From: Thermincola carboxydiphila
GTDB taxonomy: Bacteria; Bacillota; Thermincolia; Thermincolales; UBA2595
DNA length: 64,000 nt
Assembly: GCA_016841045.1 (NCBI GenBank)
Contig: JAENZX010000009.1
Location: 1-64,000, forward strand
Reading direction: 5' to 3'
Below the pieces are notes generated by a model. The model had not been told where the DNA came from, made no database searches, and was given only the letters and a program-made list of their open reading frames with translations. The position numbers and the translations under genes were made by a program. Below, piece after piece: positions 1-64,000 of this stretch; positions within the stretch are counted from its first letter, which is position 1; each line of letters opens with the position of its first letter.

Positions 1-924
1 GCCTTCGGGCTTACCGTTGGGCCCATAAATCCTTCGTGCCCTGGCATTAACAAGGGATGTACTGTTCTTCGGACTTAATGTTATTTCCCTGGTATCTTTT
101 GATGATGAATCCAGTACCCACATGCTGTTTAAATTAAATAATTCCTCTATATTGTTGCCCACACCGTCATCTGCTGTAATTCCGAGAACCTTGGATGCAC
201 TTGGACTTAATTCCTGAATATTTCCATCCTCATCAAATATAACAGCGCCTTCTCTCATTAACTCAAAAAGGCCTTCATACTTGGCTTTATATAATCCCAG
301 CTTCCGATGTAAATGAAGCAGTTGAAATTCACGCTGGATATTTTTAGCAGACATGTTTACCAATCTGTAAATCAGGTCATTTGACCTTCGGCTTTCCCCG
401 GTTACGTCGAGTGTACCCAGGACCTGGCCTTTACTTCCCAGTATCGGAAATGCAGCGCAGGCAAGAATGTGGTTTTCACGGACATAATGCTCGTGTGCCT
501 GAACTTTAATAGGAGCCTTTTCTGCCAGGGAAGTACCAATAGCATTAGTCCCCTTGCTTCGTTCACTCCAGTTAGCACCTTCACATAGCATAAGAGGTTT
601 AGCCTGTCTGATGAAACCGTCATCCATAATCGTTTTGAGGATGTACCCCTCATGGTCAGCTAACAGCACCATGAAGCCCAGGCCTTTAAGCATGGCAAAA
701 AGCTCCTCCATTACCGGGACAGCCACCTCCAGAAGTTGGCGCTTTTCATCCACCCTTTCTGAGAACATGGAGGAACTAAGCACTTCAGTCCTTTCTATAT
801 ATTCGTGATTCACCTGAAAGTCCCGGCTTCTCTCCCATGAACGCTTTATAGAGGGGTTGAGCTTTTCCTCAACTCTTCCTGACTCTATAAACTGGTTCCA
901 CAGGGCCAGTGAATTGTTGTCCAT
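1..924 (-). CDS. AcoR-like sigma-54-dependent transcriptional activator, N-terminal part (cut by window edge)
   Basis: The reading frame is open from an ATG at 924 to the window edge, giving 308 residues with no stop. The N-terminus (MDNNSLALWNQFIESG) and the segment around residues 70-200, with GTNAIGTSLAEK and ACAAFPILGSKGQVLGTLDV, match the GAF sensor region of AcoR-type activators. Residues from about 215 (YEGLFELMREGAVIFDEDGNI) look like a PAS domain. In this family an AAA+ sigma-54 interaction domain and a Fis-type HTH follow; they would lie beyond the window, so the assignment rests on the sensor half. The gene lies 188 bp behind the MoaD gene on the same strand, beyond a terminator. 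Because the alcohol dehydrogenase promoter is of the -24/-12 type, this protein is the likely activator of that operon (inference). Confidence 0.85.
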   Translation of the reverse strand, partial: MDNNSLALWNQFIESGRVEEKLNPSIKRSWERSRDFQVNHEYIERTEVLSSSMFSERVDEKRQLLEVAVPVMEELFAMLKGLGFMVLLADHEGYILKTIMDDGFIRQAKPLMLCEGANWSERSKGTNAIGTSLAEKAPIKVQAHEHYVRENHILACAAFPILGSKGQVLGTLDVTGESRRSNDLIYRLVNMSAKNIQREFQLLHLHRKLGLYKAKYEGLFELMREGAVIFDEDGNIQELSPSASKVLGITADDGVGNNIEELFNLNSMWVLDSSSKDTREITLSPKNSTSLVNARARRIYGPNGKPEG

Positions 925-1057
925 ACAATCAACCCTCTCTAAATCCAAAATAAACCAATTACATAATTAAACACGCATTACTCAATGCAGCTGCTATATA
1001 GTTTAATTATAGCACTCTGACGGCCTTTTACTATATAAAAATTCCGAGGTAAAAACT

Positions 1058-1096
1058 GTAATAAAAACGGGTATCCTATTAAACAGGACACCCGTG
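1058..1096 (-). terminator. Rho-independent terminator after the aldehyde oxidoreductase operon
   Basis: Arms at 1067-1077 and 1085-1095 (ACGGGTATCCT / AGGACACCCGT, one G-T pair) form a hairpin. Read on the minus strand it is followed by a T-rich run, placing it just downstream of the MoaD stop codon. It separates the operon from the activator gene. Confidence 0.8.
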
Positions 1097-1112
1097 CCAA
1101 ATTAAACTACTC

Positions 1113-1367
1113 TTAACCTCCGCCAACGGGAGGAAATATACCTACCCGGTCGGTGTCTTTAAGAACCTGGTCATCGGCTTGTGCCAGGCCATTTATTAAG
1201 TTAACAAGCGGAAGTGAAGACTGGAGATTTAGCATATGATGAAGTTCACGGATAGTTAGACCATCAGGTACTTCAAGACAAAATTCATTTTCTCCGTAGC
1301 AAGACAGTCCCTTATTATTACATTTTAGTCCTGCAAAAAGCCTGATTTCGAGTTTCATAAGGGGCAC
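1113..1367 (-). CDS. MoaD/ThiS-family sulfur carrier protein
   Basis: This 84-residue protein ends in IFPPVGGG, the C-terminal glycine tail that MoaD and ThiS proteins use for adenylation and thiocarboxylate formation. The beta-grasp pattern (IRLFAGLK at the start, a hydrophobic core, a pterin-type end PPVGGG) fits MoaD. It starts 7 bp after the aldehyde ferredoxin oxidoreductase gene, so it is probably co-transcribed. MoaD supplies sulfur for the dithiolene of molybdopterin. Its place beside a tungsten-type oxidoreductase suggests a dedicated sulfur carrier for that enzyme's bis-pterin cofactor (inference). It is not a full pathway: no MoaE, MoeB or MoaA is in the window. Confidence 0.85.
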   Translation of the reverse strand: MPLMKLEIRLFAGLKCNNKGLSCYGENEFCLEVPDGLTIRELHHMLNLQSSLPLVNLINGLAQADDQVLKDTDRVGIFPPVGGG

Positions 1368-1374
1368 CCCTTAT

Positions 1375-3096
1375 TTAAAAATTAAATACCTCGTCAATTT
1401 CCTCATCAGTGAAATCCCAAGTGGTATTGTGAGGAGGACACTCGTCACTGAAAAATTCAGGCAGTCGATCATCCTTGTCAGTAAAGCCTGCAGCTTTGTT
1501 AAATTCTCTTTCGGTACGAAGGACAAATTTTCCTAGTTCAGTCACATCATCTGCTGTCAGGCTGATACCATACTCAGCATTAAGCATATCTATGATAGCC
1601 TGGAATGCCTCTGCGTTATCCAAAATACAGAAGGCCACAAACAGGCAGAGGCCTGTACTGTCAACAGCGGCAGTTGCAATTTGCAGGTTTCTGGAGAGCT
1701 CCACATTGCCTTCTTTACCCAGAGGATTTACATCTCCTCCAACCTTAAGAATATTAGTAGCAACTGAGTAACCTGCCGTATGGTCAGCGCCCATAGGACT
1801 GGTTGCATAGGTAAGACCTACACCTTTAACTGCCCTGGGGTCATATGCTGGAATACCCTGGTTCTTTACGACAGGAACGCGGGTTACCCCAAGAGCTTTT
1901 CCGGTGAATCCAGCGCCGTTACCTAATATACGTCCGAGGTATGTGCCTTCTTTGATTTCTCCTAACAACTTCAATAGTCCAGGACCGTCGCCAAAGGGAA
2001 TAACTCCACCTTCCATGGCAACTCCCACAGTAACAGCTGTTTCAATGCTATCAATACCAATATCATCACAAATCCGATCAGCCTGAGCAATAATGTCAAG
2101 GTCATCGATGCAGCAATCTGCGCCAAAGCCCCAAATGGTTTCATATTCAAAGCCAGATGTTAAATAATTGCCATCTTTGTCATTGTAAATCTGTGAACAC
2201 TTTATAACACAGCCCGCATGGCAGCCGTGCGAGGTTTTTCCCTTCCTGCTTTCAATAACATCATGCATGGTCTCACCAGAGATTTTATTAGCACCCTCAA
2301 AGCGTCCGGTCTTAAAGTTTTGGGTTGGCAGACCGCCGGCCTCGTTCAGAATGTTTACGAGGACGTTAGTACCATAGGTCGGTAAACCCTGACCTGTTAC
2401 AGGATGCTCCAGAAGACCCTTGGCAAATACCTTGGCTGCGTCTTTAAACTTGTCGGAATCTACAATCTGAACCGGGGCAGCACCGTTATCATCAATAGTG
2501 ATATATTTTACCCTTTTGGAACCCATAACAGCACCCAAGCCACCCCTGCCAGCACTTCTGATGTTGCCATCAGGGTCCTTTACAGAGATGTTGGCAGCAG
2601 TTAATTTAGATTCTCCAGCCTGGCCAATAGTGATTACACCAATTTGATTACTATATTTTTCAACCAGACGCTGAATTACTTCGTAGTTACCTTTTCCAAC
2701 TAAGTCAGCCTCTTTTTCAATTTTTATACCGTCTTTATCGATATGGATGCCGTAGAAGTTATCACCCTCAGGCTGACCTTCAATAATCAGGGCTTTAACC
2801 CCCATCCTGGCCAGCTTCTGTGATGCTGTACCACCGGCGTTACTTTCCTTGATCCCTCCTGTAAGAGGACTTTTAGCGCCTACTGAGAGACGACCTGAGT
2901 TGGGAGCTTGAGAACCGGTCAGCAGACCCGGCGCAAAAACCAGTTTGTTTTTCTTGCCCAGAGGATGGCATGTCGGCTCCACTTCTTTGGCCACAACGGC
3001 GGAAGTAAGAGCCCTCCCCCCCAGACCCTGCCACTCTGCAGGAACATCTTCGATTTGAGCTGTCAGGTCTGTCATGTTCACACGAAAAATTTTCAT
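1375..3096 (-). CDS. aor: Tungsten-type aldehyde ferredoxin oxidoreductase
   Basis: The 573-residue product has the AOR family layout. The N-terminal pterin-binding domain contains GGRALTSAVVAKEV and NSGRLSVGAKSPLTGGIKESNAGG. The [4Fe-4S] cluster ligands lie in GCHAGCVIKC (about residues 290-300), with the distal cysteine near TGLCLFVAFC. Family members oxidise aldehydes to acids with ferredoxin, or reduce acids in the reverse direction, in the cytoplasm. It is slightly shorter than the roughly 600-residue archaeal enzymes. The start has a GAGGAGGAATTCT-type ribosome site. It lies 37 bp downstream of an iron alcohol dehydrogenase and 7 bp upstream of moaD, which suggests interconversion of alcohol, aldehyde and acid. 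Tungsten rather than molybdenum is family knowledge and cannot be read from the DNA. Confidence 0.95.
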   Translation of the reverse strand: MKIFRVNMTDLTAQIEDVPAEWQGLGGRALTSAVVAKEVEPTCHPLGKKNKLVFAPGLLTGSQAPNSGRLSVGAKSPLTGGIKESNAGGTASQKLARMGVKALIIEGQPEGDNFYGIHIDKDGIKIEKEADLVGKGNYEVIQRLVEKYSNQIGVITIGQAGESKLTAANISVKDPDGNIRSAGRGGLGAVMGSKRVKYITIDDNGAAPVQIVDSDKFKDAAKVFAKGLLEHPVTGQGLPTYGTNVLVNILNEAGGLPTQNFKTGRFEGANKISGETMHDVIESRKGKTSHGCHAGCVIKCSQIYNDKDGNYLTSGFEYETIWGFGADCCIDDLDIIAQADRICDDIGIDSIETAVTVGVAMEGGVIPFGDGPGLLKLLGEIKEGTYLGRILGNGAGFTGKALGVTRVPVVKNQGIPAYDPRAVKGVGLTYATSPMGADHTAGYSVATNILKVGGDVNPLGKEGNVELSRNLQIATAAVDSTGLCLFVAFCILDNAEAFQAIIDMLNAEYGISLTADDVTELGKFVLRTEREFNKAAGFTDKDDRLPEFFSDECPPHNTTWDFTDEEIDEVFNF

Positions 3097-3133
3097 TAGA
3101 ATTCCTCCTCGTAACTGTCAGATCCAAAATTAA

Positions 3134-4330
3134 TTACATTGCGTTTTTATAAATCTGCATTACATCTTCCAGAGTTGCAATCCTTGGGTTGGTAAGGCTG
3201 CAGGCATCTTTCATAGCATTTTCTGCCATGGTTTTGATATCTTCTTCTTTCACACCAAGCTCAGTCAGACCGGCAGGAATTCCAATATCAGCAGAAAGTT
3301 TTTCAATAGAAGCAATTGCCAAGTCAGCTGCGTCACGAACTGATAAGCCTTCAATATTTTCACCCATTGCCACAGCTATATCAGCAAAACGCTGGGGAGA
3401 AGCGATAAGATTGAACTTTTCTACATGGGGAAGCAGGATGGCATTACATACACCGTGGGGCAGGTTGTACATTCCACCCAGTTGGTGAGCCATAGCATGT
3501 ACATAACCAAGGCTTGCATTGTTGAAAGCCATGCCTGCTAGGAACTCAGCATAAGCCATAGCATCTCTGGCTTCAAAGTTTGAACCGTTAGCAACAGCAG
3601 TGCGCAGGTTCTGTGAGATGAGCTTGATAGCCATTAGGGCAGCCGAATCTGTAACAGGGGTTGCCCATATTGAAACATAAGCTTCAACGGCGTGTGTAAG
3701 TGCATCCATACCTGTTGCAGCTGTTAGGCCAGCAGGTTTAGCCATCATGAGAAGCGGATCATTGATGGCAACACTCGGGGTGCAGCGCCAGTCAACTATA
3801 GCCATCTTTACATGTGTATCAGTATTGGTGATAATGCAGAAACGTGTCATCTCACTGGCAGTACCTGCAGTTGTATTCACTGCAATAAGTGGAACCATGG
3901 GTTTTGTGGACTTGTTTATGCCTTCATAATCACGGATGTGTCCACCGTTACCGGCTACAATACCAATTCCTTTTGCACAGTCATGGGGGCTTCCGCCGCC
4001 GACAGATACTATAATGTCACAACCATTTTCCTGAAGTACTTTTACGCCGTCATGAACATTTATATCAGTGGGGTTTGGTTCTGCTCCGTCAAAAATGGTC
4101 ACTTTAACTCCTTCAGCTTCAAGATAGCCTTTGATGGTGTCAGCCATACCCATTTTGTTAAGTACAACATCGGTAACGATAAGAGCATGTGATCCACCCA
4201 GACTCTTAACCTGCTCACCCACACTCTTAGCACAACCTGCGCCCATTAAATTAACATTGGGCATAAAATACGCAAATGTCTGTTCTCCTAATGCCACTAC
4301 TAACAACTCCTTTGAATTAGTTTTTTTCAT
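3134..4330 (-). CDS. Iron-containing (group III) alcohol dehydrogenase
   Basis: The 398-residue protein shows the Fe-ADH fold markers: the nucleotide-binding GGGSPHDCAKG and the metal-binding region GMDALTHAVEAYVS followed by GYVHAMAHQLGGMYNLPHG, which supply the usual Asp/His ligands. The enzyme would interconvert primary alcohols and aldehydes with NAD(P)H in the cytoplasm. It is the first gene of the ADH-AOR-MoaD unit, and a sigma-54 promoter lies about 45 bp upstream of its start. The aldehyde product is the natural substrate of the next gene. The exact alcohol (ethanol, butanol or other) cannot be read from the sequence. Confidence 0.95.
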   Translation of the reverse strand: MKKTNSKELLVVALGEQTFAYFMPNVNLMGAGCAKSVGEQVKSLGGSHALIVTDVVLNKMGMADTIKGYLEAEGVKVTIFDGAEPNPTDINVHDGVKVLQENGCDIIVSVGGGSPHDCAKGIGIVAGNGGHIRDYEGINKSTKPMVPLIAVNTTAGTASEMTRFCIITNTDTHVKMAIVDWRCTPSVAINDPLLMMAKPAGLTAATGMDALTHAVEAYVSIWATPVTDSAALMAIKLISQNLRTAVANGSNFEARDAMAYAEFLAGMAFNNASLGYVHAMAHQLGGMYNLPHGVCNAILLPHVEKFNLIASPQRFADIAVAMGENIEGLSVRDAADLAIASIEKLSADIGIPAGLTELGVKEEDIKTMAENAMKDACSLTNPRIATLEDVMQIYKNAM

Positions 4331-4373
4331 TCGGCTTTTTTCCTACGCCGTTAGCCGATTTACTAAATATATA

Positions 4374-4392
4374 AAGCAATTTCTATGCCAAC
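4374..4392 (-). promoter_or_regulatory. Sigma-54 (-24/-12) promoter of the ADH-AOR-MoaD operon
   Basis: Read on the minus strand the site is TTGGCATAGAAATTGCTT. The GG and GC doublets are exactly 12 bases apart, as in the consensus TGGCAC-N5-TTGCW, with one mismatch (T for C). It sits about 45 bp before the ADH start codon, and an AcoR-like activator gene lies downstream of the operon. Confidence 0.85.
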
Positions 4393-4464
4393 TTTGTTCA
4401 TGTTTCAAAAAGTCCAATTATTATGCACTTATGAGATATTTCACACAATTCAAACAGTGTTTTT

Positions 4465-4487
4465 GTTTCTCAAAATGAAACGTTTCA
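4465..4487. promoter_or_regulatory. Candidate activator-binding palindrome 1 upstream of the sigma-54 promoter
   Basis: TGAAACGTTTCA at 4476-4487 is a perfect 12-bp palindrome. It overlaps a second arrangement, GTTTC (4465-4469) with GAAAC (4477-4481). The sites are about 85-110 bp upstream of the -24 element, a usual distance for sigma-54 enhancers. Binding by the AcoR-like protein is inference. Confidence 0.5.
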
Positions 4488-4548
4488 CAAACGCACAAAC
4501 CATCAAACCTCGCAAAAACCTCCATTCCACGCGGGCTCGTGCCTATAT

Positions 4549-4584
4549 TCCCATTTTGGGACTCGGTGTGTCATTTTGGGACAG
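4549..4584. promoter_or_regulatory. Candidate activator-binding palindromes 2 and 3 (repeated CATTTTGGGAC)
   Basis: CCCATTTTGGGAC (from 4550) and TGTCATTTTGGGACA (4569-4583) share CATTTTGGGAC as a direct repeat about 21 bp apart, two helical turns. Each is itself an imperfect palindrome. They lie 160-210 bp upstream of the sigma-54 promoter, which fits paired enhancer sites. Confidence 0.5.
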
Positions 4585-4639
4585 TTCACAAGATGGAAGC
4601 GAAAAAAATATTCAAGGAATGAAAAACCTTACCTAGGGC

Positions 4640-4930
4640 AGAGCCGGAATGGGCACTTCCTCCGTGGCGGATTCGCTTTTGAAACCTGGTGAAATCGGCT
4701 TTATATACATTAAAAATTCTCGGATACTCACGCAGGGAGGGGACAGATATTTCCTCCACGGCGGCTACAACTCAGCGTGTTACCGAATCGCTTCGCTCTT
4801 CGACACGCGGATGTCAGACTCGCCGCTTAAGGAAATATCTGTCCCCTCCAGGACGTTTTTTATGAAATTGTCAGATAAGTAAGCCGCTTCCCTCGGCTTA
4901 AGGGCCGCTCAACGCAAAAAATAATTTCAC
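4640..4930. repeat. Structured intergenic element with a 20-bp perfect inverted repeat
   Basis: A 20-bp sequence at 4736-4755 (GGAGGGGACAGATATTTCCT) recurs as its exact reverse complement at 4830-4849. The spacer holds a second inverted pair, GCGTGT (4775-4780) and ACACGC (4803-4808). A degenerate copy of the TTCCTCC-GGCGG segment occurs near 4658, and a further AAGCCG/CGGCTT hairpin near 4880-4900. No credible gene is present. It may be a REP- or MITE-like repeat; copies elsewhere in the genome would be needed to tell. Confidence 0.6.
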
Positions 4931-4958
4931 GCTCAAAAATTTAATTTGCTGAAAACTA

Positions 4959-5768
4959 TTACTGTCTGCTTTTCAATATTTCGGGCTTCAAGGCGCCGTC
5001 CTCGTTGAAGAGCTTTTTGTAGGACAGGCCCACCAGTAAGAGGCAGCCTATGGCTACTGCTGCGGCTATCATCAGCATTACAACTATTTGATATCTTACT
5101 GCCTCGTGGGGATCGGCTCCGCCCAGGATTTGGCCGGTCATCATGCCTGGGAGACTTACTATGCCTACTACCATTAGTGAATTAATGGTGGGGGTCATTC
5201 CTGACCGGACGGCGTCTTTTACACATCCCCGAATGGCCTCCCATGGGGTGGCTCCGAAGGCGAGTAGAGCTTCTATCTCCCCTGCCCTTGCGTATGCTTC
5301 TCCATAAAGGCGGTCAAGGGATAGAGCAATCCCGGTCATTGAGTTACCGAGAATCATTCCGAATATCGGGATAACTATTTTTGCAGAGTACCATGGCTCA
5401 GGCTGTATGATAATACGAACGACTATCAAACCTACTAGTAACGTACTGGTTAGTATAGACCAGAATGCCAGGGATACCGGATATTGCGGGACATTAGGCG
5501 TTCGTTTTACTGAGGCCCTTGCAGCCACAAAACTCATTAATGCAATCATAAGGGAAATCAGCCAGAGGTTATTAAATGTAAATAAATACTTTAATACATA
5601 GCCAATAAATGTTAACTGGACAAAGGTTCGTACCGTGCCCCACAGCAGAGATTTAAGCAGGCCCAGCCTAAGCGCTGCAGATATCGCCCCTGTAATTAAA
5701 ACCAGGATAACACTCATGGCAAGCTGAAAATCAGAAATTGGTACAACACCGCTATTCAACTTTGCCAC
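4959..5768 (-). CDS. fetB: UPF0014/FetB-type ABC transporter permease
   Basis: This 269-residue, strongly hydrophobic protein has about seven membrane segments, the first starting near residue 15 (LAMSVILVLITGAISAALRL). The segment AYARAGEIEALLAFGATPWEAIRGCVKDAVRSGMTPTINS is the cytoplasmic coupling region typical of the UPF0014 (YbbM/FetB) family. The E. coli homologue FetB, with FetA, exports iron and aids resistance to oxidative stress (family knowledge). It overlaps the ATPase gene by 17 bp, so the two are translationally coupled. The substrate here has not been shown. Confidence 0.85.
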   Translation of the reverse strand: MAKLNSGVVPISDFQLAMSVILVLITGAISAALRLGLLKSLLWGTVRTFVQLTFIGYVLKYLFTFNNLWLISLMIALMSFVAARASVKRTPNVPQYPVSLAFWSILTSTLLVGLIVVRIIIQPEPWYSAKIVIPIFGMILGNSMTGIALSLDRLYGEAYARAGEIEALLAFGATPWEAIRGCVKDAVRSGMTPTINSLMVVGIVSLPGMMTGQILGGADPHEAVRYQIVVMLMIAAAVAIGCLLLVGLSYKKLFNEDGALKPEILKSRQ

Positions 5769-6417
5769 CTTCCTTTACAGGTAAATAAAGGTTCTGCAGG
5801 TTAGGCAGACGTTGGAAATCACCGGTATGTGAAACGAGTATGACACCCCTGTCTTTGTTTTGTACCAGCCAGGAGGTTAATAAGTCAATAACGGCATTTG
5901 AAGATTTACTGTCAAGGGCAGCCAGTGGTTCATCCAGCAGCAGCACCGTCGGCTGGAGCAGCAATGACCTAACCAGAGCGACCCTGGATGCCTCTCCACC
6001 GGAAAGTGTTCGTGCATCCTGGTCCAGCAAACCGCTCGATAAATAGAGGTGTTCCATCATTTCTACTGCCCTTTCAAGGTTTAAGCTGACATCCTGTTTA
6101 ACAAGTGCCAGCTCAAAAGGTTTAACCAGATTATACCTTACACTCCCATCAAACAGAGCAGGTTTCTGTGCCAGGTAAGATACCCTGCGCCTCCAGGAAG
6201 CAGGCATAAAATCATCCCATGATACACCGTTAAGATAAACGGTCCCCATCTCAGCCATCTTCAATCTTGCTAGGATTCTCAGCAAGGTTGTCTTCCCTGA
6301 CCCGGAGGGTCCAGATATATTTAAAACACACCCAGCCGGAAGTTCACCGGAAACCTTTATCCGGTGAACTTCCGGCCCAACCAAATACTCTATATCTTTA
6401 AATTCTAACAGACTCAT
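5752..6417 (-). CDS. fetA: FetA-type ABC transporter ATP-binding protein
   Basis: The 221-residue ATPase carries Walker A GPSGSGKTT (about residues 36-44), the signature LSGGEASRVAL, Walker B VLLLDEPLAALD and the switch histidine in LVSHTGD. Length and neighbour match E. coli FetA/YbbL, the partner of FetB. It precedes the permease on the minus strand and overlaps it, forming a two-gene exporter unit. An iron or metal substrate is inferred from the family only. Confidence 0.88.
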   Translation of the reverse strand: MSLLEFKDIEYLVGPEVHRIKVSGELPAGCVLNISGPSGSGKTTLLRILARLKMAEMGTVYLNGVSWDDFMPASWRRRVSYLAQKPALFDGSVRYNLVKPFELALVKQDVSLNLERAVEMMEHLYLSSGLLDQDARTLSGGEASRVALVRSLLLQPTVLLLDEPLAALDSKSSNAVIDLLTSWLVQNKDRGVILVSHTGDFQRLPNLQNLYLPVKEGGKVE

Positions 6418-6457
6418 CTTCTTATCTCCATTAAAGAAATGTTAGTCATTTTTTACA

Positions 6458-6637
6458 TTATTTAAAACCCTTGCGCACATCTTCCAATTTTAATTGTGTG
6501 GTTTTCCCTTTTTCTTTATACGCCTTAATAACCCCCGGGAATTCCTCCCTTTGATTAAACGTATCTATCAATCCGTAAAGAATAACTATTCCAATGATAA
6601 CTGCGGCTATTACAGCAATTTTTTTCAGGTCGGTCAT
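6458..6637 (-). CDS. Small single-pass membrane protein (59 aa)
   Basis: An ATG at 6637 is preceded by a strong GGGGGG ribosome site with good spacing. It opens a 59-residue frame that ends at a TAA at 6458. The protein starts MTDLKKIAVIAAVIIGIVIL, a short basic N-terminus followed by one hydrophobic helix (residues about 7-24). The rest is a charged 35-residue tail (NQREEFPGVIKAYKEKGKT). No family was recognised. It lies 40 bp upstream of fetA on the same strand and downstream of the YkgJ-like gene, so it may be co-transcribed with either. The strong ribosome site and plausible composition make it a likely real gene. Confidence 0.65.
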   Translation of the reverse strand: MTDLKKIAVIAAVIIGIVILYGLIDTFNQREEFPGVIKAYKEKGKTTQLKLEDVRKGFK

Positions 6638-6696
6638 TTATCCCCCCCCTTTTTGGTTGGTGCTGTTTGGTGTTTTTTCATAAGCCTGATAAGTGT

Positions 6697-7311
6697 TTAT
6701 ATACCAGCAGCTAAAATTCCTGCCGCAATCGGAAACCTGACCGTGACGTCATCCGGAATTATTGCAGCGGAATCCCAATCCACTAACTGCCTGAACTTGG
6801 GGATAGAAAGAAGTAAGCTTGCAGCTTTCTTTGCTGAATCTATAAATTCAGGGTTGATTAATTCAGGGCGCTCTAGAAGAGGGCAGTTATACGATTCGGT
6901 ATCTTTAGCAAGAATCAGGTAGTAGTTTTCTTTTTCTCGAAAAAATTTCAGTGGAAACAACCGGCAGTTGACAGGTCTTTCATGCCTTGGACAGGGTTTA
7001 ATACATCTTATCTGGAAACACCCCGCGTGTTGACCCCATTCAGGTGGGTATTCATACATTGCCCCAGATAAAAAACGTGGTTTAAGCCAGTCTGCTTCAA
7101 GTGGAAATATCTCTTCTTCTCCTGGCAGAAGCTCCATTCCTGCTTCCTCTTCTTCCGGAACTATATAGCAGCAGCATATTTTGCCACAAAGTTTACCGCA
7201 GTCTGTTTTAGAAAGCGGAAATCTGTCCAATATTTCGTAAACCTTTTCGTATAAGACACGATAATCTTTTAAGTCGACAAATTTTAAGCCTTCTAAAATA
7301 TTGTTAGTCAA
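6697..7311 (-). CDS. YkgJ-like Cys-rich metal-chelating-domain protein
   Basis: This 204-residue protein has a cysteine arrangement like the YkgJ (CxxCxxCC) family: DCGKLCGKICCCY near residues 37-49, then CFQIRCIKPCPRHERPVNCRLFPL near residues 97-120. These proteins are thought to bind zinc or an iron-sulfur cluster; their role is unknown. The C-terminal half is ordinary and soluble. No signal peptide is seen. It is the first gene of a minus-strand group that continues with the small membrane protein and fetAB, an arrangement that could point to metal handling (inference only). Confidence 0.75.
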   Translation of the reverse strand: MTNNILEGLKFVDLKDYRVLYEKVYEILDRFPLSKTDCGKLCGKICCCYIVPEEEEAGMELLPGEEEIFPLEADWLKPRFLSGAMYEYPPEWGQHAGCFQIRCIKPCPRHERPVNCRLFPLKFFREKENYYLILAKDTESYNCPLLERPELINPEFIDSAKKAASLLLSIPKFRQLVDWDSAAIIPDDVTVRFPIAAGILAAGI

Positions 7312-7349
7312 AATTTATAACTCCCTTGACAATAATTTATACTTTTATG

Positions 7350-7390
7350 TACACCAAAAAAGGCCAAAATATCATCCGGCCTTTTTAAGT
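7350..7390. terminator. Hairpin terminator, probably bidirectional
   Basis: AAAAAAGGCC (7356-7365) pairs with GGCCTTTTT (7378-7386). It has A/T tracts on both sides, so it can serve transcription in either direction. It would end the DUF4177-like gene's transcript. Confidence 0.7.
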
Positions 7391-7487
7391 GTAACATATT
7401 CTTTTTTCCATGGGTACGGTAAATCTATAATCAGAATGTCTAAACAAATAAATTTTAGCAAGGAGTGTTATTTGATTGGTTGATTAA

Positions 7488-7673
7488 CTATCTTTTCAGA
7501 AGCAGCAAGGCTCTATGTACACTGTTATCTGCCAACAATCTAGTCGAAACAATCTCCCATCCCGCGGGACAATAATCACTAAAAGCGGAATTATAACCTT
7601 CCCATTCAATCCCGCCCTCAGATCTAAGTCCACAATCCAACTGGGTAACTTCAACTACCTTGTATATGGCCAA
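7488..7673 (-). CDS. DUF4177-like small protein
   Basis: The start TTG at 7673 lies 8 bases after an AAAGGAG site, giving 61 residues beginning MAIYKVVEVTQLD. A GTG nine bases upstream would overlap the ribosome site. The pattern YKVVEV, PAGWEIVSTRLL and ALLLLKR resembles DUF4177 proteins, a small single-domain family of unknown function. It stands alone, flanked by terminators. No more precise role is visible. Confidence 0.6.
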   Translation of the reverse strand: MAIYKVVEVTQLDCGLRSEGGIEWEGYNSAFSDYCPAGWEIVSTRLLADNSVHRALLLLKR

Positions 7674-7979
7674 GATAACCACTCCTTTATTTTGTTTTTT
7701 AGATTCAAGTTTACTGATCGATTCATAATTATACTCTTTTTGCCATTCTATTCTGATGAATTAGAATTTGTGTCGAACCGCCGTAATTATCGTTATGCCG
7801 CGGTACTTTTAAAACATATCTTGTTATATAATTATTTACCATATTGTAATATATCAATCAAAAAATTATACATAATCAAGAAATATTCTTTATGGTAATG
7901 TTTGCCATTTAAAAAGAAAAAACCTGGCATTAGCCAGGTAATATCTCAAAACAGCATATTAACATTGACGGATTACACC
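7674..7979. other. AT-rich gap between the DUF4177-like gene and the M24 peptidase
   Basis: Apart from the terminator of the M24 peptidase gene at its right end, this stretch shows only AT-rich sequence. It presumably includes the promoter of the DUF4177-like gene. No conserved gene or repeat was seen. Confidence 0.5.
7903..7940 (-). terminator. Terminator of the M24 peptidase gene
   Basis: ACCTGGC (7922-7928) and GCCAGGT (7933-7939) form a tight hairpin with loop ATTA. It is followed on the minus strand by a long T-rich run, about 40 bp after the stop codon. Confidence 0.85.
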
Positions 7980-9164
7980 TTAAATAATAACAAGGTCATC
8001 GGGTGTAGTGGTTATTTTTTCAACTCCACTTTCAGTGATAATAAAAGTATTTTCAATCCCTACGGTGCCAAGGTCGGGGAAAATGAATTTCGGCTCGATA
8101 GCAACAACCATATTCGGCTGAATAACAGTATTTAAACCTTTTGCAATAACCGGGAATTCATCAAGCTCTAATCCTACACCGTGTCCCAGGAATTTTGCCT
8201 GACCACTGCCTGAGCCCATATAGTTTCCGGCCAGCCCAGCAACATTTGCCATTGCCAGAGACAATTCATGGAGCTCGCTGGCGTTTACGCCTGGCTGAAG
8301 CCGTTCTAAAACAGCAGCCTGAATCTTCAGTGACACTTCATAAGCGAATACCAGCTTTTCAGGCAACGGGCCAATGGAATAAATCCTCGTCTGATCAACG
8401 ATATAACCCTCCCAGATACCTGCATAATCTACCACTACCGGTTCACCTTTATTAAGCTTCTTCCGGCCTGCTCCCTGTGGATGGAAGGGACCTAAACCTG
8501 TTCCTCCAGTCGGTCCATCAAATGCAGAAGGTACTCCGCCTGAGGGTCCAAACAAGATATGACCATAGAAGATATCCCCATTGAAAGCCCTGAGGCGAGT
8601 ATAGCCCATGTGTCCAATGCTGCGACACTTGCTCTCTACTTGAGCAGCAAACTCAACTTCTGTGATCCCCTCGTGAAGCATTGCCGGGATATCACGATAA
8701 ACTATGTCCATGTTGACACCGGCATCTCTTAACAGTTGAAGCTCGTAAGGTGACTTAACCTGCCTGACATCACGGATGTTCCTGGAAACATCAATAAATT
8801 TGCAGCCGGCAAAAATCTCTCCATAAAAAAGGTATTGGCTTGCAGGCAGTACATCCATTTCTAATCCCAGCAGCTGAGGCACTTTATAACCTGCCTCGGC
8901 CAGCATAGTTGGAATGTGCTTCAAACTCTTTAGAGGTACAATATTATTTAGTTCTGATTCCTGCTGCGCCCTGTTAAAACTTTTACGCACCATAAGCAGT
9001 GGTTCTCCCTGAGCAGGGATATACAAATGAGAACTCTGAGCTGTTCCGGAGAAGTAATACAAATCAACAGTCTGAACAATCAAAGCTCCGTCAATTTTTT
9101 TGTCAGCCAGTTTAGCCTGAAATTTTTCAATCCTGGCATATAATTCGCTTTTTGGTGTATTCAT
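7980..9164 (-). CDS. M24-family (Xaa-Pro) aminopeptidase
   Basis: The 394-residue product starts at the ATG at 9164, which has an AGGGAGG site six bases upstream; the frame also extends six codons further. The N-terminal half is the creatinase-like domain. The C-terminal pita-bread half keeps the metal ligands: Asp in VVDYAG, Asp in VDQTR, His in GHGVGLELDE, Glu in IEPKF and Glu in GIENTF. It should be a dinuclear-metal cytosolic aminopeptidase acting before proline, although several M24 members have other substrates such as creatine. It is transcribed alone. Confidence 0.9.
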   Translation of the reverse strand: MNTPKSELYARIEKFQAKLADKKIDGALIVQTVDLYYFSGTAQSSHLYIPAQGEPLLMVRKSFNRAQQESELNNIVPLKSLKHIPTMLAEAGYKVPQLLGLEMDVLPASQYLFYGEIFAGCKFIDVSRNIRDVRQVKSPYELQLLRDAGVNMDIVYRDIPAMLHEGITEVEFAAQVESKCRSIGHMGYTRLRAFNGDIFYGHILFGPSGGVPSAFDGPTGGTGLGPFHPQGAGRKKLNKGEPVVVDYAGIWEGYIVDQTRIYSIGPLPEKLVFAYEVSLKIQAAVLERLQPGVNASELHELSLAMANVAGLAGNYMGSGSGQAKFLGHGVGLELDEFPVIAKGLNTVIQPNMVVAIEPKFIFPDLGTVGIENTFIITESGVEKITTTPDDLVII

Positions 9165-9481
9165 AAACGTCCTCCCTCTCAATAAGCTGTTAAAGATACT
9201 CCTACTTCTCTATATTCGATTTTTTATTCGCTTTTTATATCAAAAACCCTTCAAACCAATTAACATGAAACAAGTTTTAATTTTCACTTTTACAGCATCA
9301 CTAACCCCAATTTAGCATTACACAATTAGATAACGCGTTCATGCGCGTTTTTTTATGCGGATTTTCTATGTCATGTATATTTTACCCCCAGCTATAAAAA
9401 ACTAAAAACCGGAATACTTATAACCTGAGGGGAGGTGACCTGGTAAAGCTTACTAATAAGTAGTTTTTACCAGGAACGCTG
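9165..9481 (+). other. Divergent intergenic region and long leader of the glucan phosphorylase gene
   Basis: The region between two divergent genes contains a hairpin, AACGCG (9332-9337) and CGCGTT (9344-9349), followed by seven T residues on the plus strand. No gene ends before it on that strand, so it could be an attenuator in the phosphorylase leader. No known riboswitch was recognised. Confidence 0.4.
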
Positions 9482-11197
9482 TTGAAATTACATGACCAAA
9501 ACGGTTCGCCACGTGTAGCTTACTTCTGCATGGAATACGGACTTGATCACAAACTACCTATTTACGCCGGAGGTCTCGGGGTACTGGCCGGAGACTACAT
9601 TAAAGCTGCTAAAGACCTAAGTGCACCTATAGTCAGTATTGGTATACTCTGGAATCAGGATTATACCGAACAGTTTGTTGGTCAAGACGGATACCCTTAT
9701 GATGTATACCCTAACTACGACTTTTCATCTGTAAAGGATACAGGTATAACTGTAAACGTGCGCGTTAGAGGTGCTGACGTCAAGTGTAAAGTACATTTAG
9801 TCGATACTTACGAAAATGCCCCACTTTATTTACTGGATACTAATTTCCCAGGGAGCGAACACGGTTGGATGACCAATCGTCTTTACGGCGGAGTTGCCCA
9901 AGATAGAGTAGCTGCTGAAATGATTTTAGGTATTGGCGGTATCCGTGCCCTTAGAGAAATGGGTATGGACATTGACATCTACCATTTTAATGAAGGACAT
10001 GCCGTTTTTGCCGGTATTGAACTGATTCGTGAAAAAATGCATGATCAAAATATGTCCTTCCACGACGCATGGAAAAGAACTCAAAAACAAGTTGCATTTA
10101 CAACCCACACTCCTGTAGAAGCAGGAAATGAAATTTGGGATCATGCACTTCTCCAGCACATGGAATCTTATAATGGACTTACTTATGAGCAGATGAGAGA
10201 ACTTGGTGATGATCCCTTTAATATGACAATTGCAGCACTAAGGTTGTCAAACATTGCCAACGCCGTATCAAAACTTCATGGGCAGACTGCAAGGGATATG
10301 TGGAGCAATGTTTACGAAACTGCACCAATCATTTCCATAACCAACGGTGTCCATGTAAAGACGTGGCAGGATGAACGTATCAAAAAGGCTTTTGATAACG
10401 GTGACGACTTATGGGAGCCCCATATGGCCTGCAAAAAAGAATTGATTGAATATATCCGGCAGCATACAGGTTCTCAGCTAGATAATGATAAACTGCTTAT
10501 TGGCTTCGCCAGAAGGGCTGCTCCCTACAAGAGGAGTGAACTTATCTTCCGTGATGTGGAGGTAATTGAGCCTCTTCTCAGGGAAAATCAAATTCAGCTG
10601 GTCTTTTCGGGCAAGGCCCACCCCAATGATGGACACGGTAAAGAGATTATTAAAAAATTAGTGGAAATGGACCGTAGATATGGTGATTCCGTTGTTTTCC
10701 TAGAAAACTACAACATGGAAATAGCCCGGCTTTTGGTTAGAGGCTCAGATGTATGGCTGAACAACCCCAGAAGACCGTTGGAAGCAAGCGGTACATCGGG
10801 AATGAAAGCGGCAGTCAATGGTGTTCTTAACCTCAGCGTAGTGGACGGTTGGGTGGCCGAAGGACCACAGCACGGTGTTAGCGGTTTCCTGCTCTGCACT
10901 GATTGCGAAAAATCTGCTCAGGACAGCCACCAGGACGAACGAGATCTCAGGGCTTTATATAACGTCCTGCTGACAGAAGTTATGCCAACATATTATAATA
11001 ACAGGTCAAGATGGATTAATATGATGCGGGCCAGTATCGACATGTCTCATTACCAGTTTTCATCACACCGTATGCTTAGAGAGTATTTTGATGTCTTGTA
11101 TCACAAGACATACTTAAGTCAGAGAGACCGCATCAGCATGACGCAATTTGAAGATGCCTCTATGCACTTTGCCGGACAACCAAATTATAACCAGTAA
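9482..11197 (+). CDS. glgP: Alpha-glucan (glycogen/maltodextrin) phosphorylase, short GT35 type
   Basis: The 571-residue protein begins at a TTG with AGGA upstream. It contains FCMEYGLDHKLPIYAGGLGVLAGDYIKAAKDL, typical of archaeal/thermophile-type phosphorylases. The pyridoxal-phosphate site is in EASGTSGMKAAVNG, whose lysine aligns with the cofactor lysine of glycogen phosphorylase. It would release glucose-1-phosphate from storage glucan. It is shorter than the classic 800-residue enzymes but has both the N-terminal and cofactor domains. No other glycogen genes are nearby. A strong terminator follows directly. Confidence 0.92.
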   Translation: MKLHDQNGSPRVAYFCMEYGLDHKLPIYAGGLGVLAGDYIKAAKDLSAPIVSIGILWNQDYTEQFVGQDGYPYDVYPNYDFSSVKDTGITVNVRVRGADVKCKVHLVDTYENAPLYLLDTNFPGSEHGWMTNRLYGGVAQDRVAAEMILGIGGIRALREMGMDIDIYHFNEGHAVFAGIELIREKMHDQNMSFHDAWKRTQKQVAFTTHTPVEAGNEIWDHALLQHMESYNGLTYEQMRELGDDPFNMTIAALRLSNIANAVSKLHGQTARDMWSNVYETAPIISITNGVHVKTWQDERIKKAFDNGDDLWEPHMACKKELIEYIRQHTGSQLDNDKLLIGFARRAAPYKRSELIFRDVEVIEPLLRENQIQLVFSGKAHPNDGHGKEIIKKLVEMDRRYGDSVVFLENYNMEIARLLVRGSDVWLNNPRRPLEASGTSGMKAAVNGVLNLSVVDGWVAEGPQHGVSGFLLCTDCEKSAQDSHQDERDLRALYNVLLTEVMPTYYNNRSRWINMMRASIDMSHYQFSSHRMLREYFDVLYHKTYLSQRDRISMTQFEDASMHFAGQPNYNQ

Positions 11198-11200
11198 AGC

Positions 11201-11240
11201 GATATAGGACCTCATAGTCGAGGTCCTATATCTGTTTTCG
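11201..11240 (+). terminator. Terminator after the phosphorylase gene
   Basis: A perfect 13-bp stem, GATATAGGACCTC (11201-11213) with its complement at 11220-11232, has a 6-base loop and a following T-rich tail. Confidence 0.9.
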
Positions 11241-11357
11241 GGTCTGGCAATTCGGGGAAGGCCCACGTTCTAATGTGTACGATGGTGGTGAAAAAATGAT
11301 TAACTGGTAAATTAACGGGCATAATAAAAAAGCAGCCATTTTTTTACAGGTGTATAC

Positions 11358-12494
11358 ATGGAAACAGTATTCAGGTTACTAAAATCGCAAACAGGCTTCC
11401 AAATGAGGAAGGAATTAGGAACAGTATTTTTTATTTTTATAGTACACCAATTACTCGTATTCTCAACCATTTATCTAAGTAGAATTCTATATGCCAAACC
11501 GGGAGAATCAAAAAGCTTCTATGAAATTATCACGGAAAATACTATCCACTGGGATGGCAAATGGTTCCTGACTATAGCTGAGAACGGCTACACTCTTCAG
11601 TCATCGGCATTCTTCCCTTTATATCCCGGTCTGATCAGGGTTTTTTCTGATTTCGGCTTTGATCCCGTAGTTTCGGGGCTTATTATTTCAAACACGGCCT
11701 TTTTTATATCATGCTGGTTATTATACAAACTCGTAAGTATAGACTGGGAACCGGGCATCGCAGTAGAAACACTCTGGTATATGACCTTATTCCCTACTTC
11801 GTTTTTTTTTAATGTAGTTTATTCAGAATCACTATTTATGCTTTTCGTTCTACTAACTTTTTATGGGACCAGGACGGGAAGATGGTGGTTAGCAGGAGCT
11901 GCCGGATTACTTGCCGCCCTAACCAGAAATACAGGGTTTTTTTTGGCGGTTCCAGCTGCCTATGAATACCTGTCCTATAAAGAATATAAAATTAGAAAAA
12001 TTGGCCTCAACATTCTTTGGATTGGCTTAATACCACTTGGTCTTTGCATCTATATGATATACCTGGCCAGAGTAGTTGACGATCCCCTGGGATTTATGAC
12101 AGCGCAAAAGTTTTGGCAGCGTTCTTTTACTTATCCCTGGCAGTCATTAAATCTCACTCTAAAAAACATCTTTATAGATTTTGGCAGAGGCCGGAACTTA
12201 CTGGATCTCTCTTTTACAATTTTAGGGTTCGGGGCCGCATTGGTATCAGCAAGAAAAATTCGATTTTCTTACTGGATTTACATGGTTATGGGGTTGTTTT
12301 TGCCTTTATGGGCCGCATCTCCCCATGCTGGACTGTTTAGTATGCCCAGGTTTATCCTTGTACTTTTTCCTATCTACCTGGCGACTGCAGCTACTGTTCG
12401 AAATCTGAATATCCGGACAGCATTGCTGGCATTTTATTCCGGGCTTCTTGTTTACCTTGGCATTATGTTTTCCTATTCACGCTGGGTTGCCTAA
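11358..12494 (+). CDS. PIG-V-like polyprenyl-linked mannosyltransferase (integral membrane)
   Basis: The 378-residue protein has about nine to ten hydrophobic segments. Near residue 67 is HWDGKWFLTIAENGY, and shortly after FFPLYPGLIRVF; both are hallmarks of the PIG-V/Mannosyl_trans2 (GT-C) group, in which the WDG aspartate is thought to be catalytic. Such bacterial enzymes transfer sugars from polyprenyl-phosphate donors on the outer face of the membrane. The next gene encodes a polyprenyl-phosphate sugar synthase fused to GtrA, its natural donor supplier, so the pair probably decorates an envelope glycan. The sugar is unknown. Confidence 0.85.
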   Translation: METVFRLLKSQTGFQMRKELGTVFFIFIVHQLLVFSTIYLSRILYAKPGESKSFYEIITENTIHWDGKWFLTIAENGYTLQSSAFFPLYPGLIRVFSDFGFDPVVSGLIISNTAFFISCWLLYKLVSIDWEPGIAVETLWYMTLFPTSFFFNVVYSESLFMLFVLLTFYGTRTGRWWLAGAAGLLAALTRNTGFFLAVPAAYEYLSYKEYKIRKIGLNILWIGLIPLGLCIYMIYLARVVDDPLGFMTAQKFWQRSFTYPWQSLNLTLKNIFIDFGRGRNLLDLSFTILGFGAALVSARKIRFSYWIYMVMGLFLPLWAASPHAGLFSMPRFILVLFPIYLATAATVRNLNIRTALLAFYSGLLVYLGIMFSYSRWVA

Positions 12495-12536
12495 GATGAA
12501 ATGTCAAGTACCGGAGCAAGTTCAAGGAGGTATTTA

Positions 12537-13673
12537 ATGCTAAGTATCATAATTCCAACTTTTAATGAAAAAGAAAACGTTCGTAAAATCAGCCGCAAAA
12601 TAAGTGACATTCTTAAAGACAATGACTATGAAATATTTTTCGTTGATGACAGCACAGATGTAACGCCTAACATCCTGGAAGAAGTTTCTGCCGGAAATGA
12701 GAACATTCGTTTCATACACCGGGAGCACCGAAGGGGCCTGGCTACTGCAGTGGCATTAGGCTTCCGCAAAACTACTGGTGACATTCTCTGTGTAATGGAT
12801 GCCGACCTTCAGCATCCACCCGAACTTTTGAAGACAATGCTGGATAAAATCATGTCCGGAGCAGAACTGGTAGTACCCAGCCGCTTTATTCACGGTAGTG
12901 ACGATGGCGGCCTGCGTAGAAATAGAAAACTAATATCCATAACAGCGCGCCTGATGGCCTGGTTTTTCCTGAGACGTGCAAGAACCTTAAGTGATCCGAT
13001 GAGCGGATTTTTTATGATGAAAAGACATGTCATTGAAGGAATTGAGCTAGATCCAGTGGGCTGGAAAATTTTACTGGAGATTTTGGTTAAGGGCAGGTTT
13101 GATCAAATCGTGGAGATACCCTACCGGTTCCGTCCGCGTAGAGGCGACAGCTCAAAAATGTCGGTTAAGGAACAACTGAACTACCTTCACCATATAATGC
13201 GCCTTGTTTCGGTCAGTTCCGAAGACAGCAGGTTCTGGAAATTTACAGCAGTTGGTATGAGTGGAGTTATAGTGAATCTGTCGGTATATTCAATCCTATT
13301 TGCGGTAATGAAGCTTCCTGTCGTACTAGCAGGAACACTGGCAGCAGTGATTGCCATGTTTTCTAATTTCCTGCTTAACAGTAAATATACCTGGCCTGAT
13401 ACCGACCGTCGACAATTTTTTAGAAGCCTGTCCTTATTTTATATTTTCTGCGGGCTGGGAGTAGTAATCAACAGCATAGTCCTGGCAGGGTTAACCCACT
13501 GGTTTCACCTGAATAACTATTTGGCCCAGCTAATGGGAATTACTGCCGCAACTCTTTGGAACTTCACCACAAACAACCGGTGGAATTGGGGGGTAGAGTG
13601 GGAAACTGAAAACAACCAACAGCCTGAACCAGAAGAACCCATATTATCTGAAACTGAAGAATCCTTATTTTAG
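12537..13673 (+). CDS. Dolichol-phosphate-mannose-synthase-like GT2 glycosyltransferase fused to GtrA domain
   Basis: The ATG at 12537 follows an AAGGAGG site, so it is preferred over an in-frame start 36 bases upstream. Of 378 residues, the first ~225 form a GT2 catalytic domain with LSIIIPTFNEKENV, VDDSTD and the metal-binding DADLQHPPE. The C-terminal ~140 residues hold four membrane helices of the GtrA type, with NFLLNSKYTW and WNFTTNNRWNW. The protein would make a polyprenyl-phosphate sugar and help flip it. The preceding gene encodes a GT-C transferase that could use the product. Confidence 0.9.
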   Translation: MLSIIIPTFNEKENVRKISRKISDILKDNDYEIFFVDDSTDVTPNILEEVSAGNENIRFIHREHRRGLATAVALGFRKTTGDILCVMDADLQHPPELLKTMLDKIMSGAELVVPSRFIHGSDDGGLRRNRKLISITARLMAWFFLRRARTLSDPMSGFFMMKRHVIEGIELDPVGWKILLEILVKGRFDQIVEIPYRFRPRRGDSSKMSVKEQLNYLHHIMRLVSVSSEDSRFWKFTAVGMSGVIVNLSVYSILFAVMKLPVVLAGTLAAVIAMFSNFLLNSKYTWPDTDRRQFFRSLSLFYIFCGLGVVINSIVLAGLTHWFHLNNYLAQLMGITAATLWNFTTNNRWNWGVEWETENNQQPEPEEPILSETEESLF

Positions 13674-13694
13674 GCCAAGGCCTGTTTAAATTAT

Positions 13695-13750
13695 AGACAA
13701 ACGCCGCTATTATTCTACCTGTATAAAGCGGCGTTGTATTTTTTTATATA
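13695..13750 (+). terminator. Terminator after the glycosyltransferase pair
   Basis: AACGCCGCT (13700-13708) and its complement ending at 13735 (AGCGGCGTT) are followed within two bases by an A/T run with seven T residues. Confidence 0.85.
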
Positions 13751-13865
13751 ATTACCTTTTTGTGCAGGAAATGAAAACTTTTGTATTGAAAGGGACAAGA
13801 AACCTCTTACGACAAAAAGCCGGATTGAAGTTTGATTTTTACAGTATTTTAGGGAGGAAATTAAT

Positions 13866-14996
13866 ATGTTAGAAAAGGCCAGGTTCATTTACTCACACTA
13901 TATCAACGGTATAGCTTCCTATATCGACGGTATAGCTTCCATTGAATTATTATTTCAAATAGGGGTTCCTCTGACTATATTAACGACATTCCTGATACTC
14001 AGGAGAGTTTTTACAAACTATATCTTTGGGCTGCTGCTAAGAATCAGCAGCAAAACAAAAAGCAGCCTGGATAACCATTTAATTACTGCTTTTGAGAAAC
14101 CCTTCCGGTTCTTTTTTGTTTTACTAGGCTTATATTTGTCATTATTATATTTACCGTTGAGTTCACAGTACGACTTATTTTTATCCAGATTTTTTCGCTC
14201 TTCATTGATAATTATTATTTCAACGGGCTTTTACAATTTCTTTGGATCTCACACAGCGTTGGGTGAGGATCTGAAAAATATTTTTGGGATTCATCTGGAA
14301 AGAATACTTCTGCCTTTTTTTTCAAATATATTAAAGGCTCTTACCGTGGTAATAACTCTAAGTATAATCGCACAGGAGTGGAATTATGATATAAACAGCC
14401 TGATTGCAGGCCTTGGTCTGGGAGGGCTGGCATTTGCTTTGGCTGCAAAGGATACAGTATCAAATATTTTTGGTGGAATTGTCATTATTACCGACAAGCC
14501 GTTTTCTATTGGCGACTGGATACTTACCTCGAGTGTGGAGGGAATCGTAGAAGACATTAATTTTAGAAGCACAAAAATCAGAACGTTTGCGCAGGCCCTG
14601 GTGACTGTACCCAATGCCACCCTGGCTAATGAGCCTATTACCAACTGGACTCGAATGGGTACAAGAAGAATTACCTTTAATCTGGGAGTAACATATAATA
14701 CTTCCAGAGAAAAATTGGAAAAGTGTATTGCCGCAATCAGAACAATGCTGGAAAATCATTCTGAAATCCATCAGGATACTATATTCGTCAGGTTCAATTC
14801 CTTTGGTGAAAGTAGTCTCGATATATTCCTTTATTTTTTCACCAAAACCACTGTATGGGGTGAGTATTTAAGGGTAAAAGAAGATATTAATTTCAGGATA
14901 ATGAATATCCTTGAGGATAACCAGGTATCAGTGGCCTTCCCAAGCAACAGCATTTATTTTGAAACCTCGCTGGAGGCAAAGCAAACGCGAGAATAA
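13866..14996 (+). CDS. MscS-family small-conductance mechanosensitive channel
   Basis: The 376-residue protein has N-terminal membrane helices and then the family's pore helix, AGLGLGGLAFALAAKDTVSN, leading into FGGIVIITDKPFSIGDWI of the beta domain. A C-terminal cytoplasmic alpha/beta domain of about 100 residues follows. Such channels release solutes on osmotic downshock. The ATG has an AGGGAGG site upstream. Its stop codon is one base from the stop of the convergent flavoprotein gene. Confidence 0.93.
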   Translation: MLEKARFIYSHYINGIASYIDGIASIELLFQIGVPLTILTTFLILRRVFTNYIFGLLLRISSKTKSSLDNHLITAFEKPFRFFFVLLGLYLSLLYLPLSSQYDLFLSRFFRSSLIIIISTGFYNFFGSHTALGEDLKNIFGIHLERILLPFFSNILKALTVVITLSIIAQEWNYDINSLIAGLGLGGLAFALAAKDTVSNIFGGIVIITDKPFSIGDWILTSSVEGIVEDINFRSTKIRTFAQALVTVPNATLANEPITNWTRMGTRRITFNLGVTYNTSREKLEKCIAAIRTMLENHSEIHQDTIFVRFNSFGESSLDIFLYFFTKTTVWGEYLRVKEDINFRIMNILEDNQVSVAFPSNSIYFETSLEAKQTRE

Positions 14997-14997
14997 A

Positions 14998-15675
14998 CTA
15001 CTCACTCGCGATTTTCCTGCCAATCTCGAAAGCCCTGTTAAGGACTTCTATATTACGGGCCATGGCCTTTTCAGCGTAAGCTTCCCTGTCAGCTTCAGGG
15101 ATTCCGTATTTTTTGGCAATCTCAATCCACTCTTCTTTGGGAAAAACAATAGCACCTTTTGGATTAATTCCAACAGCAATAATTTCTTCCATAGTACCAT
15201 CATTGGCAAGGGAACCCAGCATCCTTCGCAGGAGTTTGAGAGCGTCATCAGCACACTCGGGCGTAGGAGCCCCTGCGGCAAGGACGCTTACTATGTTGCG
15301 TTTTTTGATTTCCAGCCTGGTAATTGACTTTATGCCTCCGCCAGGGATATAGGTCACCCTGCTTATTACCCCCATAAACCTGTCCAATAAAATTTTCAAC
15401 TGTCCTGTCATGTAATTTCCATATATAGGTGTTCCAACCACGACAGCATCTGCCTGTTCAAGTTTTTTAACAACATCTGACAAGTCATCCTGCTGGTGGC
15501 ATATACCCTCCTGCCTGCACTCCAGACACCCCTGACAGGAATTAATATTCAAATCGTCAATAAAAATCTTTTCGGTCTTAGCCCCTTCCGCTTTAGCGCC
15601 TTCAAGTATCTTATCAATAATAATGTCTGTATTTCCTTGTTTCCTAAAGCTGCCGTTAATTGCAAAAACTTTCAT
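14998..15675 (-). CDS. NADPH-dependent FMN reductase / iron-sulfur flavoprotein-like protein
   Basis: The start ATG at 15675 (MKVFAINGSFRKQGNT) has GAGGG six bases upstream and is preferred over two in-frame upstream ATGs. The 225-residue product shows the flavodoxin-like FMN site (NGSFRKQGNT, VVGTPIYGNYMTGQLK). A cysteine cluster, CQGCLECRQEGIC, lies at about residues 47-59, as in iron-sulfur flavoproteins of anaerobes, where it holds a [4Fe-4S] cluster. It is probably an electron-transfer or quinone/oxygen-detoxifying reductase. It stands alone on the minus strand. Confidence 0.85.
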   Translation of the reverse strand: MKVFAINGSFRKQGNTDIIIDKILEGAKAEGAKTEKIFIDDLNINSCQGCLECRQEGICHQQDDLSDVVKKLEQADAVVVGTPIYGNYMTGQLKILLDRFMGVISRVTYIPGGGIKSITRLEIKKRNIVSVLAAGAPTPECADDALKLLRRMLGSLANDGTMEEIIAVGINPKGAIVFPKEEWIEIAKKYGIPEADREAYAEKAMARNIEVLNRAFEIGRKIASE

Positions 15676-15817
15676 CTTCATCCCTCTTTTCAATTTATCT
15701 GTACCTTATATTCTAAAAACTATTCACAATCTCCTGCCATTTTGCATTTACAGATTGATGCTGTTATGGTAGAATTTTTTTAGAAAGTGATTTTTTATGC
15801 ATGTTAGTGAAATTGTT

Positions 15818-15833
15818 CAGTATATTTATACTG
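15818..15833. promoter_or_regulatory. Operator-like palindrome upstream of livJ1
   Basis: CAGTATA and TATACTG flank a TT centre, giving a 16-bp near-perfect palindrome. It lies in the 333-bp gap before livJ1, just ahead of the phased ACGGTAG repeats. The binding protein is unknown. Confidence 0.45.
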
Positions 15834-15840
15834 TGATAAT

Positions 15841-15930
15841 ACGGTAGTTTGGCAGGAATTTTTTACGGTAGGTTTGGATTACACACATCTTTACACACAT
15901 CAATTTCATATTACGGTAGTATGGCAGGAT
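15841..15930 (+). repeat. Three ACGGTAG-type direct repeats, phased by 24 bp
   Basis: ACGGTAGTTTGGCAGGA (15841) recurs at 15913 with one change. A degenerate copy, ACGGTAGGTTTGGAT, lies at 15865. The starts are 24 and 48 bp apart. They resemble a regulator-binding array in the livJ1 upstream region. Confidence 0.5.
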
Positions 15931-15947
15931 GGGGTTTATAGTTATAT

Positions 15948-15984
15948 TTAACACACTCCTTTCCGGAGTGTGTTTTTTTTTAAT
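15948..15984 (+). terminator. Hairpin terminator or attenuator just before livJ1
   Basis: AACACACTCC (15950-15959) pairs with GGAGTGTGTT (15965-15974) and is followed by nine T residues. It ends about 27 bp before the livJ1 start, so it is either an attenuator of livJ1 or the leftover terminator half of a lost leader. Confidence 0.75.
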
Positions 15985-16008
15985 TTATAACTGAGAGGAG
16001 AGATTAAA

Positions 16009-17178
16009 TTGTTTCGTAACAAAAGACTTTTAGCAATTTTGTCCGGTTTATTATTACTTGGGCTGGTGCTGGCCGGATGCGGTCAATCAACCAAGACCTC
16101 TGCAGGTGCCAAAGAACCCTACAAATTAGGGGCAGTCTTTGATACCTCTGGAAAATCATCGTCACTTGGTATTCCCGAACGGGACACAGCCCAAATGGTT
16201 GTTGACGAGATTAATAAAAACGGCGGAATTGACGGCCATCCCATTGACCTCATTATCATGGACAGCAAAAGTAACGAAACTGAAGCAGCCCTTGCCGCAA
16301 GAAAACTGATTCAGCAAGGTGTTGTGGGTATAATTGGAGCCTCCACCAGTGGAACAACCATGGCCATGGTAGATATTGTTCAAAAGGCGAATATTCCCCT
16401 CATTTCTTGTGCTGCAAGTGTCAGGATAGTTGAACCTGCAGCTGAGCGCAAGTGGGTATTTAAAGTAGCTCAAAGTGACAGTTTAGTAGCAGAAAATATC
16501 GTTGACTACCTAAAGTCAAAAGGGCTTACCAAAGTAGCCCTGGCAACTGTAAACAATGCCTATGGCGACAGCGGCCGCGTTGAGTTCGAAGAGGCTGCTG
16601 CCAAAGGTGGCATCAATATTGTAGCACGTGAGAAATTTGAGCAAGATGATACAATCATGACAGCTCAATTGACCAATATCAAGAAAGCCGCTCCCGACGC
16701 TGTTATTTGCTGGGCTATTCCCCCTGCCGCTTCGAGCTTCACGGTGAATTATCACCAACTGGGACTGAATTTCCCTCTTATTCACAGCTCTGGGGTTGGT
16801 AATCAAAAGTACATAGAACTAGCCGGAAAAGCTGCGGAAGGCACCGTTTTTCCAGTAGGACGTTTACTAGTTGCAGAACAATTACCGGATGATGACCCCC
16901 AAAAACAGATAAATGTTGAATATGCAAAGCAATACGAAGATAAATTTGGTCCCCGGAGCACTTTCGGCGGTCATGCTTGGGACGGTGTCCATATATTTGC
17001 TCAGGCTCTGAAGAAGGTCGGTGCAGATCCTGTTAAGCTCAGGGATGAGATAGAAAAAATCAGTTTCACCGGGGTTACAGCCGTTTTCAACTTCACTCCT
17101 GAAGACCATAGTGGAATTACCAAAGATAGCCTTAAAATGGTAGAGGTAAAAGACGGAAAATGGAGTTTGGTGAAATAA
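16009..17178 (+). CDS. livJ: Branched-chain amino-acid ABC transporter substrate-binding lipoprotein 1
   Basis: The 389-residue protein starts at a TTG with AGGAGAG upstream. It has a lipoprotein signal peptide (LLLLGLVLAGC, lipobox LAGC, near residues 15-24). The mature part is a type I periplasmic-binding fold of the LivJ class, with AVFDTSGKSSSLGIPERDTA, ASTSGTTMAMVDI and NNAYGDSGRVEFE. It binds leucine/isoleucine/valine-type ligands outside the membrane and feeds the LivHMGF complex encoded downstream. It is clearly related to livJ2 on the other side of that operon. A T-box leader separates it from livH. Confidence 0.92.
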   Translation: MFRNKRLLAILSGLLLLGLVLAGCGQSTKTSAGAKEPYKLGAVFDTSGKSSSLGIPERDTAQMVVDEINKNGGIDGHPIDLIIMDSKSNETEAALAARKLIQQGVVGIIGASTSGTTMAMVDIVQKANIPLISCAASVRIVEPAAERKWVFKVAQSDSLVAENIVDYLKSKGLTKVALATVNNAYGDSGRVEFEEAAAKGGINIVAREKFEQDDTIMTAQLTNIKKAAPDAVICWAIPPAASSFTVNYHQLGLNFPLIHSSGVGNQKYIELAGKAAEGTVFPVGRLLVAEQLPDDDPQKQINVEYAKQYEDKFGPRSTFGGHAWDGVHIFAQALKKVGADPVKLRDEIEKISFTGVTAVFNFTPEDHSGITKDSLKMVEVKDGKWSLVK

Positions 17179-17312
17179 TCTGGCGATACTAACATAGAAC
17201 ATGTGATAATCACGGTTTAAGCCTGTTTTCCAGATAATACGAAAAATTATATAAGAAAATGTTTACAGGGAAGTCACTTTGTGTTATCATGATTCTAACA
17301 TTTCACTCCAAA

Positions 17313-17616
17313 CTAAAAGTAATGACGGAGATAAGTAAGTTGCCCAGGTATGCTCAGGGAGGAAGGGCCATAGACTGAAAGCCTTTCCCTTATCCGAACA
17401 ACCGAAATTCCCTCCCGAACTGCAGGCTGAAGGATATCATATTGGTATCTTGTAGGCTAAGCCGGCACTCCACCGTTAAAAGGCAGAGGGTATCAGTTGG
17501 CTATCTCGCTCAACTCGTACCTGCACAATGAGTGGGTTACATTTGTAACCAATTTGGGTGGTACCACGTGAAGTATAACTTCTCGTCCCTGTAAGGACGA
17601 GGAGTTTTTATTTTGT
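17313..17616 (+). promoter_or_regulatory. T-box leader 1 (probable isoleucine specifier ATT) before livHMGF
   Basis: The leader holds the T-box AATTTGGGTGGTACCACG (17551-17568). Upstream is a stem I region (GACGGAGATAAGTAAG), a specifier segment GAAATTCCC in which ATT is the likely codon, and the stem II/pseudoknot region with ACTCCACCGTTA and GGCAGAGGGTATCAG. Downstream is a terminator with arms at 17577-17588 and 17595-17606 and a T-rich tail. Uncharged tRNA-Ile would stabilise the antiterminator and switch on livH. The specifier call rests on position and on conservation in leader 2. Confidence 0.92.
17577..17616 (+). terminator. Regulated terminator of T-box leader 1
   Basis: A 12-bp stem with one G-T pair (arms 17577-17588 and 17595-17606) is followed by TTTTATTTTG. 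It is mutually exclusive with the antiterminator formed by the T-box sequence. Confidence 0.85.
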
Positions 17617-17640
17617 TTAAACATATTAAAGGAGGCAGCC

Positions 17641-18522
17641 ATGAGCCTAGCCAATGATATTCTCCAATATGTACTCGGCGGCCTGACAATGGGCGGAATT
17701 TATGCACTTGTCGCTGTAGGATTTGTTATCATACATAACGTTACAGGAATTATTAATTTTGCACAGGGAGAATTTGTTATGATGGGAGCCATGTTTATGG
17801 TTACCCTCACCGGCATTGGGCTTCCTGCCCCTGCAGCCATTATTCTGTCAGTAATTCTTGTAATGGTGGTGGTTGGACTTATTGAAGTTGGCGCTATCCG
17901 TTCTGCTAAACGCGCTTCACCAGTTTCTTTAGTAATCATAACAATCGGCATTTCAACAGTATTAAGAGGTATGGCTTTATTAATCTGGGGCACTAATCCA
18001 TATAAAGTGGCACCATTCACTGAAGGAGGTCCTATACATATCGGAGGGGCATCAATAGTTCCCCAGGTCCTCTGGGTAATTGGAACCACCGCCTTCGTAC
18101 TTGCCCTTACCTTTTTTCTGTTTGAATATACTTACTTTGGTAAGGCACTTCGTGCCTGTGTAGTTAACAAATATGCCGCACAACTGATGGGAATCAGTCC
18201 AGGCAAAATGTCCTTCTTTGCCTTTATTTTCAGTGCAGCCCTAAGCGCACTCGCTGGAATAGTCTTCGCCCCCATAACTTTCGCTACCTATGACATGGGA
18301 TTGATGTTAGGACTAAAAGGTTTTGTTGCCGCCGTACTGGGCGGCTTATCCAGCACTCCCGGAGCGGTATTCGGCGGTCTCGCCCTTGGTGTTATTGAAT
18401 CACTCGGAGCCGGTTTCGTTTCCTCCGGGTATAAAGATGGAATTGCTTTCGTCATCCTCCTACTTGTCCTATTTTTAAAGCCTGGAGGCCTGTTCGGCAC
18501 CTCCGGAAGCAAACGCGTATAA
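17641..18522 (+). CDS. livH: Branched-chain amino-acid ABC transporter permease LivH
   Basis: The 293-residue integral membrane protein starts at ATG with AAAGGAGG upstream. It has the LivH family opening, GGLTMGGIYALVAVGFVIIHNVTGIINFAQGEFVMMG, and the C-terminal loop AAVLGGLSSTPGAVFGGLALGVIE. With LivM it forms the translocation pore for leucine, isoleucine and valine. It is the first gene after T-box leader 1, and livM follows after 17 bp. Confidence 0.95.
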   Translation: MSLANDILQYVLGGLTMGGIYALVAVGFVIIHNVTGIINFAQGEFVMMGAMFMVTLTGIGLPAPAAIILSVILVMVVVGLIEVGAIRSAKRASPVSLVIITIGISTVLRGMALLIWGTNPYKVAPFTEGGPIHIGGASIVPQVLWVIGTTAFVLALTFFLFEYTYFGKALRACVVNKYAAQLMGISPGKMSFFAFIFSAALSALAGIVFAPITFATYDMGLMLGLKGFVAAVLGGLSSTPGAVFGGLALGVIESLGAGFVSSGYKDGIAFVILLLVLFLKPGGLFGTSGSKRV

Positions 18523-18539
18523 TCTTAAGGAGGTACATA

Positions 18540-19553
18540 ATGCAGGATTTAACCAGACGTAAACGTTTTAGACATTTATTCATACTGCTTTTTACAATAC
18601 TTATTTTTGCACTTCCATTGGTACTAAACAATAATTACTATCTCAGTGTTCTTGTTATTATAGGTATTCATTCAATTGTTGTTATAGGATTGTGCCTCTT
18701 AATGGGCTATGCCGGGCAAATTTCCTTGGGCCATGCTGGATTTTACGGCCTTGGAGCTTATACCTCGGGAATCATTACAAGCACTTATCATACTTCACCC
18801 TGGGTAGCAATGCTGGTTGGCGCAATAGGAACAGGAATAGTTGCTTACACTATTGGAATCCCTATTTTCAAGCTGAAAGAACACTATCTTGCTCTTGCAA
18901 CTCTTGGTTTAGGCCTTATTATACACATAATATTTGTAGAAGAAGTAGCACTGACTGGAGGCCCATCCGGTCTTACCAGACCAATCCCCTATCTCTCCAT
19001 CGGAGGTTTGGAATTAAGCAATGATTTTAAGTATTACTATCTTGTCTGGCTCATCACACTTTTAGCCGTAATCATTGCCAATAACGTTGTTCACTCCCGG
19101 GTCGGGAGGGCGCTTAGATCAATTCACGGGAGTGAGTTTGCTGCCCGCAGCCTGGGTGTGGATATCGGTAAATTCAAGCTCCGGGTCTTCACCTTAAGCG
19201 CTATCTATGCCAGCATTGCCGGAAGCCTTTATGCTCATTACATTACATTTATCAGCCCCAGTCCTTTTGGACTCATGACCTCCATCCAGTTTGTGGTCAT
19301 GGCAGTTGTTGGGGGCCTGTCCAGTATATGGGGTCCAGTATTCGGTGTTGCCGGGATTACAGTTCTGACTGAAGCATTAAAAACGGTAGTGCCTCAGCTT
19401 ATCCCCGAAGCTGGCGGCGAATACGAAATCGTAGTATATGGCACAATCCTGGTTGTAATTATGATTTTCCTGCCTGAGGGCCTTATTTCAGGTCTTGCAA
19501 ACCTTTATGAAGGCTGGAGGCACAGAAAGGGGCAGGCAGATGAAAATTCTTGA
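18540..19553 (+). CDS. livM: Branched-chain amino-acid ABC transporter permease LivM
   Basis: The 337-residue membrane protein shows LivM markers: LCLLMGYAGQISLGHAGFYGLGAY near residue 60, GLTRPIP, and VVGGLSSIWGPVFGVA near residue 260. The start has an AAGGAGG site. It overlaps livG by 14 bp. It is the second permease half of the Liv transporter. Confidence 0.95.
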   Translation: MQDLTRRKRFRHLFILLFTILIFALPLVLNNNYYLSVLVIIGIHSIVVIGLCLLMGYAGQISLGHAGFYGLGAYTSGIITSTYHTSPWVAMLVGAIGTGIVAYTIGIPIFKLKEHYLALATLGLGLIIHIIFVEEVALTGGPSGLTRPIPYLSIGGLELSNDFKYYYLVWLITLLAVIIANNVVHSRVGRALRSIHGSEFAARSLGVDIGKFKLRVFTLSAIYASIAGSLYAHYITFISPSPFGLMTSIQFVVMAVVGGLSSIWGPVFGVAGITVLTEALKTVVPQLIPEAGGEYEIVVYGTILVVIMIFLPEGLISGLANLYEGWRHRKGQADENS

Positions 19554-20310
19554 AGTATCAAAGCTTACAAAAAGTTTTGGAGGAGTTACAGCCGTAAATG
19601 ACATGAACTTTTCTGTGAACAGTGGAGAAATCATTGCCGTGATTGGACCCAACGGAGCCGGAAAGACCACACTGTTCAACCTTATTACCTGTATTTATCC
19701 CCCTACCTCCGGAAGCATTTTGTTCAAACAAAAGGAAATAAGAGGGTTAACGGCAGACCAGATTGCGCATCTCGGCATTTCAAGGACATTCCAGAACCTA
19801 CAGATTTTTAACAATATGAGTGTTCTGGAAAATGTAATGGTTGGCAGGCATACTAAAAGTAAGACCGGCCTCTTGGGGGCAATCTTCCCTCTACCGGCAG
19901 TCCAGCGTGAAGAAGAGGCCATTGTTCAGAGTTCTTTAGAAAAGCTTGCTCTGGTGGGTCTTGCTGATAAAGCGCTGGAGGCTGCTTCCAATCTGCCCTA
20001 CGGAGAACAAAAAATGCTCGAAATTGCAAGGGCGGTAGCCATGGAACCGGAACTTCTGCTTCTGGACGAACCGGCTGCAGGATTAAACCCGACAGAGACA
20101 CGGGATCTTGTTGAAATTATTTATAAACTTAGGGATCAAGGTATAACCATTCTGCTTGTGGAACATGACATGGAGACTGTAATGGAAATTGCTGACCGCA
20201 TTGTCGTATTAAACTTCGGCAACAAGCTGGCAGAAGGTACCCCCTATGAAATTCAGAACAATCGTGAGGTTATAGCCGCTTACCTTGGAGAGGAGGGGTT
20301 AAGTTGTTAA
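19540..20310 (+). CDS. livG: Branched-chain amino-acid ABC transporter ATPase LivG
   Basis: The ATG at 19540 (MKILEVSKLTKSFGG) follows AAGGGGCAGGCAG and gives 256 residues, the usual LivG length. An upstream in-frame ATG would lie well inside livM. Walker A is GPNGAGKTT, the signature region is LPYGEQKMLEIARA, Walker B is LLLLDEPAAGLNP, and the H-loop is VEHDME. It powers uptake with LivF. It overlaps livM by 14 bp and livF by 7 bp. Confidence 0.95.
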   Translation: MKILEVSKLTKSFGGVTAVNDMNFSVNSGEIIAVIGPNGAGKTTLFNLITCIYPPTSGSILFKQKEIRGLTADQIAHLGISRTFQNLQIFNNMSVLENVMVGRHTKSKTGLLGAIFPLPAVQREEEAIVQSSLEKLALVGLADKALEAASNLPYGEQKMLEIARAVAMEPELLLLDEPAAGLNPTETRDLVEIIYKLRDQGITILLVEHDMETVMEIADRIVVLNFGNKLAEGTPYEIQNNREVIAAYLGEEGLSC

Positions 20311-21026
20311 AAGTCGTGAATATAAACACCTATTACGGCAGGATTCAAGTTCTCAAAAATATTAGTCTGAACGTTGAAAAAGGCGAAATTGTCACTATAA
20401 TCGGAGCTAACGGTGCAGGTAAAAGCACCCTGCTTTCCACTATTGCCGGTACAAATAAACCGAAATCGGGTCAGATCTACCTCAGTACCACTCAGACCAG
20501 CTGTCTTTCCGTTGAAAAGATAGTCAGGGCTGGAATCAGCCTGGTTCCGGAACATCGCCAGGTATTTGACTCACTTTCTGTTTTGGATAACCTGAGACTC
20601 GGAGCTTATCATCGTTATGGCAACGATAAAAAAACCATCGAAGATGATATCGAAAACATAATGTCTCTTTTCCCTTCGCTTAAGGGACGGGAAAACCAGA
20701 TAGCAGGAACTTTGAGCGGTGGTGAACAGCAGATGCTTGCTATTGGAAGAGGGCTTATGGCTAACCCCAAAGTACTTCTGCTGGATGAACCCTCAGTTGG
20801 ATTAGCACCTCTCGTGGTAAAAGAGATTTTTGATATTCTGTTGACCCTAAAAAAACGCGGCACCACAATTCTTGTAGTGGAACAAAATGCCAAAGCCGCT
20901 CTACAAGTAGCTGACAGGGCCTATATACTTGAAAGAGGTGTTATTTCTTTTTCGGGTAAAGCCAAAGATATGCTGAAGGATACACGGGTTCAATCAGCAT
21001 ATCTGGGTGCTAAGCTGCATGCTTAA
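20304..21026 (+). CDS. livF: Branched-chain amino-acid ABC transporter ATPase LivF
   Basis: The 240-residue protein starts at TTG, preceded by GGAGAGGAGGGG within the end of livG. Motifs are Walker A GANGAGKST, signature LSGGEQQMLAIGRGL, Walker B VLLLDEPSVGLAP and switch VVEQNA. LVPEHRQVFDSLSVLDNL is typical of LivF. It closes the livHMGF operon. The second T-box leader begins about 70 bp after its stop. Confidence 0.95.
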   Translation: MLKVVNINTYYGRIQVLKNISLNVEKGEIVTIIGANGAGKSTLLSTIAGTNKPKSGQIYLSTTQTSCLSVEKIVRAGISLVPEHRQVFDSLSVLDNLRLGAYHRYGNDKKTIEDDIENIMSLFPSLKGRENQIAGTLSGGEQQMLAIGRGLMANPKVLLLDEPSVGLAPLVVKEIFDILLTLKKRGTTILVVEQNAKAALQVADRAYILERGVISFSGKAKDMLKDTRVQSAYLGAKLHA

Positions 21027-21095
21027 CTACCTATGAATACATCTCAATTTTAATTCATAAAATCATAAAAAAAACTTAAACTTACCTTTAAACAA

Positions 21096-21402
21096 AAAGT
21101 GATGACGGAGATAAGTAAGCTGACCTGATATGCACAGGGATGAAAGGCCGTGACTGTGAGCCTTTCTCTTATCCAGCCAGTTGAAATTCCCTCCTGAACT
21201 GCAGGCTGAAAGGAATCTTGATGAAGGTTCCCTCTAGGCTGTGCCGGAACTCCACCGTTAACAGGCAGAGGGTATCAGTTAAAGACTCATGTCTTAAACT
21301 CGTACCCGCATTATGAGTGGGTTACAACTGTAACCAATTTGGGTGGTACCGCGAGAAGTCTAAGCTTCCCGTCCCTTTAAGGAGATGGGAAGCTTTTTGT
21401 TT
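21096..21402 (+). promoter_or_regulatory. T-box leader 2 (probable isoleucine specifier ATT) before livJ2
   Basis: It is a sibling of T-box leader 1. It has the same GACGGAGATAAGTAAG stem I base, GAAATTCCCTCC specifier segment and CTCCACCGTTA / GGCAGAGGGTATCAGTT pseudoknot region. The T-box is AATTTGGGTGGTACCGCG (21336-21353). The terminator has arms around 21362-21370 and 21387-21395 and a T tail. Many paired bases differ from leader 1 while single-stranded signature segments are kept, which indicates an old duplication under selection. It would let uncharged tRNA-Ile raise livJ2 expression. Confidence 0.92.
21362..21402 (+). terminator. Regulated terminator of T-box leader 2
   Basis: AAGCTTCCC (21362-21370) pairs with GGGAAGCTT (21387-21395), with further pairs inside, and is followed by TTTGTTTTG. 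Confidence 0.85.
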
Positions 21403-21475
21403 TGTAAAAAAATGGGGCCTTTATGCCCGTTAACATATATATTCCCATGAAAAAGAGAAAAAAGGAGTGTTGAAA

Positions 21476-22663
21476 TTGTCGTTCAAAAAAATGCTTACTG
21501 CTATTACCTGCATCCTAGTCCTGAGCTTTGCTCTCACCGGCTGTGGCGGAAGTGCTGAAAAAACCGAAAAAACCGGTTCAGATGCAGCAAAAGAACCCTA
21601 CAAGATTGGTGTTGTCCTTGACATCTCAGGAAAGTCCTCCTCTTTGGGTATTCCTGAGAGAGACACTGTAACGATGCTGGAAGCTGAGATTAACAAAAAT
21701 GGTGGAATTAACGGCCACCCTGTAGAAATGGTTATCGCAGATACCAAGAGCAACGAAACCGAAGCTGCCCTTGCAATAAAGAAATTAATCCAACAAGACG
21801 TTCTGGCAGTTATCGGTGCCAGTACCAGTGGTTCAACAATGGCTATGGTTGATTTTGCCCAAAAGGCCGAAATGCCCCTGGTTTCATGTGCAGCAAGTAT
21901 CAAAATTGTTGAACCTGTTAATGAACGTAAGTGGGTCTTTAAGACGGCTCAAAGTGACAGTCTTGTAACATCCAAAATCATCGATTACCTAAAAGAAAAA
22001 GGTCTGACCAAAGTTGCTTTTATAAGTGTTAATAATGCTTACGGAGATAGTGGCCGGGTTGAATTTGAAAAGGCTGCATCCCAGAATGGTATTACAATTG
22101 TTGCCCAAGAAAAATTTGAGCAGGATGATACAATAATGACTGCCCAGCTTACCAATATCAAAAATAAAAATCCGCAGGCTGTAATCGCCTGGGCAATCCC
22201 CCCTGCTGCTTCCAGCTTCACAGTGAACTACAGGCAAATGGGACTAACTCAGCCACTTATCCACAGTCATGGTATAGGTAACCAAAAGTTTATTGAACTT
22301 GCCGGAGATGCAGCCAATGGAGTCCTCTTCCCCATTGGAAAACTCCCGGTAGTTGACAGTCTACCCGATACCGATGCCCAAAAAGAGGTTCTTACTAAAT
22401 ACACCAGTGATTTCAAAGCAGCTTATAACAACTCTCCTGACCCCTTCGGTGGTTACGCCTGGGATGCCGTAGAACTGGTTGTTAAAGCTATCGAAAAAGC
22501 CGGCCCCGATAAAGCTAAAATCAGGGAGGAACTTGAAAAAACCCAGAATTTTGTGGGTGTAACCGGGGTATTCAATATGACTGCCCAGGATCATAACGGT
22601 CTCGCCAAAAGCGACCTTGTAATGGTAGAAATCAAAGATAAGAAATGGCAGATTATTGAATAA
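21476..22663 (+). CDS. livJ: Branched-chain amino-acid ABC transporter substrate-binding lipoprotein 2
   Basis: The TTG at 21476 lies 8 bases after AAAGGAG and is chosen over a GTG that overlaps the ribosome site. The 395-residue product has a lipoprotein signal (LVLSFALTGCGG, lipobox LTGC). The mature domain is closely similar to livJ1 along its whole length, for example DISGKSSSLGIPERDTVTM, ERKWVFKTAQSDSLV and WAIPPAASSFTVNYRQMG. It has its own T-box leader, so under isoleucine shortage it would rise together with livHMGF. Confidence 0.92.
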   Translation: MSFKKMLTAITCILVLSFALTGCGGSAEKTEKTGSDAAKEPYKIGVVLDISGKSSSLGIPERDTVTMLEAEINKNGGINGHPVEMVIADTKSNETEAALAIKKLIQQDVLAVIGASTSGSTMAMVDFAQKAEMPLVSCAASIKIVEPVNERKWVFKTAQSDSLVTSKIIDYLKEKGLTKVAFISVNNAYGDSGRVEFEKAASQNGITIVAQEKFEQDDTIMTAQLTNIKNKNPQAVIAWAIPPAASSFTVNYRQMGLTQPLIHSHGIGNQKFIELAGDAANGVLFPIGKLPVVDSLPDTDAQKEVLTKYTSDFKAAYNNSPDPFGGYAWDAVELVVKAIEKAGPDKAKIREELEKTQNFVGVTGVFNMTAQDHNGLAKSDLVMVEIKDKKWQIIE

Positions 22664-22678
22664 AAATTTAGTTGAAAA

Positions 22679-22712
22679 AGGGGCCGTCATCAAAGACGTC
22701 CCCTGTTTCTTT
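22679..22712 (+). terminator. Terminator after livJ2
   Basis: GGGGCCGTC and GACGTCCCC (one mismatch) enclose ATCAAA and are followed by a T-rich run. It closes the Liv region. Confidence 0.75.
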
Positions 22713-22713
22713 C

Positions 22714-22893
22714 CTAAGTATCATTCAACCTTTCAGGAATATATATTTCTTCACCTGTTGTCAATCGGGCGGGGTTATTAAGCTGGGGGTTATTTTTTAT
22801 TAATTCCGCCAGTTCAACTCCAAACTTCCTCGCTATAGACACAATAGTATCACCTGGTTCAACTTTATAAATAACACCACTTCCTCCCACCAT
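22714..22893 (-). CDS. Small single-LysM-domain protein
   Basis: The ATG at 22893 has AGGGAG eight bases upstream and gives 59 residues. Nearly the whole length is one LysM repeat: YKVEPGDTIVSIARKFGV, LIKNNPQL and TTGEEIYIPE. LysM binds N-acetylglucosamine glycans such as peptidoglycan. No signal peptide or other domain is present, so it may be cytoplasmic or spore-associated, as small LysM proteins in sporeformers often are. Confidence 0.8.
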   Translation of the reverse strand: MVGGSGVIYKVEPGDTIVSIARKFGVELAELIKNNPQLNNPARLTTGEEIYIPERLNDT

Positions 22894-22984
22894 GTAACAT
22901 TCTCCCTTCACTTTTTGATAACATTATAGTTGCCCATGTATCATATGTAAAAGCAGCTTCAGCGGTGCATTAAATAAAGTAAGA

Positions 22985-23012
22985 CAAAAAAACAGGACTA
23001 TGGTCCTGTTTA
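22985..23012 (-). terminator. Terminator of the 70-residue hypothetical gene
   Basis: AAACAGGAC (22990-22998) and GTCCTGTTT (23003-23011) form a stem that overlaps the stop codon. A T run follows on the minus strand. Confidence 0.75.
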
Positions 23013-23222
23013 TTTGCCTTTTTGAATTGTACTGTCCCTTTTGCTGGAGTTAAACAATTTGGGAGTAGTTGTCTCATCTATCGGAAACTTTACATAATCC
23101 GCAGAGACCCCCTCTTTATTAGCTGCTATGTTATTTTCAAACTGTTCTGCTTCAATTCCAATTACCCTATTCCGGGCTTCAGATTCCTCATTCCAGATAT
23201 CCTGCCTTCTCTTCTTGCTCAA
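23010..23222 (-). CDS. Hypothetical small hydrophilic protein (70 aa)
   Basis: A TTG start with GGGAGG nine bases upstream and a terminator at its end support a real short gene. The protein is strongly charged (MSKKRRQDIWNEESEARNR at the start, SSKRDSTIQKGK at the end) with no membrane segment. I do not recognise a family. It has the look of the small soluble proteins found in sporeformers, but nothing in the sequence proves that. Confidence 0.55.
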   Translation of the reverse strand: MSKKRRQDIWNEESEARNRVIGIEAEQFENNIAANKEGVSADYVKFPIDETTTPKLFNSSKRDSTIQKGK

Positions 23223-23297
23223 ACTTTAACACCTCCCTGGCTAATTTACTATTAATTTGACCAGTTTTATAAAAAAGTATTTGTTTTATAAATATTT

Positions 23298-23313
23298 AAG
23301 GAACCTGTTCCTT
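23298..23313. promoter_or_regulatory. Palindrome AAGGAAC-CT-GTTCCTT overlapping the imuB -35 region
   Basis: Seven-base perfect arms are separated by two bases. Its end overlaps the TTGACA element. The GAAC/GTTC halves resemble LexA half-sites, but the spacing is 2 instead of 4, so it may be a second regulator site. Confidence 0.4.
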
Positions 23314-23362
23314 GACAATTCAATTATTATTTTTTAATATAATTATAACGAACATTTGTTCG
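23312..23362 (+). promoter_or_regulatory. imuB promoter with LexA (SOS) box
   Basis: TTGACA (23312-23317) and TAATAT (23335-23340) are 17 bp apart. Directly after them is CGAACATTTGTTCG (23349-23362), a perfect match to the Gram-positive LexA box CGAAC-N4-GTTCG. Expression should rise on DNA damage. Confidence 0.9.
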
Positions 23363-23385
23363 GTCATCTTCAGAGGAGATTATAA

Positions 23386-24648
23386 GTGAAGCGTATAGTT
23401 CATATTTTTATACATAATTTTTTTATAACTGCTGTTTGTTCTGACCAACCAGAGCTTGATAGTTCTCTCGTTGGAGTGGTTAAAAAGAACAAGGTGATAG
23501 ATGCCTCACCTCATTTAATTGCTGCCCGAATTATACCGGGTATGAGTAAGCACCAGGCGGTCAGGCTTTGCCCTGATGCCCGTTTTGTTCAATTAAAGGA
23601 TGAAATTGCTGCTGAGCAAAGTATAACCTTTGCCCTTAAATGCAGCAGCCTTAGTCCCCGGGTGGAAATTATCAATGAAAATGAAGCTTTCATAGATCTA
23701 AGCGGCAGTAAACCATTGAGTATAGCTGCATTTCACCTTCTTGCAAAGGCACTGGTTCCCAGCCTGGGTAGTTTCGTTACCATAACAGCAGCTCCCAACC
23801 GCCTTTTGGCCAGGGCAGCCGCACTGGCCGGCACTTTAGAACCCCGTAAAAAATCCTTTTTTCTCCCGGGGATAGTTGTCAAAAGCTATGATAAAATGAA
23901 GCTTCTGGTTATTCAAAAAGAAAGAACTCCAGATTTGCTTTCATTCCTCCCGGTTGAAGTAATGTGGCCACTGGAGAAGCCAATACTAAAACGGCTAAAG
24001 ACCCTTGGTCTTAAGACCTTCTCTGACGTGAGCCTCATTCCCCTTACCCTGCTGTACCAGCAGTTTGGTTCCTTAGCTCCTATTATAATAAATTTCTGTA
24101 AGGGCATAGATGACTCAAAAGTCCCGGTATTTCACCCTCCTGATAAAATCTTTTATCATACTACATGCTGCTGTTCCGATAGGGTACAGTTGGAGACCGT
24201 AGTAAAAGCTGCTGCTGTCTCTTTAGTCCCCTCCCTTCAAGACAAAGGAAAAGCTTACCGGGAACTTGATCTATCCCTTTTCTTTGAAGACGGGCGGCGC
24301 GAAAACCGGATTATGGTTTTCACCAAAGGAAAATCAGATATTAACTCTCTGTATCTTGATTCCTTGAATCTTTTAAATAAAATCCTTAATGTCAGGATAA
24401 ATGAAAAAGTCACCGAGTTAACCCTTACTGCCGGACAGTTGATTACAAGCCCATACAGCCAGCTTAGATTTTTTGCTGACCCGTCAACCTTAAAGAGTAA
24501 TACCAATGACTATAAGAAGAAACTAGCCAAAGTCTGTGCCAACCTGGCAGCAAAATACTCCACCCAGATAATTACCACAGGCAAAAACTTACCTGTCAGC
24601 AGGCGGGAGCAGATGCTTATGTTTGTTGATCCATTCCGGATGAGCTGA
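23386..24648 (+). CDS. ImuB-like Y-family DNA polymerase with lost catalytic residues
   Basis: The 420-residue protein begins at GTG with AGAGGAG upstream. The Y-family fold is visible: ISP-like motif SPHLIAARIIPGMSKHQAVRLCPDARFV and a palm segment ENEAFIDLSG. Where active DinB has HIDMDAFFAS, this protein has HIFIHNFFIT, so both acidic positions are gone. Where DinB has SIDEAFLD it has NENEAFID, with Asp changed to Asn. ImuB proteins are such inactive polymerases and act as hubs that bring the DnaE2 polymerase to the beta clamp. The LexA box and the following DUF6504 and dnaE2 genes support this role in SOS mutagenesis. Confidence 0.85.
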   Translation: MKRIVHIFIHNFFITAVCSDQPELDSSLVGVVKKNKVIDASPHLIAARIIPGMSKHQAVRLCPDARFVQLKDEIAAEQSITFALKCSSLSPRVEIINENEAFIDLSGSKPLSIAAFHLLAKALVPSLGSFVTITAAPNRLLARAAALAGTLEPRKKSFFLPGIVVKSYDKMKLLVIQKERTPDLLSFLPVEVMWPLEKPILKRLKTLGLKTFSDVSLIPLTLLYQQFGSLAPIIINFCKGIDDSKVPVFHPPDKIFYHTTCCCSDRVQLETVVKAAAVSLVPSLQDKGKAYRELDLSLFFEDGRRENRIMVFTKGKSDINSLYLDSLNLLNKILNVRINEKVTELTLTAGQLITSPYSQLRFFADPSTLKSNTNDYKKKLAKVCANLAAKYSTQIITTGKNLPVSRREQMLMFVDPFRMS

Positions 24649-24670
24649 CTCTCAATGAAGCGAGGTAACT

Positions 24671-24919
24671 ATGTCTAAATACGTAGAAAAACAAGTTGAA
24701 GTTGTAAGTAGTTCAGATGGCATACCCTGTTCTTTTTACTGGAATGGAAAATGGACAGAAATTTGCCGGGTCCTTGAATTATGGAAGGATACCGGGACAT
24801 GGTGGGAGGGCGAGTCTGAAAAGACTTTTTTTCGGATTGAAGCAGCCGGTGAAAGTCTATATGAACTTTACCTGGACAGCTTGAAACAGGCTTGGTTTTT
24901 ATACCGGATTTATGATTAG
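24671..24919 (+). CDS. DUF6504-like small protein of the imuB-dnaE2 cassette
   Basis: The 82-residue protein starts at ATG with a GAGGTAA site and lies 22 bp after imuB, so the two share the LexA-controlled transcript. It has PCSFYWNGKWTEICRVLELW and WWEGESEKTFFRIEA, a Trp-rich beta pattern. The pattern and position match DUF6504 proteins, which are commonly encoded between imuB and dnaE2 in other bacteria. No biochemical function is known to me. Confidence 0.7.
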   Translation: MSKYVEKQVEVVSSSDGIPCSFYWNGKWTEICRVLELWKDTGTWWEGESEKTFFRIEAAGESLYELYLDSLKQAWFLYRIYD

Positions 24920-24930
24920 AAGAATTTTAA

Positions 24931-24960
24931 TAGAAAAACCGCCAACTGTGTTGGCGGTCA
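24931..24960 (-). terminator. Hairpin terminator between DUF6504 and the MFS gene
   Basis: ACCGCCAAC (24938-24946) and GTTGGCGGT (24950-24958) form a tight stem. On the minus strand it is followed by TTTTTCTA, ending the MFS transcript. It may also stop the plus-strand imuB transcript. Confidence 0.85.
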
Positions 24961-24981
24961 GGAATCATATACTTCCATTTG

Positions 24982-26157
24982 TTAATTGCTAAGTTTATTC
25001 CTTAGAAAGGCAAAGTACATAACCAGCGCTAACAGGGCAAAAATAGCTGAGCTTCCGTACATGTAAACGTAGCCCATTTTTTGTGCCAAAAAGCCGAGAA
25101 GAACTGCCCCCAGCCCTATGCCCAGATCCATCGCCACTGCAAACGTTGCATTGGCTGCGCCTCTGCGTTCAGGGGGCGCCAGTGATATAACCAGGGCTTG
25201 TAAAATTGGCTGAACGGTGCCAAAACCAATACCGTAAAGAACTCCGATAACAAGAAATACAGGCATGGAAGATGCCTTAACCAGCAGAAGCAGAGCTGCG
25301 GCAATCAGTAATATTCCGGGAACCAGGAATTTACGTGCACCATACCGGTCCGCCAGCTTTCCGATAATCGGGCGGCCAAATAACAAAACCAGGGCATAAA
25401 CCGTAAAAAATAGCCCTATATCTTTCACTCCCCGGTAATCGGCATACAGAGGTAAAAAGCTTATTATTCCACCGTACGTTAAGGTAATGAAGAATAAAAC
25501 CAGCGCCGGAGGGATAGCTGTTTTTTCCAGGATCACACCTTTTTCGTGGTTTTTGATTTTTTCCCCTTCTTTACGCGGTATTTCATAATTGATCAAAAAC
25601 GAACCGGCAAATCCAAGGGCAGCAAGAATTGCCGCTACTGTAATCAAAAGAGTGTAGCCGCTGTATTTGAGCAGGTATAACCCCAATGCCGGCCCAATAG
25701 ACATAGCGATGGTAGCAGCTATCCCGTAATACCCCATCCCTTCAGCCCTCCTGGCAGCCGGTATTACATCTGAAGCTATGGTTCCGCTGGCTGTGGTAGA
25801 GACACCCCAGCCAATACCCTGAACACCTCTCAAAGCTAGCAATGCAATAACAGAGAAGGCCAGGTTGTATGCCAGTACTGCCGCGAGAAAAATAGCAAAA
25901 CCTATGATGAGAATCACTTTTCTCCCCTTCCGGTCAAGGAGATTACCAGACCATGGACGCACCAAAACAGCAGAAAGCGTAAAAATGCCGACCATTGTTC
26001 CAGCTACAGTTTCGTTGCCTCCTAAAGTTTGAGCATATAATGGCAGGGTCGGCAGCAGCATGTACATTGATGTAAACATTAAAAAAGAGACACTCAAAAT
26101 TAAAAAGAATGTCCTGTTCCATATTCGTTCTTCTTCTATGGGTTTAGCTTTAAGCAT
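24982..26157 (-). CDS. Major facilitator superfamily transporter
   Basis: The 391-residue protein has twelve hydrophobic segments. The MFS loop motif is GNLLDRKGRKVILIIG between helices 2 and 3, and its repeat GKLADRYGARKF is in the second half. The family exports drugs or small metabolites by proton exchange; the substrate cannot be read. It is transcribed against imuB and dnaE2 and splits what is usually a continuous mutagenesis cassette, so it is likely a later arrival in this spot. Confidence 0.88.
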   Translation of the reverse strand: MLKAKPIEEERIWNRTFFLILSVSFLMFTSMYMLLPTLPLYAQTLGGNETVAGTMVGIFTLSAVLVRPWSGNLLDRKGRKVILIIGFAIFLAAVLAYNLAFSVIALLALRGVQGIGWGVSTTASGTIASDVIPAARRAEGMGYYGIAATIAMSIGPALGLYLLKYSGYTLLITVAAILAALGFAGSFLINYEIPRKEGEKIKNHEKGVILEKTAIPPALVLFFITLTYGGIISFLPLYADYRGVKDIGLFFTVYALVLLFGRPIIGKLADRYGARKFLVPGILLIAAALLLLVKASSMPVFLVIGVLYGIGFGTVQPILQALVISLAPPERRGAANATFAVAMDLGIGLGAVLLGFLAQKMGYVYMYGSSAIFALLALVMYFAFLRNKLSN

Positions 26158-26265
26158 TTGGAATCCCCCTTAAGAAGCTAATACCGGAATCCATTCACGG
26201 TAAATTTGAGTAGGTATAAATTTTAGATAAAATTTTATTCTAAAATTTTATGATTACTCGGGACA

Positions 26266-26322
26266 AAAAATGTTGCATTGTAACCAAGCATACTAAAAAA
26301 ATGCTGCACTTGCAACATTTTT
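26266..26322. repeat. Nested inverted repeat upstream of dnaE2
   Basis: AAAAATGTTGCA (26266-26277) recurs as its exact complement TGCAACATTTTT (26311-26322). Inside lies AGCAT (26287-26291) with ATGCT (26301-26305). Transcribed, this would give a long hairpin ending in T residues about 35 bp before the dnaE2 start. No LexA box was seen here. Confidence 0.5.
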
Positions 26323-26355
26323 ATGCTGCAAGATATGATAGGATGTGTCATTTAA

Positions 26356-29300
26356 ATGGCAGTAATAATTAAACATGGTAAAGCTGCACAATTCGTCCAC
26401 CTTCATACCCACTCTCCCTTCTCCTTCCTCGACGGAGCAGGGTCCATTGAAGATATGATTGCAAAGGCAGTCTCAGAAGGCATGCCTGCCCTTGCCCTTA
26501 CAGACCATAACAATCTCTGTGCAGCTGTTCATTTTCATAAACTGGCAGTGCAGGCAGGAATCAAACCCATAACAGGTGTCGAACTAACTATGGAGGACGG
26601 CAGTCACCTGGTGCTTCTTGCTAAAAACGGAGAAGGATACTCGAATCTCTGCCGTATCCTGACCAGAGCCCATTTGGATAATCCCCGGCTTAACCCCCGT
26701 ACCAGATGGGGGTTGCTTGAAACTTATAACCAAGGGCTTATAGCCTTGTCCGGCTGCCGCAAAGGCAGGATTCCAGCCCTTATTTTAGCCGGGAGGTACC
26801 AGCAGGCAGAAGAAATAGCCCTTAAAATTAAAGCTATCTTCGGAAAGGATAATTTTTTTATTGAACTGCAAAGTGACTTTTTACCGGGAAACCGCTCCCT
26901 CAACCGTTCCCTTGCCCAACTGGCTTCTCATCTCGGGCTGAAAACTGTTGCTACCAACAATGTTCATTTTGCTGACAAGGAACAGTTTAAGGTACATGAC
27001 CTGTTGACATGTGTACGGACACTGACTAGGCTGCAGGATGTTCATCGCGAGCGACGCCTGAATGGAGAAAACTACCTGAAGTCAACCTCTGAGATAAGCG
27101 AAATCTTCTCTGAGTATCCAAGAGCCGTGGCAAATACGGTGAAAATTGCTGAAATGTGTGAACCTGCCCTTAAACTTGGTGAACGCTTATTCCCTTCTTT
27201 TACAGACCTGCCGCCGGGTGAAACTGCCGCAGGTTACCTGAGAAAGCTGGCATTTGACGGTGCCTTACGGAGATACCACCGTTTAACACATAGAATAACC
27301 CAACGTCTGGAATACGAGCTTGATATTATCTGCAAACTGGGTTTTGAAGATTATTTCTTACTGGTCTGGGATGTGGCCAGCTTCGCCAGGAAGCATAAAA
27401 TCCGTTATGCTGGCAGAGGGTCTGCTGCAGATTCAGCAGTGGCATACTGCCTAAATATCACTGAGGTTGATTCCATAGGACGCGGGCTTCTTTTTGAAAG
27501 GTTTATGAGCCTGGAAAGGGCCCAGACTCCAGACATTGACATAGATTTTGACTCCCGGTACCGCGATACAGTTTCTGATTATATCTATAAAAAATACGGT
27601 GCCGACCGGGTGGCCACAGTATGTACCTATAATACCTTCCGGGCACGTTCTGCCTTCCGTGACCTGGCAAAAGCCATGGACTTTCCCCCTGATGATATAG
27701 ACCGGATAGCCAAAAAGCTTCCTTATATCCATGCTGACCAGATTGAACTGGCATTAGAAAGGTTTCCTGAAATGAAAGAAAGCGGCATCGACTCACCCCG
27801 TTTCCGAGAGCTTCTCAGGTTCTGCGCCGCAGTTTCCGGATTTCCCCGGTTCATAAGCACCCATGTCGGAGGAATTATCATAAGCCGGTATCCTTTATCT
27901 GATATTACACCTCTACAGGAAGCAGGTAAAGGAATTATAGTAACCCAGTATGATAAAGAGTTTGTGGAAGACCTGGGTTTTGTTAAACTTGATCTCCTTT
28001 CCCTGAGAACCATGGGCGCTATAGAAGATGCATCTATAACAATAAGAGAAACCGACAAGAATTTTGATTATGATGCCATTCCCCTGGATGATAAAAGCAC
28101 CTTTAAAATGTTGAACAAAGGGGAAACTATCGGGGTATTCCAACTGGAAAGCCCTGCCCAGCGTTCTCTGCAAAGCCGCCTGAATGCTTCAGGTATGGAA
28201 GATATTGTCGCCAGTGTGGCTCTTATCAGGCCCGGACCCATAAAAGGAAATATGGTCGAACCCTTTATCTCCCGTCGGCACGGTACTGAGCCTGTTACTT
28301 ACCTGCATCCGAAGCTGGAGCCTATCCTTAAAAAAACGTACGGTGTAGTACTATTTCAGGAACAGGTAATAGAAATAGCCACAGCTATTGCAGGGTTTAC
28401 TCCCGGAGAAGCCGACCGGCTGCGCCGGGTTATGACTCATGCCCGCTCCCATCGTGAAATGGAGGCCATAGGGGCAGATTTTATAAGAAAAGCAGCTGCC
28501 AATGGGGTAGCTAAAGAAATAGCAGAAACCATTTTTTCATATATCACGGGCTACGCCAGCTATGGTTTTTGCGAGGCCCATGCAGCGGCTTTTGCCACAA
28601 CAGCTTACAAGACCGCATATATGATTCAACATTACCCTGCCCATTTTTTCGCTGCTATAATGAGTAACCAGCCCATGGGCTTCTATAATACCAATACTTT
28701 GTGTGTAGAAGCGAGACGGAGAGGGGTTACCCTTCTCCCCCCAGACATAAACCTTAGCGGCAGCAGCTTCACCGTCGATGGCAGCAGTATACGCATTTCC
28801 CTCAGGCAGGTGAAAGGACTGAAGGAAAATGCCCTTGTCTCAATCCTCCGGGCCAGGCAAAAAGGTGATTTCATTTCCTTTGATGACTTCAGAAGGCGTG
28901 TTTTAATTGACCGGGATATTCTTGAAAACATGATTCTCTGCGGCGTCTTTGACAGCCTGCACGCAAACCGTAAACAGCTCCTATGGTCTCTTACAGATGC
29001 TGAAACGGAAAACATCATAACTTCGCCGTTAATTGAAAATACAGTTACCCTACCCCCTGTCCCTGATTTTACTCGCCGGGAAAAGTTTAATTATGAATAT
29101 GAAATACTGGGTATTGATATTAATTATCACTTTATGACCTTACTACGCAGCAAGCTGCAGGAACATGGTTTTATCACCAGCGCCCAACTGCTTGAGCAAA
29201 AGGAAGGAAGTCTAATAAAAATAGCTGGAATCCCTATTCGCCCTCACCGTCCTCCCACAAGAACCGGTAAAATTACCGCATTTTTTTCACTGGAAGATGA

Positions 29301-29469
29301 ATTTGGCCTCATTGATGTAACCGTATTTGATAAAACATACCAGCAATACGGTGCACTACTTTTCACCAAACCTGTCCCTCCCCTTCAGGTAAGAGGTGTC
29401 CTGCAGCGCCGGGGAAACGGAGTTTCCATAATCGCCCGGAAAATCGGAAGGCTCAACTGGAATCCTTAA
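26356..29469 (+). CDS. dnaE2: DnaE2/ImuC-type error-prone DNA polymerase III alpha subunit
   Basis: The 1037-residue protein starts with a PHP domain (FVHLHTHSPFSFLDGAGSIE and ALTDHNNLCAAVHFH) and carries the C-family polymerase core with catalytic aspartates in TPDIDIDFDSRYRD. Further markers are HVGGIIIS, the fingers region EADRLRRVMTH and a C-terminal OB fold (GKITAFFSLEDEFGLIDVTVFD). It is shorter than replicative DnaE (about 1150), as DnaE2 proteins are. It would carry out translesion synthesis with ImuB. The ribosome site is weak (AGGATG). The MFS gene separates it from imuB, and a hairpin lies in its leader. A replicative DnaE3 role is less likely given the neighbours. Confidence 0.85.
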   Translation: MAVIIKHGKAAQFVHLHTHSPFSFLDGAGSIEDMIAKAVSEGMPALALTDHNNLCAAVHFHKLAVQAGIKPITGVELTMEDGSHLVLLAKNGEGYSNLCRILTRAHLDNPRLNPRTRWGLLETYNQGLIALSGCRKGRIPALILAGRYQQAEEIALKIKAIFGKDNFFIELQSDFLPGNRSLNRSLAQLASHLGLKTVATNNVHFADKEQFKVHDLLTCVRTLTRLQDVHRERRLNGENYLKSTSEISEIFSEYPRAVANTVKIAEMCEPALKLGERLFPSFTDLPPGETAAGYLRKLAFDGALRRYHRLTHRITQRLEYELDIICKLGFEDYFLLVWDVASFARKHKIRYAGRGSAADSAVAYCLNITEVDSIGRGLLFERFMSLERAQTPDIDIDFDSRYRDTVSDYIYKKYGADRVATVCTYNTFRARSAFRDLAKAMDFPPDDIDRIAKKLPYIHADQIELALERFPEMKESGIDSPRFRELLRFCAAVSGFPRFISTHVGGIIISRYPLSDITPLQEAGKGIIVTQYDKEFVEDLGFVKLDLLSLRTMGAIEDASITIRETDKNFDYDAIPLDDKSTFKMLNKGETIGVFQLESPAQRSLQSRLNASGMEDIVASVALIRPGPIKGNMVEPFISRRHGTEPVTYLHPKLEPILKKTYGVVLFQEQVIEIATAIAGFTPGEADRLRRVMTHARSHREMEAIGADFIRKAAANGVAKEIAETIFSYITGYASYGFCEAHAAAFATTAYKTAYMIQHYPAHFFAAIMSNQPMGFYNTNTLCVEARRRGVTLLPPDINLSGSSFTVDGSSIRISLRQVKGLKENALVSILRARQKGDFISFDDFRRRVLIDRDILENMILCGVFDSLHANRKQLLWSLTDAETENIITSPLIENTVTLPPVPDFTRREKFNYEYEILGIDINYHFMTLLRSKLQEHGFITSAQLLEQKEGSLIKIAGIPIRPHRPPTRTGKITAFFSLEDEFGLIDVTVFDKTYQQYGALLFTKPVPPLQVRGVLQRRGNGVSIIARKIGRLNWNP

Positions 29470-29596
29470 AATTCCCAAAAACTATACACAAAAAAACAAC
29501 CGAGGTCCATAATTAATAACTTATGTCCCCCGGTCTGCATAAACTACATTAAAGATATAAATGAAAAAATTATGTCTGTAAAGGAGTGTGTTTGAT

Positions 29597-30649
29597 ATGC
29601 CAATTAACTGTCCTGATGGAACTGTATATGTAATAAAAAGCGGCGACACCTTCTACTCACTTGCTCAAAGATACAATACAACAGTTGAAGCTATAATGAC
29701 AGCAAATCCAGGAGTCGATCCCGATAATCTGCAGATAGGTCAGGAAATCTGCATACCTGTAGCGCCGCCACCTACCACATGCCCTGAGGGATCATTCAGC
29801 TACACCATTAAAGCAGGTGATACCCTGTATTCACTGGCCAGAACGTACAATACTACTGTAGATGCCATTCTTCAGTTAAATCCTGGTCTTGACCCGAACA
29901 ACTTACAGGTTGGGCGGATAATCTGCATACCTTCCGTGACACCGCCGCCAACTACATGCCCTGCGGGATCCTTCAGCTACACCATTAAAGCGGGTGATAC
30001 CCTGTATTCACTGGCTATAAGGTACAATACTACTGTAGATGCTATACTTCAGTTAAATCCAGGCATCAATCCCAATGCCCTGCAAATTGGCCAGCAAATC
30101 TGCATACCTTCAGTAACGCCACCACCTTCAACTTGCCCTGCAGGATCATTCAGCTATACTATTAAAGCCGGTGATACCCTGTACTCGCTGGCCAGAACGT
30201 ACAATACAACTACAAGCGCCATTATTCAATTAAACCCTGGCATTGACCCAAATAACTTACAAATTGGCCAAAAAATATGTATCCCCAGAGTAGAGCCTAT
30301 ACCTGTTCCCCGTCCCCGTGTAGTCGTCCTTAACCCCACAGACCTGGCCCCTAACGCAAAGGCATCCGCTTTTGTAGAGACCGAACTGGGTTCTGTTTTC
30401 GCAATTGTAACCAATGTCCCTGACCCAACCGTTTTCCCTGGTGGCCTTGAGGTCTACAAACTTTGGGTTAAAGTACCCGGTGAGACCACATGGCATGTAA
30501 CCACCATGGATGAAGTTTATACTGACTACTGGTTAGGCCGCGTTGTTCCGGGAGTACCTTTAACGGGCTCAGATGTGGTAATCTCGGCAGAGAAAACAAC
30601 AAATGTAACCGCACCTGCAGGTGTCGGTGTAGCTACCGGAACGCTTTAG
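29597..30649 (+). CDS. Protein with four LysM domains and a unique C-terminal domain
   Basis: The ATG at 29597 follows AAGGAG by ten bases and gives 350 residues. Four LysM repeats (residues about 10-55, 65-115, 125-175 and 185-230) are joined by Pro-rich linkers such as PSVTPPPTTCP. Repeats 2-4 are nearly identical at the DNA level. Each repeat contains conserved Cys residues (TCPAGSFSY, QICIP), unusual for LysM and suggesting disulfide bonds. The last ~115 residues (RPRVVVLNPTDLAPNAKASA onward) form a beta-rich domain I do not recognise. No signal peptide is visible. Peptidoglycan or spore-cortex binding is likely. Confidence 0.85.
   Translation: MPINCPDGTVYVIKSGDTFYSLAQRYNTTVEAIMTANPGVDPDNLQIGQEICIPVAPPPTTCPEGSFSYTIKAGDTLYSLARTYNTTVDAILQLNPGLDPNNLQVGRIICIPSVTPPPTTCPAGSFSYTIKAGDTLYSLAIRYNTTVDAILQLNPGINPNALQIGQQICIPSVTPPPSTCPAGSFSYTIKAGDTLYSLARTYNTTTSAIIQLNPGIDPNNLQIGQKICIPRVEPIPVPRPRVVVLNPTDLAPNAKASAFVETELGSVFAIVTNVPDPTVFPGGLEVYKLWVKVPGETTWHVTTMDEVYTDYWLGRVVPGVPLTGSDVVISAEKTTNVTAPAGVGVATGTL
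29780..30300 (+). repeat. 177-bp tandem repeats encoding LysM domains
   Basis: The phrase TTCAGCTACACCATTAAAGC or a close variant begins at 29795, 29972 and 30149, exactly 177 bp (59 codons) apart. The near-identity points to recent duplication or gene conversion within the gene. Confidence 0.85.
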
Positions 30650-30671
30650 TACCCCCAACGGTTTAGTACAA

Positions 30672-30705
30672 ATTAAGTGCCCCAAAGGGCACTTTTTCTT
30701 TTTAT
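30672..30705 (+). terminator. Terminator after the four-LysM gene
   Basis: AAGTGCCC (30675-30682) and GGGCACTT (30687-30694) with loop CAAA are followed by a T-rich run. Confidence 0.85.
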
Positions 30706-30764
30706 AGAGGATTCATTTTATGTTTTGTCGAAGTTAAGGCAAAAAGTCTATGGAGTGAAAACTT

Positions 30765-31454
30765 TTGCATAATGAAGATAAAATAGAAGCACTGATGAGA
30801 GTAAAAACCGGTGAAGAGGCCTTCTCTGCCGAACGAATCTACTTTGTTAAAACTGACCGCATGTTTAACCCCAGGAAAATCATCCCTTATAAATATTTCC
30901 CCGGCAGTATTCCTGTCCTGGTCTCTGCCCCTCATGCCGTGCGTCATATACGCCACAAAAAAATTAAGCCTTCAGATGAATTTACGGGGTCAATGGCCTT
31001 CCTGCTCAACAAACTCATCGACTGTCATGCCATTGCTGTAACCAAGTTGTATGGCGGTGACCCTAACTTTGATGATAAGTGTATCTACAAAGAAGCATTG
31101 AAGAACCTTATAGCAGAGCAGAAGTTTAAGTTGGTACTTGATCTGCACGGTGCGTCAAGAGACCACCAGTTTGATGTTGACATTGGGACAATCAATGATA
31201 CCTCCCTATTTGGCAAAAACAGGTATAAGGACCTTTTAAAGAAGCACCTGAACAACTACGGTATTTTAGAAATATCAGATAACAAATTTTCCGTTTCCGG
31301 TAATAACACTATTACTAAATATGTTTCTTCACAGCTGGAGCTTCCGGCAATCCAACTAGAGATAAACAAAAAGTTCCGGGTTCCCCATCAGAATCCGAGG
31401 GATTACTGCCGCCTAATAGGCGCACTTGCGGATTTTATCCACGAATTTGCCTGA
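30765..31454 (+). CDS. N-formylglutamate amidohydrolase-like protein
   Basis: The 229-residue protein starts at a TTG with GGAG upstream. VLVSAPHAVRHIR (near residue 50) and LVLDLHGASRDHQFDVDIG (near residue 125) fit the N-formylglutamate amidohydrolase fold, whose His and Glu/Asp residues hold zinc. The family hydrolyses N-formyl-glutamate in histidine degradation, but many members stand outside that pathway, and no hut genes are present here. The actual substrate is open. Confidence 0.7.
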   Translation: MHNEDKIEALMRVKTGEEAFSAERIYFVKTDRMFNPRKIIPYKYFPGSIPVLVSAPHAVRHIRHKKIKPSDEFTGSMAFLLNKLIDCHAIAVTKLYGGDPNFDDKCIYKEALKNLIAEQKFKLVLDLHGASRDHQFDVDIGTINDTSLFGKNRYKDLLKKHLNNYGILEISDNKFSVSGNNTITKYVSSQLELPAIQLEINKKFRVPHQNPRDYCRLIGALADFIHEFA

Positions 31455-31458
31455 TCCT

Positions 31459-32049
31459 CTATAGGGCGCTAATAACCAGCCAAAAAACAGATATACATAG
31501 TGAAACCCCTGCAACAAATTGAGCCAGGCTGTGTTTTTTCATTTCAAGCCTCGCCCATCCGATGGGAATCAGCAGCAGATAAAGCCACCAGTACTCCCAG
31601 TCATATAGGTAGTTGGCAGTTGAAAATATCAGTGCATTTAAACCTCCATGAAAACTTATCTTCCATTTCAATGTAATCAGTATCAGGCCAAGGGTTGAAA
31701 TCCATACTGCCAGTGTAATAATGAAGAGTTCCTTATCCATAAAGAATGTAAGAACAACTGCGACAGTAAAAGATATCATGGATTTTAGGGTAAAAGTAAC
31801 CCTTTTGGCTCTCTCAGTTATATCAATATCAAATTTTCGTTCAATAAAAACCATATAAAAAAAATAAGCAAATGGGATAACAAAAACAAATAAAAGTAAA
31901 CCCGAATAATATATCATTTGCTTTTCCCGGGGAATATCCACATGCCGTAGAACAAGCCAAATAATCACAGGCAGGTAAAAAATCGGCTCCGAAATTCTTG
32001 AGATTATGCGTGCCAAAAGAAGGCTCGAACTCTTGTTGTCAGTTATCAT
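31459..32049 (-). CDS. PAP2-like integral membrane protein
   Basis: The ATG at 32049 has AGGAGAAG upstream and gives 196 residues with about six membrane segments. DITERAKRV, KWKISFHGGLNAL and GWARLEMKKHSLAQFVAG resemble the motifs of short PAP2-superfamily lipid phosphatases (K-S-H and R-H elements), including archaeal-type members. The catalytic set is not fully clear, so it could also be a non-enzymatic relative. It converges with the amidohydrolase-like gene, four bases between stops. Confidence 0.55.
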   Translation of the reverse strand: MITDNKSSSLLLARIISRISEPIFYLPVIIWLVLRHVDIPREKQMIYYSGLLLFVFVIPFAYFFYMVFIERKFDIDITERAKRVTFTLKSMISFTVAVVLTFFMDKELFIITLAVWISTLGLILITLKWKISFHGGLNALIFSTANYLYDWEYWWLYLLLIPIGWARLEMKKHSLAQFVAGVSLCISVFWLVISAL

Positions 32050-32172
32050 TGCAAACTTCTCCTGACCGCCCAAGTTATTAGACTCTTGGGTCTTGTTTTT
32101 ACATTAACATCCATAATAAATTCCTCATAAAATTCTTCAACTAATAAAAGAATAGTTATGGAGGTGTTTTCA

Positions 32173-32382
32173 ATGTTCTTTGTAGGATTTAACTTCTTCA
32201 GAGGTCTACTGGGCTTACTCATGCTTCCCCTTGCAATCTGGGCCGCCTGGTGGACTTATAAAGATGTCGACAGCAGAGGGCTCAGATTCCCCTGGTTATG
32301 GGCCGGTATTTCTTTTTCTATCTTTCCCCTTGGATTCTTCGTTTATATTATTTATCGTATATTTGCCAAAAACAAGGTTTGA
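32173..32382 (+). CDS. Small two-helix membrane protein (69 aa)
   Basis: The ATG at 32173 follows GGAGG by eight bases. The 69-residue product has two membrane segments (GLLGLLMLPLAIWAAWW and WLWAGISFSIFPLGFFVYII), joined by a short loop, TYKDVDSRGLRFP, resembling small PLDc_N-like or phage-shock-type two-helix proteins. No family can be assigned firmly. A strong terminator follows. Confidence 0.65.
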   Translation: MFFVGFNFFRGLLGLLMLPLAIWAAWWTYKDVDSRGLRFPWLWAGISFSIFPLGFFVYIIYRIFAKNKV

Positions 32383-32383
32383 A

Positions 32384-32418
32384 ACAAAAAGGGTAGGCTA
32401 TGCCAACCCTTTTTGTTT
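32384..32418. terminator. Bidirectional terminator between the small membrane protein and ubiD
   Basis: AAAAAGGGTAGGC (32386-32398) and GCCAACCCTTTTT (32402-32414) pair with one A-A mismatch. A and T tracts on both sides allow use by both converging genes. Confidence 0.88.
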
Positions 32419-34176
32419 TTACTTGAAAAGTTCATTCCAGCGCTGTGAGACCTTTGCCGCAACAGCATCATCAGGAATAAGTTCGGCCGGGTACTGCGGT
32501 TTCATTCGTGCATCAATAACAACCGGCCCTTTGTACTCGATTTTGTTATTTCTTACTTCATAATCAGCGTATATGTCCCATGCCGGGGCAAAACGTGTAA
32601 ATACTGTCCAGAGAAAAGATGTTTGATCTGTCAAGCTGTCGGCATCATCTGTCAATATGACAAAAGGCCAGTCTGCAAACTGAGCTTGAGCATTTCTGAC
32701 CAGCTTTGGAGCAAGATCAGGGTCTGCTTCGAAACCTTCCCCTGATACAACTAGACATCCTCTGCAATAAGGCTTTATTTTGCTAATACCTGAAACAGGC
32801 CCTTTATTATATTCTCCGGGCAACTTTCGAACAGGGTCTCCAAGCCCCATAACAATAGCCTTACTACCCTGATTCAGTTTCCGGCCTGTATAGTCGAGAG
32901 TATCCATTGACGTATCATTTACAATAATTAAATCTCGTGCCGGCTTAAAACGCTCCAAAATAGTTTCAAAAAGAAGCGGGAAATTCTTCAAATCAAGTGG
33001 AACATCAGTAACCAACAGGAATTTTGTCAAAGACAACTGTCCTTCACCTAGAATTCTGAAGGAGTGGCCAAGAGCTTCACGGAAATAGCTTTCTCTCACA
33101 ACAGCAGCAGCCAGAGAATGGAACCCGGCTTCGCCATAAGTCCAAATTGACTTAACTCCTGGCATTATCACCGGAAACATTGGTGCCAACAGGTCCTGCA
33201 TCCATTCTCCGATATAGTAATCCTCCTGTCGCGGTTTACCTACCACCGTTGCCGGATAAATAGCGTCTTTACGGTGATAGACTGCCTTAACATTAAAAAC
33301 AGGAAACTCATGGGCCAGAGAATAATACCCATAATGATCACCAAAGGGTCCTTCCAGTTTTCTTTCACGCGGTGGCACCTCTCCACACACTGCGAATTCA
33401 GCTTCTGCTATCAACCTGTGCGGTGAACCTTCCGCCTCCACCATATTCAGCTTTTCACCCATTAAAAAAGAAGTGTATAACAGTTCCGGAACCATTTCCG
33501 GAAGTGCAGTTATTGCTGCTATGACAAGAGCTGGGGGGCCTCCCATAAAAAGTGTTACAGGCAGAGCCCTGCCTAGTTTTTCAGCTTCATAATAATGAAA
33601 ACCGCCACCTTTATGTATTTGCCAATGCATTCCCGTCTGATTCTCTGAAAATATCTGAATCCTGTACATACCCAGGTTGTGTTCTTTAGTAACAGGGTGT
33701 TCCGTGTAAACCAGCGGAAGTGTAACAAATGGGCCTCCATCTTCCTGCCAGCTTGTAATAACTGGGAGTTCCTTAAGGTTGACCACTGGCTGTCGACATT
33801 CCATCACGGGGGCCTTTTCTCTCCCGACGGTTCTAAGACCGCTTCTGGCTACACCTAAGAGCCAGTCCCGCTCCTCCCACAAATTTTTAACTTTTGGAGG
33901 AAGAAGCCTGTCCAGGGCATGAACGGCCTTTTGCAAAATCTGTTCCGGTTTCGGTCCGATAGCCATCTCCACCCGGCGTGGTGTTCCAAAAAGGTTTGTA
34001 ACAACAGGAAATTTACTCCCCTTGACATTTGAGAATAAAAGCGCCGGCCCTTCCTCTTCAATAACCCGGCGGTGAATCTCCGCGATCTCTAGGTAAGGGT
34101 CTACCTGAGCTTTTATTTCAACTATTTCTTTTTCCTTCTGCAGCAGTTTAATAAAACTTCTTAAGTTGTTATGCAT
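32419..34176 (-). CDS. UbiD-family decarboxylase
   Basis: The 585-residue protein covers the whole UbiD fold. It has the prFMN/metal region GMYRIQIF and MHWQIHKGGGFHYYEAE, and the catalytic glutamate region CGEVPPRERKLEGPFGDHYGYY. These enzymes reversibly decarboxylate aromatic or alpha,beta-unsaturated acids using prenylated FMN, which UbiX makes. No UbiX gene is in the window. In anaerobes such proteins act on hydroxybenzoates, phenylphosphate or similar compounds. The gene is followed by a terminator. The upstream beta-carbonic anhydrase on the same strand could balance CO2 and bicarbonate for it (inference). Confidence 0.88.
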   Translation of the reverse strand: MHNNLRSFIKLLQKEKEIVEIKAQVDPYLEIAEIHRRVIEEEGPALLFSNVKGSKFPVVTNLFGTPRRVEMAIGPKPEQILQKAVHALDRLLPPKVKNLWEERDWLLGVARSGLRTVGREKAPVMECRQPVVNLKELPVITSWQEDGGPFVTLPLVYTEHPVTKEHNLGMYRIQIFSENQTGMHWQIHKGGGFHYYEAEKLGRALPVTLFMGGPPALVIAAITALPEMVPELLYTSFLMGEKLNMVEAEGSPHRLIAEAEFAVCGEVPPRERKLEGPFGDHYGYYSLAHEFPVFNVKAVYHRKDAIYPATVVGKPRQEDYYIGEWMQDLLAPMFPVIMPGVKSIWTYGEAGFHSLAAAVVRESYFREALGHSFRILGEGQLSLTKFLLVTDVPLDLKNFPLLFETILERFKPARDLIIVNDTSMDTLDYTGRKLNQGSKAIVMGLGDPVRKLPGEYNKGPVSGISKIKPYCRGCLVVSGEGFEADPDLAPKLVRNAQAQFADWPFVILTDDADSLTDQTSFLWTVFTRFAPAWDIYADYEVRNNKIEYKGPVVIDARMKPQYPAELIPDDAVAAKVSQRWNELFK

Positions 34177-34218
34177 CTCGAATCTCCCACTATGTTATCT
34201 TATTATTCTCCAAAATTG

Positions 34219-34770
34219 TTATTCATAACCGTTTACAAGCACCTCAAGCTGCCCGTTATCAGGACAAAAAATTAGTCCATGTACTGGAACATCCCGGGGA
34301 ATCAAAGGACTATTTCTTATTTCAGTTGTTACTTTAACCACATTAGAAACCGGATCTTTAAATGCGCCCAGCCACTCACTAAAATCAGGTATATCCTCAA
34401 TAACCTCTTGCGGAACACCCCTGTCAGTCATCTTTTGTATCAGATCCGGCTCGTTAATATATGCCATGCCGCAATCCTTATGACCAATAACGAACACTTC
34501 CTCAACCCCAAGTAAAAATATTGCCACTACCAGGCTTCTGATGACGCCACCCTTTGGATCAATCAAGGTATTACCCGCGTTCTTAATTACTTTTGCATCC
34601 CCCCGACTTATTCCCATGGCAGGTTCAAGGAAGTCCACCAGCCTTGTATCCATACACGTAAAAATGGCGACTTGCTTCTTAGGCAGTTTCGAAAACTTTT
34701 CACTGTCCATTCTTTCCTTATTATTGATAAAATCTTTGTTAGCCTCAAGAATTTCATTAAGTATAGTCAC
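34219..34770 (-). CDS. Beta-class carbonic anhydrase (cytosolic)
   Basis: The GTG at 34770 lies eight bases after GGGAGAGG and gives 183 residues. The zinc ligands are in CMDTR (near residue 38) and GHKDC (near residue 95), with the Asp-Arg dyad of the beta class. It interconverts CO2 and bicarbonate in the cytoplasm. It lies 42 bp upstream of ubiD on the same strand. A second, secreted carbonic anhydrase is encoded further right in the window. Confidence 0.88.
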   Translation of the reverse strand: MTILNEILEANKDFINNKERMDSEKFSKLPKKQVAIFTCMDTRLVDFLEPAMGISRGDAKVIKNAGNTLIDPKGGVIRSLVVAIFLLGVEEVFVIGHKDCGMAYINEPDLIQKMTDRGVPQEVIEDIPDFSEWLGAFKDPVSNVVKVTTEIRNSPLIPRDVPVHGLIFCPDNGQLEVLVNGYE

Positions 34771-34801
34771 TCCATACACCTCTCCCTATTCCAGTTCAAA
34801 T

Positions 34802-35365
34802 CTATTCATACAAATGACGGTAAATTGAGTAGTTCTTTAAAACCTTCTTAACATATTTCCTTGTTTCAGCAAAAGGAATCTGGTCAACTTCAGCATGTTC
34901 ACCAGACCATTGCTTACTTTCCAGCCATTGCGTGACATTGCCCCGTCCTGCGTTGTATGCAGCCACAACAAGTATTTTATTTCCTTTGAATTGTTTGTTA
35001 AGATTATTTAGATACCAGCAGCCTATTTTTATGTTTGTCTCTACCTGGTACAGGTCTTGTGGATTAAAACCATCAAGTTTCATTTGCTCCGCCGCCCATA
35101 TGCCGGTTTCAGGCATAATCTGCATAATACCCCTTGCTCCTACCTTAGATTCGGCCTTAAATGAAAAGTTACTTTCTGATTTTATAATTGCTGCTACAAG
35201 ATAAGGGTCCACATTATTCCGTTGGGCCTCTTCAAAAATGAGATCTCTATACGGAATGGGATAAAAAAACTTCCAGAAACTCTTGCTGCTAAGCAGTAAA
35301 ACTATCAAAGCCAGCAGTATAATAATGGTTGTACGTCTCCTAGCTTTGTATTCATTTTTCTTCAA
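34802..35365 (-). CDS. Membrane-anchored lytic transglycosylase (Slt/GH23 type)
   Basis: The 187-residue protein starts at TTG inside the end of coaE (14-bp overlap). A basic N-terminus and one helix (TIIILLALIVLLLSS) anchor it. The GH23 domain follows, with catalytic Glu in AAIIKSESNF (near residue 65), then KVGARGIMQIMPETG and AAYNAGRGNV. It cleaves peptidoglycan with 1,6-anhydro product. The coaE-transglycosylase order is common in Clostridia. Confidence 0.92.
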   Translation of the reverse strand: MKKNEYKARRRTTIIILLALIVLLLSSKSFWKFFYPIPYRDLIFEEAQRNNVDPYLVAAIIKSESNFSFKAESKVGARGIMQIMPETGIWAAEQMKLDGFNPQDLYQVETNIKIGCWYLNNLNKQFKGNKILVVAAYNAGRGNVTQWLESKQWSGEHAEVDQIPFAETRKYVKKVLKNYSIYRHLYE

Positions 35366-35984
35366 TTTTCTGTCCCCCGGATTCCCCCAAAAGCTGTTTG
35401 ACCAATTGTTCTACCTTCTGCTTGGTTTCCATAATACTTCCTGAATTATCAATTACGGCATCTGCATATTTCTTTTTTTCATAAACCGGCATCTGGCTGT
35501 CAATACGTTTTTTAGCCTGGCTTAGTGTCAATCCGTTCCTGTCCATAAGCCGCTTTAACTGTAACTCCTCTGGAATGTACACTACCCAAACCTCATCTAC
35601 CATTTTATACATCCCTGTTTCAATTAACAGCGGTACATCAATAACTAGAATTTGCTTTTCACTATTGCTAGTGCTTTTAAATTTATTTATTTCATCGTTA
35701 ATCTTTTCTATTATAACAGGATGAGTTATTTCATTCAATTTAGTAATTTTTTCTTTATCACCGAAAATCTTATCAGCAAGATGTTTCCGGTTTATTGACA
35801 TATCAGGATCTAAAACTTCATCTCCAAAATAGTCTCTTATTTTTTTCCACGCCGGCAGTCCCGGTTTGACAATCTCACGGGCAATTAAATCAGCATCAAT
35901 AACACGGATTCCCATTTCCTGAAGGAAGCCGGAGACCAGGCTCTTTCCAGTGGCAATACTTCCCGTAAGTCCTATGATAGGCAT
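35352..35984 (-). CDS. coaE: Dephospho-CoA kinase
   Basis: The ATG at 35984 has GAGGAG upstream and gives 210 residues. The P-loop is GLTGSIATGKS at residues 5-15. DADLIAREIVKPG and VIDVPLLIETGM are further family markers. It performs the last step of coenzyme A synthesis. Position next to ytaF, mutM and polA matches the B. subtilis order. Confidence 0.95.
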   Translation of the reverse strand: MPIIGLTGSIATGKSLVSGFLQEMGIRVIDADLIAREIVKPGLPAWKKIRDYFGDEVLDPDMSINRKHLADKIFGDKEKITKLNEITHPVIIEKINDEINKFKSTSNSEKQILVIDVPLLIETGMYKMVDEVWVVYIPEELQLKRLMDRNGLTLSQAKKRIDSQMPVYEKKKYADAVIDNSGSIMETKQKVEQLVKQLLGESGGQKIEEK

Positions 35985-36154
35985 GGTATCTCTCCTCACT
36001 TAAGTTCGATTCTAGTTTTAATCTTTCGAGAAAAAATATACTTTTCCTCCAGGTTTTAGACCACATTCTTATAGAGAAAATAAACTTGTTTTTATCTGTG
36101 GTGTTCTTTCTTCTTTTTTTCCCATTAAAAGGTTTAATAAAATATTCTTTTAAA

Positions 36155-36184
36155 AATAAAAAGAGTGCAGCTGCCTACACTCCC
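36155..36184 (-). terminator. Terminator of ytaF
   Basis: GAGTGCAG (36163-36170) and CTACACTC (36175-36182) form a stem with one wobble pair. A T-rich run follows on the minus strand. Confidence 0.75.
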
Positions 36185-36194
36185 GGTTAATTTA

Positions 36195-36869
36195 TTATAT
36201 TTTTATAACTCTCGCAACTCCCAGCAGGATAAGCACCCATCCCGGAAGTACAGAGGCCTTTTCACCCAGCCATTTGGCAGCATATCGCCGCCCAAGGTAA
36301 ATTCCCGCCGAAACCATTAAAAACTTAACAATACTTACCACTAGAGGTGTTAAAAGAGGCCTAAAACCTGTCATGGCAGCTCCAAAACCTGCCCCGAGAG
36401 CATCCATAGCCAGTGCCAAACCGAGAAGGACCGCCTCCTTGGCGCTGATGTTGCCAGAATTATCAAAGTCCGCCACAGCCGGTTCACGCAGGATCTGGAT
36501 TACAAGACCGAAAGCCTTTATCTTAAAATTAAGAATTTGTTTGCATTCTACCTGTTGGTGTTCCTGCTGATGACTGGTATCTTTCTGGTGGTCTTCTTTA
36601 TTTTGAGTCCAGGTCTGAGCAAGTATCCAGACCCCTACTACTATCAGAATAACAGCTCCCACAATTTCTGCAATCTGAACAGATATGAACCTGGCGAACA
36701 GCTGCCCGCACAACATTGAAGCACCTATCGCCAAACCAGATGTAGCACTGATAACCAAAAGCGATACCAATGGTATCTTTATCTTTCTGACTCCATAAGA
36801 AATTCCCACACCAAATCCATCAAGACTAAGGGCAACAGAAAAAGCGATAACCGACAACATTTCCAGCAT
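36195..36869 (-). CDS. ytaF: Sporulation membrane protein YtaF (MntP-like fold)
   Basis: The 224-residue protein has two homologous three-helix halves. Each carries an Asp in its first helix: SVALSLDGFGVGISYG at the start and GLALAMDALGAGFGAAMTG near residue 150, as in MntP-type exporters. Just before the second half lies a perfect 12-residue EF-hand-like loop, DFDNSGNISAKE (near residue 133). Its position between mutM and coaE is as in Bacillus, where YtaF is made during sporulation. Transport substrate is unknown; manganese or calcium are possibilities. Confidence 0.88.
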   Translation of the reverse strand: MLEMLSVIAFSVALSLDGFGVGISYGVRKIKIPLVSLLVISATSGLAIGASMLCGQLFARFISVQIAEIVGAVILIVVGVWILAQTWTQNKEDHQKDTSHQQEHQQVECKQILNFKIKAFGLVIQILREPAVADFDNSGNISAKEAVLLGLALAMDALGAGFGAAMTGFRPLLTPLVVSIVKFLMVSAGIYLGRRYAAKWLGEKASVLPGWVLILLGVARVIKI

Positions 36870-36950
36870 GTACGTCCTCCCCCTATATCCTAGCGCTTAC
36901 AATTCACTATATGGAATTGGACAGTGATATGTGCATGACTGCGGGGGCAA

Positions 36951-37132
36951 AAAGTGGGTAGTGGGTAGTGGGTAGTGGGTAGTGTTAACTCGGAGGGTTT
37001 GCTTACGCAAACCAAATGTAAAATTCCAACACGCTATGAAAAATATTGTTTTTATAAATAAAGACAAGCCTACATAATAGGCCTGTCTTTTTAACGAACT
37101 TAAATTTCTACCCACTACTCACTAATCACTAT
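36951..37132. repeat. Intergenic element: four GTGGGTA heptamers with an inverted partner next to mutM
   Basis: Four exact tandem copies of GTGGGTA occupy 36954-36981. At 37108-37130 the complementary phrase CTACCCACTACTCACTAATCAC appears and reaches the mutM stop codon. Between them lie two hairpins: GGTTTGC-TTAC-GCAAACC near 36998-37015, and AAGACAAGCCTA/TAGGCCTGTCTT at 37061-37088. The whole looks like a small mobile-type repeat (MITE-like) of about 180 bp. Confidence 0.6.
37060..37093. terminator. Hairpin terminator between mutM and the heptamer repeat
   Basis: AAAGACAAGCCTA (37060-37072) and TAGGCCTGTCTTT (37078-37090) form a stem with one mismatch. A/T tracts flank both sides. Confidence 0.7.
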
Positions 37133-37956
37133 TTTTTCTGGCATTTTGGACAAAAATGTGAACTGCGGCCTCCAACAATTATTCTCTCTATAATCCTGCC
37201 GCATTTAACACATTGCTCACCATCACGTCCATATACACGCAGATTGCCCTGGTTTGTTCCCTGAAGACCGTCTCCATCAATATAATCTTTTATTGATGTA
37301 CCTCTATTTTCAATTCCTTCAATAAGTACTTCTTTAATGGATAAGTAAAGGCGTGATACTTCCCGGGCATTTAATGCGGAGGCGACTCTTTCGGGGTTAA
37401 TCATTGCCCTGAATAGGGCTTCGTCGGCATATATGTTGCCAATACCTGCAATGAAAGTCTGGTCCAAAAGCAGGGACTTGATCTTTGTTCTCTTATTCCT
37501 CAGTTCCTTCTTAAAAAGCTCTCTGGTAAAGTCATCACTTAAAGGCTCAACTCCAAGGGTCTTCAATCCGGAAACAGTACCAAGTTCCTTAGAAGATACC
37601 AGCTCAACCTTGCCAAACTGGCGCTGGTCAACAAATCTCAACTGCCGTTCATCATCCAAATGAAATACTACATGGGTGTGTTTTGCTTTCTCCTGTTCAG
37701 GAGAACAATATAAAAGCTGTCCAGTCATCCTCAGGTGAATGACTATTGCCAATCCACCGCTCAGATGAATAATTAAGTACTTGCCTCGCCTGTCCAAACG
37801 GGTTATCTTTTTTCCGTTAAGCTTAGCATCGAGGTGATTCAGTTCCACACCTTTGACTATTTTTTCAAGAAATACTTCAACTCCGGTAAGAGTCTTCCCC
37901 TTAATCTTATCCTGCAGGGACCGCCTTATAGTTTCTACTTCCGGCAGTTCAGGCAC
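37129..37956 (-). CDS. mutM: Formamidopyrimidine-DNA glycosylase (Fpg/MutM)
   Basis: The start must be the GTG at 37956: the enzyme uses the proline right after Met as nucleophile (PELPEVETIRR), and GAGGAG lies nine bases upstream. The longer frame would bury that proline. The 275-residue protein ends with the zinc finger CVKCGRIIERIIVGGRSSHFCPKCQ. It removes 8-oxoguanine and formamidopyrimidines. It lies about 90 bp downstream of polA on the same strand, as in Bacillus. Confidence 0.96.
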   Translation of the reverse strand: MPELPEVETIRRSLQDKIKGKTLTGVEVFLEKIVKGVELNHLDAKLNGKKITRLDRRGKYLIIHLSGGLAIVIHLRMTGQLLYCSPEQEKAKHTHVVFHLDDERQLRFVDQRQFGKVELVSSKELGTVSGLKTLGVEPLSDDFTRELFKKELRNKRTKIKSLLLDQTFIAGIGNIYADEALFRAMINPERVASALNAREVSRLYLSIKEVLIEGIENRGTSIKDYIDGDGLQGTNQGNLRVYGRDGEQCVKCGRIIERIIVGGRSSHFCPKCQKK

Positions 37957-38048
37957 TAATATCATCTCCTCATAATAGTTAACATAATAATTACATCTCT
38001 ATTATAGCAGATGAACTGCCGCACTTTAAATAAGTATTATTAGCCAAT

Positions 38049-40724
38049 TTAACGGTCAATCCGCTTCATCTCATACCAGTTGGGTCCCTTTTTCATGTCT
38101 ACCACAAGCGGTACATTAAGGCTAAAGGCATTCTCCATGCAGTCTCTGATTAATCGTATAACCTCATCCAGTTCTTCCTGAGGAACTTCGAAAATAAGTT
38201 CGTCATGGACCTGAAGCAGCATCTTAGTCTTCAGCTTTTTTTCCTTCAACTTACCGGCAACTCGCACCATGGCTAGTTTTATTATATCAGCAGCACTACC
38301 CTGTATCGGAGTATTCATAGCTGTTCTCTCACCGAAGGATCTGATATTAAAATTTGTGCTGAAAAGATCCGGAAGGTATCTCCGCCTGTTTAAAATGGTA
38401 GAAACATATCCCTGTTCCCTTGCTTTTACGACTATCTCTTCCATAAATCTTTTTATTCCCGGATAACGGTCAAAATAGCTTTCGATATACTCACGCGCCT
38501 CTTTGCGAGTTACATTAATATTTCTTGCCAGACCGTAGTCACTAATTCCATAGACGATCCCGAAATTAACCGCTTTGGCACTGTCACGCATTTGTTTGGT
38601 TACTTCGTGTTCAGGAACCCCAAACACTTCAGATGCCGTATGGGTATGAATATCTTCCCCATTTCTAAAAGCCTCAATGAATTTCTCATCCCCTGAGATA
38701 TCAGCCAAAACCCTGAGTTCGATTTGGGAATAATCAGCCGCTACAAGCAAATTCCCTTCCTCTGAGGGGACAAACACTTTGCGGATTCTTCTTCCTTCTT
38801 CCATCCTTATGGGTATGTTCTGGAGATTTGGTTCAGTACTGCTAAGTCTTCCGGTGGCAGTTACAGCCTGGTTAAACGTCGTATGGATTTTGCCTGTCCT
38901 TGGGTTTACAAGACCGGCCAGACCGTCAACATATGTTGATTTTAACTTGGCAAACTGACGGTACTCCAAAATTTTGGCCACGATTTCGTGTTCCTCAGCC
39001 AGCTTTTCGAGAACCTCAACATCAGTGGAATAACCTGTTTTCGTTTTTTTGATTACAGGCAGATTTAGTCGTTCGAATAATACGTATCCCAACTGCTTTG
39101 TTGAATTAATATTGAATTCTTCTCCGGCAAGTTCATAAATTTCCGATTTAAGACCGTCAAGCTTGTCTGCCATTTCTTCAGACATAATTTTCAAGAGATC
39201 AAGGTCAACTTTAACCCCTGCGATCTCCATATCAGCCAAAATCCTGGCCAGTGGTAATTCTACTTCGTAGTATAAACGATCCATACCGGCTTCTTTTATC
39301 TTTTGTGCCAGAATAGACTGAAGGGACATAATAACAGCCGCCTTATTACAGGAATCTGCTGTACTATTCTGGGGAACAAGGTTAACCCCAAGGTATTTGG
39401 CAGCCAACTCTGCCAGGTCCTGGTTTTGAGCTGAAGGGTTCAGCAAATACGCAGATAGCATTGTATCATGACTGACATTTTCCCATCTGATACCATACCT
39501 GTCGAGGGCAACCATAAGCCTTTTGGCATTATGACAATACTTTTTAAGGCCGGCAACAGCGCCTGCCAATGCAGCCAAAGATGATAAACCTTTATCCTCG
39601 CCAAAAAGCTCAGTTTGTCCTCCAGAAACCACCCCGGTATGTACTGCATGTCCAGGTTCACTACACCAGGTAAAACCAATAAGCTCTGCCAGCATTGGGT
39701 CTGGATTACTTAAATCATAGTCTATAGCTGCCTCCCCTGTCTTTGCAGAACCAGCCAGAAGGTCCAGCCCCTTTTCCGGTGAAACTGTGGTGCATTCTAT
39801 ACTTTCTACAGCAGTTCCGGTGCTTTTGGCCTCTGTCTGTACAACACCTGTTTTCATCTTATCTGTAATACTTTTTACTAGGGATCGAAACTCTAGTTTC
39901 CGAAACAATTCCAGCAGCAACTCATAGTCTGGTTCGCTGACCCGGCAGCAAGAGAGGTCGATATCATATGGGACTTCTCTGACAATGGTTGCAAGTTCTT
40001 TACTTAAAAAGGCCAGATGACGGTTTTCCTCCAGTTTTTGCCGTAATTTAGGTGAAAGGCCGTCAAGTTTAGTATATAGGCTCTCAATACTCCCAAACTC
40101 ACTCAGTAACTTAAGAGCCGTCTTTTCACCTACTCCGGGAACACCAGGTATATTATCAGAGGAATCTCCCATTAATCCTTTTAAATCTATAATTTGCTCC
40201 GGTTTCAGCCCATATCTCTCATTAACCTTAGCACCATTATATTTTTCTAGATCTGAAATCCCTTTTTTAGTCAATAAAACTTCGGTCTCGGGGGAAATTA
40301 GCTGAAGCGTATCTCTGTCCCCGGTTACTATAAGATTATGGTATCCTTCCTCTTCGGCCATTCTGGTAACAGTACCGATAAGATCATCTGCTTCATATCC
40401 TTCTAGTTCGTAGACCGGAATGTTCATGGCCCCTAAAACTTCCTTAGCAAGTGGAAACTGAGGCCTTAATTCAACGGGAGTGGGCTTTCGCTGGGCTTTA
40501 TAGTCCCCATACTGTTCAGTCCGGAAGGTAATTTTTCCTTTATCAAAAGCAACCGCAACACAATCCGGCTTCTCATCGGCCAGGATTTTCATCAGCATGT
40601 TTACAAAACCATAAACACCATTAGTAAATAGCCCCTCGCTGGTTGTAAGAAGCGGAATAGCATAAAAAGCCCGATAAATAAGACTATTTCCATCAAGAAT
40701 CATAAATTTAGGTCTACTTGTCAT
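38049..40724 (-). CDS. polA: DNA polymerase I
   Basis: The ATG at 40724 follows AGGAGG by six bases and gives 891 residues. The N-terminal 5'-3' exonuclease/flap domain spans residues ~1-290 (MILDGNSLIYRAFYA, GDSSDNIPGVPGVGEKTA). The polymerase domain has motif A DYSQIELRVLA, motif B KAVNFGIVYG and motif C QVHDELIFEVP. The middle 3'-5' exonuclease domain lacks the catalytic DTE (it reads AIDYDLSN), so proofreading should be absent, as in Bacillus-type Pol I. It acts in repair and Okazaki-fragment processing. Confidence 0.96.
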   Translation of the reverse strand: MTSRPKFMILDGNSLIYRAFYAIPLLTTSEGLFTNGVYGFVNMLMKILADEKPDCVAVAFDKGKITFRTEQYGDYKAQRKPTPVELRPQFPLAKEVLGAMNIPVYELEGYEADDLIGTVTRMAEEEGYHNLIVTGDRDTLQLISPETEVLLTKKGISDLEKYNGAKVNERYGLKPEQIIDLKGLMGDSSDNIPGVPGVGEKTALKLLSEFGSIESLYTKLDGLSPKLRQKLEENRHLAFLSKELATIVREVPYDIDLSCCRVSEPDYELLLELFRKLEFRSLVKSITDKMKTGVVQTEAKSTGTAVESIECTTVSPEKGLDLLAGSAKTGEAAIDYDLSNPDPMLAELIGFTWCSEPGHAVHTGVVSGGQTELFGEDKGLSSLAALAGAVAGLKKYCHNAKRLMVALDRYGIRWENVSHDTMLSAYLLNPSAQNQDLAELAAKYLGVNLVPQNSTADSCNKAAVIMSLQSILAQKIKEAGMDRLYYEVELPLARILADMEIAGVKVDLDLLKIMSEEMADKLDGLKSEIYELAGEEFNINSTKQLGYVLFERLNLPVIKKTKTGYSTDVEVLEKLAEEHEIVAKILEYRQFAKLKSTYVDGLAGLVNPRTGKIHTTFNQAVTATGRLSSTEPNLQNIPIRMEEGRRIRKVFVPSEEGNLLVAADYSQIELRVLADISGDEKFIEAFRNGEDIHTHTASEVFGVPEHEVTKQMRDSAKAVNFGIVYGISDYGLARNINVTRKEAREYIESYFDRYPGIKRFMEEIVVKAREQGYVSTILNRRRYLPDLFSTNFNIRSFGERTAMNTPIQGSAADIIKLAMVRVAGKLKEKKLKTKMLLQVHDELIFEVPQEELDEVIRLIRDCMENAFSLNVPLVVDMKKGPNWYEMKRIDR

Positions 40725-40804
40725 CAGAATCCTCCTAAAATCACTTCTAATAGTATTTTTCACCGTTTTATTAGAAAATACCTTTTTAAAATATTGTTTC
40801 TCAA

Positions 40805-40842
40805 AAATAAAAAAGAGACAGGTATTACAAGTAACCTGCCCC
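40805..40842 (-). terminator. Terminator of the ECF sigma/anti-sigma operon
   Basis: GACAGGT (40817-40823) and ACCTGCC (40834-40840) pair around TATTACAAGTA. A long T-rich run follows on the minus strand. Confidence 0.7.
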
Positions 40843-40866
40843 TTAGACTTTTTATAATTTTAAAGC

Positions 40867-42240
40867 TTACTTGTCATCACGTTTTTGTTTTGTTCTGCGG
40901 TAATATACTACGGAACCGCCGGTAGCCCCTATGAACAGGACCCAAGGGAGTATCCAGCCTGTGAATGTAACAATATTTCCGATAAAATTGATTAAGGCAA
41001 TACAGCTTTCCTTAAAGTTACTTATCGCCTTTCCAACCGTTCCCTCAGGAGGAGTGACCTCAGGCTTGCTAGCCTGGATTACATCCAACCTGATTGTAGA
41101 ATAAACCACTGTATCCTCAAGCACATTTAGTCTCCCTTGGAGAGTCTCTATTTCTCCCCTTACCCTGCTCAATTCATTTTCTAGGGTTACAACTTCACTG
41201 AGATTTTCTGCCTTCTCAATAAGACCAAGCAGTCTTAGCTCCTGAGCCCTATAGTTCCTCAGCCTTGATTCTGCATCAACAAATTCACCTGTAACATCTT
41301 TACCCGAAACTTGTTTGGTAGTAACCTTACCAAGCTTTTCAAGGTCTGCAATCAGTTTTGGAAACTGTTCATTAGGAACCCTTATGATAAAGCTGGCCGA
41401 TGCTTCAGAGTTAAGATTTTCGGAGGAATTTTCAATATAACCATCGTATTGTTCCGTCACCGCAAGCAGCTTCGAGCTAAAGTTTTGGTAATTCTCAACC
41501 TCCAGGCCGAGATTTGCTTCTTTAACAATTTTCTGTACACTTTTTTCTTTAACCTTATTTTCAACTATACCCTGAACCGTTATTCCTTCCGGGGCCGCTT
41601 CGGGTAAAGCTGCAGCCGCAGATTCATCAGATACTCCAGTATCACCTGCTTGGTTGGCTTCAGAGGCCTTTCCCACACCTCGCTTGGTGGCTGCAATCTT
41701 ATCCGAATTACTTGCCTCTTCCGGAATATCTTTATTTATCCTATAAGTTAGTGAGCTATCACCAAACTCATCTCTGGCCGGAGCAGCCATCTTATTGGAA
41801 GAATTATCTGTATTATAGAGCTCATTATTGCGGGCAAGTTCACTACTTTGGCCTATTAGAAGATTGGTCTGATTGAGTTGATATATACCTGCTCCTATAC
41901 CTATTCCAACAATAATAACTGCGGCCGCAGCATATCTCCATGTGCCAGAACGCCACCCTCCGGAGAGCCAACTGCCTATTGGGGCTATCCTGCTCTTAAG
42001 ACTTTTACCCACGGGAACGGGCGCTTCCCTTAGTTTTGACATTAATTCTTTTCTGAAATTTTCGGGTGGGGCAACTTCACCTAACGAGCGGATAAGCCTT
42101 ACTGTCTCCTGCAGGTCCTCTAACTCCTGGCGGCATGTACCGCAGGTTTTGAGATGTCCTTCCACTTTTGCCCTATCCTTCTGATCAAGAACATCATCTA
42201 AATATAAGGATAACATCTCTCTTATTTCACTACACTGCAT
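40867..42240 (-). CDS. Transmembrane anti-sigma factor with zinc finger and DUF4349-like domain
   Basis: The 457-residue protein begins with a zf-HC2 domain (GHLKTCGTCRQEL, residues ~28-40), the usual sigma-binding part. A membrane helix follows near residue 100 (YAAAAVIIVGIGIGAG). The outer part, from about residue 225, matches DUF4349 proteins, with the coiled-coil segment SRLRNYRAQELRLLGLIEKAENLSEVVTLENELSRVR region. A second helix near the end (TGWILPWVLFIGATGG) is followed by a basic tail. It lies 15 bp downstream of the sigma gene and should hold that sigma factor until an envelope signal releases it. A long low-complexity linker separates the domains. Confidence 0.88.
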   Translation of the reverse strand: MQCSEIREMLSLYLDDVLDQKDRAKVEGHLKTCGTCRQELEDLQETVRLIRSLGEVAPPENFRKELMSKLREAPVPVGKSLKSRIAPIGSWLSGGWRSGTWRYAAAAVIIVGIGIGAGIYQLNQTNLLIGQSSELARNNELYNTDNSSNKMAAPARDEFGDSSLTYRINKDIPEEASNSDKIAATKRGVGKASEANQAGDTGVSDESAAAALPEAAPEGITVQGIVENKVKEKSVQKIVKEANLGLEVENYQNFSSKLLAVTEQYDGYIENSSENLNSEASASFIIRVPNEQFPKLIADLEKLGKVTTKQVSGKDVTGEFVDAESRLRNYRAQELRLLGLIEKAENLSEVVTLENELSRVRGEIETLQGRLNVLEDTVVYSTIRLDVIQASKPEVTPPEGTVGKAISNFKESCIALINFIGNIVTFTGWILPWVLFIGATGGSVVYYRRTKQKRDDK

Positions 42241-42255
42241 AAGCTTACCCTCCTT

Positions 42256-42852
42256 TCAGTGACCATGGCCGACCTGACCTATTAACAGCTCATTCCTGGT
42301 CAAAAGTTTATTTTTTAATATTTGACGTGCCCTGTTCAGCCGTGACTTGACTGTACCAAGAGAACACTCCAGAAAACCGGCGATTTCTTCGTAGGAATAT
42401 CCCTGAACATCCCTCATAACGATAACCACACGGTGTTCGTGTGTCAGAGAGCCGAGTATCTGCTGTACTTCCTCCTGCCACTCTTTCGCAAGTACCTCCT
42501 CTTCAAGCGGCTTTTGTCGAGGTTCAGCTTCAGAAACCTGCCCCTTCTCTGCCATTTCCTCTATTGAAACTATTTTTTGCTTAGCCCGACGGCGCAGTTC
42601 ATCTTTACACACATTGGTCACCACCCTCGTCAGCCAGGTTAGAAGTGAACTATCTCCCCTGAAACTGCTGATTGAACGATAAACTCTGATAAAAGCCTCC
42701 TGGGCTAGGTCGCTGGCATCGGCATAGTTCCCCGTATAACGATATGCTATAGTAAAAACTCTGGATTCATACCTGGCTATAAGCTGTTCAAACGCATCAA
42801 TGTCTCCACGTCTTGCCAGATCGACTAGAACACTGTCACTCTTTTGGTTCAT
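42256..42852 (-). CDS. ECF-family RNA polymerase sigma factor
   Basis: The ATG at 42852 has GGGAGG seven bases upstream and gives 198 residues. Region 2 contains YRYTGNYADASDLAQEAFIRVYRS, and region 4 contains VIVMRDVQGYSYEEIAGFLECSLGTVKSRLNRAR. It resembles SigW/RpoE-type factors. The downstream zf-HC2 protein is its probable anti-sigma factor. A promoter-like GGAACTT-N15-CGTC element lies just upstream, suggesting autoregulation. Confidence 0.93.
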   Translation of the reverse strand: MNQKSDSVLVDLARRGDIDAFEQLIARYESRVFTIAYRYTGNYADASDLAQEAFIRVYRSISSFRGDSSLLTWLTRVVTNVCKDELRRRAKQKIVSIEEMAEKGQVSEAEPRQKPLEEEVLAKEWQEEVQQILGSLTHEHRVVIVMRDVQGYSYEEIAGFLECSLGTVKSRLNRARQILKNKLLTRNELLIGQVGHGH

Positions 42853-42885
42853 TCGCATCCCTCCCCCTTAAGGGTTCTTATGATT

Positions 42886-42916
42886 ACTGACGTAATTAGT
42901 CTGATAAAAGTTCCCA
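42886..42916 (-). promoter_or_regulatory. Candidate autoregulated ECF promoter
   Basis: On the minus strand GGAACTT (42914-42908) and CGTC (42892-42889) are separated by 15 bases, like RpoE-type -35/-10 elements. It ends about 37 bp before the sigma factor start codon. Confidence 0.6.
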
Positions 42917-43128
42917 TATCTTTTACCAATACCCCTATAATATTTTACTATAAACCCAACTCCAAGCTGTTTAAGTTGGCGTCATCACTTTAAATATACT
43001 CATTTCAGCCGAAAAACCCTTTATTTGACTCCAAGGTAAAAAATTCCTGTATAATTTTAATCACCCTTTATGGAAGGAATAATTTTACTTTTAGTGAATA
43101 TAAAAGATGATTAAAAATTTGACTGGAG

Positions 43129-43881
43129 GTGTCTAAACTGCCTGGTAAGATTAAAAGCCTTAGATTCATTCTGGTAGGAATGTTAATAGTTATTCTAGCA
43201 GTCCTTACAGGATGTTCCCCCAAAAAAGCAGCAGTCGAAGAACCTACTATCCATGATAGTGCTGCTAAAGTAGAATGGTCCGAAGCTGTTGACCCCGGCG
43301 ATTCCAAAATGAAGTTAATAAGCGGTAATGTTAGGTATGTTTCAGGAAAGCTCAAAGCAAAAGACCTTAGCGCAACAAAACGTAAAGATCTATCAGAAAA
43401 CGGTCAAAAGCCCTTTGCAATTGTACTTACCTGTTCCGATTCCCGTGTTTCACCTGAGCTAATACTAGACCAGGGATTAGGTGACCTATTTGTTATCCGT
43501 ACTGCCGGTAACGTTGTCGACCCTATTGCTATTGGCAGTATTGAATATGCTGTGGAACATCTCCATACTCCCCTGATTATGGTACTTGGGCATGAGCAAT
43601 GTGGTGCCGTAAAAGCCGCCATCGAAGCAGGAGAAGGAAAAGTGGAAGGCAATCTAGGTGCAATAGTTGAAAAGATCAGACCTTCTGTAGAAAAAGCAAA
43701 AGCTGCTGGCGCAACAGGTGTTGACCTGCCGGAAAAAGCAACTGAAGAAAACGTTAAAGCAGTAGTAAAAGAACTGGAAGAAAAGAGCCCGATAATTAGA
43801 GACGCGCTTGGTCAGGGCACTCTCCAAATTATAGGCGCTAAATATGACCTCGATGAGGGAAGGTATTCTTCGATTAGATAG
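43129..43881 (+). CDS. Secreted beta-class carbonic anhydrase lipoprotein
   Basis: The 250-residue protein has a lipoprotein signal (FILVGMLIVILAVLTGC, lipobox LTGC near residue 29). The beta-carbonic anhydrase domain holds the zinc ligands in TCSDSR and GHEQCGA. Beta enzymes are usually cytosolic, so an exported lipid-anchored form stands out. It would hydrate CO2 at the cell surface. The start is unclear: GTG at 43129 overlaps its ribosome site, while CTG at 43138 (CTGCCTGGT) lies an ideal eight bases after GGAGG. Confidence 0.88.
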   Translation: MSKLPGKIKSLRFILVGMLIVILAVLTGCSPKKAAVEEPTIHDSAAKVEWSEAVDPGDSKMKLISGNVRYVSGKLKAKDLSATKRKDLSENGQKPFAIVLTCSDSRVSPELILDQGLGDLFVIRTAGNVVDPIAIGSIEYAVEHLHTPLIMVLGHEQCGAVKAAIEAGEGKVEGNLGAIVEKIRPSVEKAKAAGATGVDLPEKATEENVKAVVKELEEKSPIIRDALGQGTLQIIGAKYDLDEGRYSSIR

Positions 43882-43899
43882 AAAACTTCAGGCAAAACT

Positions 43900-43930
43900 G
43901 AAAAAGCCGGTCAGGAGATCGGCTTTTCCG
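43900..43930 (+). terminator. Terminator after the secreted carbonic anhydrase
   Basis: AAAAGCCGGT (43902-43911) and ATCGGCTTTT (43918-43927) form a stem with one mismatch, ending in T residues. Confidence 0.75.
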
Positions 43931-44006
43931 CAAGATTCCATTTGACTTTGATCTTACACTTTGATACAATATTTTATGCACTCAAAGTTTGTATGATTTT
44001 CTAAAT

Positions 44007-44088
44007 GCCGGAGTGGCGGAATGGCAGACGCACACGACTCAAAATCGTGCGGGAAACCGTGTGGGTTCGACTCCCACCTCCGGCACCA
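44007..44088 (+). tRNA. tRNA-Leu (anticodon CAA)
   Basis: The acceptor stem GCCGGAG (44007-44013) pairs with CTCCGGC (44078-44084), followed by A and an encoded CCA. The anticodon stem CACGA/TCGTG encloses the loop CTCAAAA with anticodon CAA. The variable arm is long (class II), and the T arm has GGGTTCGACTCCC. It reads UUG codons. Confidence 0.95.
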
Positions 44089-44104
44089 AATAAATCTTGT
44101 TTTT

Positions 44105-44152
44105 AAGCGGTTTTAACGTGCTGAATACAGTGACGTTGAAACCGTTTTTTGT
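44105..44152 (+). terminator. Terminator after tRNA-Leu
   Basis: CGGTTTTAACGT (44108-44119) and ACGTTGAAACCG (44133-44144) form a 12-bp stem with one G-T pair, followed by six T residues. Confidence 0.85.
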
Positions 44153-44214
44153 ATTTAATCGTGTGTGCAGTAATGCGGCTCTTCCATGAAGTGTAAGTAA
44201 GCCAATCCACCAGT

Positions 44215-44664
44215 TCACCTGTTCCAGTTTGGTGTCTTATCTAACCAACGAAGCACCTGTGCCATTGTCAATCCCCAAAGTAAACCCCCTGTATGGTTAG
44301 ATAAAACTGTTTGAATACTATGTTTGGAAATGATAGGAGTTTGTAAAAGTGTTGGTATCGCATAAACAAACATCCCTGTGGTAATCCCGAAAAAAGCCCC
44401 CTTTATTAAGTAGCCTCGTGAGGTTGTTAATGGAAATAAATACGCAAAAGCTATACCTAATAACCCTACCCATGTTAAGTGAATTATCAGAGCATAGAAA
44501 CCTTGAAAATGTGTTCTTGGCAAGTCACCGTAAAGTATGAACCCTGCCCAATCAATAAATCTAATTATCTTTAAGTTCAGGATATGAACGGCAATAACGG
44601 TCCATAAATTCATAGCAATTCCACCAACGACACCTGCTACTAAACCTCGAAAATATCTGTCCAT
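44215..44664 (-). CDS. Four-helix membrane protein, family A member 1 (149 aa)
   Basis: About four hydrophobic helices are seen: FRGLVAGVVGGIAMNLWTVI, IIHLTWVGLLGIAFAYLF, IKGAFFGITTGMFVYAI and HTGGLLWGLTMAQVL. It shares with the protein at 45933-46361 the pattern AGxxG, YGxxxxxxxxxxF, LxKGxxFG, SNxxGGxLxGLTM and VL+.L, so the two are paralogues. I do not recognise a named family. It is the last gene of a three-gene minus-strand set, 26 bp after a tetraheme cytochrome gene. Function unknown; a membrane partner of the cytochrome is one possibility. Confidence 0.8.
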   Translation of the reverse strand: MDRYFRGLVAGVVGGIAMNLWTVIAVHILNLKIIRFIDWAGFILYGDLPRTHFQGFYALIIHLTWVGLLGIAFAYLFPLTTSRGYLIKGAFFGITTGMFVYAIPTLLQTPIISKHSIQTVLSNHTGGLLWGLTMAQVLRWLDKTPNWNR

Positions 44665-44690
44665 ACGTTTACCTCACCTCCATAAAAACA

Positions 44691-45188
44691 TCATTTGTTA
44701 AACTTCTCTTGAGAAAAGATTTTCACCTTATGTCCTGTGTCTCTATGGCATTGAAAACAGGATTTATCAGACTTTATATACTCATAATGTTTCATATCTA
44801 ACCTCTTGGTATTTGGATAATTCCAATAATCCCCTAAATGACAGCCGATGCAGTTTTGCTCAAAAGCTATCCCGTTGGCAGTAACAGTATATTGTCGGGT
44901 AATATGCTGATAAACGTAATTAAGACCTCTCGCTTTGGAATGCAGTTTACCTAAAAAACCCCTAAATTCATGGCAGTAAAGGCATCCTACATTCTTATGT
45001 GGTGACGACTGCCAGGTAACATAATATGGGTTCACTTCATGGCAAGACCCACAAAAACGGGGAAACGAGGTAGCAAAATATGCTCCCATAAAAGTCACAT
45101 AAGCAATAACCGTAACCAAAGTAATAATTATCATAAGCCTTTTCCATTTTTTTAGTGGAGGTTTGCTATCTTTTAAAAAATTTTTCAT
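44691..45188 (-). CDS. Membrane-anchored tetraheme cytochrome c (NapC/NirT/NrfH-like)
   Basis: The ATG at 45188 (MKNFLKDSKPPLKKWKR) follows AGGAAAA and gives 165 residues. After a single N-terminal helix (LMIIITLVTVIAYVTFMG) come four CxxCH heme sites: CGSCH, CLYCH, CIGCH and CFQCH. This fits the NapC/NrfH group, which passes electrons from quinol to periplasmic or surface redox partners. No nitrate, nitrite or other terminal reductase is next to it. Both neighbours are small membrane proteins of one family, 26 bp away on each side, which is unusual. Confidence 0.9.
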   Translation of the reverse strand: MKNFLKDSKPPLKKWKRLMIIITLVTVIAYVTFMGAYFATSFPRFCGSCHEVNPYYVTWQSSPHKNVGCLYCHEFRGFLGKLHSKARGLNYVYQHITRQYTVTANGIAFEQNCIGCHLGDYWNYPNTKRLDMKHYEYIKSDKSCFQCHRDTGHKVKIFSQEKFNK

Positions 45189-45214
45189 TTTGTTTTCCTG
45201 CCTTGTCAAAAATA

Positions 45215-45664
45215 TTACCCTGCCACTTTTTTCTTACGGGTAATAAACACTAAGTAAAAGGTCGCTGCAACGCCGTAACTAACGTGTGCAGCCAAATCCA
45301 CAACTGCTTCCAGTTCTGTACGAAATATAAACGGTCTGGGTTCTACCATGTTTGGAATTACTATTACATGAACTATCCAAAAAACTATACCTAACCCTAC
45401 ACCTTTATAGTAAGCATAATCCCTGCCAAAATACTTAAATATAAAAGACAGAGCAATGCCTGCCAATGCCCCTACGAAAAAGTGAGTGGCAAAACCCAAT
45501 GCCCAACGTATTAAGTTCACTTCTTTAAATGGAAAAATCAATTGAGATATATAATGTGCTGTCATCGTTGTACCTAATATCAAGTAAGCAGGCGCATGTA
45601 TTAAGACATCCCCAACACTACCTAATAATCCTGCTATTATGCCGTCACGAATTGTATCTCGCAA
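45215..45664 (-). CDS. Four-helix membrane protein, family A member 2 (149 aa)
   Basis: The TTG at 45664 (MRDTIRDGIIAGLLGSVGD) has AGAGAGG upstream and gives 149 residues, the same as its relative at 44215-44664. The frame is open 76 codons further, but that stretch is antisense to a decayed DUF3231-like gene and has poor coding character. Helices include GFATHFFVGALAGIALSFIF, YKGVGLGIVFWIVHVIVI and AHVSYGVAATFYLVFI. The layout (IAGLxG, GA.AGI, KG.G.G, YG) matches the other four membrane proteins in this region. It starts the set with the tetraheme cytochrome. Confidence 0.7.
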   Translation of the reverse strand: MRDTIRDGIIAGLLGSVGDVLIHAPAYLILGTTMTAHYISQLIFPFKEVNLIRWALGFATHFFVGALAGIALSFIFKYFGRDYAYYKGVGLGIVFWIVHVIVIPNMVEPRPFIFRTELEAVVDLAAHVSYGVAATFYLVFITRKKKVAG

Positions 45665-45758
45665 TTTTATCCAACCTCTCTTTGCCCATTCATTACTATT
45701 GTTATCATTTCCGAAATCGGTATCTTTATTTCTAAAATCAGAAAGCATATACAATTTT

Positions 45759-45863
45759 GGGGCAGCATCGCTCCATGCTTTGGATCTAAAACAATGCGTC
45801 ACCACTGACAGGGTAAGAGGTATTTTAAAGGATATGTTTTTTTTGAGCTTTAACCTCGCGTAA
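45759..45863 (+). pseudogene. Decayed 3' fragment of a DUF3231-like gene
   Basis: Plus-strand translation gives GAASLHALDLKQCVTTDRVRGILKDM and a stop soon after. The intact gene at 47275-48261 has GAAWLHALALKQCITNDRIRGIFKDL at its second-domain end. Homologous sequence starts abruptly at about 45755 and loses similarity after 45835, so only about 25 codons remain. It overlaps the 5' end of the annotated frame on the other strand. Confidence 0.75.
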
Positions 45864-45932
45864 TTACGTGGGGTGTTTTTCCTATGAATCATCTATACGC
45901 AACTTGGTTATTCTATTTCATGGGTGATAACT

Positions 45933-46361
45933 ATGGATAAACTTCAAGCCGGAGTAACTGCAGGTATTGCAGGTTACATTATAACTTTTATGTTTAATAT
46001 ACCAATGCACTACCTTGGAATTTCGAAACTGAGGTATATGGACTTCGTGTCCGTATTAACCTACGGACATTTTGCCAAAAATGCACTGGAATCGTCTTTT
46101 GCTTTATTCATTACTGTTGTATGGTTTGTGTTTTTGGCATTAATATTTAGCAGATTTGCAGGACAGTCCCACTTAATTTTCAAAGGTGTGTCCTTCGGAG
46201 CAGGAGTATGGGTTGCAAGTTACTGGATAACATTACTTTTTCACATTCCAGAAGTAAAAGACATAGACGTAGGTACTTCATTTAGTAATCTAGCAGGGGG
46301 ATTTTTATACGGTTTAACCATGTCCTATGTACTAAAAAGACTAGTATACCAAAAATCGTGA
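45933..46361 (+). CDS. Four-helix membrane protein, family A member 3 (142 aa)
   Basis: The ATG at 45933 (MDKLQAGVTAGIAG) is chosen because it lines up with MDRYFRGLVAGVVG of the relative at 44215-44664; the frame extends three codons more. Helices: GIAGYIITFMFNIPMHYLG, FALFITVVWFVFLALIF, FGAGVWVASYWITLLF and LAGGFLYGLTMSYVLKRL. The ribosome site is weak (GGGTG). It is the only one of its type here not on a cytochrome transcript. Function unknown. Confidence 0.75.
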   Translation: MDKLQAGVTAGIAGYIITFMFNIPMHYLGISKLRYMDFVSVLTYGHFAKNALESSFALFITVVWFVFLALIFSRFAGQSHLIFKGVSFGAGVWVASYWITLLFHIPEVKDIDVGTSFSNLAGGFLYGLTMSYVLKRLVYQKS

Positions 46362-46692
46362 AGAAATATTGTTACTGTACCATCAAGCAAAAGAACAGTT
46401 CGGCGATAGTTCGTCACTGCGAATGAAGCACCGATGCTCCAACCTTCAAAAATTTTATAGAAATAGCTGTTCCGTCTTTTGTTGTGAAAAATGGAGTGCC
46501 CACTCTTCGAACCAGTCATTTTCCTTCATTTTCCTTCACTATAGTTTACTCTAAATTACATATACGTTAAAAAACCCCCTCCTTGTGGGAGGGGTAGCAA
46601 ATCATTATTTCTTAGCACAAATACAAAACCTTCCACAAATAACGTTAGTAAATAACTGGAACAATAAACTTACAAAAAATATTGTATGAGGG
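46362..46692. other. Gap with a GC-rich hairpin, no gene seen
   Basis: The only feature is the hairpin CCCCCTCC (46575-46582) / GGGAGGGG (46587-46594), with a T run on the minus strand, which would stop minus-strand transcription. A short frame at 46369-46554 has no ribosome site or family match. The rest is likely promoter for the next gene. Confidence 0.5.
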
Positions 46693-47232
46693 GTGATTAG
46701 GATTAAGAATAACTATCGTAAATTATTAATTGGAGCTGCTGCAGGATTGTTTGGAACTGTTGCCAAACGAATATTCTATCATGCTGTGGAAGATAAGCCT
46801 ACTCCTATTAACAATCGTATTTACCGCATTACTCGGGGTCAGGTACATTTGGACACAATGGAAAAGGAGCAGAGAATATCATTTAACGATATATTGCACT
46901 TTTTCGTAGGGATAATTGGAGGAGTTGGAACGCATTACCTGCAGAAAAGCAGGAAAGATAAAGGTGGGTTGATTGGGAGTATTGCCATTGGTGCTGTTAA
47001 TGACTCAATTAATTCTAATAAAGGAAAGAAGCTGCGGTCCATGCTGATTGGCAACTTGCTGTACGGTTTCATAACTAATCTTACAAATTTAAAACTAAAA
47101 GACTGGTTTTTAAATAATGACCCGTTAGAAGAATATCTCGAAGAAATGAAGCAAAGAGAAGAAAAAGAGGATATTGGGGCAAAGCCACTAACGAAATCTA
47201 AGGTAGTATTTAAAAAAAGAAGAATAAGCTGA
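46693..47232 (+). CDS. Membrane-associated protein, family A-like member 4 (179 aa)
   Basis: The 179-residue protein starts at a GTG with GAGG overlapping. The N-terminus, KLLIGAAAGLFGTVAKRIF, resembles the IVLGFIAGLIGNSAKLAGN of the protein at 48304. The middle, ILHFFVGIIGGVGTHYLQKSRKDKGGLIGSIAIG, resembles DFVLGAILGIPLVYMFRYTGKDKSALKGMGYG. GNLLYGFITNL matches NHTWYGLVTAL. The C-terminal 35 residues are strongly charged (EEYLEEMKQREEKED). The likeness was judged by eye. It lies 42 bp before the DUF3231-like gene on the same strand. Confidence 0.7.
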   Translation: MIRIKNNYRKLLIGAAAGLFGTVAKRIFYHAVEDKPTPINNRIYRITRGQVHLDTMEKEQRISFNDILHFFVGIIGGVGTHYLQKSRKDKGGLIGSIAIGAVNDSINSNKGKKLRSMLIGNLLYGFITNLTNLKLKDWFLNNDPLEEYLEEMKQREEKEDIGAKPLTKSKVVFKKRRIS

Positions 47233-47274
47233 TCATGGCGTAATCTCTGAAATAACTGGAGGAAGAGACAAATC

Positions 47275-48261
47275 ATGGTTTTTTCAATTACATTAAATAA
47301 AAAAGCAGAAAAAAAACAATCTATGGTAAACGTCGAAGAGGCTTACAACTTATGGGACCTGGCAACCGCAAAAGCAGCAATGATTAACCAAATGCAGATT
47401 TGGGAAGTTTACGCACATGACCCAGACCTCAAACTAATTATTGGGCGTAGATTAGAAAAGCTCAAAAATCAGTTCGAATCTCTTGAGGGTGAATTGAAAA
47501 AGTATTCAATCAGTGGGCCCAGACGTCCAATACAAGGTATGAATATTGCAGGTAACTCAGAAATTATTTTAGATGAAGACTTGGCGGAATCGTTCCTTAT
47601 TTGGCTTCAGGAGAGTGTTGAGCTGTTGTTTAGAGCCTTTAGAACTTCTACAAGCAATGATGCTATTCGGGCATTGTTCGTAAAGTTTCTTACTGATGCC
47701 ATTGATGAGTTGGATATACTCATTAAATATATGAAACTAAAGGGGTGGGTAGAAATTCCGCCTATGTATCCCAATATTCCTGCAGAAACAACCGAAAAAT
47801 TAGATGCAGGTGAAGCCTTTCATCTATGGGACCACCTTACTTTTCGATATGACAATATTGAACAAACTCAATTTTGGTATGAATATGCCTATGATGCCGA
47901 CTTTAAATTTTTGTTGAAAGCAGGTCTGCAGGAAACTCTTCAAAAACAAGCCAACATGTTAGAGAAAGAAATACTGAAGTTCGGTATGCCTTTGCCTAAA
48001 CCTCCATCAGGTGCTGTAGAATCAACAAATAATACAAACCTTTTGAAAGACTCAAATATGTTCCGGCTTCTTTTTACAGGCATTGTTGGGGCTGCATGGC
48101 TTCATGCCTTAGCATTAAAACAATGCATCACTAATGACAGGATAAGGGGGATTTTTAAGGACCTATTAGTGGAGGAAATTAAGATGCTCGATAAGTTGAT
48201 TTTGTTTGGAAAGTTGAAAGGATGGCTTGCAGTTGTTCCTCAATATAAAACAGTCAAGTAA
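47275..48261 (+). CDS. Tandem DUF3231-like (spore-coat/ferritin-like helical) protein
   Basis: The 328-residue protein contains two copies of a ~150-residue all-helical domain. Each begins EAYNLWDLATAKAAMINQ or EAFHLWDHLTFRYDNIEQ, has W-x-YA/H-D-x-D-x-K near residue 40-45 and 195-200, and ends with LKGWVEIPPMYP or LKGWLAVVPQYK. This is the pattern of DUF3231 proteins of sporeformers, some of which are coat-related. It is co-oriented with the preceding membrane protein. A decayed fragment of a second copy lies at 45759-45863. Function is unknown. Confidence 0.75.
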   Translation: MVFSITLNKKAEKKQSMVNVEEAYNLWDLATAKAAMINQMQIWEVYAHDPDLKLIIGRRLEKLKNQFESLEGELKKYSISGPRRPIQGMNIAGNSEIILDEDLAESFLIWLQESVELLFRAFRTSTSNDAIRALFVKFLTDAIDELDILIKYMKLKGWVEIPPMYPNIPAETTEKLDAGEAFHLWDHLTFRYDNIEQTQFWYEYAYDADFKFLLKAGLQETLQKQANMLEKEILKFGMPLPKPPSGAVESTNNTNLLKDSNMFRLLFTGIVGAAWLHALALKQCITNDRIRGIFKDLLVEEIKMLDKLILFGKLKGWLAVVPQYKTVK

Positions 48262-48285
48262 TCAGGAGAGGTCCGCACAGAGATA

Positions 48286-48318
48286 AAAGATTTGAGCGTT
48301 TGCTCAAATCCTTTTTTG
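48286..48318 (+). terminator. Terminator after the DUF3231-like gene
   Basis: GATTTGAGC (48289-48297) and GCTCAAATC (48302-48310) with loop GTTT are followed by CTTTTTT. Confidence 0.85.
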
Positions 48319-48930
48319 CTTTCTCGTTGGCACAGCAACAATATGTCTACGAACTTTGTTCTTATTATTTGGATGGCCTGTCTGGTCTGTTGCTTCAAAT
48401 ATTTCCTCAGTTGATTGTACTGCTTTCTTAGGATCTACAATTGGGTCAGTGTAAGACCTTGGTTCAGGAAACAAACTGGGGGCACCCAGTTTGTTTATTA
48501 CCAGGGCAGTCACCAGACCGTACCAAGTATGGTTGAACAAAGCAGACATGTTTGTTTGTGCATTAAGGGGAAAAACACCTTTATTTATTCCCATCAACCG
48601 ACCAATGGAGCCATACATTCCAATCCATGCAAAATGTCCATATCCCATTCCTTTAAGAGCTGACTTATCCTTTCCTGTGTATCTGAACATATAAACCAAC
48701 GGAATTCCCAGAATTGCTCCTAGAACAAAATCCGCAAGACCCCCAACAACTTTCCCGGTTGGCTTTTCGCGTTCCTTTTTGGTCATAAAGAGTCCACCAG
48801 CAATCTCCGGATACGTAGTATCAGATTTATAAAATACGTACCTATTTACCAGGTTACCTGCAAGTTTAGCGCTATTTCCTATTAGTCCTGCAATAAAACC
48901 TAAAACTATGGGGTCTTTTATTTTTTTCAT
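48304..48930 (-). CDS. Membrane protein, family A member 5 (208 aa)
   Basis: The ATG at 48930 (MKKIKDPIVLGFIAGLIGN) follows AGGAAGAG; the frame is open 32 codons further but without a better ribosome site. About four hydrophobic segments are seen, including VVGGLADFVLGAILGIPLVY and GMGYGHFAWIGMYGSIG. The C-terminal 45 residues are polar and proline-rich. It shares the AGL-G / GKDK-LKG / YGL layout with the other small membrane proteins to its left. Function unknown. Confidence 0.7.
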   Translation of the reverse strand: MKKIKDPIVLGFIAGLIGNSAKLAGNLVNRYVFYKSDTTYPEIAGGLFMTKKEREKPTGKVVGGLADFVLGAILGIPLVYMFRYTGKDKSALKGMGYGHFAWIGMYGSIGRLMGINKGVFPLNAQTNMSALFNHTWYGLVTALVINKLGAPSLFPEPRSYTDPIVDPKKAVQSTEEIFEATDQTGHPNNKNKVRRHIVAVPTRKQKRI

Positions 48931-49074
48931 GATTCCGCTCTTCCTTTCAAATTTAGTCACAACATTATCTTTTCCTGGACTAGAAATTTGTATTTCAGGA
49001 AAAACGAATTTGTTCACTTTACACATTGCTATTATTATTGATTCAAGAAAATCAAATTTACAATATTATTGTAA

Positions 49075-49890
49075 TTACTTGAGATAAAGATCCAAAGTAT
49101 AAGCCGCCTCCTGAACCAATTGGGCCATGTGTGTGCAGCTGGCTTCTCGGTTGCAGTTTATATTATAACGTCTTAATGCTTCAGAGTTTAATGCCATATC
49201 TTTAAGACCATTCAGGTTTGCTATACCCTCAAGACAAACACGATCCGGACATCGAAGCATATGAGCAGAAATATCTTCAATTCTAAAACCCTTATCTAGT
49301 TTCAGAGCCAGTGTCATTTCATGAAATGTATCCATCAGATGTCCTTTAATTTGAGCTTTCTCGCCGGAAACTTCCAATGCCGTTAATAAAAAGCGGTGAA
49401 ACAGGACTCTTTGTGGTTTGTATCCTTTAACAGTATCCATAAAACGATTCTGAATACGATCCAGGTTGCTGTAATAAACACAGGAATTCTTATACTTATT
49501 ATCCCAAAAATCATCATAAACTGCTGCAGAGGAAAAACCCCGTTCACGGTAGAAAAAAACTTCTGATTGAATAACAGCTGTTAATGCGTTACCAGCCATA
49601 TCCAGAAGTATGGGGTGATCTCCCAAAGCCTTGCGCAATTGTTTTCCAGAGCCAAAGTAGGCGGTAATACCTTCGAGTGAAGCTATTGGTGCTTTGGCAA
49701 TTTCTCCAATTTCTCCGGTATCCCCGCGATATACCTCTAAAAAGGCTTTCTTGATCAACAGTGTTTTTCGTTCAACTTCTAAAAATAGAGTTAAATCACT
49801 AAAAGTATCAGTATATTTGGTTTCAGCTAAAAAGCCTTCCTGGTCGTGATCGTGAACACTTATATACCAGCATCGCTGCATAACGGTCAT
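49075..49890 (-). CDS. Tandem DUF2889-like protein at the end of the carboxylase gene set
   Basis: The ATG at 49890 overlaps the HAD stop codon as ATGA; an in-frame ATG nine bases upstream is also possible. The ~271-residue protein has two related halves. The second half shows the DUF2889 pattern: DTFHEMTLALKLDKGFRIED, RCPDRVCLEGIANLNGL and CTHMAQLVQEA. The first half is a degenerate version (DTFSDLTLFLEVE, ASLEGITAYFGSG). DUF2889 proteins accompany CoA-ester metabolism genes in several bacteria, but their role is unknown to me. It is the last gene of the long operon. Confidence 0.6.
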   Translation of the reverse strand: MTVMQRCWYISVHDHDQEGFLAETKYTDTFSDLTLFLEVERKTLLIKKAFLEVYRGDTGEIGEIAKAPIASLEGITAYFGSGKQLRKALGDHPILLDMAGNALTAVIQSEVFFYRERGFSSAAVYDDFWDNKYKNSCVYYSNLDRIQNRFMDTVKGYKPQRVLFHRFLLTALEVSGEKAQIKGHLMDTFHEMTLALKLDKGFRIEDISAHMLRCPDRVCLEGIANLNGLKDMALNSEALRRYNINCNREASCTHMAQLVQEAAYTLDLYLK

Positions 49891-50645
49891 AATTTCCATC
49901 CACCGCCATCCTTTTGCAGTTGATTAATAACCTTTTCCAGGTCAAACAAAGTATCCAGAACCGGTCCCTTAAAGTCAATCTGATCCAGGCCTCCCCCGGC
50001 TGGGTTAATGTTTGTCTCCCTGGTAGTTCGGACAGCTACTGGGTGCATACCGGCATCGATTGCTCCTCTGATATCCTCAAACAAGTTATCCCCTACAAAA
50101 ACCACTTCGGTTGGCTCAACTTCCAACAATTCGAGTACACGACGGAAAATCTTACGGTTAGGCTTGCGCCAACCAACCTCTGATGAAATAACAATTTGAT
50201 CAAAAAAATTTATTAGATCAGTCACTTCTAAGTCAATACGGGTATTTGATCCAAGGCTGTTAGAAACAACCGCAAGTTTATAACCTGCATCTGACAGGTG
50301 CTGAAGGCACTCCCTGGCCCCAGGCAATACTGTCGTATGTGGTTGAAAGCCAAGCATAAATGCACGGTTAAATTCATTAATAAGATTTTCATCAAATTGA
50401 CTTATCCCCATCTCTCGAAGCATATCACTATACCATTCATGAGAAGATATCTCCCGGCCATCTTTTTGCAGGTCTTTTGCCTTAATTAGGCAGTTCCTCC
50501 AAGCTTGTTCAATCAACTCATCATTAATATGATGATATTTTTTTCTTAGGGCTTCCACGGCTGATTTTTTCCCTGCCGCAAGCCCCTTTCCTCTTCCCTT
50601 GTCGATCAGCGTATCATGAACGTCAAAACAAACAGCTTTAATCAT
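49887..50645 (-). CDS. HAD-superfamily hydrolase
   Basis: The ATG at 50645 (MIKAVCFDVHDTLIDKGRG) follows GGAGG; an in-frame TTG four codons earlier overlaps the ribosome site. The 252-residue protein has HAD motif I DVHDT (Asp nucleophile and Asp general acid), motif II VVSNS, motif III Lys in GWRKPNRKIF and motif IV VGDNLFEDIRGA. It resembles small-molecule phosphatases and haloacid dehalogenases. Co-location with ATP-dependent carboxylase genes could mean hydrolysis of a phosphorylated intermediate or side product (inference). Confidence 0.85.
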   Translation of the reverse strand: MIKAVCFDVHDTLIDKGRGKGLAAGKKSAVEALRKKYHHINDELIEQAWRNCLIKAKDLQKDGREISSHEWYSDMLREMGISQFDENLINEFNRAFMLGFQPHTTVLPGARECLQHLSDAGYKLAVVSNSLGSNTRIDLEVTDLINFFDQIVISSEVGWRKPNRKIFRRVLELLEVEPTEVVFVGDNLFEDIRGAIDAGMHPVAVRTTRETNINPAGGGLDQIDFKGPVLDTLFDLEKVINQLQKDGGGWKL

Positions 50646-50694
50646 ACTTTTCGTCAACCTCCAAACTCAAGCCAACCCCAAGATTATTCGACGG

Positions 50695-52443
50695 TTATTT
50701 CGTTTTGCCCCGGATTTCATCCGTTTTAGCATAATCTATTTTAAGAGTCCCGGGATCAATAATCACACCATAATCATTCCGGGCGCATTCTACAGATATC
50801 AACTCATTGCGCACGTCAGCCCACACCTTGCCAATTGGTCGCTCCAAGGGATCTCCGTAGCCACCTCCACCCGTTTCAAGCACCTCATAAATATCACCTT
50901 TATTAAGGGTGACAAATTTATGAACCTCGGGGTCAACAACTTCACCATTTGCCTTTATTATACGCAGCTTGCTGGAGGCTGCCCCCTTACCTCCGGCCAA
51001 GCCGTAGGGTGCTGTTTCCGGCAGCAGGCCATCACCAAAATTATTGGAAATAATTTCGTCAGCTTCCACCCTGAATATATACCTGGTCCCCATACCACCC
51101 CGCCACTTTCCAGCACCAGGGCTATCCTGAAGAAACTCATAACAGAGTGTACTGAATGGGGCAGCCAGTTCATGCATCTCTGGATCCGGGGCTCGCAACC
51201 GGCCGGTACAAATTACAACACCCATATGGTCCCAACCATCAAAGCCAAAAGTTGCCCCGGCACCTCCTTTGGAAAGTAAATGGGCATTACTGTAGTGCTT
51301 CCCTGTGCGAGGGTTGAACCCCATCGTTACCGGTATTGAACCTCGCGCCCAAGCAGCTTGTGTGAGTTTGGGTACAGCCTGGGAGAGCGCCAACCATGCA
51401 GCTTCGATAATTGTCGAAGCTGCACAGGTTGTACAAACAGAACAAGGCGCCGGTTCGGAACAATTGACTATTGAACCTTCCGGGGCAATTATTGTGATAG
51501 GGCGAAAAGCCCCTTCATTATGACGAATGTTTGAATCAATAGTTGTAAAAAGTGCCAGATAGGAAGATGAATAAGTGTTGGCAAGTGTACTATTTATGTA
51601 ACCTTTTACTTGTCGGTCAGAGTTTGAATAGTCAAAGGTAATTGAATCGTCATCTACAATAAGTTGAAGACCAACTTTTACCATTTTCCCCCTGTCAAAA
51701 CCATCATTATCCATAAATCGCTCGGCATAGTAAACACCATTAGGTATATTTTTAATTTCTTGACGAACATGACGTTCTGAAGCGTTTAGTAAATTATCTA
51801 CAGCTTGATTCAAAGTATTTATTCCATATTTTTTGATTAAACCTAAGACTCTTCGTTCCCCTAATATAACGGTGCCTACCAGACAATGGATATCTCCCTC
51901 CACTAGCTCACTATGCCGCACATTGGTAATTATCAAATCCCAGGCATTTTGCTGGTAGTCACCCCGTTCATAGAGCTTAACAGGCGGAATACGAATTCCT
52001 TCCTCCACTATATTTGTGGCCAGGGGGTTATAACCAGCAGCCCCTTTTCCACCGATGTCGGCTAAATGACCCTTAGCCACCGACCAAAAGACCAACTTCC
52101 CATTTTCAAATACCGGCTTAGCCACCGTACAGTCAGGTAGATGGCTATTGCCGCCTCTATAAGGATCGTTTACTAAATATACATCGCCTTCATTTATATT
52201 TCCTTCAAAAGACTTATTAATAGCCCTTACTGCAAAAGGAATTGTGCCCATCAGCACTGCAATATAAGGTTTTTGACTGACCAAACGTAATTTATGGTCT
52301 ACGATTGCTGTAGCAAAATCCCCGGCTTCAGAAAAGATTGGCGACCTGGAAGTCCGGAGCATGGTCTGACCCATTTCTTCGGCAATACTATTAAACAAGT
52401 TATCCATAATCGAGACTAAAACCGGATCAATTCTTTTTCCCAT
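50695..52443 (-). CDS. Hydantoinase B/oxoprolinase-family subunit 1 (ketone carboxylase type)
   Basis: The 582-residue protein has the HyuB opening VSIMDNLFNSIAEEMGQTMLRTSRSPIFSEAGDF, then NDPYRGGNSHLPD and AKGHLADIGGKG, and ends with the C-terminal GGGGYGDPLERP. It overlaps the HyuA gene by 28 bp. Family members with HyuA catalyse ATP-dependent ring opening (hydantoin, oxoproline) or carboxylation of acetone or acetophenone. The surrounding CoA-ligase and thiolase genes favour a ketone carboxylase here. Confidence 0.9.
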   Translation of the reverse strand: MGKRIDPVLVSIMDNLFNSIAEEMGQTMLRTSRSPIFSEAGDFATAIVDHKLRLVSQKPYIAVLMGTIPFAVRAINKSFEGNINEGDVYLVNDPYRGGNSHLPDCTVAKPVFENGKLVFWSVAKGHLADIGGKGAAGYNPLATNIVEEGIRIPPVKLYERGDYQQNAWDLIITNVRHSELVEGDIHCLVGTVILGERRVLGLIKKYGINTLNQAVDNLLNASERHVRQEIKNIPNGVYYAERFMDNDGFDRGKMVKVGLQLIVDDDSITFDYSNSDRQVKGYINSTLANTYSSSYLALFTTIDSNIRHNEGAFRPITIIAPEGSIVNCSEPAPCSVCTTCAASTIIEAAWLALSQAVPKLTQAAWARGSIPVTMGFNPRTGKHYSNAHLLSKGGAGATFGFDGWDHMGVVICTGRLRAPDPEMHELAAPFSTLCYEFLQDSPGAGKWRGGMGTRYIFRVEADEIISNNFGDGLLPETAPYGLAGGKGAASSKLRIIKANGEVVDPEVHKFVTLNKGDIYEVLETGGGGYGDPLERPIGKVWADVRNELISVECARNDYGVIIDPGTLKIDYAKTDEIRGKTK

Positions 52444-54554
52444 CTTTCCCGCCCCTCTAACTTTGCCAGCAATTTTTTCAAACCAAAGTTCTTACGATAC
52501 ATTACATAATTATTGACCTTGTCGACATACAAATTATAATCTGGGGTCACCACTAATGTTGTGGTCACCTCTTCTATAATGGCCGGACCACGTACCAAAT
52601 TTCCATAACCTATTTTGGCGCCATCATAAACTGGTACATTATGAAAACGGTCAGTAAAATATGCCTGGCGTTCACACTTAAAAGCTTGTGAAGGATCTTT
52701 TCCTAGAAAAGGGAATTCTTTTAATGGAGGTTTATCAATAGTTCCTTTTGCTAAAAGTCGAAGGTTAATCAATTCCACAAGAGTTCCTGGCATTGAATAT
52801 CCGTATAATTCATCATGTCGTTGATGAAAACTTTGAAACAGTGAGGTAATATCATTTTCCCTAATAACACCATTAGTGTCAACAAGTAATGGTATTTCTA
52901 CTTCGTTAAACTGTCCCTCATACCGTAAATCTACAGAATAAATTAAGTTTATACGGTCTAATGAAACTCCTTCTGAGCGCAGTGCTTCAAGAGCTTTCAT
53001 ACGTAATTTACCAAAAAAAATGTTCAGCCGGTCAAGATCAATTTTATTCTGTAAACACATATAGCTCCTAACAAAATTATGAATAAGATCGGACATTAAC
53101 AGCCCTGCTGCGCAAAATACGGAAGAGTATTTAGGTATAAAAATCATTGGTATGTCTACCTGTTTGGCAATCATCGAAGCATGAACGGGACCTGCGCCTC
53201 CAGCCACTACTAACGAAAATTCACGTGGGTCATAGCCCTTTTCTACAGAAACCTGGTTTAGGCCGATAGCCAAGTTATTATTAATGATTTGGTAAATACC
53301 ATATGCAGCTTCCATTAGGTTTAGCCCTAAAGGCTTGGCAATCTTATCGTAAACTGCCCTCTTCGCCGCTTCAACATCTAACTCCATCCTGCCGCCGTGA
53401 AAGTGATTCGCACTAAGGTAACCTAATAGTAAATCAGCATCTGTTACCGTAGGTTTTTCACCACCAAGACCGTAACAGGCAGGCCCCGGATCGGCTCCAG
53501 CACTTTGTGGTCCTACACGCATGATACCTCCAGAATCAATCCACGCAATGCTGCCACCACCTGCACCGATTGAATGAATATCCAGCATAGGAAAACAAAT
53601 TTTGTGTCCGCCAATTTCTCCTTCTGTTGTAAGGTTAGCTTTACCCGACTTAACCAAACAAACATCAAAGCTGTTTCCACCCATATCAGCCGTAATTACA
53701 TTTTCCAAATCATGTGTTCGGCCAATCATAAGGCCGGCCGCAGGTGCAGCCGCCTGCCCAGATAACAAGGTATTTGCAGCGAAGCGCATAACCACTTCCG
53801 GAGACATCACTCCACCATTGGACTGCATAATAAGCAAAGTGCCTTTGAAGTTATCTGCAGCTAATCGTGCTATAAGTGATTCAATATATCGTTTTAAGGT
53901 TGGACCTACATAAGCGTTCATCGCCGTTGTACTATTTCGCTCATAAAAGCGAACTTGCGGCAGAATTTCACTTGAAAGAGATACAAAAGTTTCTGGGAAA
54001 TACTCTTTTATCAAGTTGCCCATTTCCTGCTCATGCAATGGATTTAGGAACGAAAACATAAAGCTGACTCCAATAGCTTCCACTTGTTCGTCTTTTAACT
54101 TTTGGATGGCATCCATGCAATCCTCACGATTTAATGCAGTGACTTCCCGTCCTTCACAATTTACACGTTCTTCTACAGTTCTTAAAAGATACCGTGGAAC
54201 TAACGGCGGTGGCGGGGCATAACGTGAATCAAACTGCCTCTTCTTTAAGCCACGGCGCATATTTAAAACATCCCTGAAACCCTTGGTTGTGATAAAACCT
54301 GTTTTAGTTCCATTCCCTGTAAGAACTGCATTAGTAGTGATAGTTGTCCCATGAACAATAATCTGGATTTGGTTTAAAAATTCCCGGTAGTCAATTCCTT
54401 TTGCCTCCGCCATTTCATGTAAGCCGTTAAAAACTGCTAAAGAGGGATCCTTAGGGGTAGATAGAACTTTATACATCTCAGTTATGCCATTATCATCTAC
54501 CAATATAAAATCAGTAAAAGTTCCCCCTACATCAATGCCTACACGGTACTTCAT
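52416..54554 (-). CDS. Hydantoinase A-family subunit 1, with altered conserved motifs
   Basis: The 712-residue protein has the HyuA domain order: N-terminal VGIDVGGTFTDFILVDD, HGTTITTNAVLTGNG, the ASKHA-type central domain and C-terminal YSMPGTLVELINLRL. In the central domain the second subunit here (60227-62326) has LSGPAGAP and DMGGTSFD, but this one has LSGQAAAP and DMGGNSFD. These changes lie in conserved phosphate-binding-type motifs, so this subunit may be poor in ATP turnover. It is otherwise closely similar to the second HyuA. It lies 224 bp after the MaoC-like gene. Confidence 0.9.
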   Translation of the reverse strand: MKYRVGIDVGGTFTDFILVDDNGITEMYKVLSTPKDPSLAVFNGLHEMAEAKGIDYREFLNQIQIIVHGTTITTNAVLTGNGTKTGFITTKGFRDVLNMRRGLKKRQFDSRYAPPPPLVPRYLLRTVEERVNCEGREVTALNREDCMDAIQKLKDEQVEAIGVSFMFSFLNPLHEQEMGNLIKEYFPETFVSLSSEILPQVRFYERNSTTAMNAYVGPTLKRYIESLIARLAADNFKGTLLIMQSNGGVMSPEVVMRFAANTLLSGQAAAPAAGLMIGRTHDLENVITADMGGNSFDVCLVKSGKANLTTEGEIGGHKICFPMLDIHSIGAGGGSIAWIDSGGIMRVGPQSAGADPGPACYGLGGEKPTVTDADLLLGYLSANHFHGGRMELDVEAAKRAVYDKIAKPLGLNLMEAAYGIYQIINNNLAIGLNQVSVEKGYDPREFSLVVAGGAGPVHASMIAKQVDIPMIFIPKYSSVFCAAGLLMSDLIHNFVRSYMCLQNKIDLDRLNIFFGKLRMKALEALRSEGVSLDRINLIYSVDLRYEGQFNEVEIPLLVDTNGVIRENDITSLFQSFHQRHDELYGYSMPGTLVELINLRLLAKGTIDKPPLKEFPFLGKDPSQAFKCERQAYFTDRFHNVPVYDGAKIGYGNLVRGPAIIEEVTTTLVVTPDYNLYVDKVNNYVMYRKNFGLKKLLAKLEGRERWEKELIRF

Positions 54555-54778
54555 ATCCTACCTCCCCATTCTCGCTTACTTTGTTCTTAGACTGGCACAC
54601 CGTCTCCCGCTATCACTGCCGGTTAATCCAAAAAGCAAGAATACCCTTCATTACGAAGGGCATTCATGATCAAATACTCTAAAGCAGGCTAACATAAACA
54701 ATTGTAAAAAATGCCAATTATTTATTTTTATATTATATTATGTTTCTCTAAGCGTCAAGAAAATGTTCCTACAAAGTC

Positions 54779-55231
54779 TTACCTGCTTAAGATGATTACC
54801 CACTCACCTTCCTGAACGGCCTGGTCTAGCTGGTTAAACACCGTAACCTGAAAAGTTGCTACTCCCCGGTCCGGTTTCTTACTTTCTTTTTTATCAATAC
54901 ATTTGATTACTGTTTTGATTGTATCTCCAAAGCGGACTGCCCCAGTATATCTGGTTGTTACTTGAGCAACTGCAATCGTAGTTCCCTCGAAGATACCCAA
55001 TTGATTGACCTGCCCGGAAGCTACAGCCGAAACCAATGCCCCGTGTGCAATCCGGCCGCCAAAGGCAGAGTTCTTCATAAAGTCTTCATCAGTATGTAGC
55101 GGATTAAAATCACCGGATAGTCCGGCAAAATTGATCACATCGGCCTCGGTAATAGTCCGGGATGCCGAAAAAATTTCTTCATCAATTATAAAATTATCAA
55201 ATGTTTTACCTCTTAATTTGTATCCCATCAT
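54779..55231 (-). CDS. MaoC-like hotdog-fold dehydratase
   Basis: The ATG at 55231 follows AAGGAGG and gives 150 residues; the frame extends 20 codons more upstream into the thiolase gene without a ribosome site. FAGLSGDFNPLHTDEDFMKN and GRIAHGALVSAVASGQ are the (R)-specific enoyl-CoA hydratase motif with the catalytic Asp/His pair. It would hydrate or dehydrate a 3-hydroxyacyl-CoA/enoyl-CoA. It lies 11 bp after the thiolase gene. Confidence 0.88.
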   Translation of the reverse strand: MMGYKLRGKTFDNFIIDEEIFSASRTITEADVINFAGLSGDFNPLHTDEDFMKNSAFGGRIAHGALVSAVASGQVNQLGIFEGTTIAVAQVTTRYTGAVRFGDTIKTVIKCIDKKESKKPDRGVATFQVTVFNQLDQAVQEGEWVIILSR

Positions 55232-55242
55232 AATCCGCCTCC

Positions 55243-56436
55243 TTAAGACACTTTGATAACCAGAGCTGCACCGGTATCTCCGCCCGCGCATCCGGTAAAC
55301 AGCCCGTAACCGCCGCCAAGGGTTACTAACTCTTCAATCATTTCAATTACTCCACGGCCGCCCGTAGGTGCCTGGGGATGCCCGTAAATTAATGAGCAGC
55401 CGTAATTATTAATTTTCATGACATCAATATTCATTTCTTTCGCTAGGTATAAATCGTTGGCAACGAAGGGATTATGCGTCTTTACAGATTTTACATTGTT
55501 GATGTCGATCCCGGCCTTCTCCAGCGCCATTCTGGCTGCCGGGACACCCGCTGCGGCCATTCGGCCCTTGGGAGCACGGGCATAACCATAGGATAGCACC
55601 TGTATCTCTATGCTCTTGTCGCTGCTAAGTTCCTGAGCCTTTTCTTTGGTAGTCATGATAACTCCGCAGTTACCATCTGCCGGGTGGGTTTGAGTTCCAA
55701 ATGAATGTACCCCTCCCTCAACTACCGGTTTCAATTTAGCCAATCCTTCCTTAGTAGTAGCTGTGATGCCATCATCTTCTTCAAGTGAGGCAGTCTCCTT
55801 TTTGTTCTTTTTATATTCCACTGCGAACATGTAACGTTTCTGAAACTCCCGGTCATTTGCCAATGCATCCTGATACTGTTCATAACGTCTTAAGGTTACC
55901 CTATCACAATCTTCTTTTGTAATCCCACCGGAATCCCGAACTACCGCTTCTGCAGTCTCAACCATAGGGATTCCTCCCCACGGATCATTGTTAAAGTTAT
56001 CTATCGTCCAGTTTTCCGAAGTAACCACCCCGCCAGGATTTGCCGGGCTAGGCCAGATAGTATGTGGACCATTAGAGGTACGATCTGTCATCAGGCAAAA
56101 GGCATTGTTGTACATGCCTGTTTCAATGCCCAGTGCTGCCTGGTTCAGGCAAGTGGCCGATGTGGAGCAGGCTTGGGGAACCTGGAGGCCTGGTATTTCC
56201 GTCGCACCCATGAGGGCAGCTGCCCAGGGAGCTGCGTAAAAATCATATTTCTGCCCAACGGTTTTCCCTAAAATGAGGTATTCAAATAATTTCGCATCAA
56301 TTTTTTTAGCTTCCAGCCATTTGCGGGCGGTGTTTGCTCCCAGCTCGACGGGATGCTCATTTTGTAAACTTCCCTGCCAGCGAATAAAGGGGGTACTGTA
56401 ATATCCACCATAAGGAATAAAAGTTTTAGAATACAT
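55243..56436 (-). CDS. Thiolase-family (SCP2-type) acetyl-CoA C-acyltransferase
   Basis: The 397-residue protein has the catalytic Cys in QACSTSATCLNQAALG (near residue 88), the His region LIYGHPQAPTGGRGV, and the second Cys region FTGCAGGDTGAALVIKV at the end. It would cleave a beta-ketoacyl-CoA with CoA. GHPQAPTG differs from the usual GHPIGATG. In a ketone carboxylation pathway this step releases acetyl-CoA from the carboxylated, CoA-activated product. Downstream the MaoC gene follows after 11 bp. Confidence 0.9.
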   Translation of the reverse strand: MYSKTFIPYGGYYSTPFIRWQGSLQNEHPVELGANTARKWLEAKKIDAKLFEYLILGKTVGQKYDFYAAPWAAALMGATEIPGLQVPQACSTSATCLNQAALGIETGMYNNAFCLMTDRTSNGPHTIWPSPANPGGVVTSENWTIDNFNNDPWGGIPMVETAEAVVRDSGGITKEDCDRVTLRRYEQYQDALANDREFQKRYMFAVEYKKNKKETASLEEDDGITATTKEGLAKLKPVVEGGVHSFGTQTHPADGNCGVIMTTKEKAQELSSDKSIEIQVLSYGYARAPKGRMAAAGVPAARMALEKAGIDINNVKSVKTHNPFVANDLYLAKEMNIDVMKINNYGCSLIYGHPQAPTGGRGVIEMIEELVTLGGGYGLFTGCAGGDTGAALVIKVS

Positions 56437-56457
56437 AATAAACCTCCTCGTTAATTC

Positions 56458-57201
56458 TTAAAATCCTACTGAAGCTCCACCATCGCAAAATATTACCTGC
56501 CCTGTTATAAAACTGGCTTCATCACTTGCCAGGAATAGGTGAAGGTCGGCAATTTCTTCAGGTTTTGCAAATCGCTTTAAAGGTATTGTTTCAATTATCT
56601 TTTGACGAACGGTATCAGGAATGCCGGCAGTCATCGCCGTTTCTGTGCCACCTGGGGCTACACAGTTAACGTTAATATTGTATTTGGCCAGTTCCAGAGC
56701 CAAAGTGCTGGTAAGTCCAATTACTCCGCACTTAGAGGCTGCATAATTGGCTTGCCCGATATTTCCCAGCGCTCCTATGGATGCCGTGTTGTTAATCTTA
56801 CCGTATTTTTGTTCCATCATTGGCTCAGCGGCGGCCTTGGCGCACAGGAAACTTCCCTTAAGATTAATGTTAATTACCGCATCCCATTGCTCTTCTGTCA
56901 TCTTCTTAGTAAGTGCATCCCTGTTTATCGCGGCGTTATTGATCAGAATATCCAGTCGCCCATAGGTGCCGACTACCTTTTCGACCATGGCTTCAACGTC
57001 ACTTTTGCTGGTTACATCTATGGGGACTCCCATCGACCTAAAACCGTCTGCGTTCAATTCAGCCGCAAGCTTCTTAACATTTTCCTCCATTATATCGGTG
57101 GCAACAACAATTGCACCTTCGGCGGCAAAACGTCTGGCGATGGCTTCGCCGATTCCCCTTCCGGCGCCGGTAATTAGAGCAACCCTATCCTTTAACCTCA
57201 T
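56458..57201 (-). CDS. Short-chain dehydrogenase/reductase (FabG-like)
   Basis: The 247-residue protein has the Rossmann motif TGAGRGIGEAIA, the structural NNAAINRD and the catalytic Ser (NTASIGALG) and Tyr-Lys (YAASK). It resembles FabG, but also the 1-phenylethanol-type secondary alcohol dehydrogenases that are SDRs. Position inside the ketone-carboxylase gene set makes secondary-alcohol oxidation or 3-hydroxyacyl-CoA oxidation likely. NAD(P) preference cannot be read. It has an AGGAGGTAGAAG-type ribosome site. Confidence 0.9.
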   Translation of the reverse strand: MRLKDRVALITGAGRGIGEAIARRFAAEGAIVVATDIMEENVKKLAAELNADGFRSMGVPIDVTSKSDVEAMVEKVVGTYGRLDILINNAAINRDALTKKMTEEQWDAVININLKGSFLCAKAAAEPMMEQKYGKINNTASIGALGNIGQANYAASKCGVIGLTSTLALELAKYNINVNCVAPGGTETAMTAGIPDTVRQKIIETIPLKRFAKPEEIADLHLFLASDEASFITGQVIFCDGGASVGF

Positions 57202-57280
57202 TTCTTCTACCTCCTATTAATTAAAAGTTTTAGAAGACTTTTTCTTTTCTGCCTAATATCAAGTGAGTAAACTAAAAAAT

Positions 57281-58417
57281 TTATTTAAGTAAAGAACGTG
57301 CAACAACTAACCTTTGGATTTGATTAGCCCCTTCAAAAATGGCAAATATTTTAGCATCACGCATCATTCGTTCGACGGGGTAATCCTTGCAATATCCATA
57401 TCCACCCATAATTTGTACAGCATCTGTTGTGGCACGCATAACCATATCAGTGGCATATAATTTGCTCATGGCTGAAAACTTCACCATATCAGGCGTATGA
57501 TTATCGTGGTTCCAGGCTGCCGTCCTTATCATAGCCCTGGCTACCTCAATTTCTGTCGCCATATCTGCAAGCATAAACTGTATCCCCTGGTTGTCGCTGA
57601 TCGGCTGCCCAAATTGATACCGGGTCGTAGCAAAATCAATTGCTGCTTCCATCGCACCCTGTGCTATTCCTACGGCCATTGAACCGGTCATTATCCGCCC
57701 CTTGTCAAGGCAATCCAATGCTATCCTGTAGCCATCTCCAATATTGCCTAACATATTTTCTGCCGGTACTTCCACCTCTTCAAAATTCATGCTGCAGGTG
57801 GAAGAACCCCTAAGACCCATTTTCCGCTCTTTCTTACCAATGCTTATTCCCGGCGTTTTGGCATCAACAAGAAATGCGGTTATCTTATCTTTACCATCAA
57901 CCGCCACTTTGGCAAAAACTGTAAAGACATCAGCAATATCGGCATGGGTTATAAAGCACTTGTTACCATTGATAATGTAACTGTTACCTTTTAAAACCGC
58001 TTTGGCCTGAATTCCACCAACGTCCGAACCAGCGTTAGGCTCAGTAAGCGCAAAAGAAGCCATTATTTCACCCGCAGCAATCCCAGGTAGGTATTTGTCT
58101 TTTTGCGCCTCGTTACCCCACAGGACTATAGGTCCTGCCCCCAATGACTGGTTACCAAGAATCATGGAAGAACTCCCGCAAACTCGTGATACTTCTTCAA
58201 TTGCCACACACAGGGTTAATAACTGCCCATCTAACCCCCCATATTCCTGGGGAGCAACAAGGCTAAAAATCTGGTTTTCCTGAAAAAGCTCAACAACATC
58301 CATGGGCAATTCTGCCTTTTCATCTATTTCTGTTGCCCTGGGAGCTACTTTTTCTTCCATGATTTTACGAACTGTTTCTTGGATCATTTGCTGTTCGTCT
58401 GAAAGTCTCAGATCCAC
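57281..58417 (-). CDS. Acyl-CoA dehydrogenase
   Basis: The GTG at 58417 (MDLRLSDEQQMIQE) lies eight bases after GGGAG and gives 378 residues, the usual length. FALTEPNAGSDVGG and CFITHADIADVFTVFA are FAD/substrate-binding signatures. The catalytic Glu is in IFEGANQIQR near the end. It introduces the 2,3-double bond into an acyl-CoA, passing electrons to electron-transfer flavoprotein. No etfAB is in the window. It sits between HyuB2 and the SDR gene. Confidence 0.92.
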   Translation of the reverse strand: MDLRLSDEQQMIQETVRKIMEEKVAPRATEIDEKAELPMDVVELFQENQIFSLVAPQEYGGLDGQLLTLCVAIEEVSRVCGSSSMILGNQSLGAGPIVLWGNEAQKDKYLPGIAAGEIMASFALTEPNAGSDVGGIQAKAVLKGNSYIINGNKCFITHADIADVFTVFAKVAVDGKDKITAFLVDAKTPGISIGKKERKMGLRGSSTCSMNFEEVEVPAENMLGNIGDGYRIALDCLDKGRIMTGSMAVGIAQGAMEAAIDFATTRYQFGQPISDNQGIQFMLADMATEIEVARAMIRTAAWNHDNHTPDMVKFSAMSKLYATDMVMRATTDAVQIMGGYGYCKDYPVERMMRDAKIFAIFEGANQIQRLVVARSLLK

Positions 58418-58451
58418 ACCTATCTCTCCCTTCAAGGATATTGTTCAGCTT

Positions 58452-60197
58452 CTAAGCCCTATAACCGCCCCGTAGTCTATTGGTTTCTTCCTGATCAATG
58501 GTCATCGTCGATGGCTGAATGACAACACCATACTGTTCCTGAGCTGCTGTTACACCAACAACTCCATTTAAGACATCTTCCAGTACCAATTCCTGGGGAC
58601 GTTTTGATGGGTCACCGAAGCCACCCCCACCAGATGAAAGAATTTCGATAATTTCGCCCTTTTCACAATGAACAAAACGGTTAACATCAAGCCAAACTTT
58701 TTCCCCGGTATTTTTTATTAAATACTGACTGGTGCATGGTGCCGCCTTACCACCCATTAAACCAAAGGGTGCTGTCTCCTCCCGAATTCCACTGCCAAAC
58801 ATCGCAAAGGCAACGTTATCGGCCAGTACCTTCCACTTATAATGCATTCCATTCCCGCCGCGCCATTGTCCGGGTCCAGCAAAATCAGGCAATAACTCAT
58901 AATTTAAGATTAGGTAAGGATTGATTAGCTCGTGTAGTTCCGGGTCAGGAGATCTTAGCCCGCCCAAGGTGCAAACCGTCCCCATATGATCCCAGCCATC
59001 AAAACCTTGTGTAGCGCCACCGCCGCCTTTTGACATAAAGTGAATATCACCAAAGAACTTACCGGTCCGTGGGTTAAGACCGCCGCTGGCCGGTGCTGCC
59101 CAGTGGTTCCAGTTGGCCTGGCTCAAATGCGGTACAGCCTCAGCTAAGGCGAACCAACCGGCTCCTACAATAGCTTCAGTTGTTATAACGGTACAGGCAG
59201 TAGTGGGCGCCGGTTCCAGAGGATTTAACAGTGATCCTTCAGGAGCTATAACTGTGACTGGCCTAAGTGAGCCTTCATTGATTTTTACTTTATTTTCAAT
59301 AGTCGTAAAAAGGGATATCAGGGATGAAGAAACTGTATTGGGATAGGTACTGTTGATAAATCCTTTGACTTGATTGTCCGAAGCTGAGTAATCATACTTA
59401 ACATCTTCGTCTTCCACTGTTAAAGTCAGTCTTACTGTAACCATCCGGTCTTTATCAATGCCGTCGTTATCAATCTTTGATTCGGCATAATATGTGCCAT
59501 TAGGGATTTTCTTAATTTCAGCGCGCATTTTATTTTCATAGGCCTGAAAGATCTCATCAATGGCTGTTTCCAGTGTCTCAATTCCGTATTTTTCAGTCAG
59601 TGCAATCAAACTGCGCTCGCCGACAGTGCAGGCTCCAATTTCACAGTTTAGATCACCTTCAACTAAAAACGGAATATGTACATTAATCATTATCAAATCC
59701 CATACATCCTGCTGCTTAACTCCCCGCTCATAAAGCTTGACAGGTGGGATACGGATGGCATCTGTCCATGCATCAGTGGCCTCGGGGTTATATCCAACTA
59801 CCCCTCCCCCCCCAACATCAGCCAGGTGGCCTTTAGCCATCGTCCAGAAGATAAGCTGGTCTTGGTAAAATACCGGTTTCACCACAGTGACATCTGGCGG
59901 ATGGTTGTTGCCCCTGTATGGATCATTAAGCACATAAATATCACCGGGGTAAATCCTCCCTTCAAAATGCTCAGCAATGGCTTTTAAGGCAAAGGGTGCC
60001 GCACCGCTTAAAACTGGAACATAATCTTTCTGGGCTATCAAACGGCACCTGCGATCAAAAATAGCTGATACAAAATCCCGTGCTTCACTAAAAATCGGTG
60101 ATCTAGAAGTTCGCAGCATGGTCTGACCAATTTCATTACAAATCGAACTAAAACGGTTATCGATTACAGAAACTAAAATCGGATCAATTTTTTGCAT
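58452..60197 (-). CDS. Hydantoinase B/oxoprolinase-family subunit 2
   Basis: The 581-residue protein is closely similar to the first HyuB along its whole length, with VSVIDNRFSSICNEIGQTMLRTSRSPIFSEARDF, NDPYRGNNHPPDV, AKGHLADVGGGG and the C-terminal GGGGFGDPSKRP. It starts 29 bp after HyuA2, with a GGAGG site upstream. With HyuA2 it forms a complete pair. The existence of two pairs in one operon is as in acetophenone carboxylase, which is built of two different HyuA-like and two HyuB-like chains (family knowledge). Confidence 0.92.
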   Translation of the reverse strand: MQKIDPILVSVIDNRFSSICNEIGQTMLRTSRSPIFSEARDFVSAIFDRRCRLIAQKDYVPVLSGAAPFALKAIAEHFEGRIYPGDIYVLNDPYRGNNHPPDVTVVKPVFYQDQLIFWTMAKGHLADVGGGGVVGYNPEATDAWTDAIRIPPVKLYERGVKQQDVWDLIMINVHIPFLVEGDLNCEIGACTVGERSLIALTEKYGIETLETAIDEIFQAYENKMRAEIKKIPNGTYYAESKIDNDGIDKDRMVTVRLTLTVEDEDVKYDYSASDNQVKGFINSTYPNTVSSSLISLFTTIENKVKINEGSLRPVTVIAPEGSLLNPLEPAPTTACTVITTEAIVGAGWFALAEAVPHLSQANWNHWAAPASGGLNPRTGKFFGDIHFMSKGGGGATQGFDGWDHMGTVCTLGGLRSPDPELHELINPYLILNYELLPDFAGPGQWRGGNGMHYKWKVLADNVAFAMFGSGIREETAPFGLMGGKAAPCTSQYLIKNTGEKVWLDVNRFVHCEKGEIIEILSSGGGGFGDPSKRPQELVLEDVLNGVVGVTAAQEQYGVVIQPSTMTIDQEETNRLRGGYRA

Positions 60198-60226
60198 TGT
60201 AGTGACCTCCTTTTCGATGCGGGAAT

Positions 60227-62326
60227 TTAACCCACTGTTTTCAATTTGTTTATCAACTCATCAAGATCGGCGCCTTTGGGATAAAGCACATAATTATTGA
60301 AGCGGTCACAAACAAGTTCAAACTCAGGTGTGACAATAATCGTTGTAGTTGGTTCCTCAATAATTGCCGGTCCCGAAACCTGGTTTCCATAGCCCATTAA
60401 AAGCCCATCGTATACAGGCACATCAGTAAAACTTCCGTTAAAATAAGCTTTTCTTTCTTTCTTAAAAGCCGCTTCCGGATTTTCCCCACACCATACCGCC
60501 TTTGGAGTTTCCGGTTTTTCAGTGATTCCCCGGGCACTAAGGCGCAGGTTGATTATCTCAGCCGGGGTCCCTGCCAGCGCATAACCAAAGAGCGTATCAT
60601 GTTTTTTATCAAAGTCTGCCACTAGGGTGTTGATATCTTCCGGTTTCAACTTTCCATTAATGCTGACCTCAACTTCATTGAACTGTCCCTCATACCGCAA
60701 ATCAGCGGAATAATTAATCACAATTTGTTCTGGTCTGATGTTTTCCGAAGCAAGGGTTTCCCTGGCTTCCTTCTCCATCTGGCCAAGCAGGGAATTGAGG
60801 TGATTTACATCGACCCCGTCTACTGCTGAGGTACAGGTCCGCACATAATCATGACGAAGATCTGACATAACCATTCCCGATGCACAGAAAACTGATGAAC
60901 CTCGTGGAACAATAATCATCGGAATATCCAGTTCATTAGCAATCATCCCGGCGTGAATAGGCCCGGCGCCACCGGCTACCATCAAAGCAAATTCCCTGGG
61001 ATCATAACCACGTCCGACAGAAATCTCACTAAGTCCGGCAGCCATCTTGGAATTAATTACCCGGTAGATTCCATAAGCTGCATCAATTACACTGATTCCA
61101 AGCGGTTTGGCAATCTTTTCTTCCATTATCCGAGTGGCCTTTTCATAATCGAGTTTCATTTGCCCCCCGTGGAAATAGCCTGGTTCGAGGTATCCAAGAA
61201 GCAAGTCAGCATCAGTTACTGTCGGTTCTTCACCACCAAGCCCGTAGCAAACCGGTCCGGGATCAGCCCCAGCGCTTTGAGGTCCAACCTGAAGCATACC
61301 TCCGGTATCAATCCAGGCAATGCTTCCTCCACCGGCTCCAATGGTATGGATATCAATCACCGGTGTTGCTAATCTGTGCCGGGCAATAGATGCCTCTGTC
61401 GTAATAGTTGCTTCCCCGTTCTTGATCAGGCAGGCATCAAAACTTGTTCCGCCCATATCCACGGTAATTATATTGCTTAAATCATGAGCCCGGCCGTGAT
61501 AAACCCCAGCCGCAGGGGCTCCTGCTGGTCCGGAAAGCAAAGTATTAGCGGCAAAGCGGATAGTGGATTCCGGCGCCATAACCCCACCGTTGGACTGCAT
61601 AATCAGGAGAGTCCCGTTAAAGCCAACAGATCCCAGCTTACTCAGCAAACTTTCCAGGTAATTTTTTAATATCGGCCCCACAAAAGCATTTAAAGCCACT
61701 GTACTGCAGCGTTCGTAAAGACGGATCTGAGGCAGTATATCACTTGAAGCTGAAATATACACACCAGGCAGTTCTTGTTCAATGTAACGAGCAGCCTGTT
61801 GTTCGTGCTCAGAATTAAAAAATGAAAACAAAAAACTTATTCCTAAAGACTGGATTTGCTCCTCCTTGAACTTGGCAACTGCATTTTTTAGGTCTTCTTC
61901 ATTGAGCGGGGCAAGTTCTTTGCCCTCACAGTCGACCCGTTCTTCTACCACCTGAATCAATCGGCGGGGAACAAGCGGCGTAGGCGGAGCGTATTTTGTT
62001 TCATATTGTTCTTCTTTCAAACCACGTCGTAAATTCAGAGCATCACGGAAACCTTTAGTCGTCAGGAAGCCCGTTTTCGCGCCCCTGCCGGTTAAAACAG
62101 CATTTGTCGTTATTGTCGTCCCGTGAACGATAGTCCTTACTCTGGCCAAGAACTGCGTCAACTCCACTGATTTGGCTGCCGCCATTGCTTCTAAGCCTCT
62201 AAATACCCCAATCGAGGGGTCGGCCGGGGTGGTCGGCACTTTAAATACTTCAGAAGTGCCGTCAGCATCAACCAACAAAAAATCAGTAAATGTTCCTCCA
62301 ACATCAATCCCTATTTTATAACTCAT
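60227..62326 (-). CDS. Hydantoinase A-family subunit 2
   Basis: The ATG at 62326 (MSYKIGIDVGGTFTDF) has GGGAGGAG upstream and gives 699 residues; an in-frame start ten codons earlier overlaps the ligase stop codon. Conserved motifs are intact: HGTTITTNAVLTGRG, LSGPAGAPAAG, DMGGTSFDACL, and C-terminal SGPAIIEEPTTTIIV. It is the likely ATP-hydrolysing partner of HyuB2. The first HyuA of this operon differs at two of these motifs. Confidence 0.92.
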   Translation of the reverse strand: MSYKIGIDVGGTFTDFLLVDADGTSEVFKVPTTPADPSIGVFRGLEAMAAAKSVELTQFLARVRTIVHGTTITTNAVLTGRGAKTGFLTTKGFRDALNLRRGLKEEQYETKYAPPTPLVPRRLIQVVEERVDCEGKELAPLNEEDLKNAVAKFKEEQIQSLGISFLFSFFNSEHEQQAARYIEQELPGVYISASSDILPQIRLYERCSTVALNAFVGPILKNYLESLLSKLGSVGFNGTLLIMQSNGGVMAPESTIRFAANTLLSGPAGAPAAGVYHGRAHDLSNIITVDMGGTSFDACLIKNGEATITTEASIARHRLATPVIDIHTIGAGGGSIAWIDTGGMLQVGPQSAGADPGPVCYGLGGEEPTVTDADLLLGYLEPGYFHGGQMKLDYEKATRIMEEKIAKPLGISVIDAAYGIYRVINSKMAAGLSEISVGRGYDPREFALMVAGGAGPIHAGMIANELDIPMIIVPRGSSVFCASGMVMSDLRHDYVRTCTSAVDGVDVNHLNSLLGQMEKEARETLASENIRPEQIVINYSADLRYEGQFNEVEVSINGKLKPEDINTLVADFDKKHDTLFGYALAGTPAEIINLRLSARGITEKPETPKAVWCGENPEAAFKKERKAYFNGSFTDVPVYDGLLMGYGNQVSGPAIIEEPTTTIIVTPEFELVCDRFNNYVLYPKGADLDELINKLKTVG

Positions 62327-62352
62327 TGTGCTCCTCCCTTTCCTTGGACTTA

Positions 62353-63888
62353 TCATCCAGTTTGCTTAGGCCAATATCGTTGGCGTAAGACATTTTTTAA
62401 GATTTTACCGCTGGGGTTTTTAGGTAATCCATCGATAAACTCTACCGATTTCGGAACTTTGTACCCTGCCATCTGTTTTTTGCAAAAGGCAATTATTTCT
62501 TCTTCCATTGCTTTTTGTTGATCTTTTAATACAATCACGGCATGAACCGCTTCCACCCATTTAGAATGCGGCACTCCAATTACTGCGCACTCCCTGACCT
62601 TTGGGTGAGTATAAAGCAATTCCTCGATTTCCCGGGGGTAAACATTTTCACCCCCACTGATGATCATATCTTTTTGCCGGTCAATAATATAAATATAGCC
62701 GTCTTCATCTACCGTAGCCAAATCACCCGTATGTAACCAACCATCTTTAATCGTCTGGGCTGTCAAATCTGGTTTGTTCCAGTAGCCGATCATTACCTGC
62801 TCACTGCGAATGACAATCTCGCCAATTTCCCCGGGTTTAACTTCTTCCCCCTGCTCGTTGAACACCCTGGTGTCACAGTTGGCTGATGGCAGGCCGCAGG
62901 ATGCCAGCTTTTTGGTAAGCCGCTCCGGACCTTCCACATGGTGGTCCTCAATGGATAGAGCTGTTGCAACCGGGCCATTTTCGGTTAATCCATATGCCTG
63001 GAAAAAGATTCGTCCCCATTTGTCTATTGCTTTTTTCAGTAAACTTACCGGCATAATGGAAGAGGCGTAAAAAACGATTCGCAGGGTACTGGTGTCGTAT
63101 TTTTCTATGTCAGGATGATTGAGCATATCAACAATCATGGCTGGTACTACCTGCATTGTTGTGATCCCATGTTTTTCAACGATACTTAATGCTTCTTCCG
63201 GATCGAAGCCGGTAGTTATTACATTGGTGCAGCCCCGGTAAAAATGAGCCTGAGCTACAGCGTGACCCCCGGTATGATAAAGGGGCATCATATCCAAAGT
63301 AACATCGTCTTTCCGCACTCCCATCTCCAAAGCCAGGGCATTGGCCACCTGGAATTGTCCGCGGTGAGTCAGAATAACGCCACGAGGCAAACCGGTCGTT
63401 CCGCTGGTGTAAACAATATATACAGGATCATTTTCGTCAATCTGTACTTGAGGCTGCTTATCACTGGCCCAAAACAGTAAGTCTTCGTAAGATAATTTCC
63501 CCGGGCCATCCATGACAATGTAATGGTTCACCGTTTTAAGGTCTTTCTTTAGTTCCTCAACCGTTTCAGCGTAATAACTTTCATAAAACAAAACCTCAGC
63601 GCCGGAATCGTTCAAAAGAAAGGCCAACTCCTGCGGCTTTAGACGAAAATTCAGTGGGACCAGGATAAACCCACCCCTGTCACAAGCACCGTAGAGTTCG
63701 AAGTATCGGATAGAATTTCTGGATAAAACTGCGATTCTTGAACCTTTTGTCAGCTTCAAATCCAGTAAAGAATTAATCAGACGGTAAACCCGGTTGCGGT
63801 ACTCGCGAAATGTAAGACTTTCATTGTCCCAGACAAAGGCCGCTTTGTCTGGAAATAACCGGGCATTCCTTTCCAACATTTCACCCAT
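62353..63888 (-). CDS. AMP-forming acyl-CoA ligase
   Basis: The ATG at 63888 (MGEMLERNARLFPDKAAF) follows AAGG by nine bases; an in-frame TTG lies three codons upstream. The 511-residue protein has the AMP-binding motif YTSGTTGLPRGV, the A5-A8 region WLHTGDLATVDEDGYIY and IIDRQKDMIISGGENVYPRE, and the catalytic Lys in NPSGKILK. It activates a carboxylic acid to its CoA thioester via an acyl-AMP. Next to two HyuAB pairs it could activate the carboxylated ketone, like benzoylacetate-CoA ligase in acetophenone degradation (inference). Confidence 0.92.
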   Translation of the reverse strand: MGEMLERNARLFPDKAAFVWDNESLTFREYRNRVYRLINSLLDLKLTKGSRIAVLSRNSIRYFELYGACDRGGFILVPLNFRLKPQELAFLLNDSGAEVLFYESYYAETVEELKKDLKTVNHYIVMDGPGKLSYEDLLFWASDKQPQVQIDENDPVYIVYTSGTTGLPRGVILTHRGQFQVANALALEMGVRKDDVTLDMMPLYHTGGHAVAQAHFYRGCTNVITTGFDPEEALSIVEKHGITTMQVVPAMIVDMLNHPDIEKYDTSTLRIVFYASSIMPVSLLKKAIDKWGRIFFQAYGLTENGPVATALSIEDHHVEGPERLTKKLASCGLPSANCDTRVFNEQGEEVKPGEIGEIVIRSEQVMIGYWNKPDLTAQTIKDGWLHTGDLATVDEDGYIYIIDRQKDMIISGGENVYPREIEELLYTHPKVRECAVIGVPHSKWVEAVHAVIVLKDQQKAMEEEIIAFCKKQMAGYKVPKSVEFIDGLPKNPSGKILKNVLRQRYWPKQTG

Positions 63889-63907
63889 TATAAACAACCT
63901 TAATCAC

Positions 63908-64000
63908 CTACTTTTTCAATATTTGACCCATAACTTCTGCATGAATTTCTTCTTCAGTCCGAGGATTTTTAGCTTCTACCAGCGATACCGCCTTGTTCGG
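63908..64000 (-). CDS. C-terminal end of an unknown gene (cut by window edge)
   Basis: The last 30 codons read ...KNPRTEEEIHAEVMGQILKK and end in TAG 20 bp before the ligase start, with the ligase ribosome site in between. It is on the same strand, so it is probably the preceding gene of the operon. Too little remains to identify it. Confidence 0.7.
   Translation of the reverse strand, partial: PNKAVSLVEAKNPRTEEEIHAEVMGQILKK

Follow-up and report, generated by a model that had tools for sequence, protein, structure and literature searches.

Five membrane proteins of a Thermincola gene cluster belong to a multicopy family distantly related to the germination protein FigP, with a possible role in the spore membrane

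The presence of five small hydrophobic proteins side by side with a multiheme cytochrome and a DUF3231 protein raises the question of whether these genes form one system, and of how they came together. They lie between positions 44,215 and 48,930 of the window, i.e., the whole stretch of 64,000 nucleotides of Thermincola carboxydiphila DNA that was analysed. An earlier sequence-only reading had proposed an undescribed redox or spore-envelope system spread by local duplication. The genes on which it was built (five hydrophobic ORFs, a cytochrome with four CXXCH motifs, and a tandem DUF3231 gene) are all found where it had placed them. With revised starts, the cluster reads as follows:

44215-44664 (-): W44215, family member, 149 aa, small multi-TM protein, with GGAGGTGAGGT upstream of its start
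44691-45209 (-): tetraheme cytochrome of the NrfH/NapC type, with an N-terminal TM anchor and four CXXCH motifs; start at TTG 45209 or ATG 45188
45215-45664 (-): W45215, family member, 149 aa with the corrected start, which is most likely TTG 45664 (AGAGGT upstream) and not ATG 45892, ORF 45215-45892 being over-extended
45757-45832 (+): decayed remnant of the 3' end of a DUF3231 gene, recognised by a nucleotide match to the intact gene
45933-46361 (+): W45924, family member, 142 aa, start corrected to ATG 45933
46693-47232 (+): W46693, family member, 179 aa, the most divergent of the five and first gene of a conserved pair
47275-48261 (+): tandem DUF3231 (Coat F-like, ferritin-like) protein, 328 aa
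48304-48930 (-): W48304, family member, 208 aa, start corrected to ATG 48930

A carbonic anhydrase with a lipoprotein-type N-terminus is encoded elsewhere in the window, at 43129-43881 (+).

Single-sequence phmmer searches linked 44215 to 45924 (E 2e-14) and 45215 to 48304 (E 1e-7), and in such searches 46693 and 48304 matched common relatives. Profile comparison, which had been suggested as a check, gave a consistent result: a family profile built without any window protein recognised all five with hhalign, at probabilities ranging from 96.7% (46693) through 98.7% (45215), 99.3% (45924), and 99.6% (44215) to 99.9% (48304). The common layout that had been noticed by eye is also borne out, as AGxxG, KGxxxG, and YGL are conserved columns of a 40-member family alignment. 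The majority motif of this alignment is of the type DR..lG..AG / TGrD....KG / YGL, and its nearly invariant residues are D, G, G, K, and G. We conclude from these sequence comparisons that all five membrane proteins are members of one superfamily with a common ancestry. The fold was predicted with confidence for one member, W45924 (AF2, pLDDT 94.6, pTM 0.86), as four membrane helices, the first two of them linked through a short one (residues 3-27, 35-44 [short], 51-75, 81-102, and 113-139). A Foldseek search of this model against the PDB returned nothing below E 1, and the family profile gave only weak photosystem matches among PDB sequences.

The family is much larger than the cluster. Its profile has 35 matches in the 4.16 Mb draft genome of the organism itself, about 30 of them full-length, and 8 to 19 matches in each of five almost complete genomes from its taxonomic family. 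Most copies in the genome are scattered, and there are a few tandem groups (on contigs C14, C30, and C55, and in the window). A tree of 120 proteins places 44215, 45215, 45924, and 46693, the window members reported from it, apart from one another, the closest relatives of each lying outside the window. For example, 44215 shares 83% identity with a protein from a different genus (G004) and has a close relative on contig C75 of its own genome, and 45924 shares 54% identity with a copy encoded on contig C2. Because the nearest relatives of its members lie elsewhere, the cluster is not the product of local duplication, and this part of the sequence-only reading must be given up.

Pfam searches with the window membrane proteins gave weak matches to DUF6789, YqhR, or DUF1440. 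YqhR has been renamed FigP as the required partner of SpoVAF, with which it forms an ion channel amplifying germination signals, according to PMC11837508 and PMC11841064, citing Gao 2024; the partnership is also supported for B. anthracis (PMC13059800). We compared the 40-member family profile with a reference set of six true YqhR proteins. The hhalign match has a probability of 96.2% and a score of 60.9 over 132 columns spanning the four helices, at 17% identity. Single YqhR sequences scored 37.6-50.3, whereas the controls remained much lower (reversed, 21.0; shuffled, ≤18.4; profiles of GerAB, DUF421, and CAAX proteins, ≤18.9; 104 other multi-TM proteins, ≤24.5). In addition, bridging proteins from two genomes (G020 and G223) exceed the Pfam cut-off for YqhR and also match the family profile, and a low-confidence model of YqhR has the same helix order, including the short helix between TM1 and TM2. 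On this profile evidence, the family is distantly homologous to YqhR/FigP over its full length. It is not within YqhR proper as judged by PF11085, against which the window proteins score at most 16.1 bits (45924) for a gathering score of 27, and a search of the organism's genome gave no YqhR match at E 1e-4. What we take to be the yqhQ-yqhR-aroQ-pepQ type of neighbourhood, found around loci L150-L155, is absent from the window. Such distant homology is no proof of a common function.

Does the family have a link with the spore? Among 398 genomes of the same phylum, 83 encode the family and 339 encode SpoVAC. The latter is present in 82 of the 83 family-positive genomes versus 257 of the 315 family-negative ones (Fisher p 8e-6, not corrected for phylogeny), and the sole family-positive genome lacking it is 78% complete. 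Within the phylum, the family is thus almost confined to SpoVA-carrying genomes. The organism itself carries GerA-family genes in six locations, i.e., five GerA loci and one SpoVAF-like gene in the spoVA locus on contig C2. The latter is classed as such because it immediately follows a SpoVAEa-like gene, with SpoVAC about 3 kb away. The neighbours of family genes point in the same direction. Pfam classes among immediate neighbours, which overlap, include COQ7/ferritin-like (5), DUF3231 (3), Coat F (2), GerAC (2), and rubrerythrin-like proteins (2); among 146 control genes further off, all of these fall outside the 25 commonest families and SpoVAC occurs twice. Of the 29 DUF3231 loci in family-positive genomes, 4 adjoin a family gene, versus 0.24 expected (p 1e-4). 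All five proteins found with the ferritin-like profile among 1333 genes are direct neighbours of family genes, a count biased by the use of such neighbours as seeds. One family member adjoins a gene for a GerAB-type spore permease and one adjoins SpoIIP. At the locus with the GerAB permease (L158 in G052), a hydrogenase-like ORF overlaps the family gene on its other side. In the survey of neighbours, family genes were not repeatedly found beside gerA or spoVAF.

A gene pair is formed by 46693 and 47275. The latter exceeds the Pfam cut-offs of both DUF3231 (55.6 bits; PF11553 gathering score, 29.6) and Coat_F (26.2 bits), and begins 42 bp behind 46693. The pair recurs with the same 42-bp gap in a genome of another genus (MAG HGW-Firmicutes-14, G001), whose copy of 47275 is 52% identical; hence the membrane protein said to precede a tandem DUF3231 gene belongs to a conserved pair. 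In a scan of one genome per species, no relative of 47275 was found beyond this genome. The DUF3231 gene of G001 (L123:6494-7411) seems to carry a frameshift close to its 3' end, with its last domain running on in another frame. In the window, the remnant at 45757-45832 is 80% identical in nucleotides to the intact DUF3231 gene over 76 bp (E 6e-16; tblastn E 2e-8) and overlaps, on the opposite strand, the overlong 5' end of ORF 45215-45892. This match indicates that the locus formerly carried a second DUF3231 copy. A paper treating DUF3231 together with the spore coat was not found in the literature searched.

We thus have, as established features, the kinship of the five proteins, one predicted fold, the copy number and scatter of the family, its near-restriction to SpoVA-carrying genomes within the phylum, its distant homology to FigP, and the pairing of 46693 with a DUF3231 gene. 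From these we infer the location, partners, and function of the proteins. The best reading, which we regard as about evenly balanced between right and wrong when taken as a whole, is that of a superfamily of small membrane proteins with four helices, undescribed so far, much multiplied in a spore-forming lineage and acting, like FigP, in the spore membrane. Its members would be located in the forespore or in the inner membrane of the spore, where they may serve as nonenzymatic partner subunits that stabilise or tune channels of the GerA/SpoVAF type or other spore-membrane complexes, and the 46693-47275 module would connect one such protein with an envelope protein of the Coat F/ferritin-like kind. 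With about 30 copies for five GerA loci and one SpoVAF, a simple one-to-one partnership seems less likely. A bolder version, speculative and quite unlikely in our view, is that in spore-formers outside the Bacilli FigP has been replaced by many diverged FigP-like subunits, which one and the same cell would use interchangeably to tune SpoVAF/GerA ion channels, and of which some would be linked to envelope proteins of the Coat F/ferritin-like kind, 47275 being an example. The earlier idea of an undescribed redox or spore-envelope system therefore survives in part, for the single family, the DUF3231 link, and the spore context, and fails for its redox side and for local duplication. We found no description of the family in the literature searched. 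In Bacillus, FigP was recently shown to be indispensable as the partner of a germination ion channel; the family is a candidate for its equivalent in other spore-formers, a large one with multiple copies in many genomes of the lineage. Proteins so far annotated as no more than DUF6789-like thereby gain a testable function, and a FigP-like membrane protein is seen in a new pairing with a DUF3231/Coat F-like protein.

The reading of these proteins as FigP-like spore-membrane subunits has a competitor, which we hold to be rather unlikely: they could be general-purpose small membrane proteins akin to DUF6789/DUF1440, vegetative and multiplied by ordinary paralogy, their spore link being a by-product of the spore-forming lineage. 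This would agree with the DUF6789 profile, which in a control search also matched non-spore-formers (E. coli and archaea). Motifs of sigma F, G, E, or K were not enriched upstream of family genes (with Bacillus consensus motifs and guessed start sites). Clustering of the neighbours by sequence showed that the recurrent ones are mostly syntenic orthologues. Most neighbours are diverse, unrelated housekeeping genes, and family genes are frequently flanked on both sides by genes of the opposite strand (44/130 vs 80/716). The spore reading is weakened by the negative promoter result, by the variety of settings in which the genes lie, and by the occurrence of DUF6789 in organisms that form no spores. 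The general-purpose alternative must, however, accommodate the near-constant company of SpoVAC, a profile similarity that is specific to FigP over other membrane proteins, and the excess adjacency to Coat F, ferritin-like, and DUF3231 genes.

The setting of the cluster could also suggest an AT-rich mobile element or island, integrated beside a tRNA gene and carrying unrelated cargo that merely gathered family members. A tRNA-Leu(CAA) gene (44007-44088, +) abuts the cluster, whose GC content is about 35-42% versus 42-45% around it; the decayed DUF3231 remnant may be a mark of rearrangement, and 44215 is closely related to proteins in other genera. But no duplicated tRNA end was found in the window, nor an integrase or transposase among the ORFs of the cluster, and the GC3 of the cluster is similar to that of several neighbours, which makes an island improbable.

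The redox reading depends on the cytochrome. It matches Cytochrom_NNT (PF03264) above the cut-off (58 bits), falls short of the NrfH equivalog TIGR03153 (62 bits for a cut-off of 134.2), and resembles the NrfH structure 2j7a. As had been remarked, a terminal reductase is missing: neither here nor at five orthologous loci is NrfA or another reductase found next to the gene. At each of these loci the clear orthologue (45-59% identity) is a solo gene in unrelated surroundings, and three of the five lie between genes that read as cobalamin and hydrogenase-maturation genes. The survey of their neighbours, proposed as a test, went against a shared system, as none of the five ever adjoins a family gene. 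Conversely, in a survey of 131 family genes, none outside the window was found directly beside a multiheme cytochrome. In G004 and G007, which belong to the same genus, a cytochrome and a family gene are about 10 kb apart with cobalamin genes between them, and we judged this to be chance. With 22 NapC/NirT-type matches spread over more than 10 places in the organism's genome, it is no surprise to meet a stray tetraheme cytochrome gene. This cytochrome appears to be an orphan of the NrfH-like, quinol-oxidising type whose place in this gene run is a matter of chance, and is probably functionally unrelated to the membrane family. That 45215, the cytochrome, and 44215 form a quinol-oxidising complex with the small proteins as membrane subunits is highly improbable, despite their tight spacing on one strand (gaps of 5-26 and 26 bp) and the family members found about 0.6 kb from a NiFe hydrogenase small subunit on the other strand (L172 in G001), overlapping the hydrogenase-like ORF at L158, and upstream of a CydAB-like pair (L219 in G004), given these neighbourhoods, the deep divergence of the window members from each other, and a family alignment that contains no conserved haem- or metal-binding residue. 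As a separate observation, a pair of genes (NAGPA-like, 320-330 aa, and 405-421 aa) adjoins one cytochrome orthologue (L074, G012:C13), and apparently the same pair adjoins the closest own-genome paralogue of 44215 (L031, G000:C75). The homology of the two pairs was judged by eye, and their sharing may be chance.

Among known systems, the cytochrome shares with NrfH/NapC the N-terminal membrane anchor, the four CXXCH motifs, and the PF03264 match. DUF1440 (PF07274) matches 44215 and 45215 weakly and partially (14.7 bits for a cut-off of 34.7). The best-matching curated family is DUF6789 (PF20587), a Pfam family lacking a described function, on which no functional paper was found in the literature searched. 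It matches 44215, 45924, 48304, and, in the genome search, 45215 over their full length; 48304 scores 26.4 bits in one search and 27.4 in another, around the gathering cut-off of 27.1, whereas 44215, 45215, and 45924 score below it and 46693 has no match. Among DUF3231/Coat F ferritin-like proteins, 47275 is a tandem of two such domains and differs from the others by its pairing with a FigP-like membrane protein, an arrangement present in one other genome. Finally, YqhR/FigP and the window family differ in number, one copy versus about 30, but they have in common the four membrane helices, the additional short helix that separates TM1 from TM2, a colinear 132-column profile match, and their occurrence in spore-formers, here together with a SpoVAF-like gene in the same genome.
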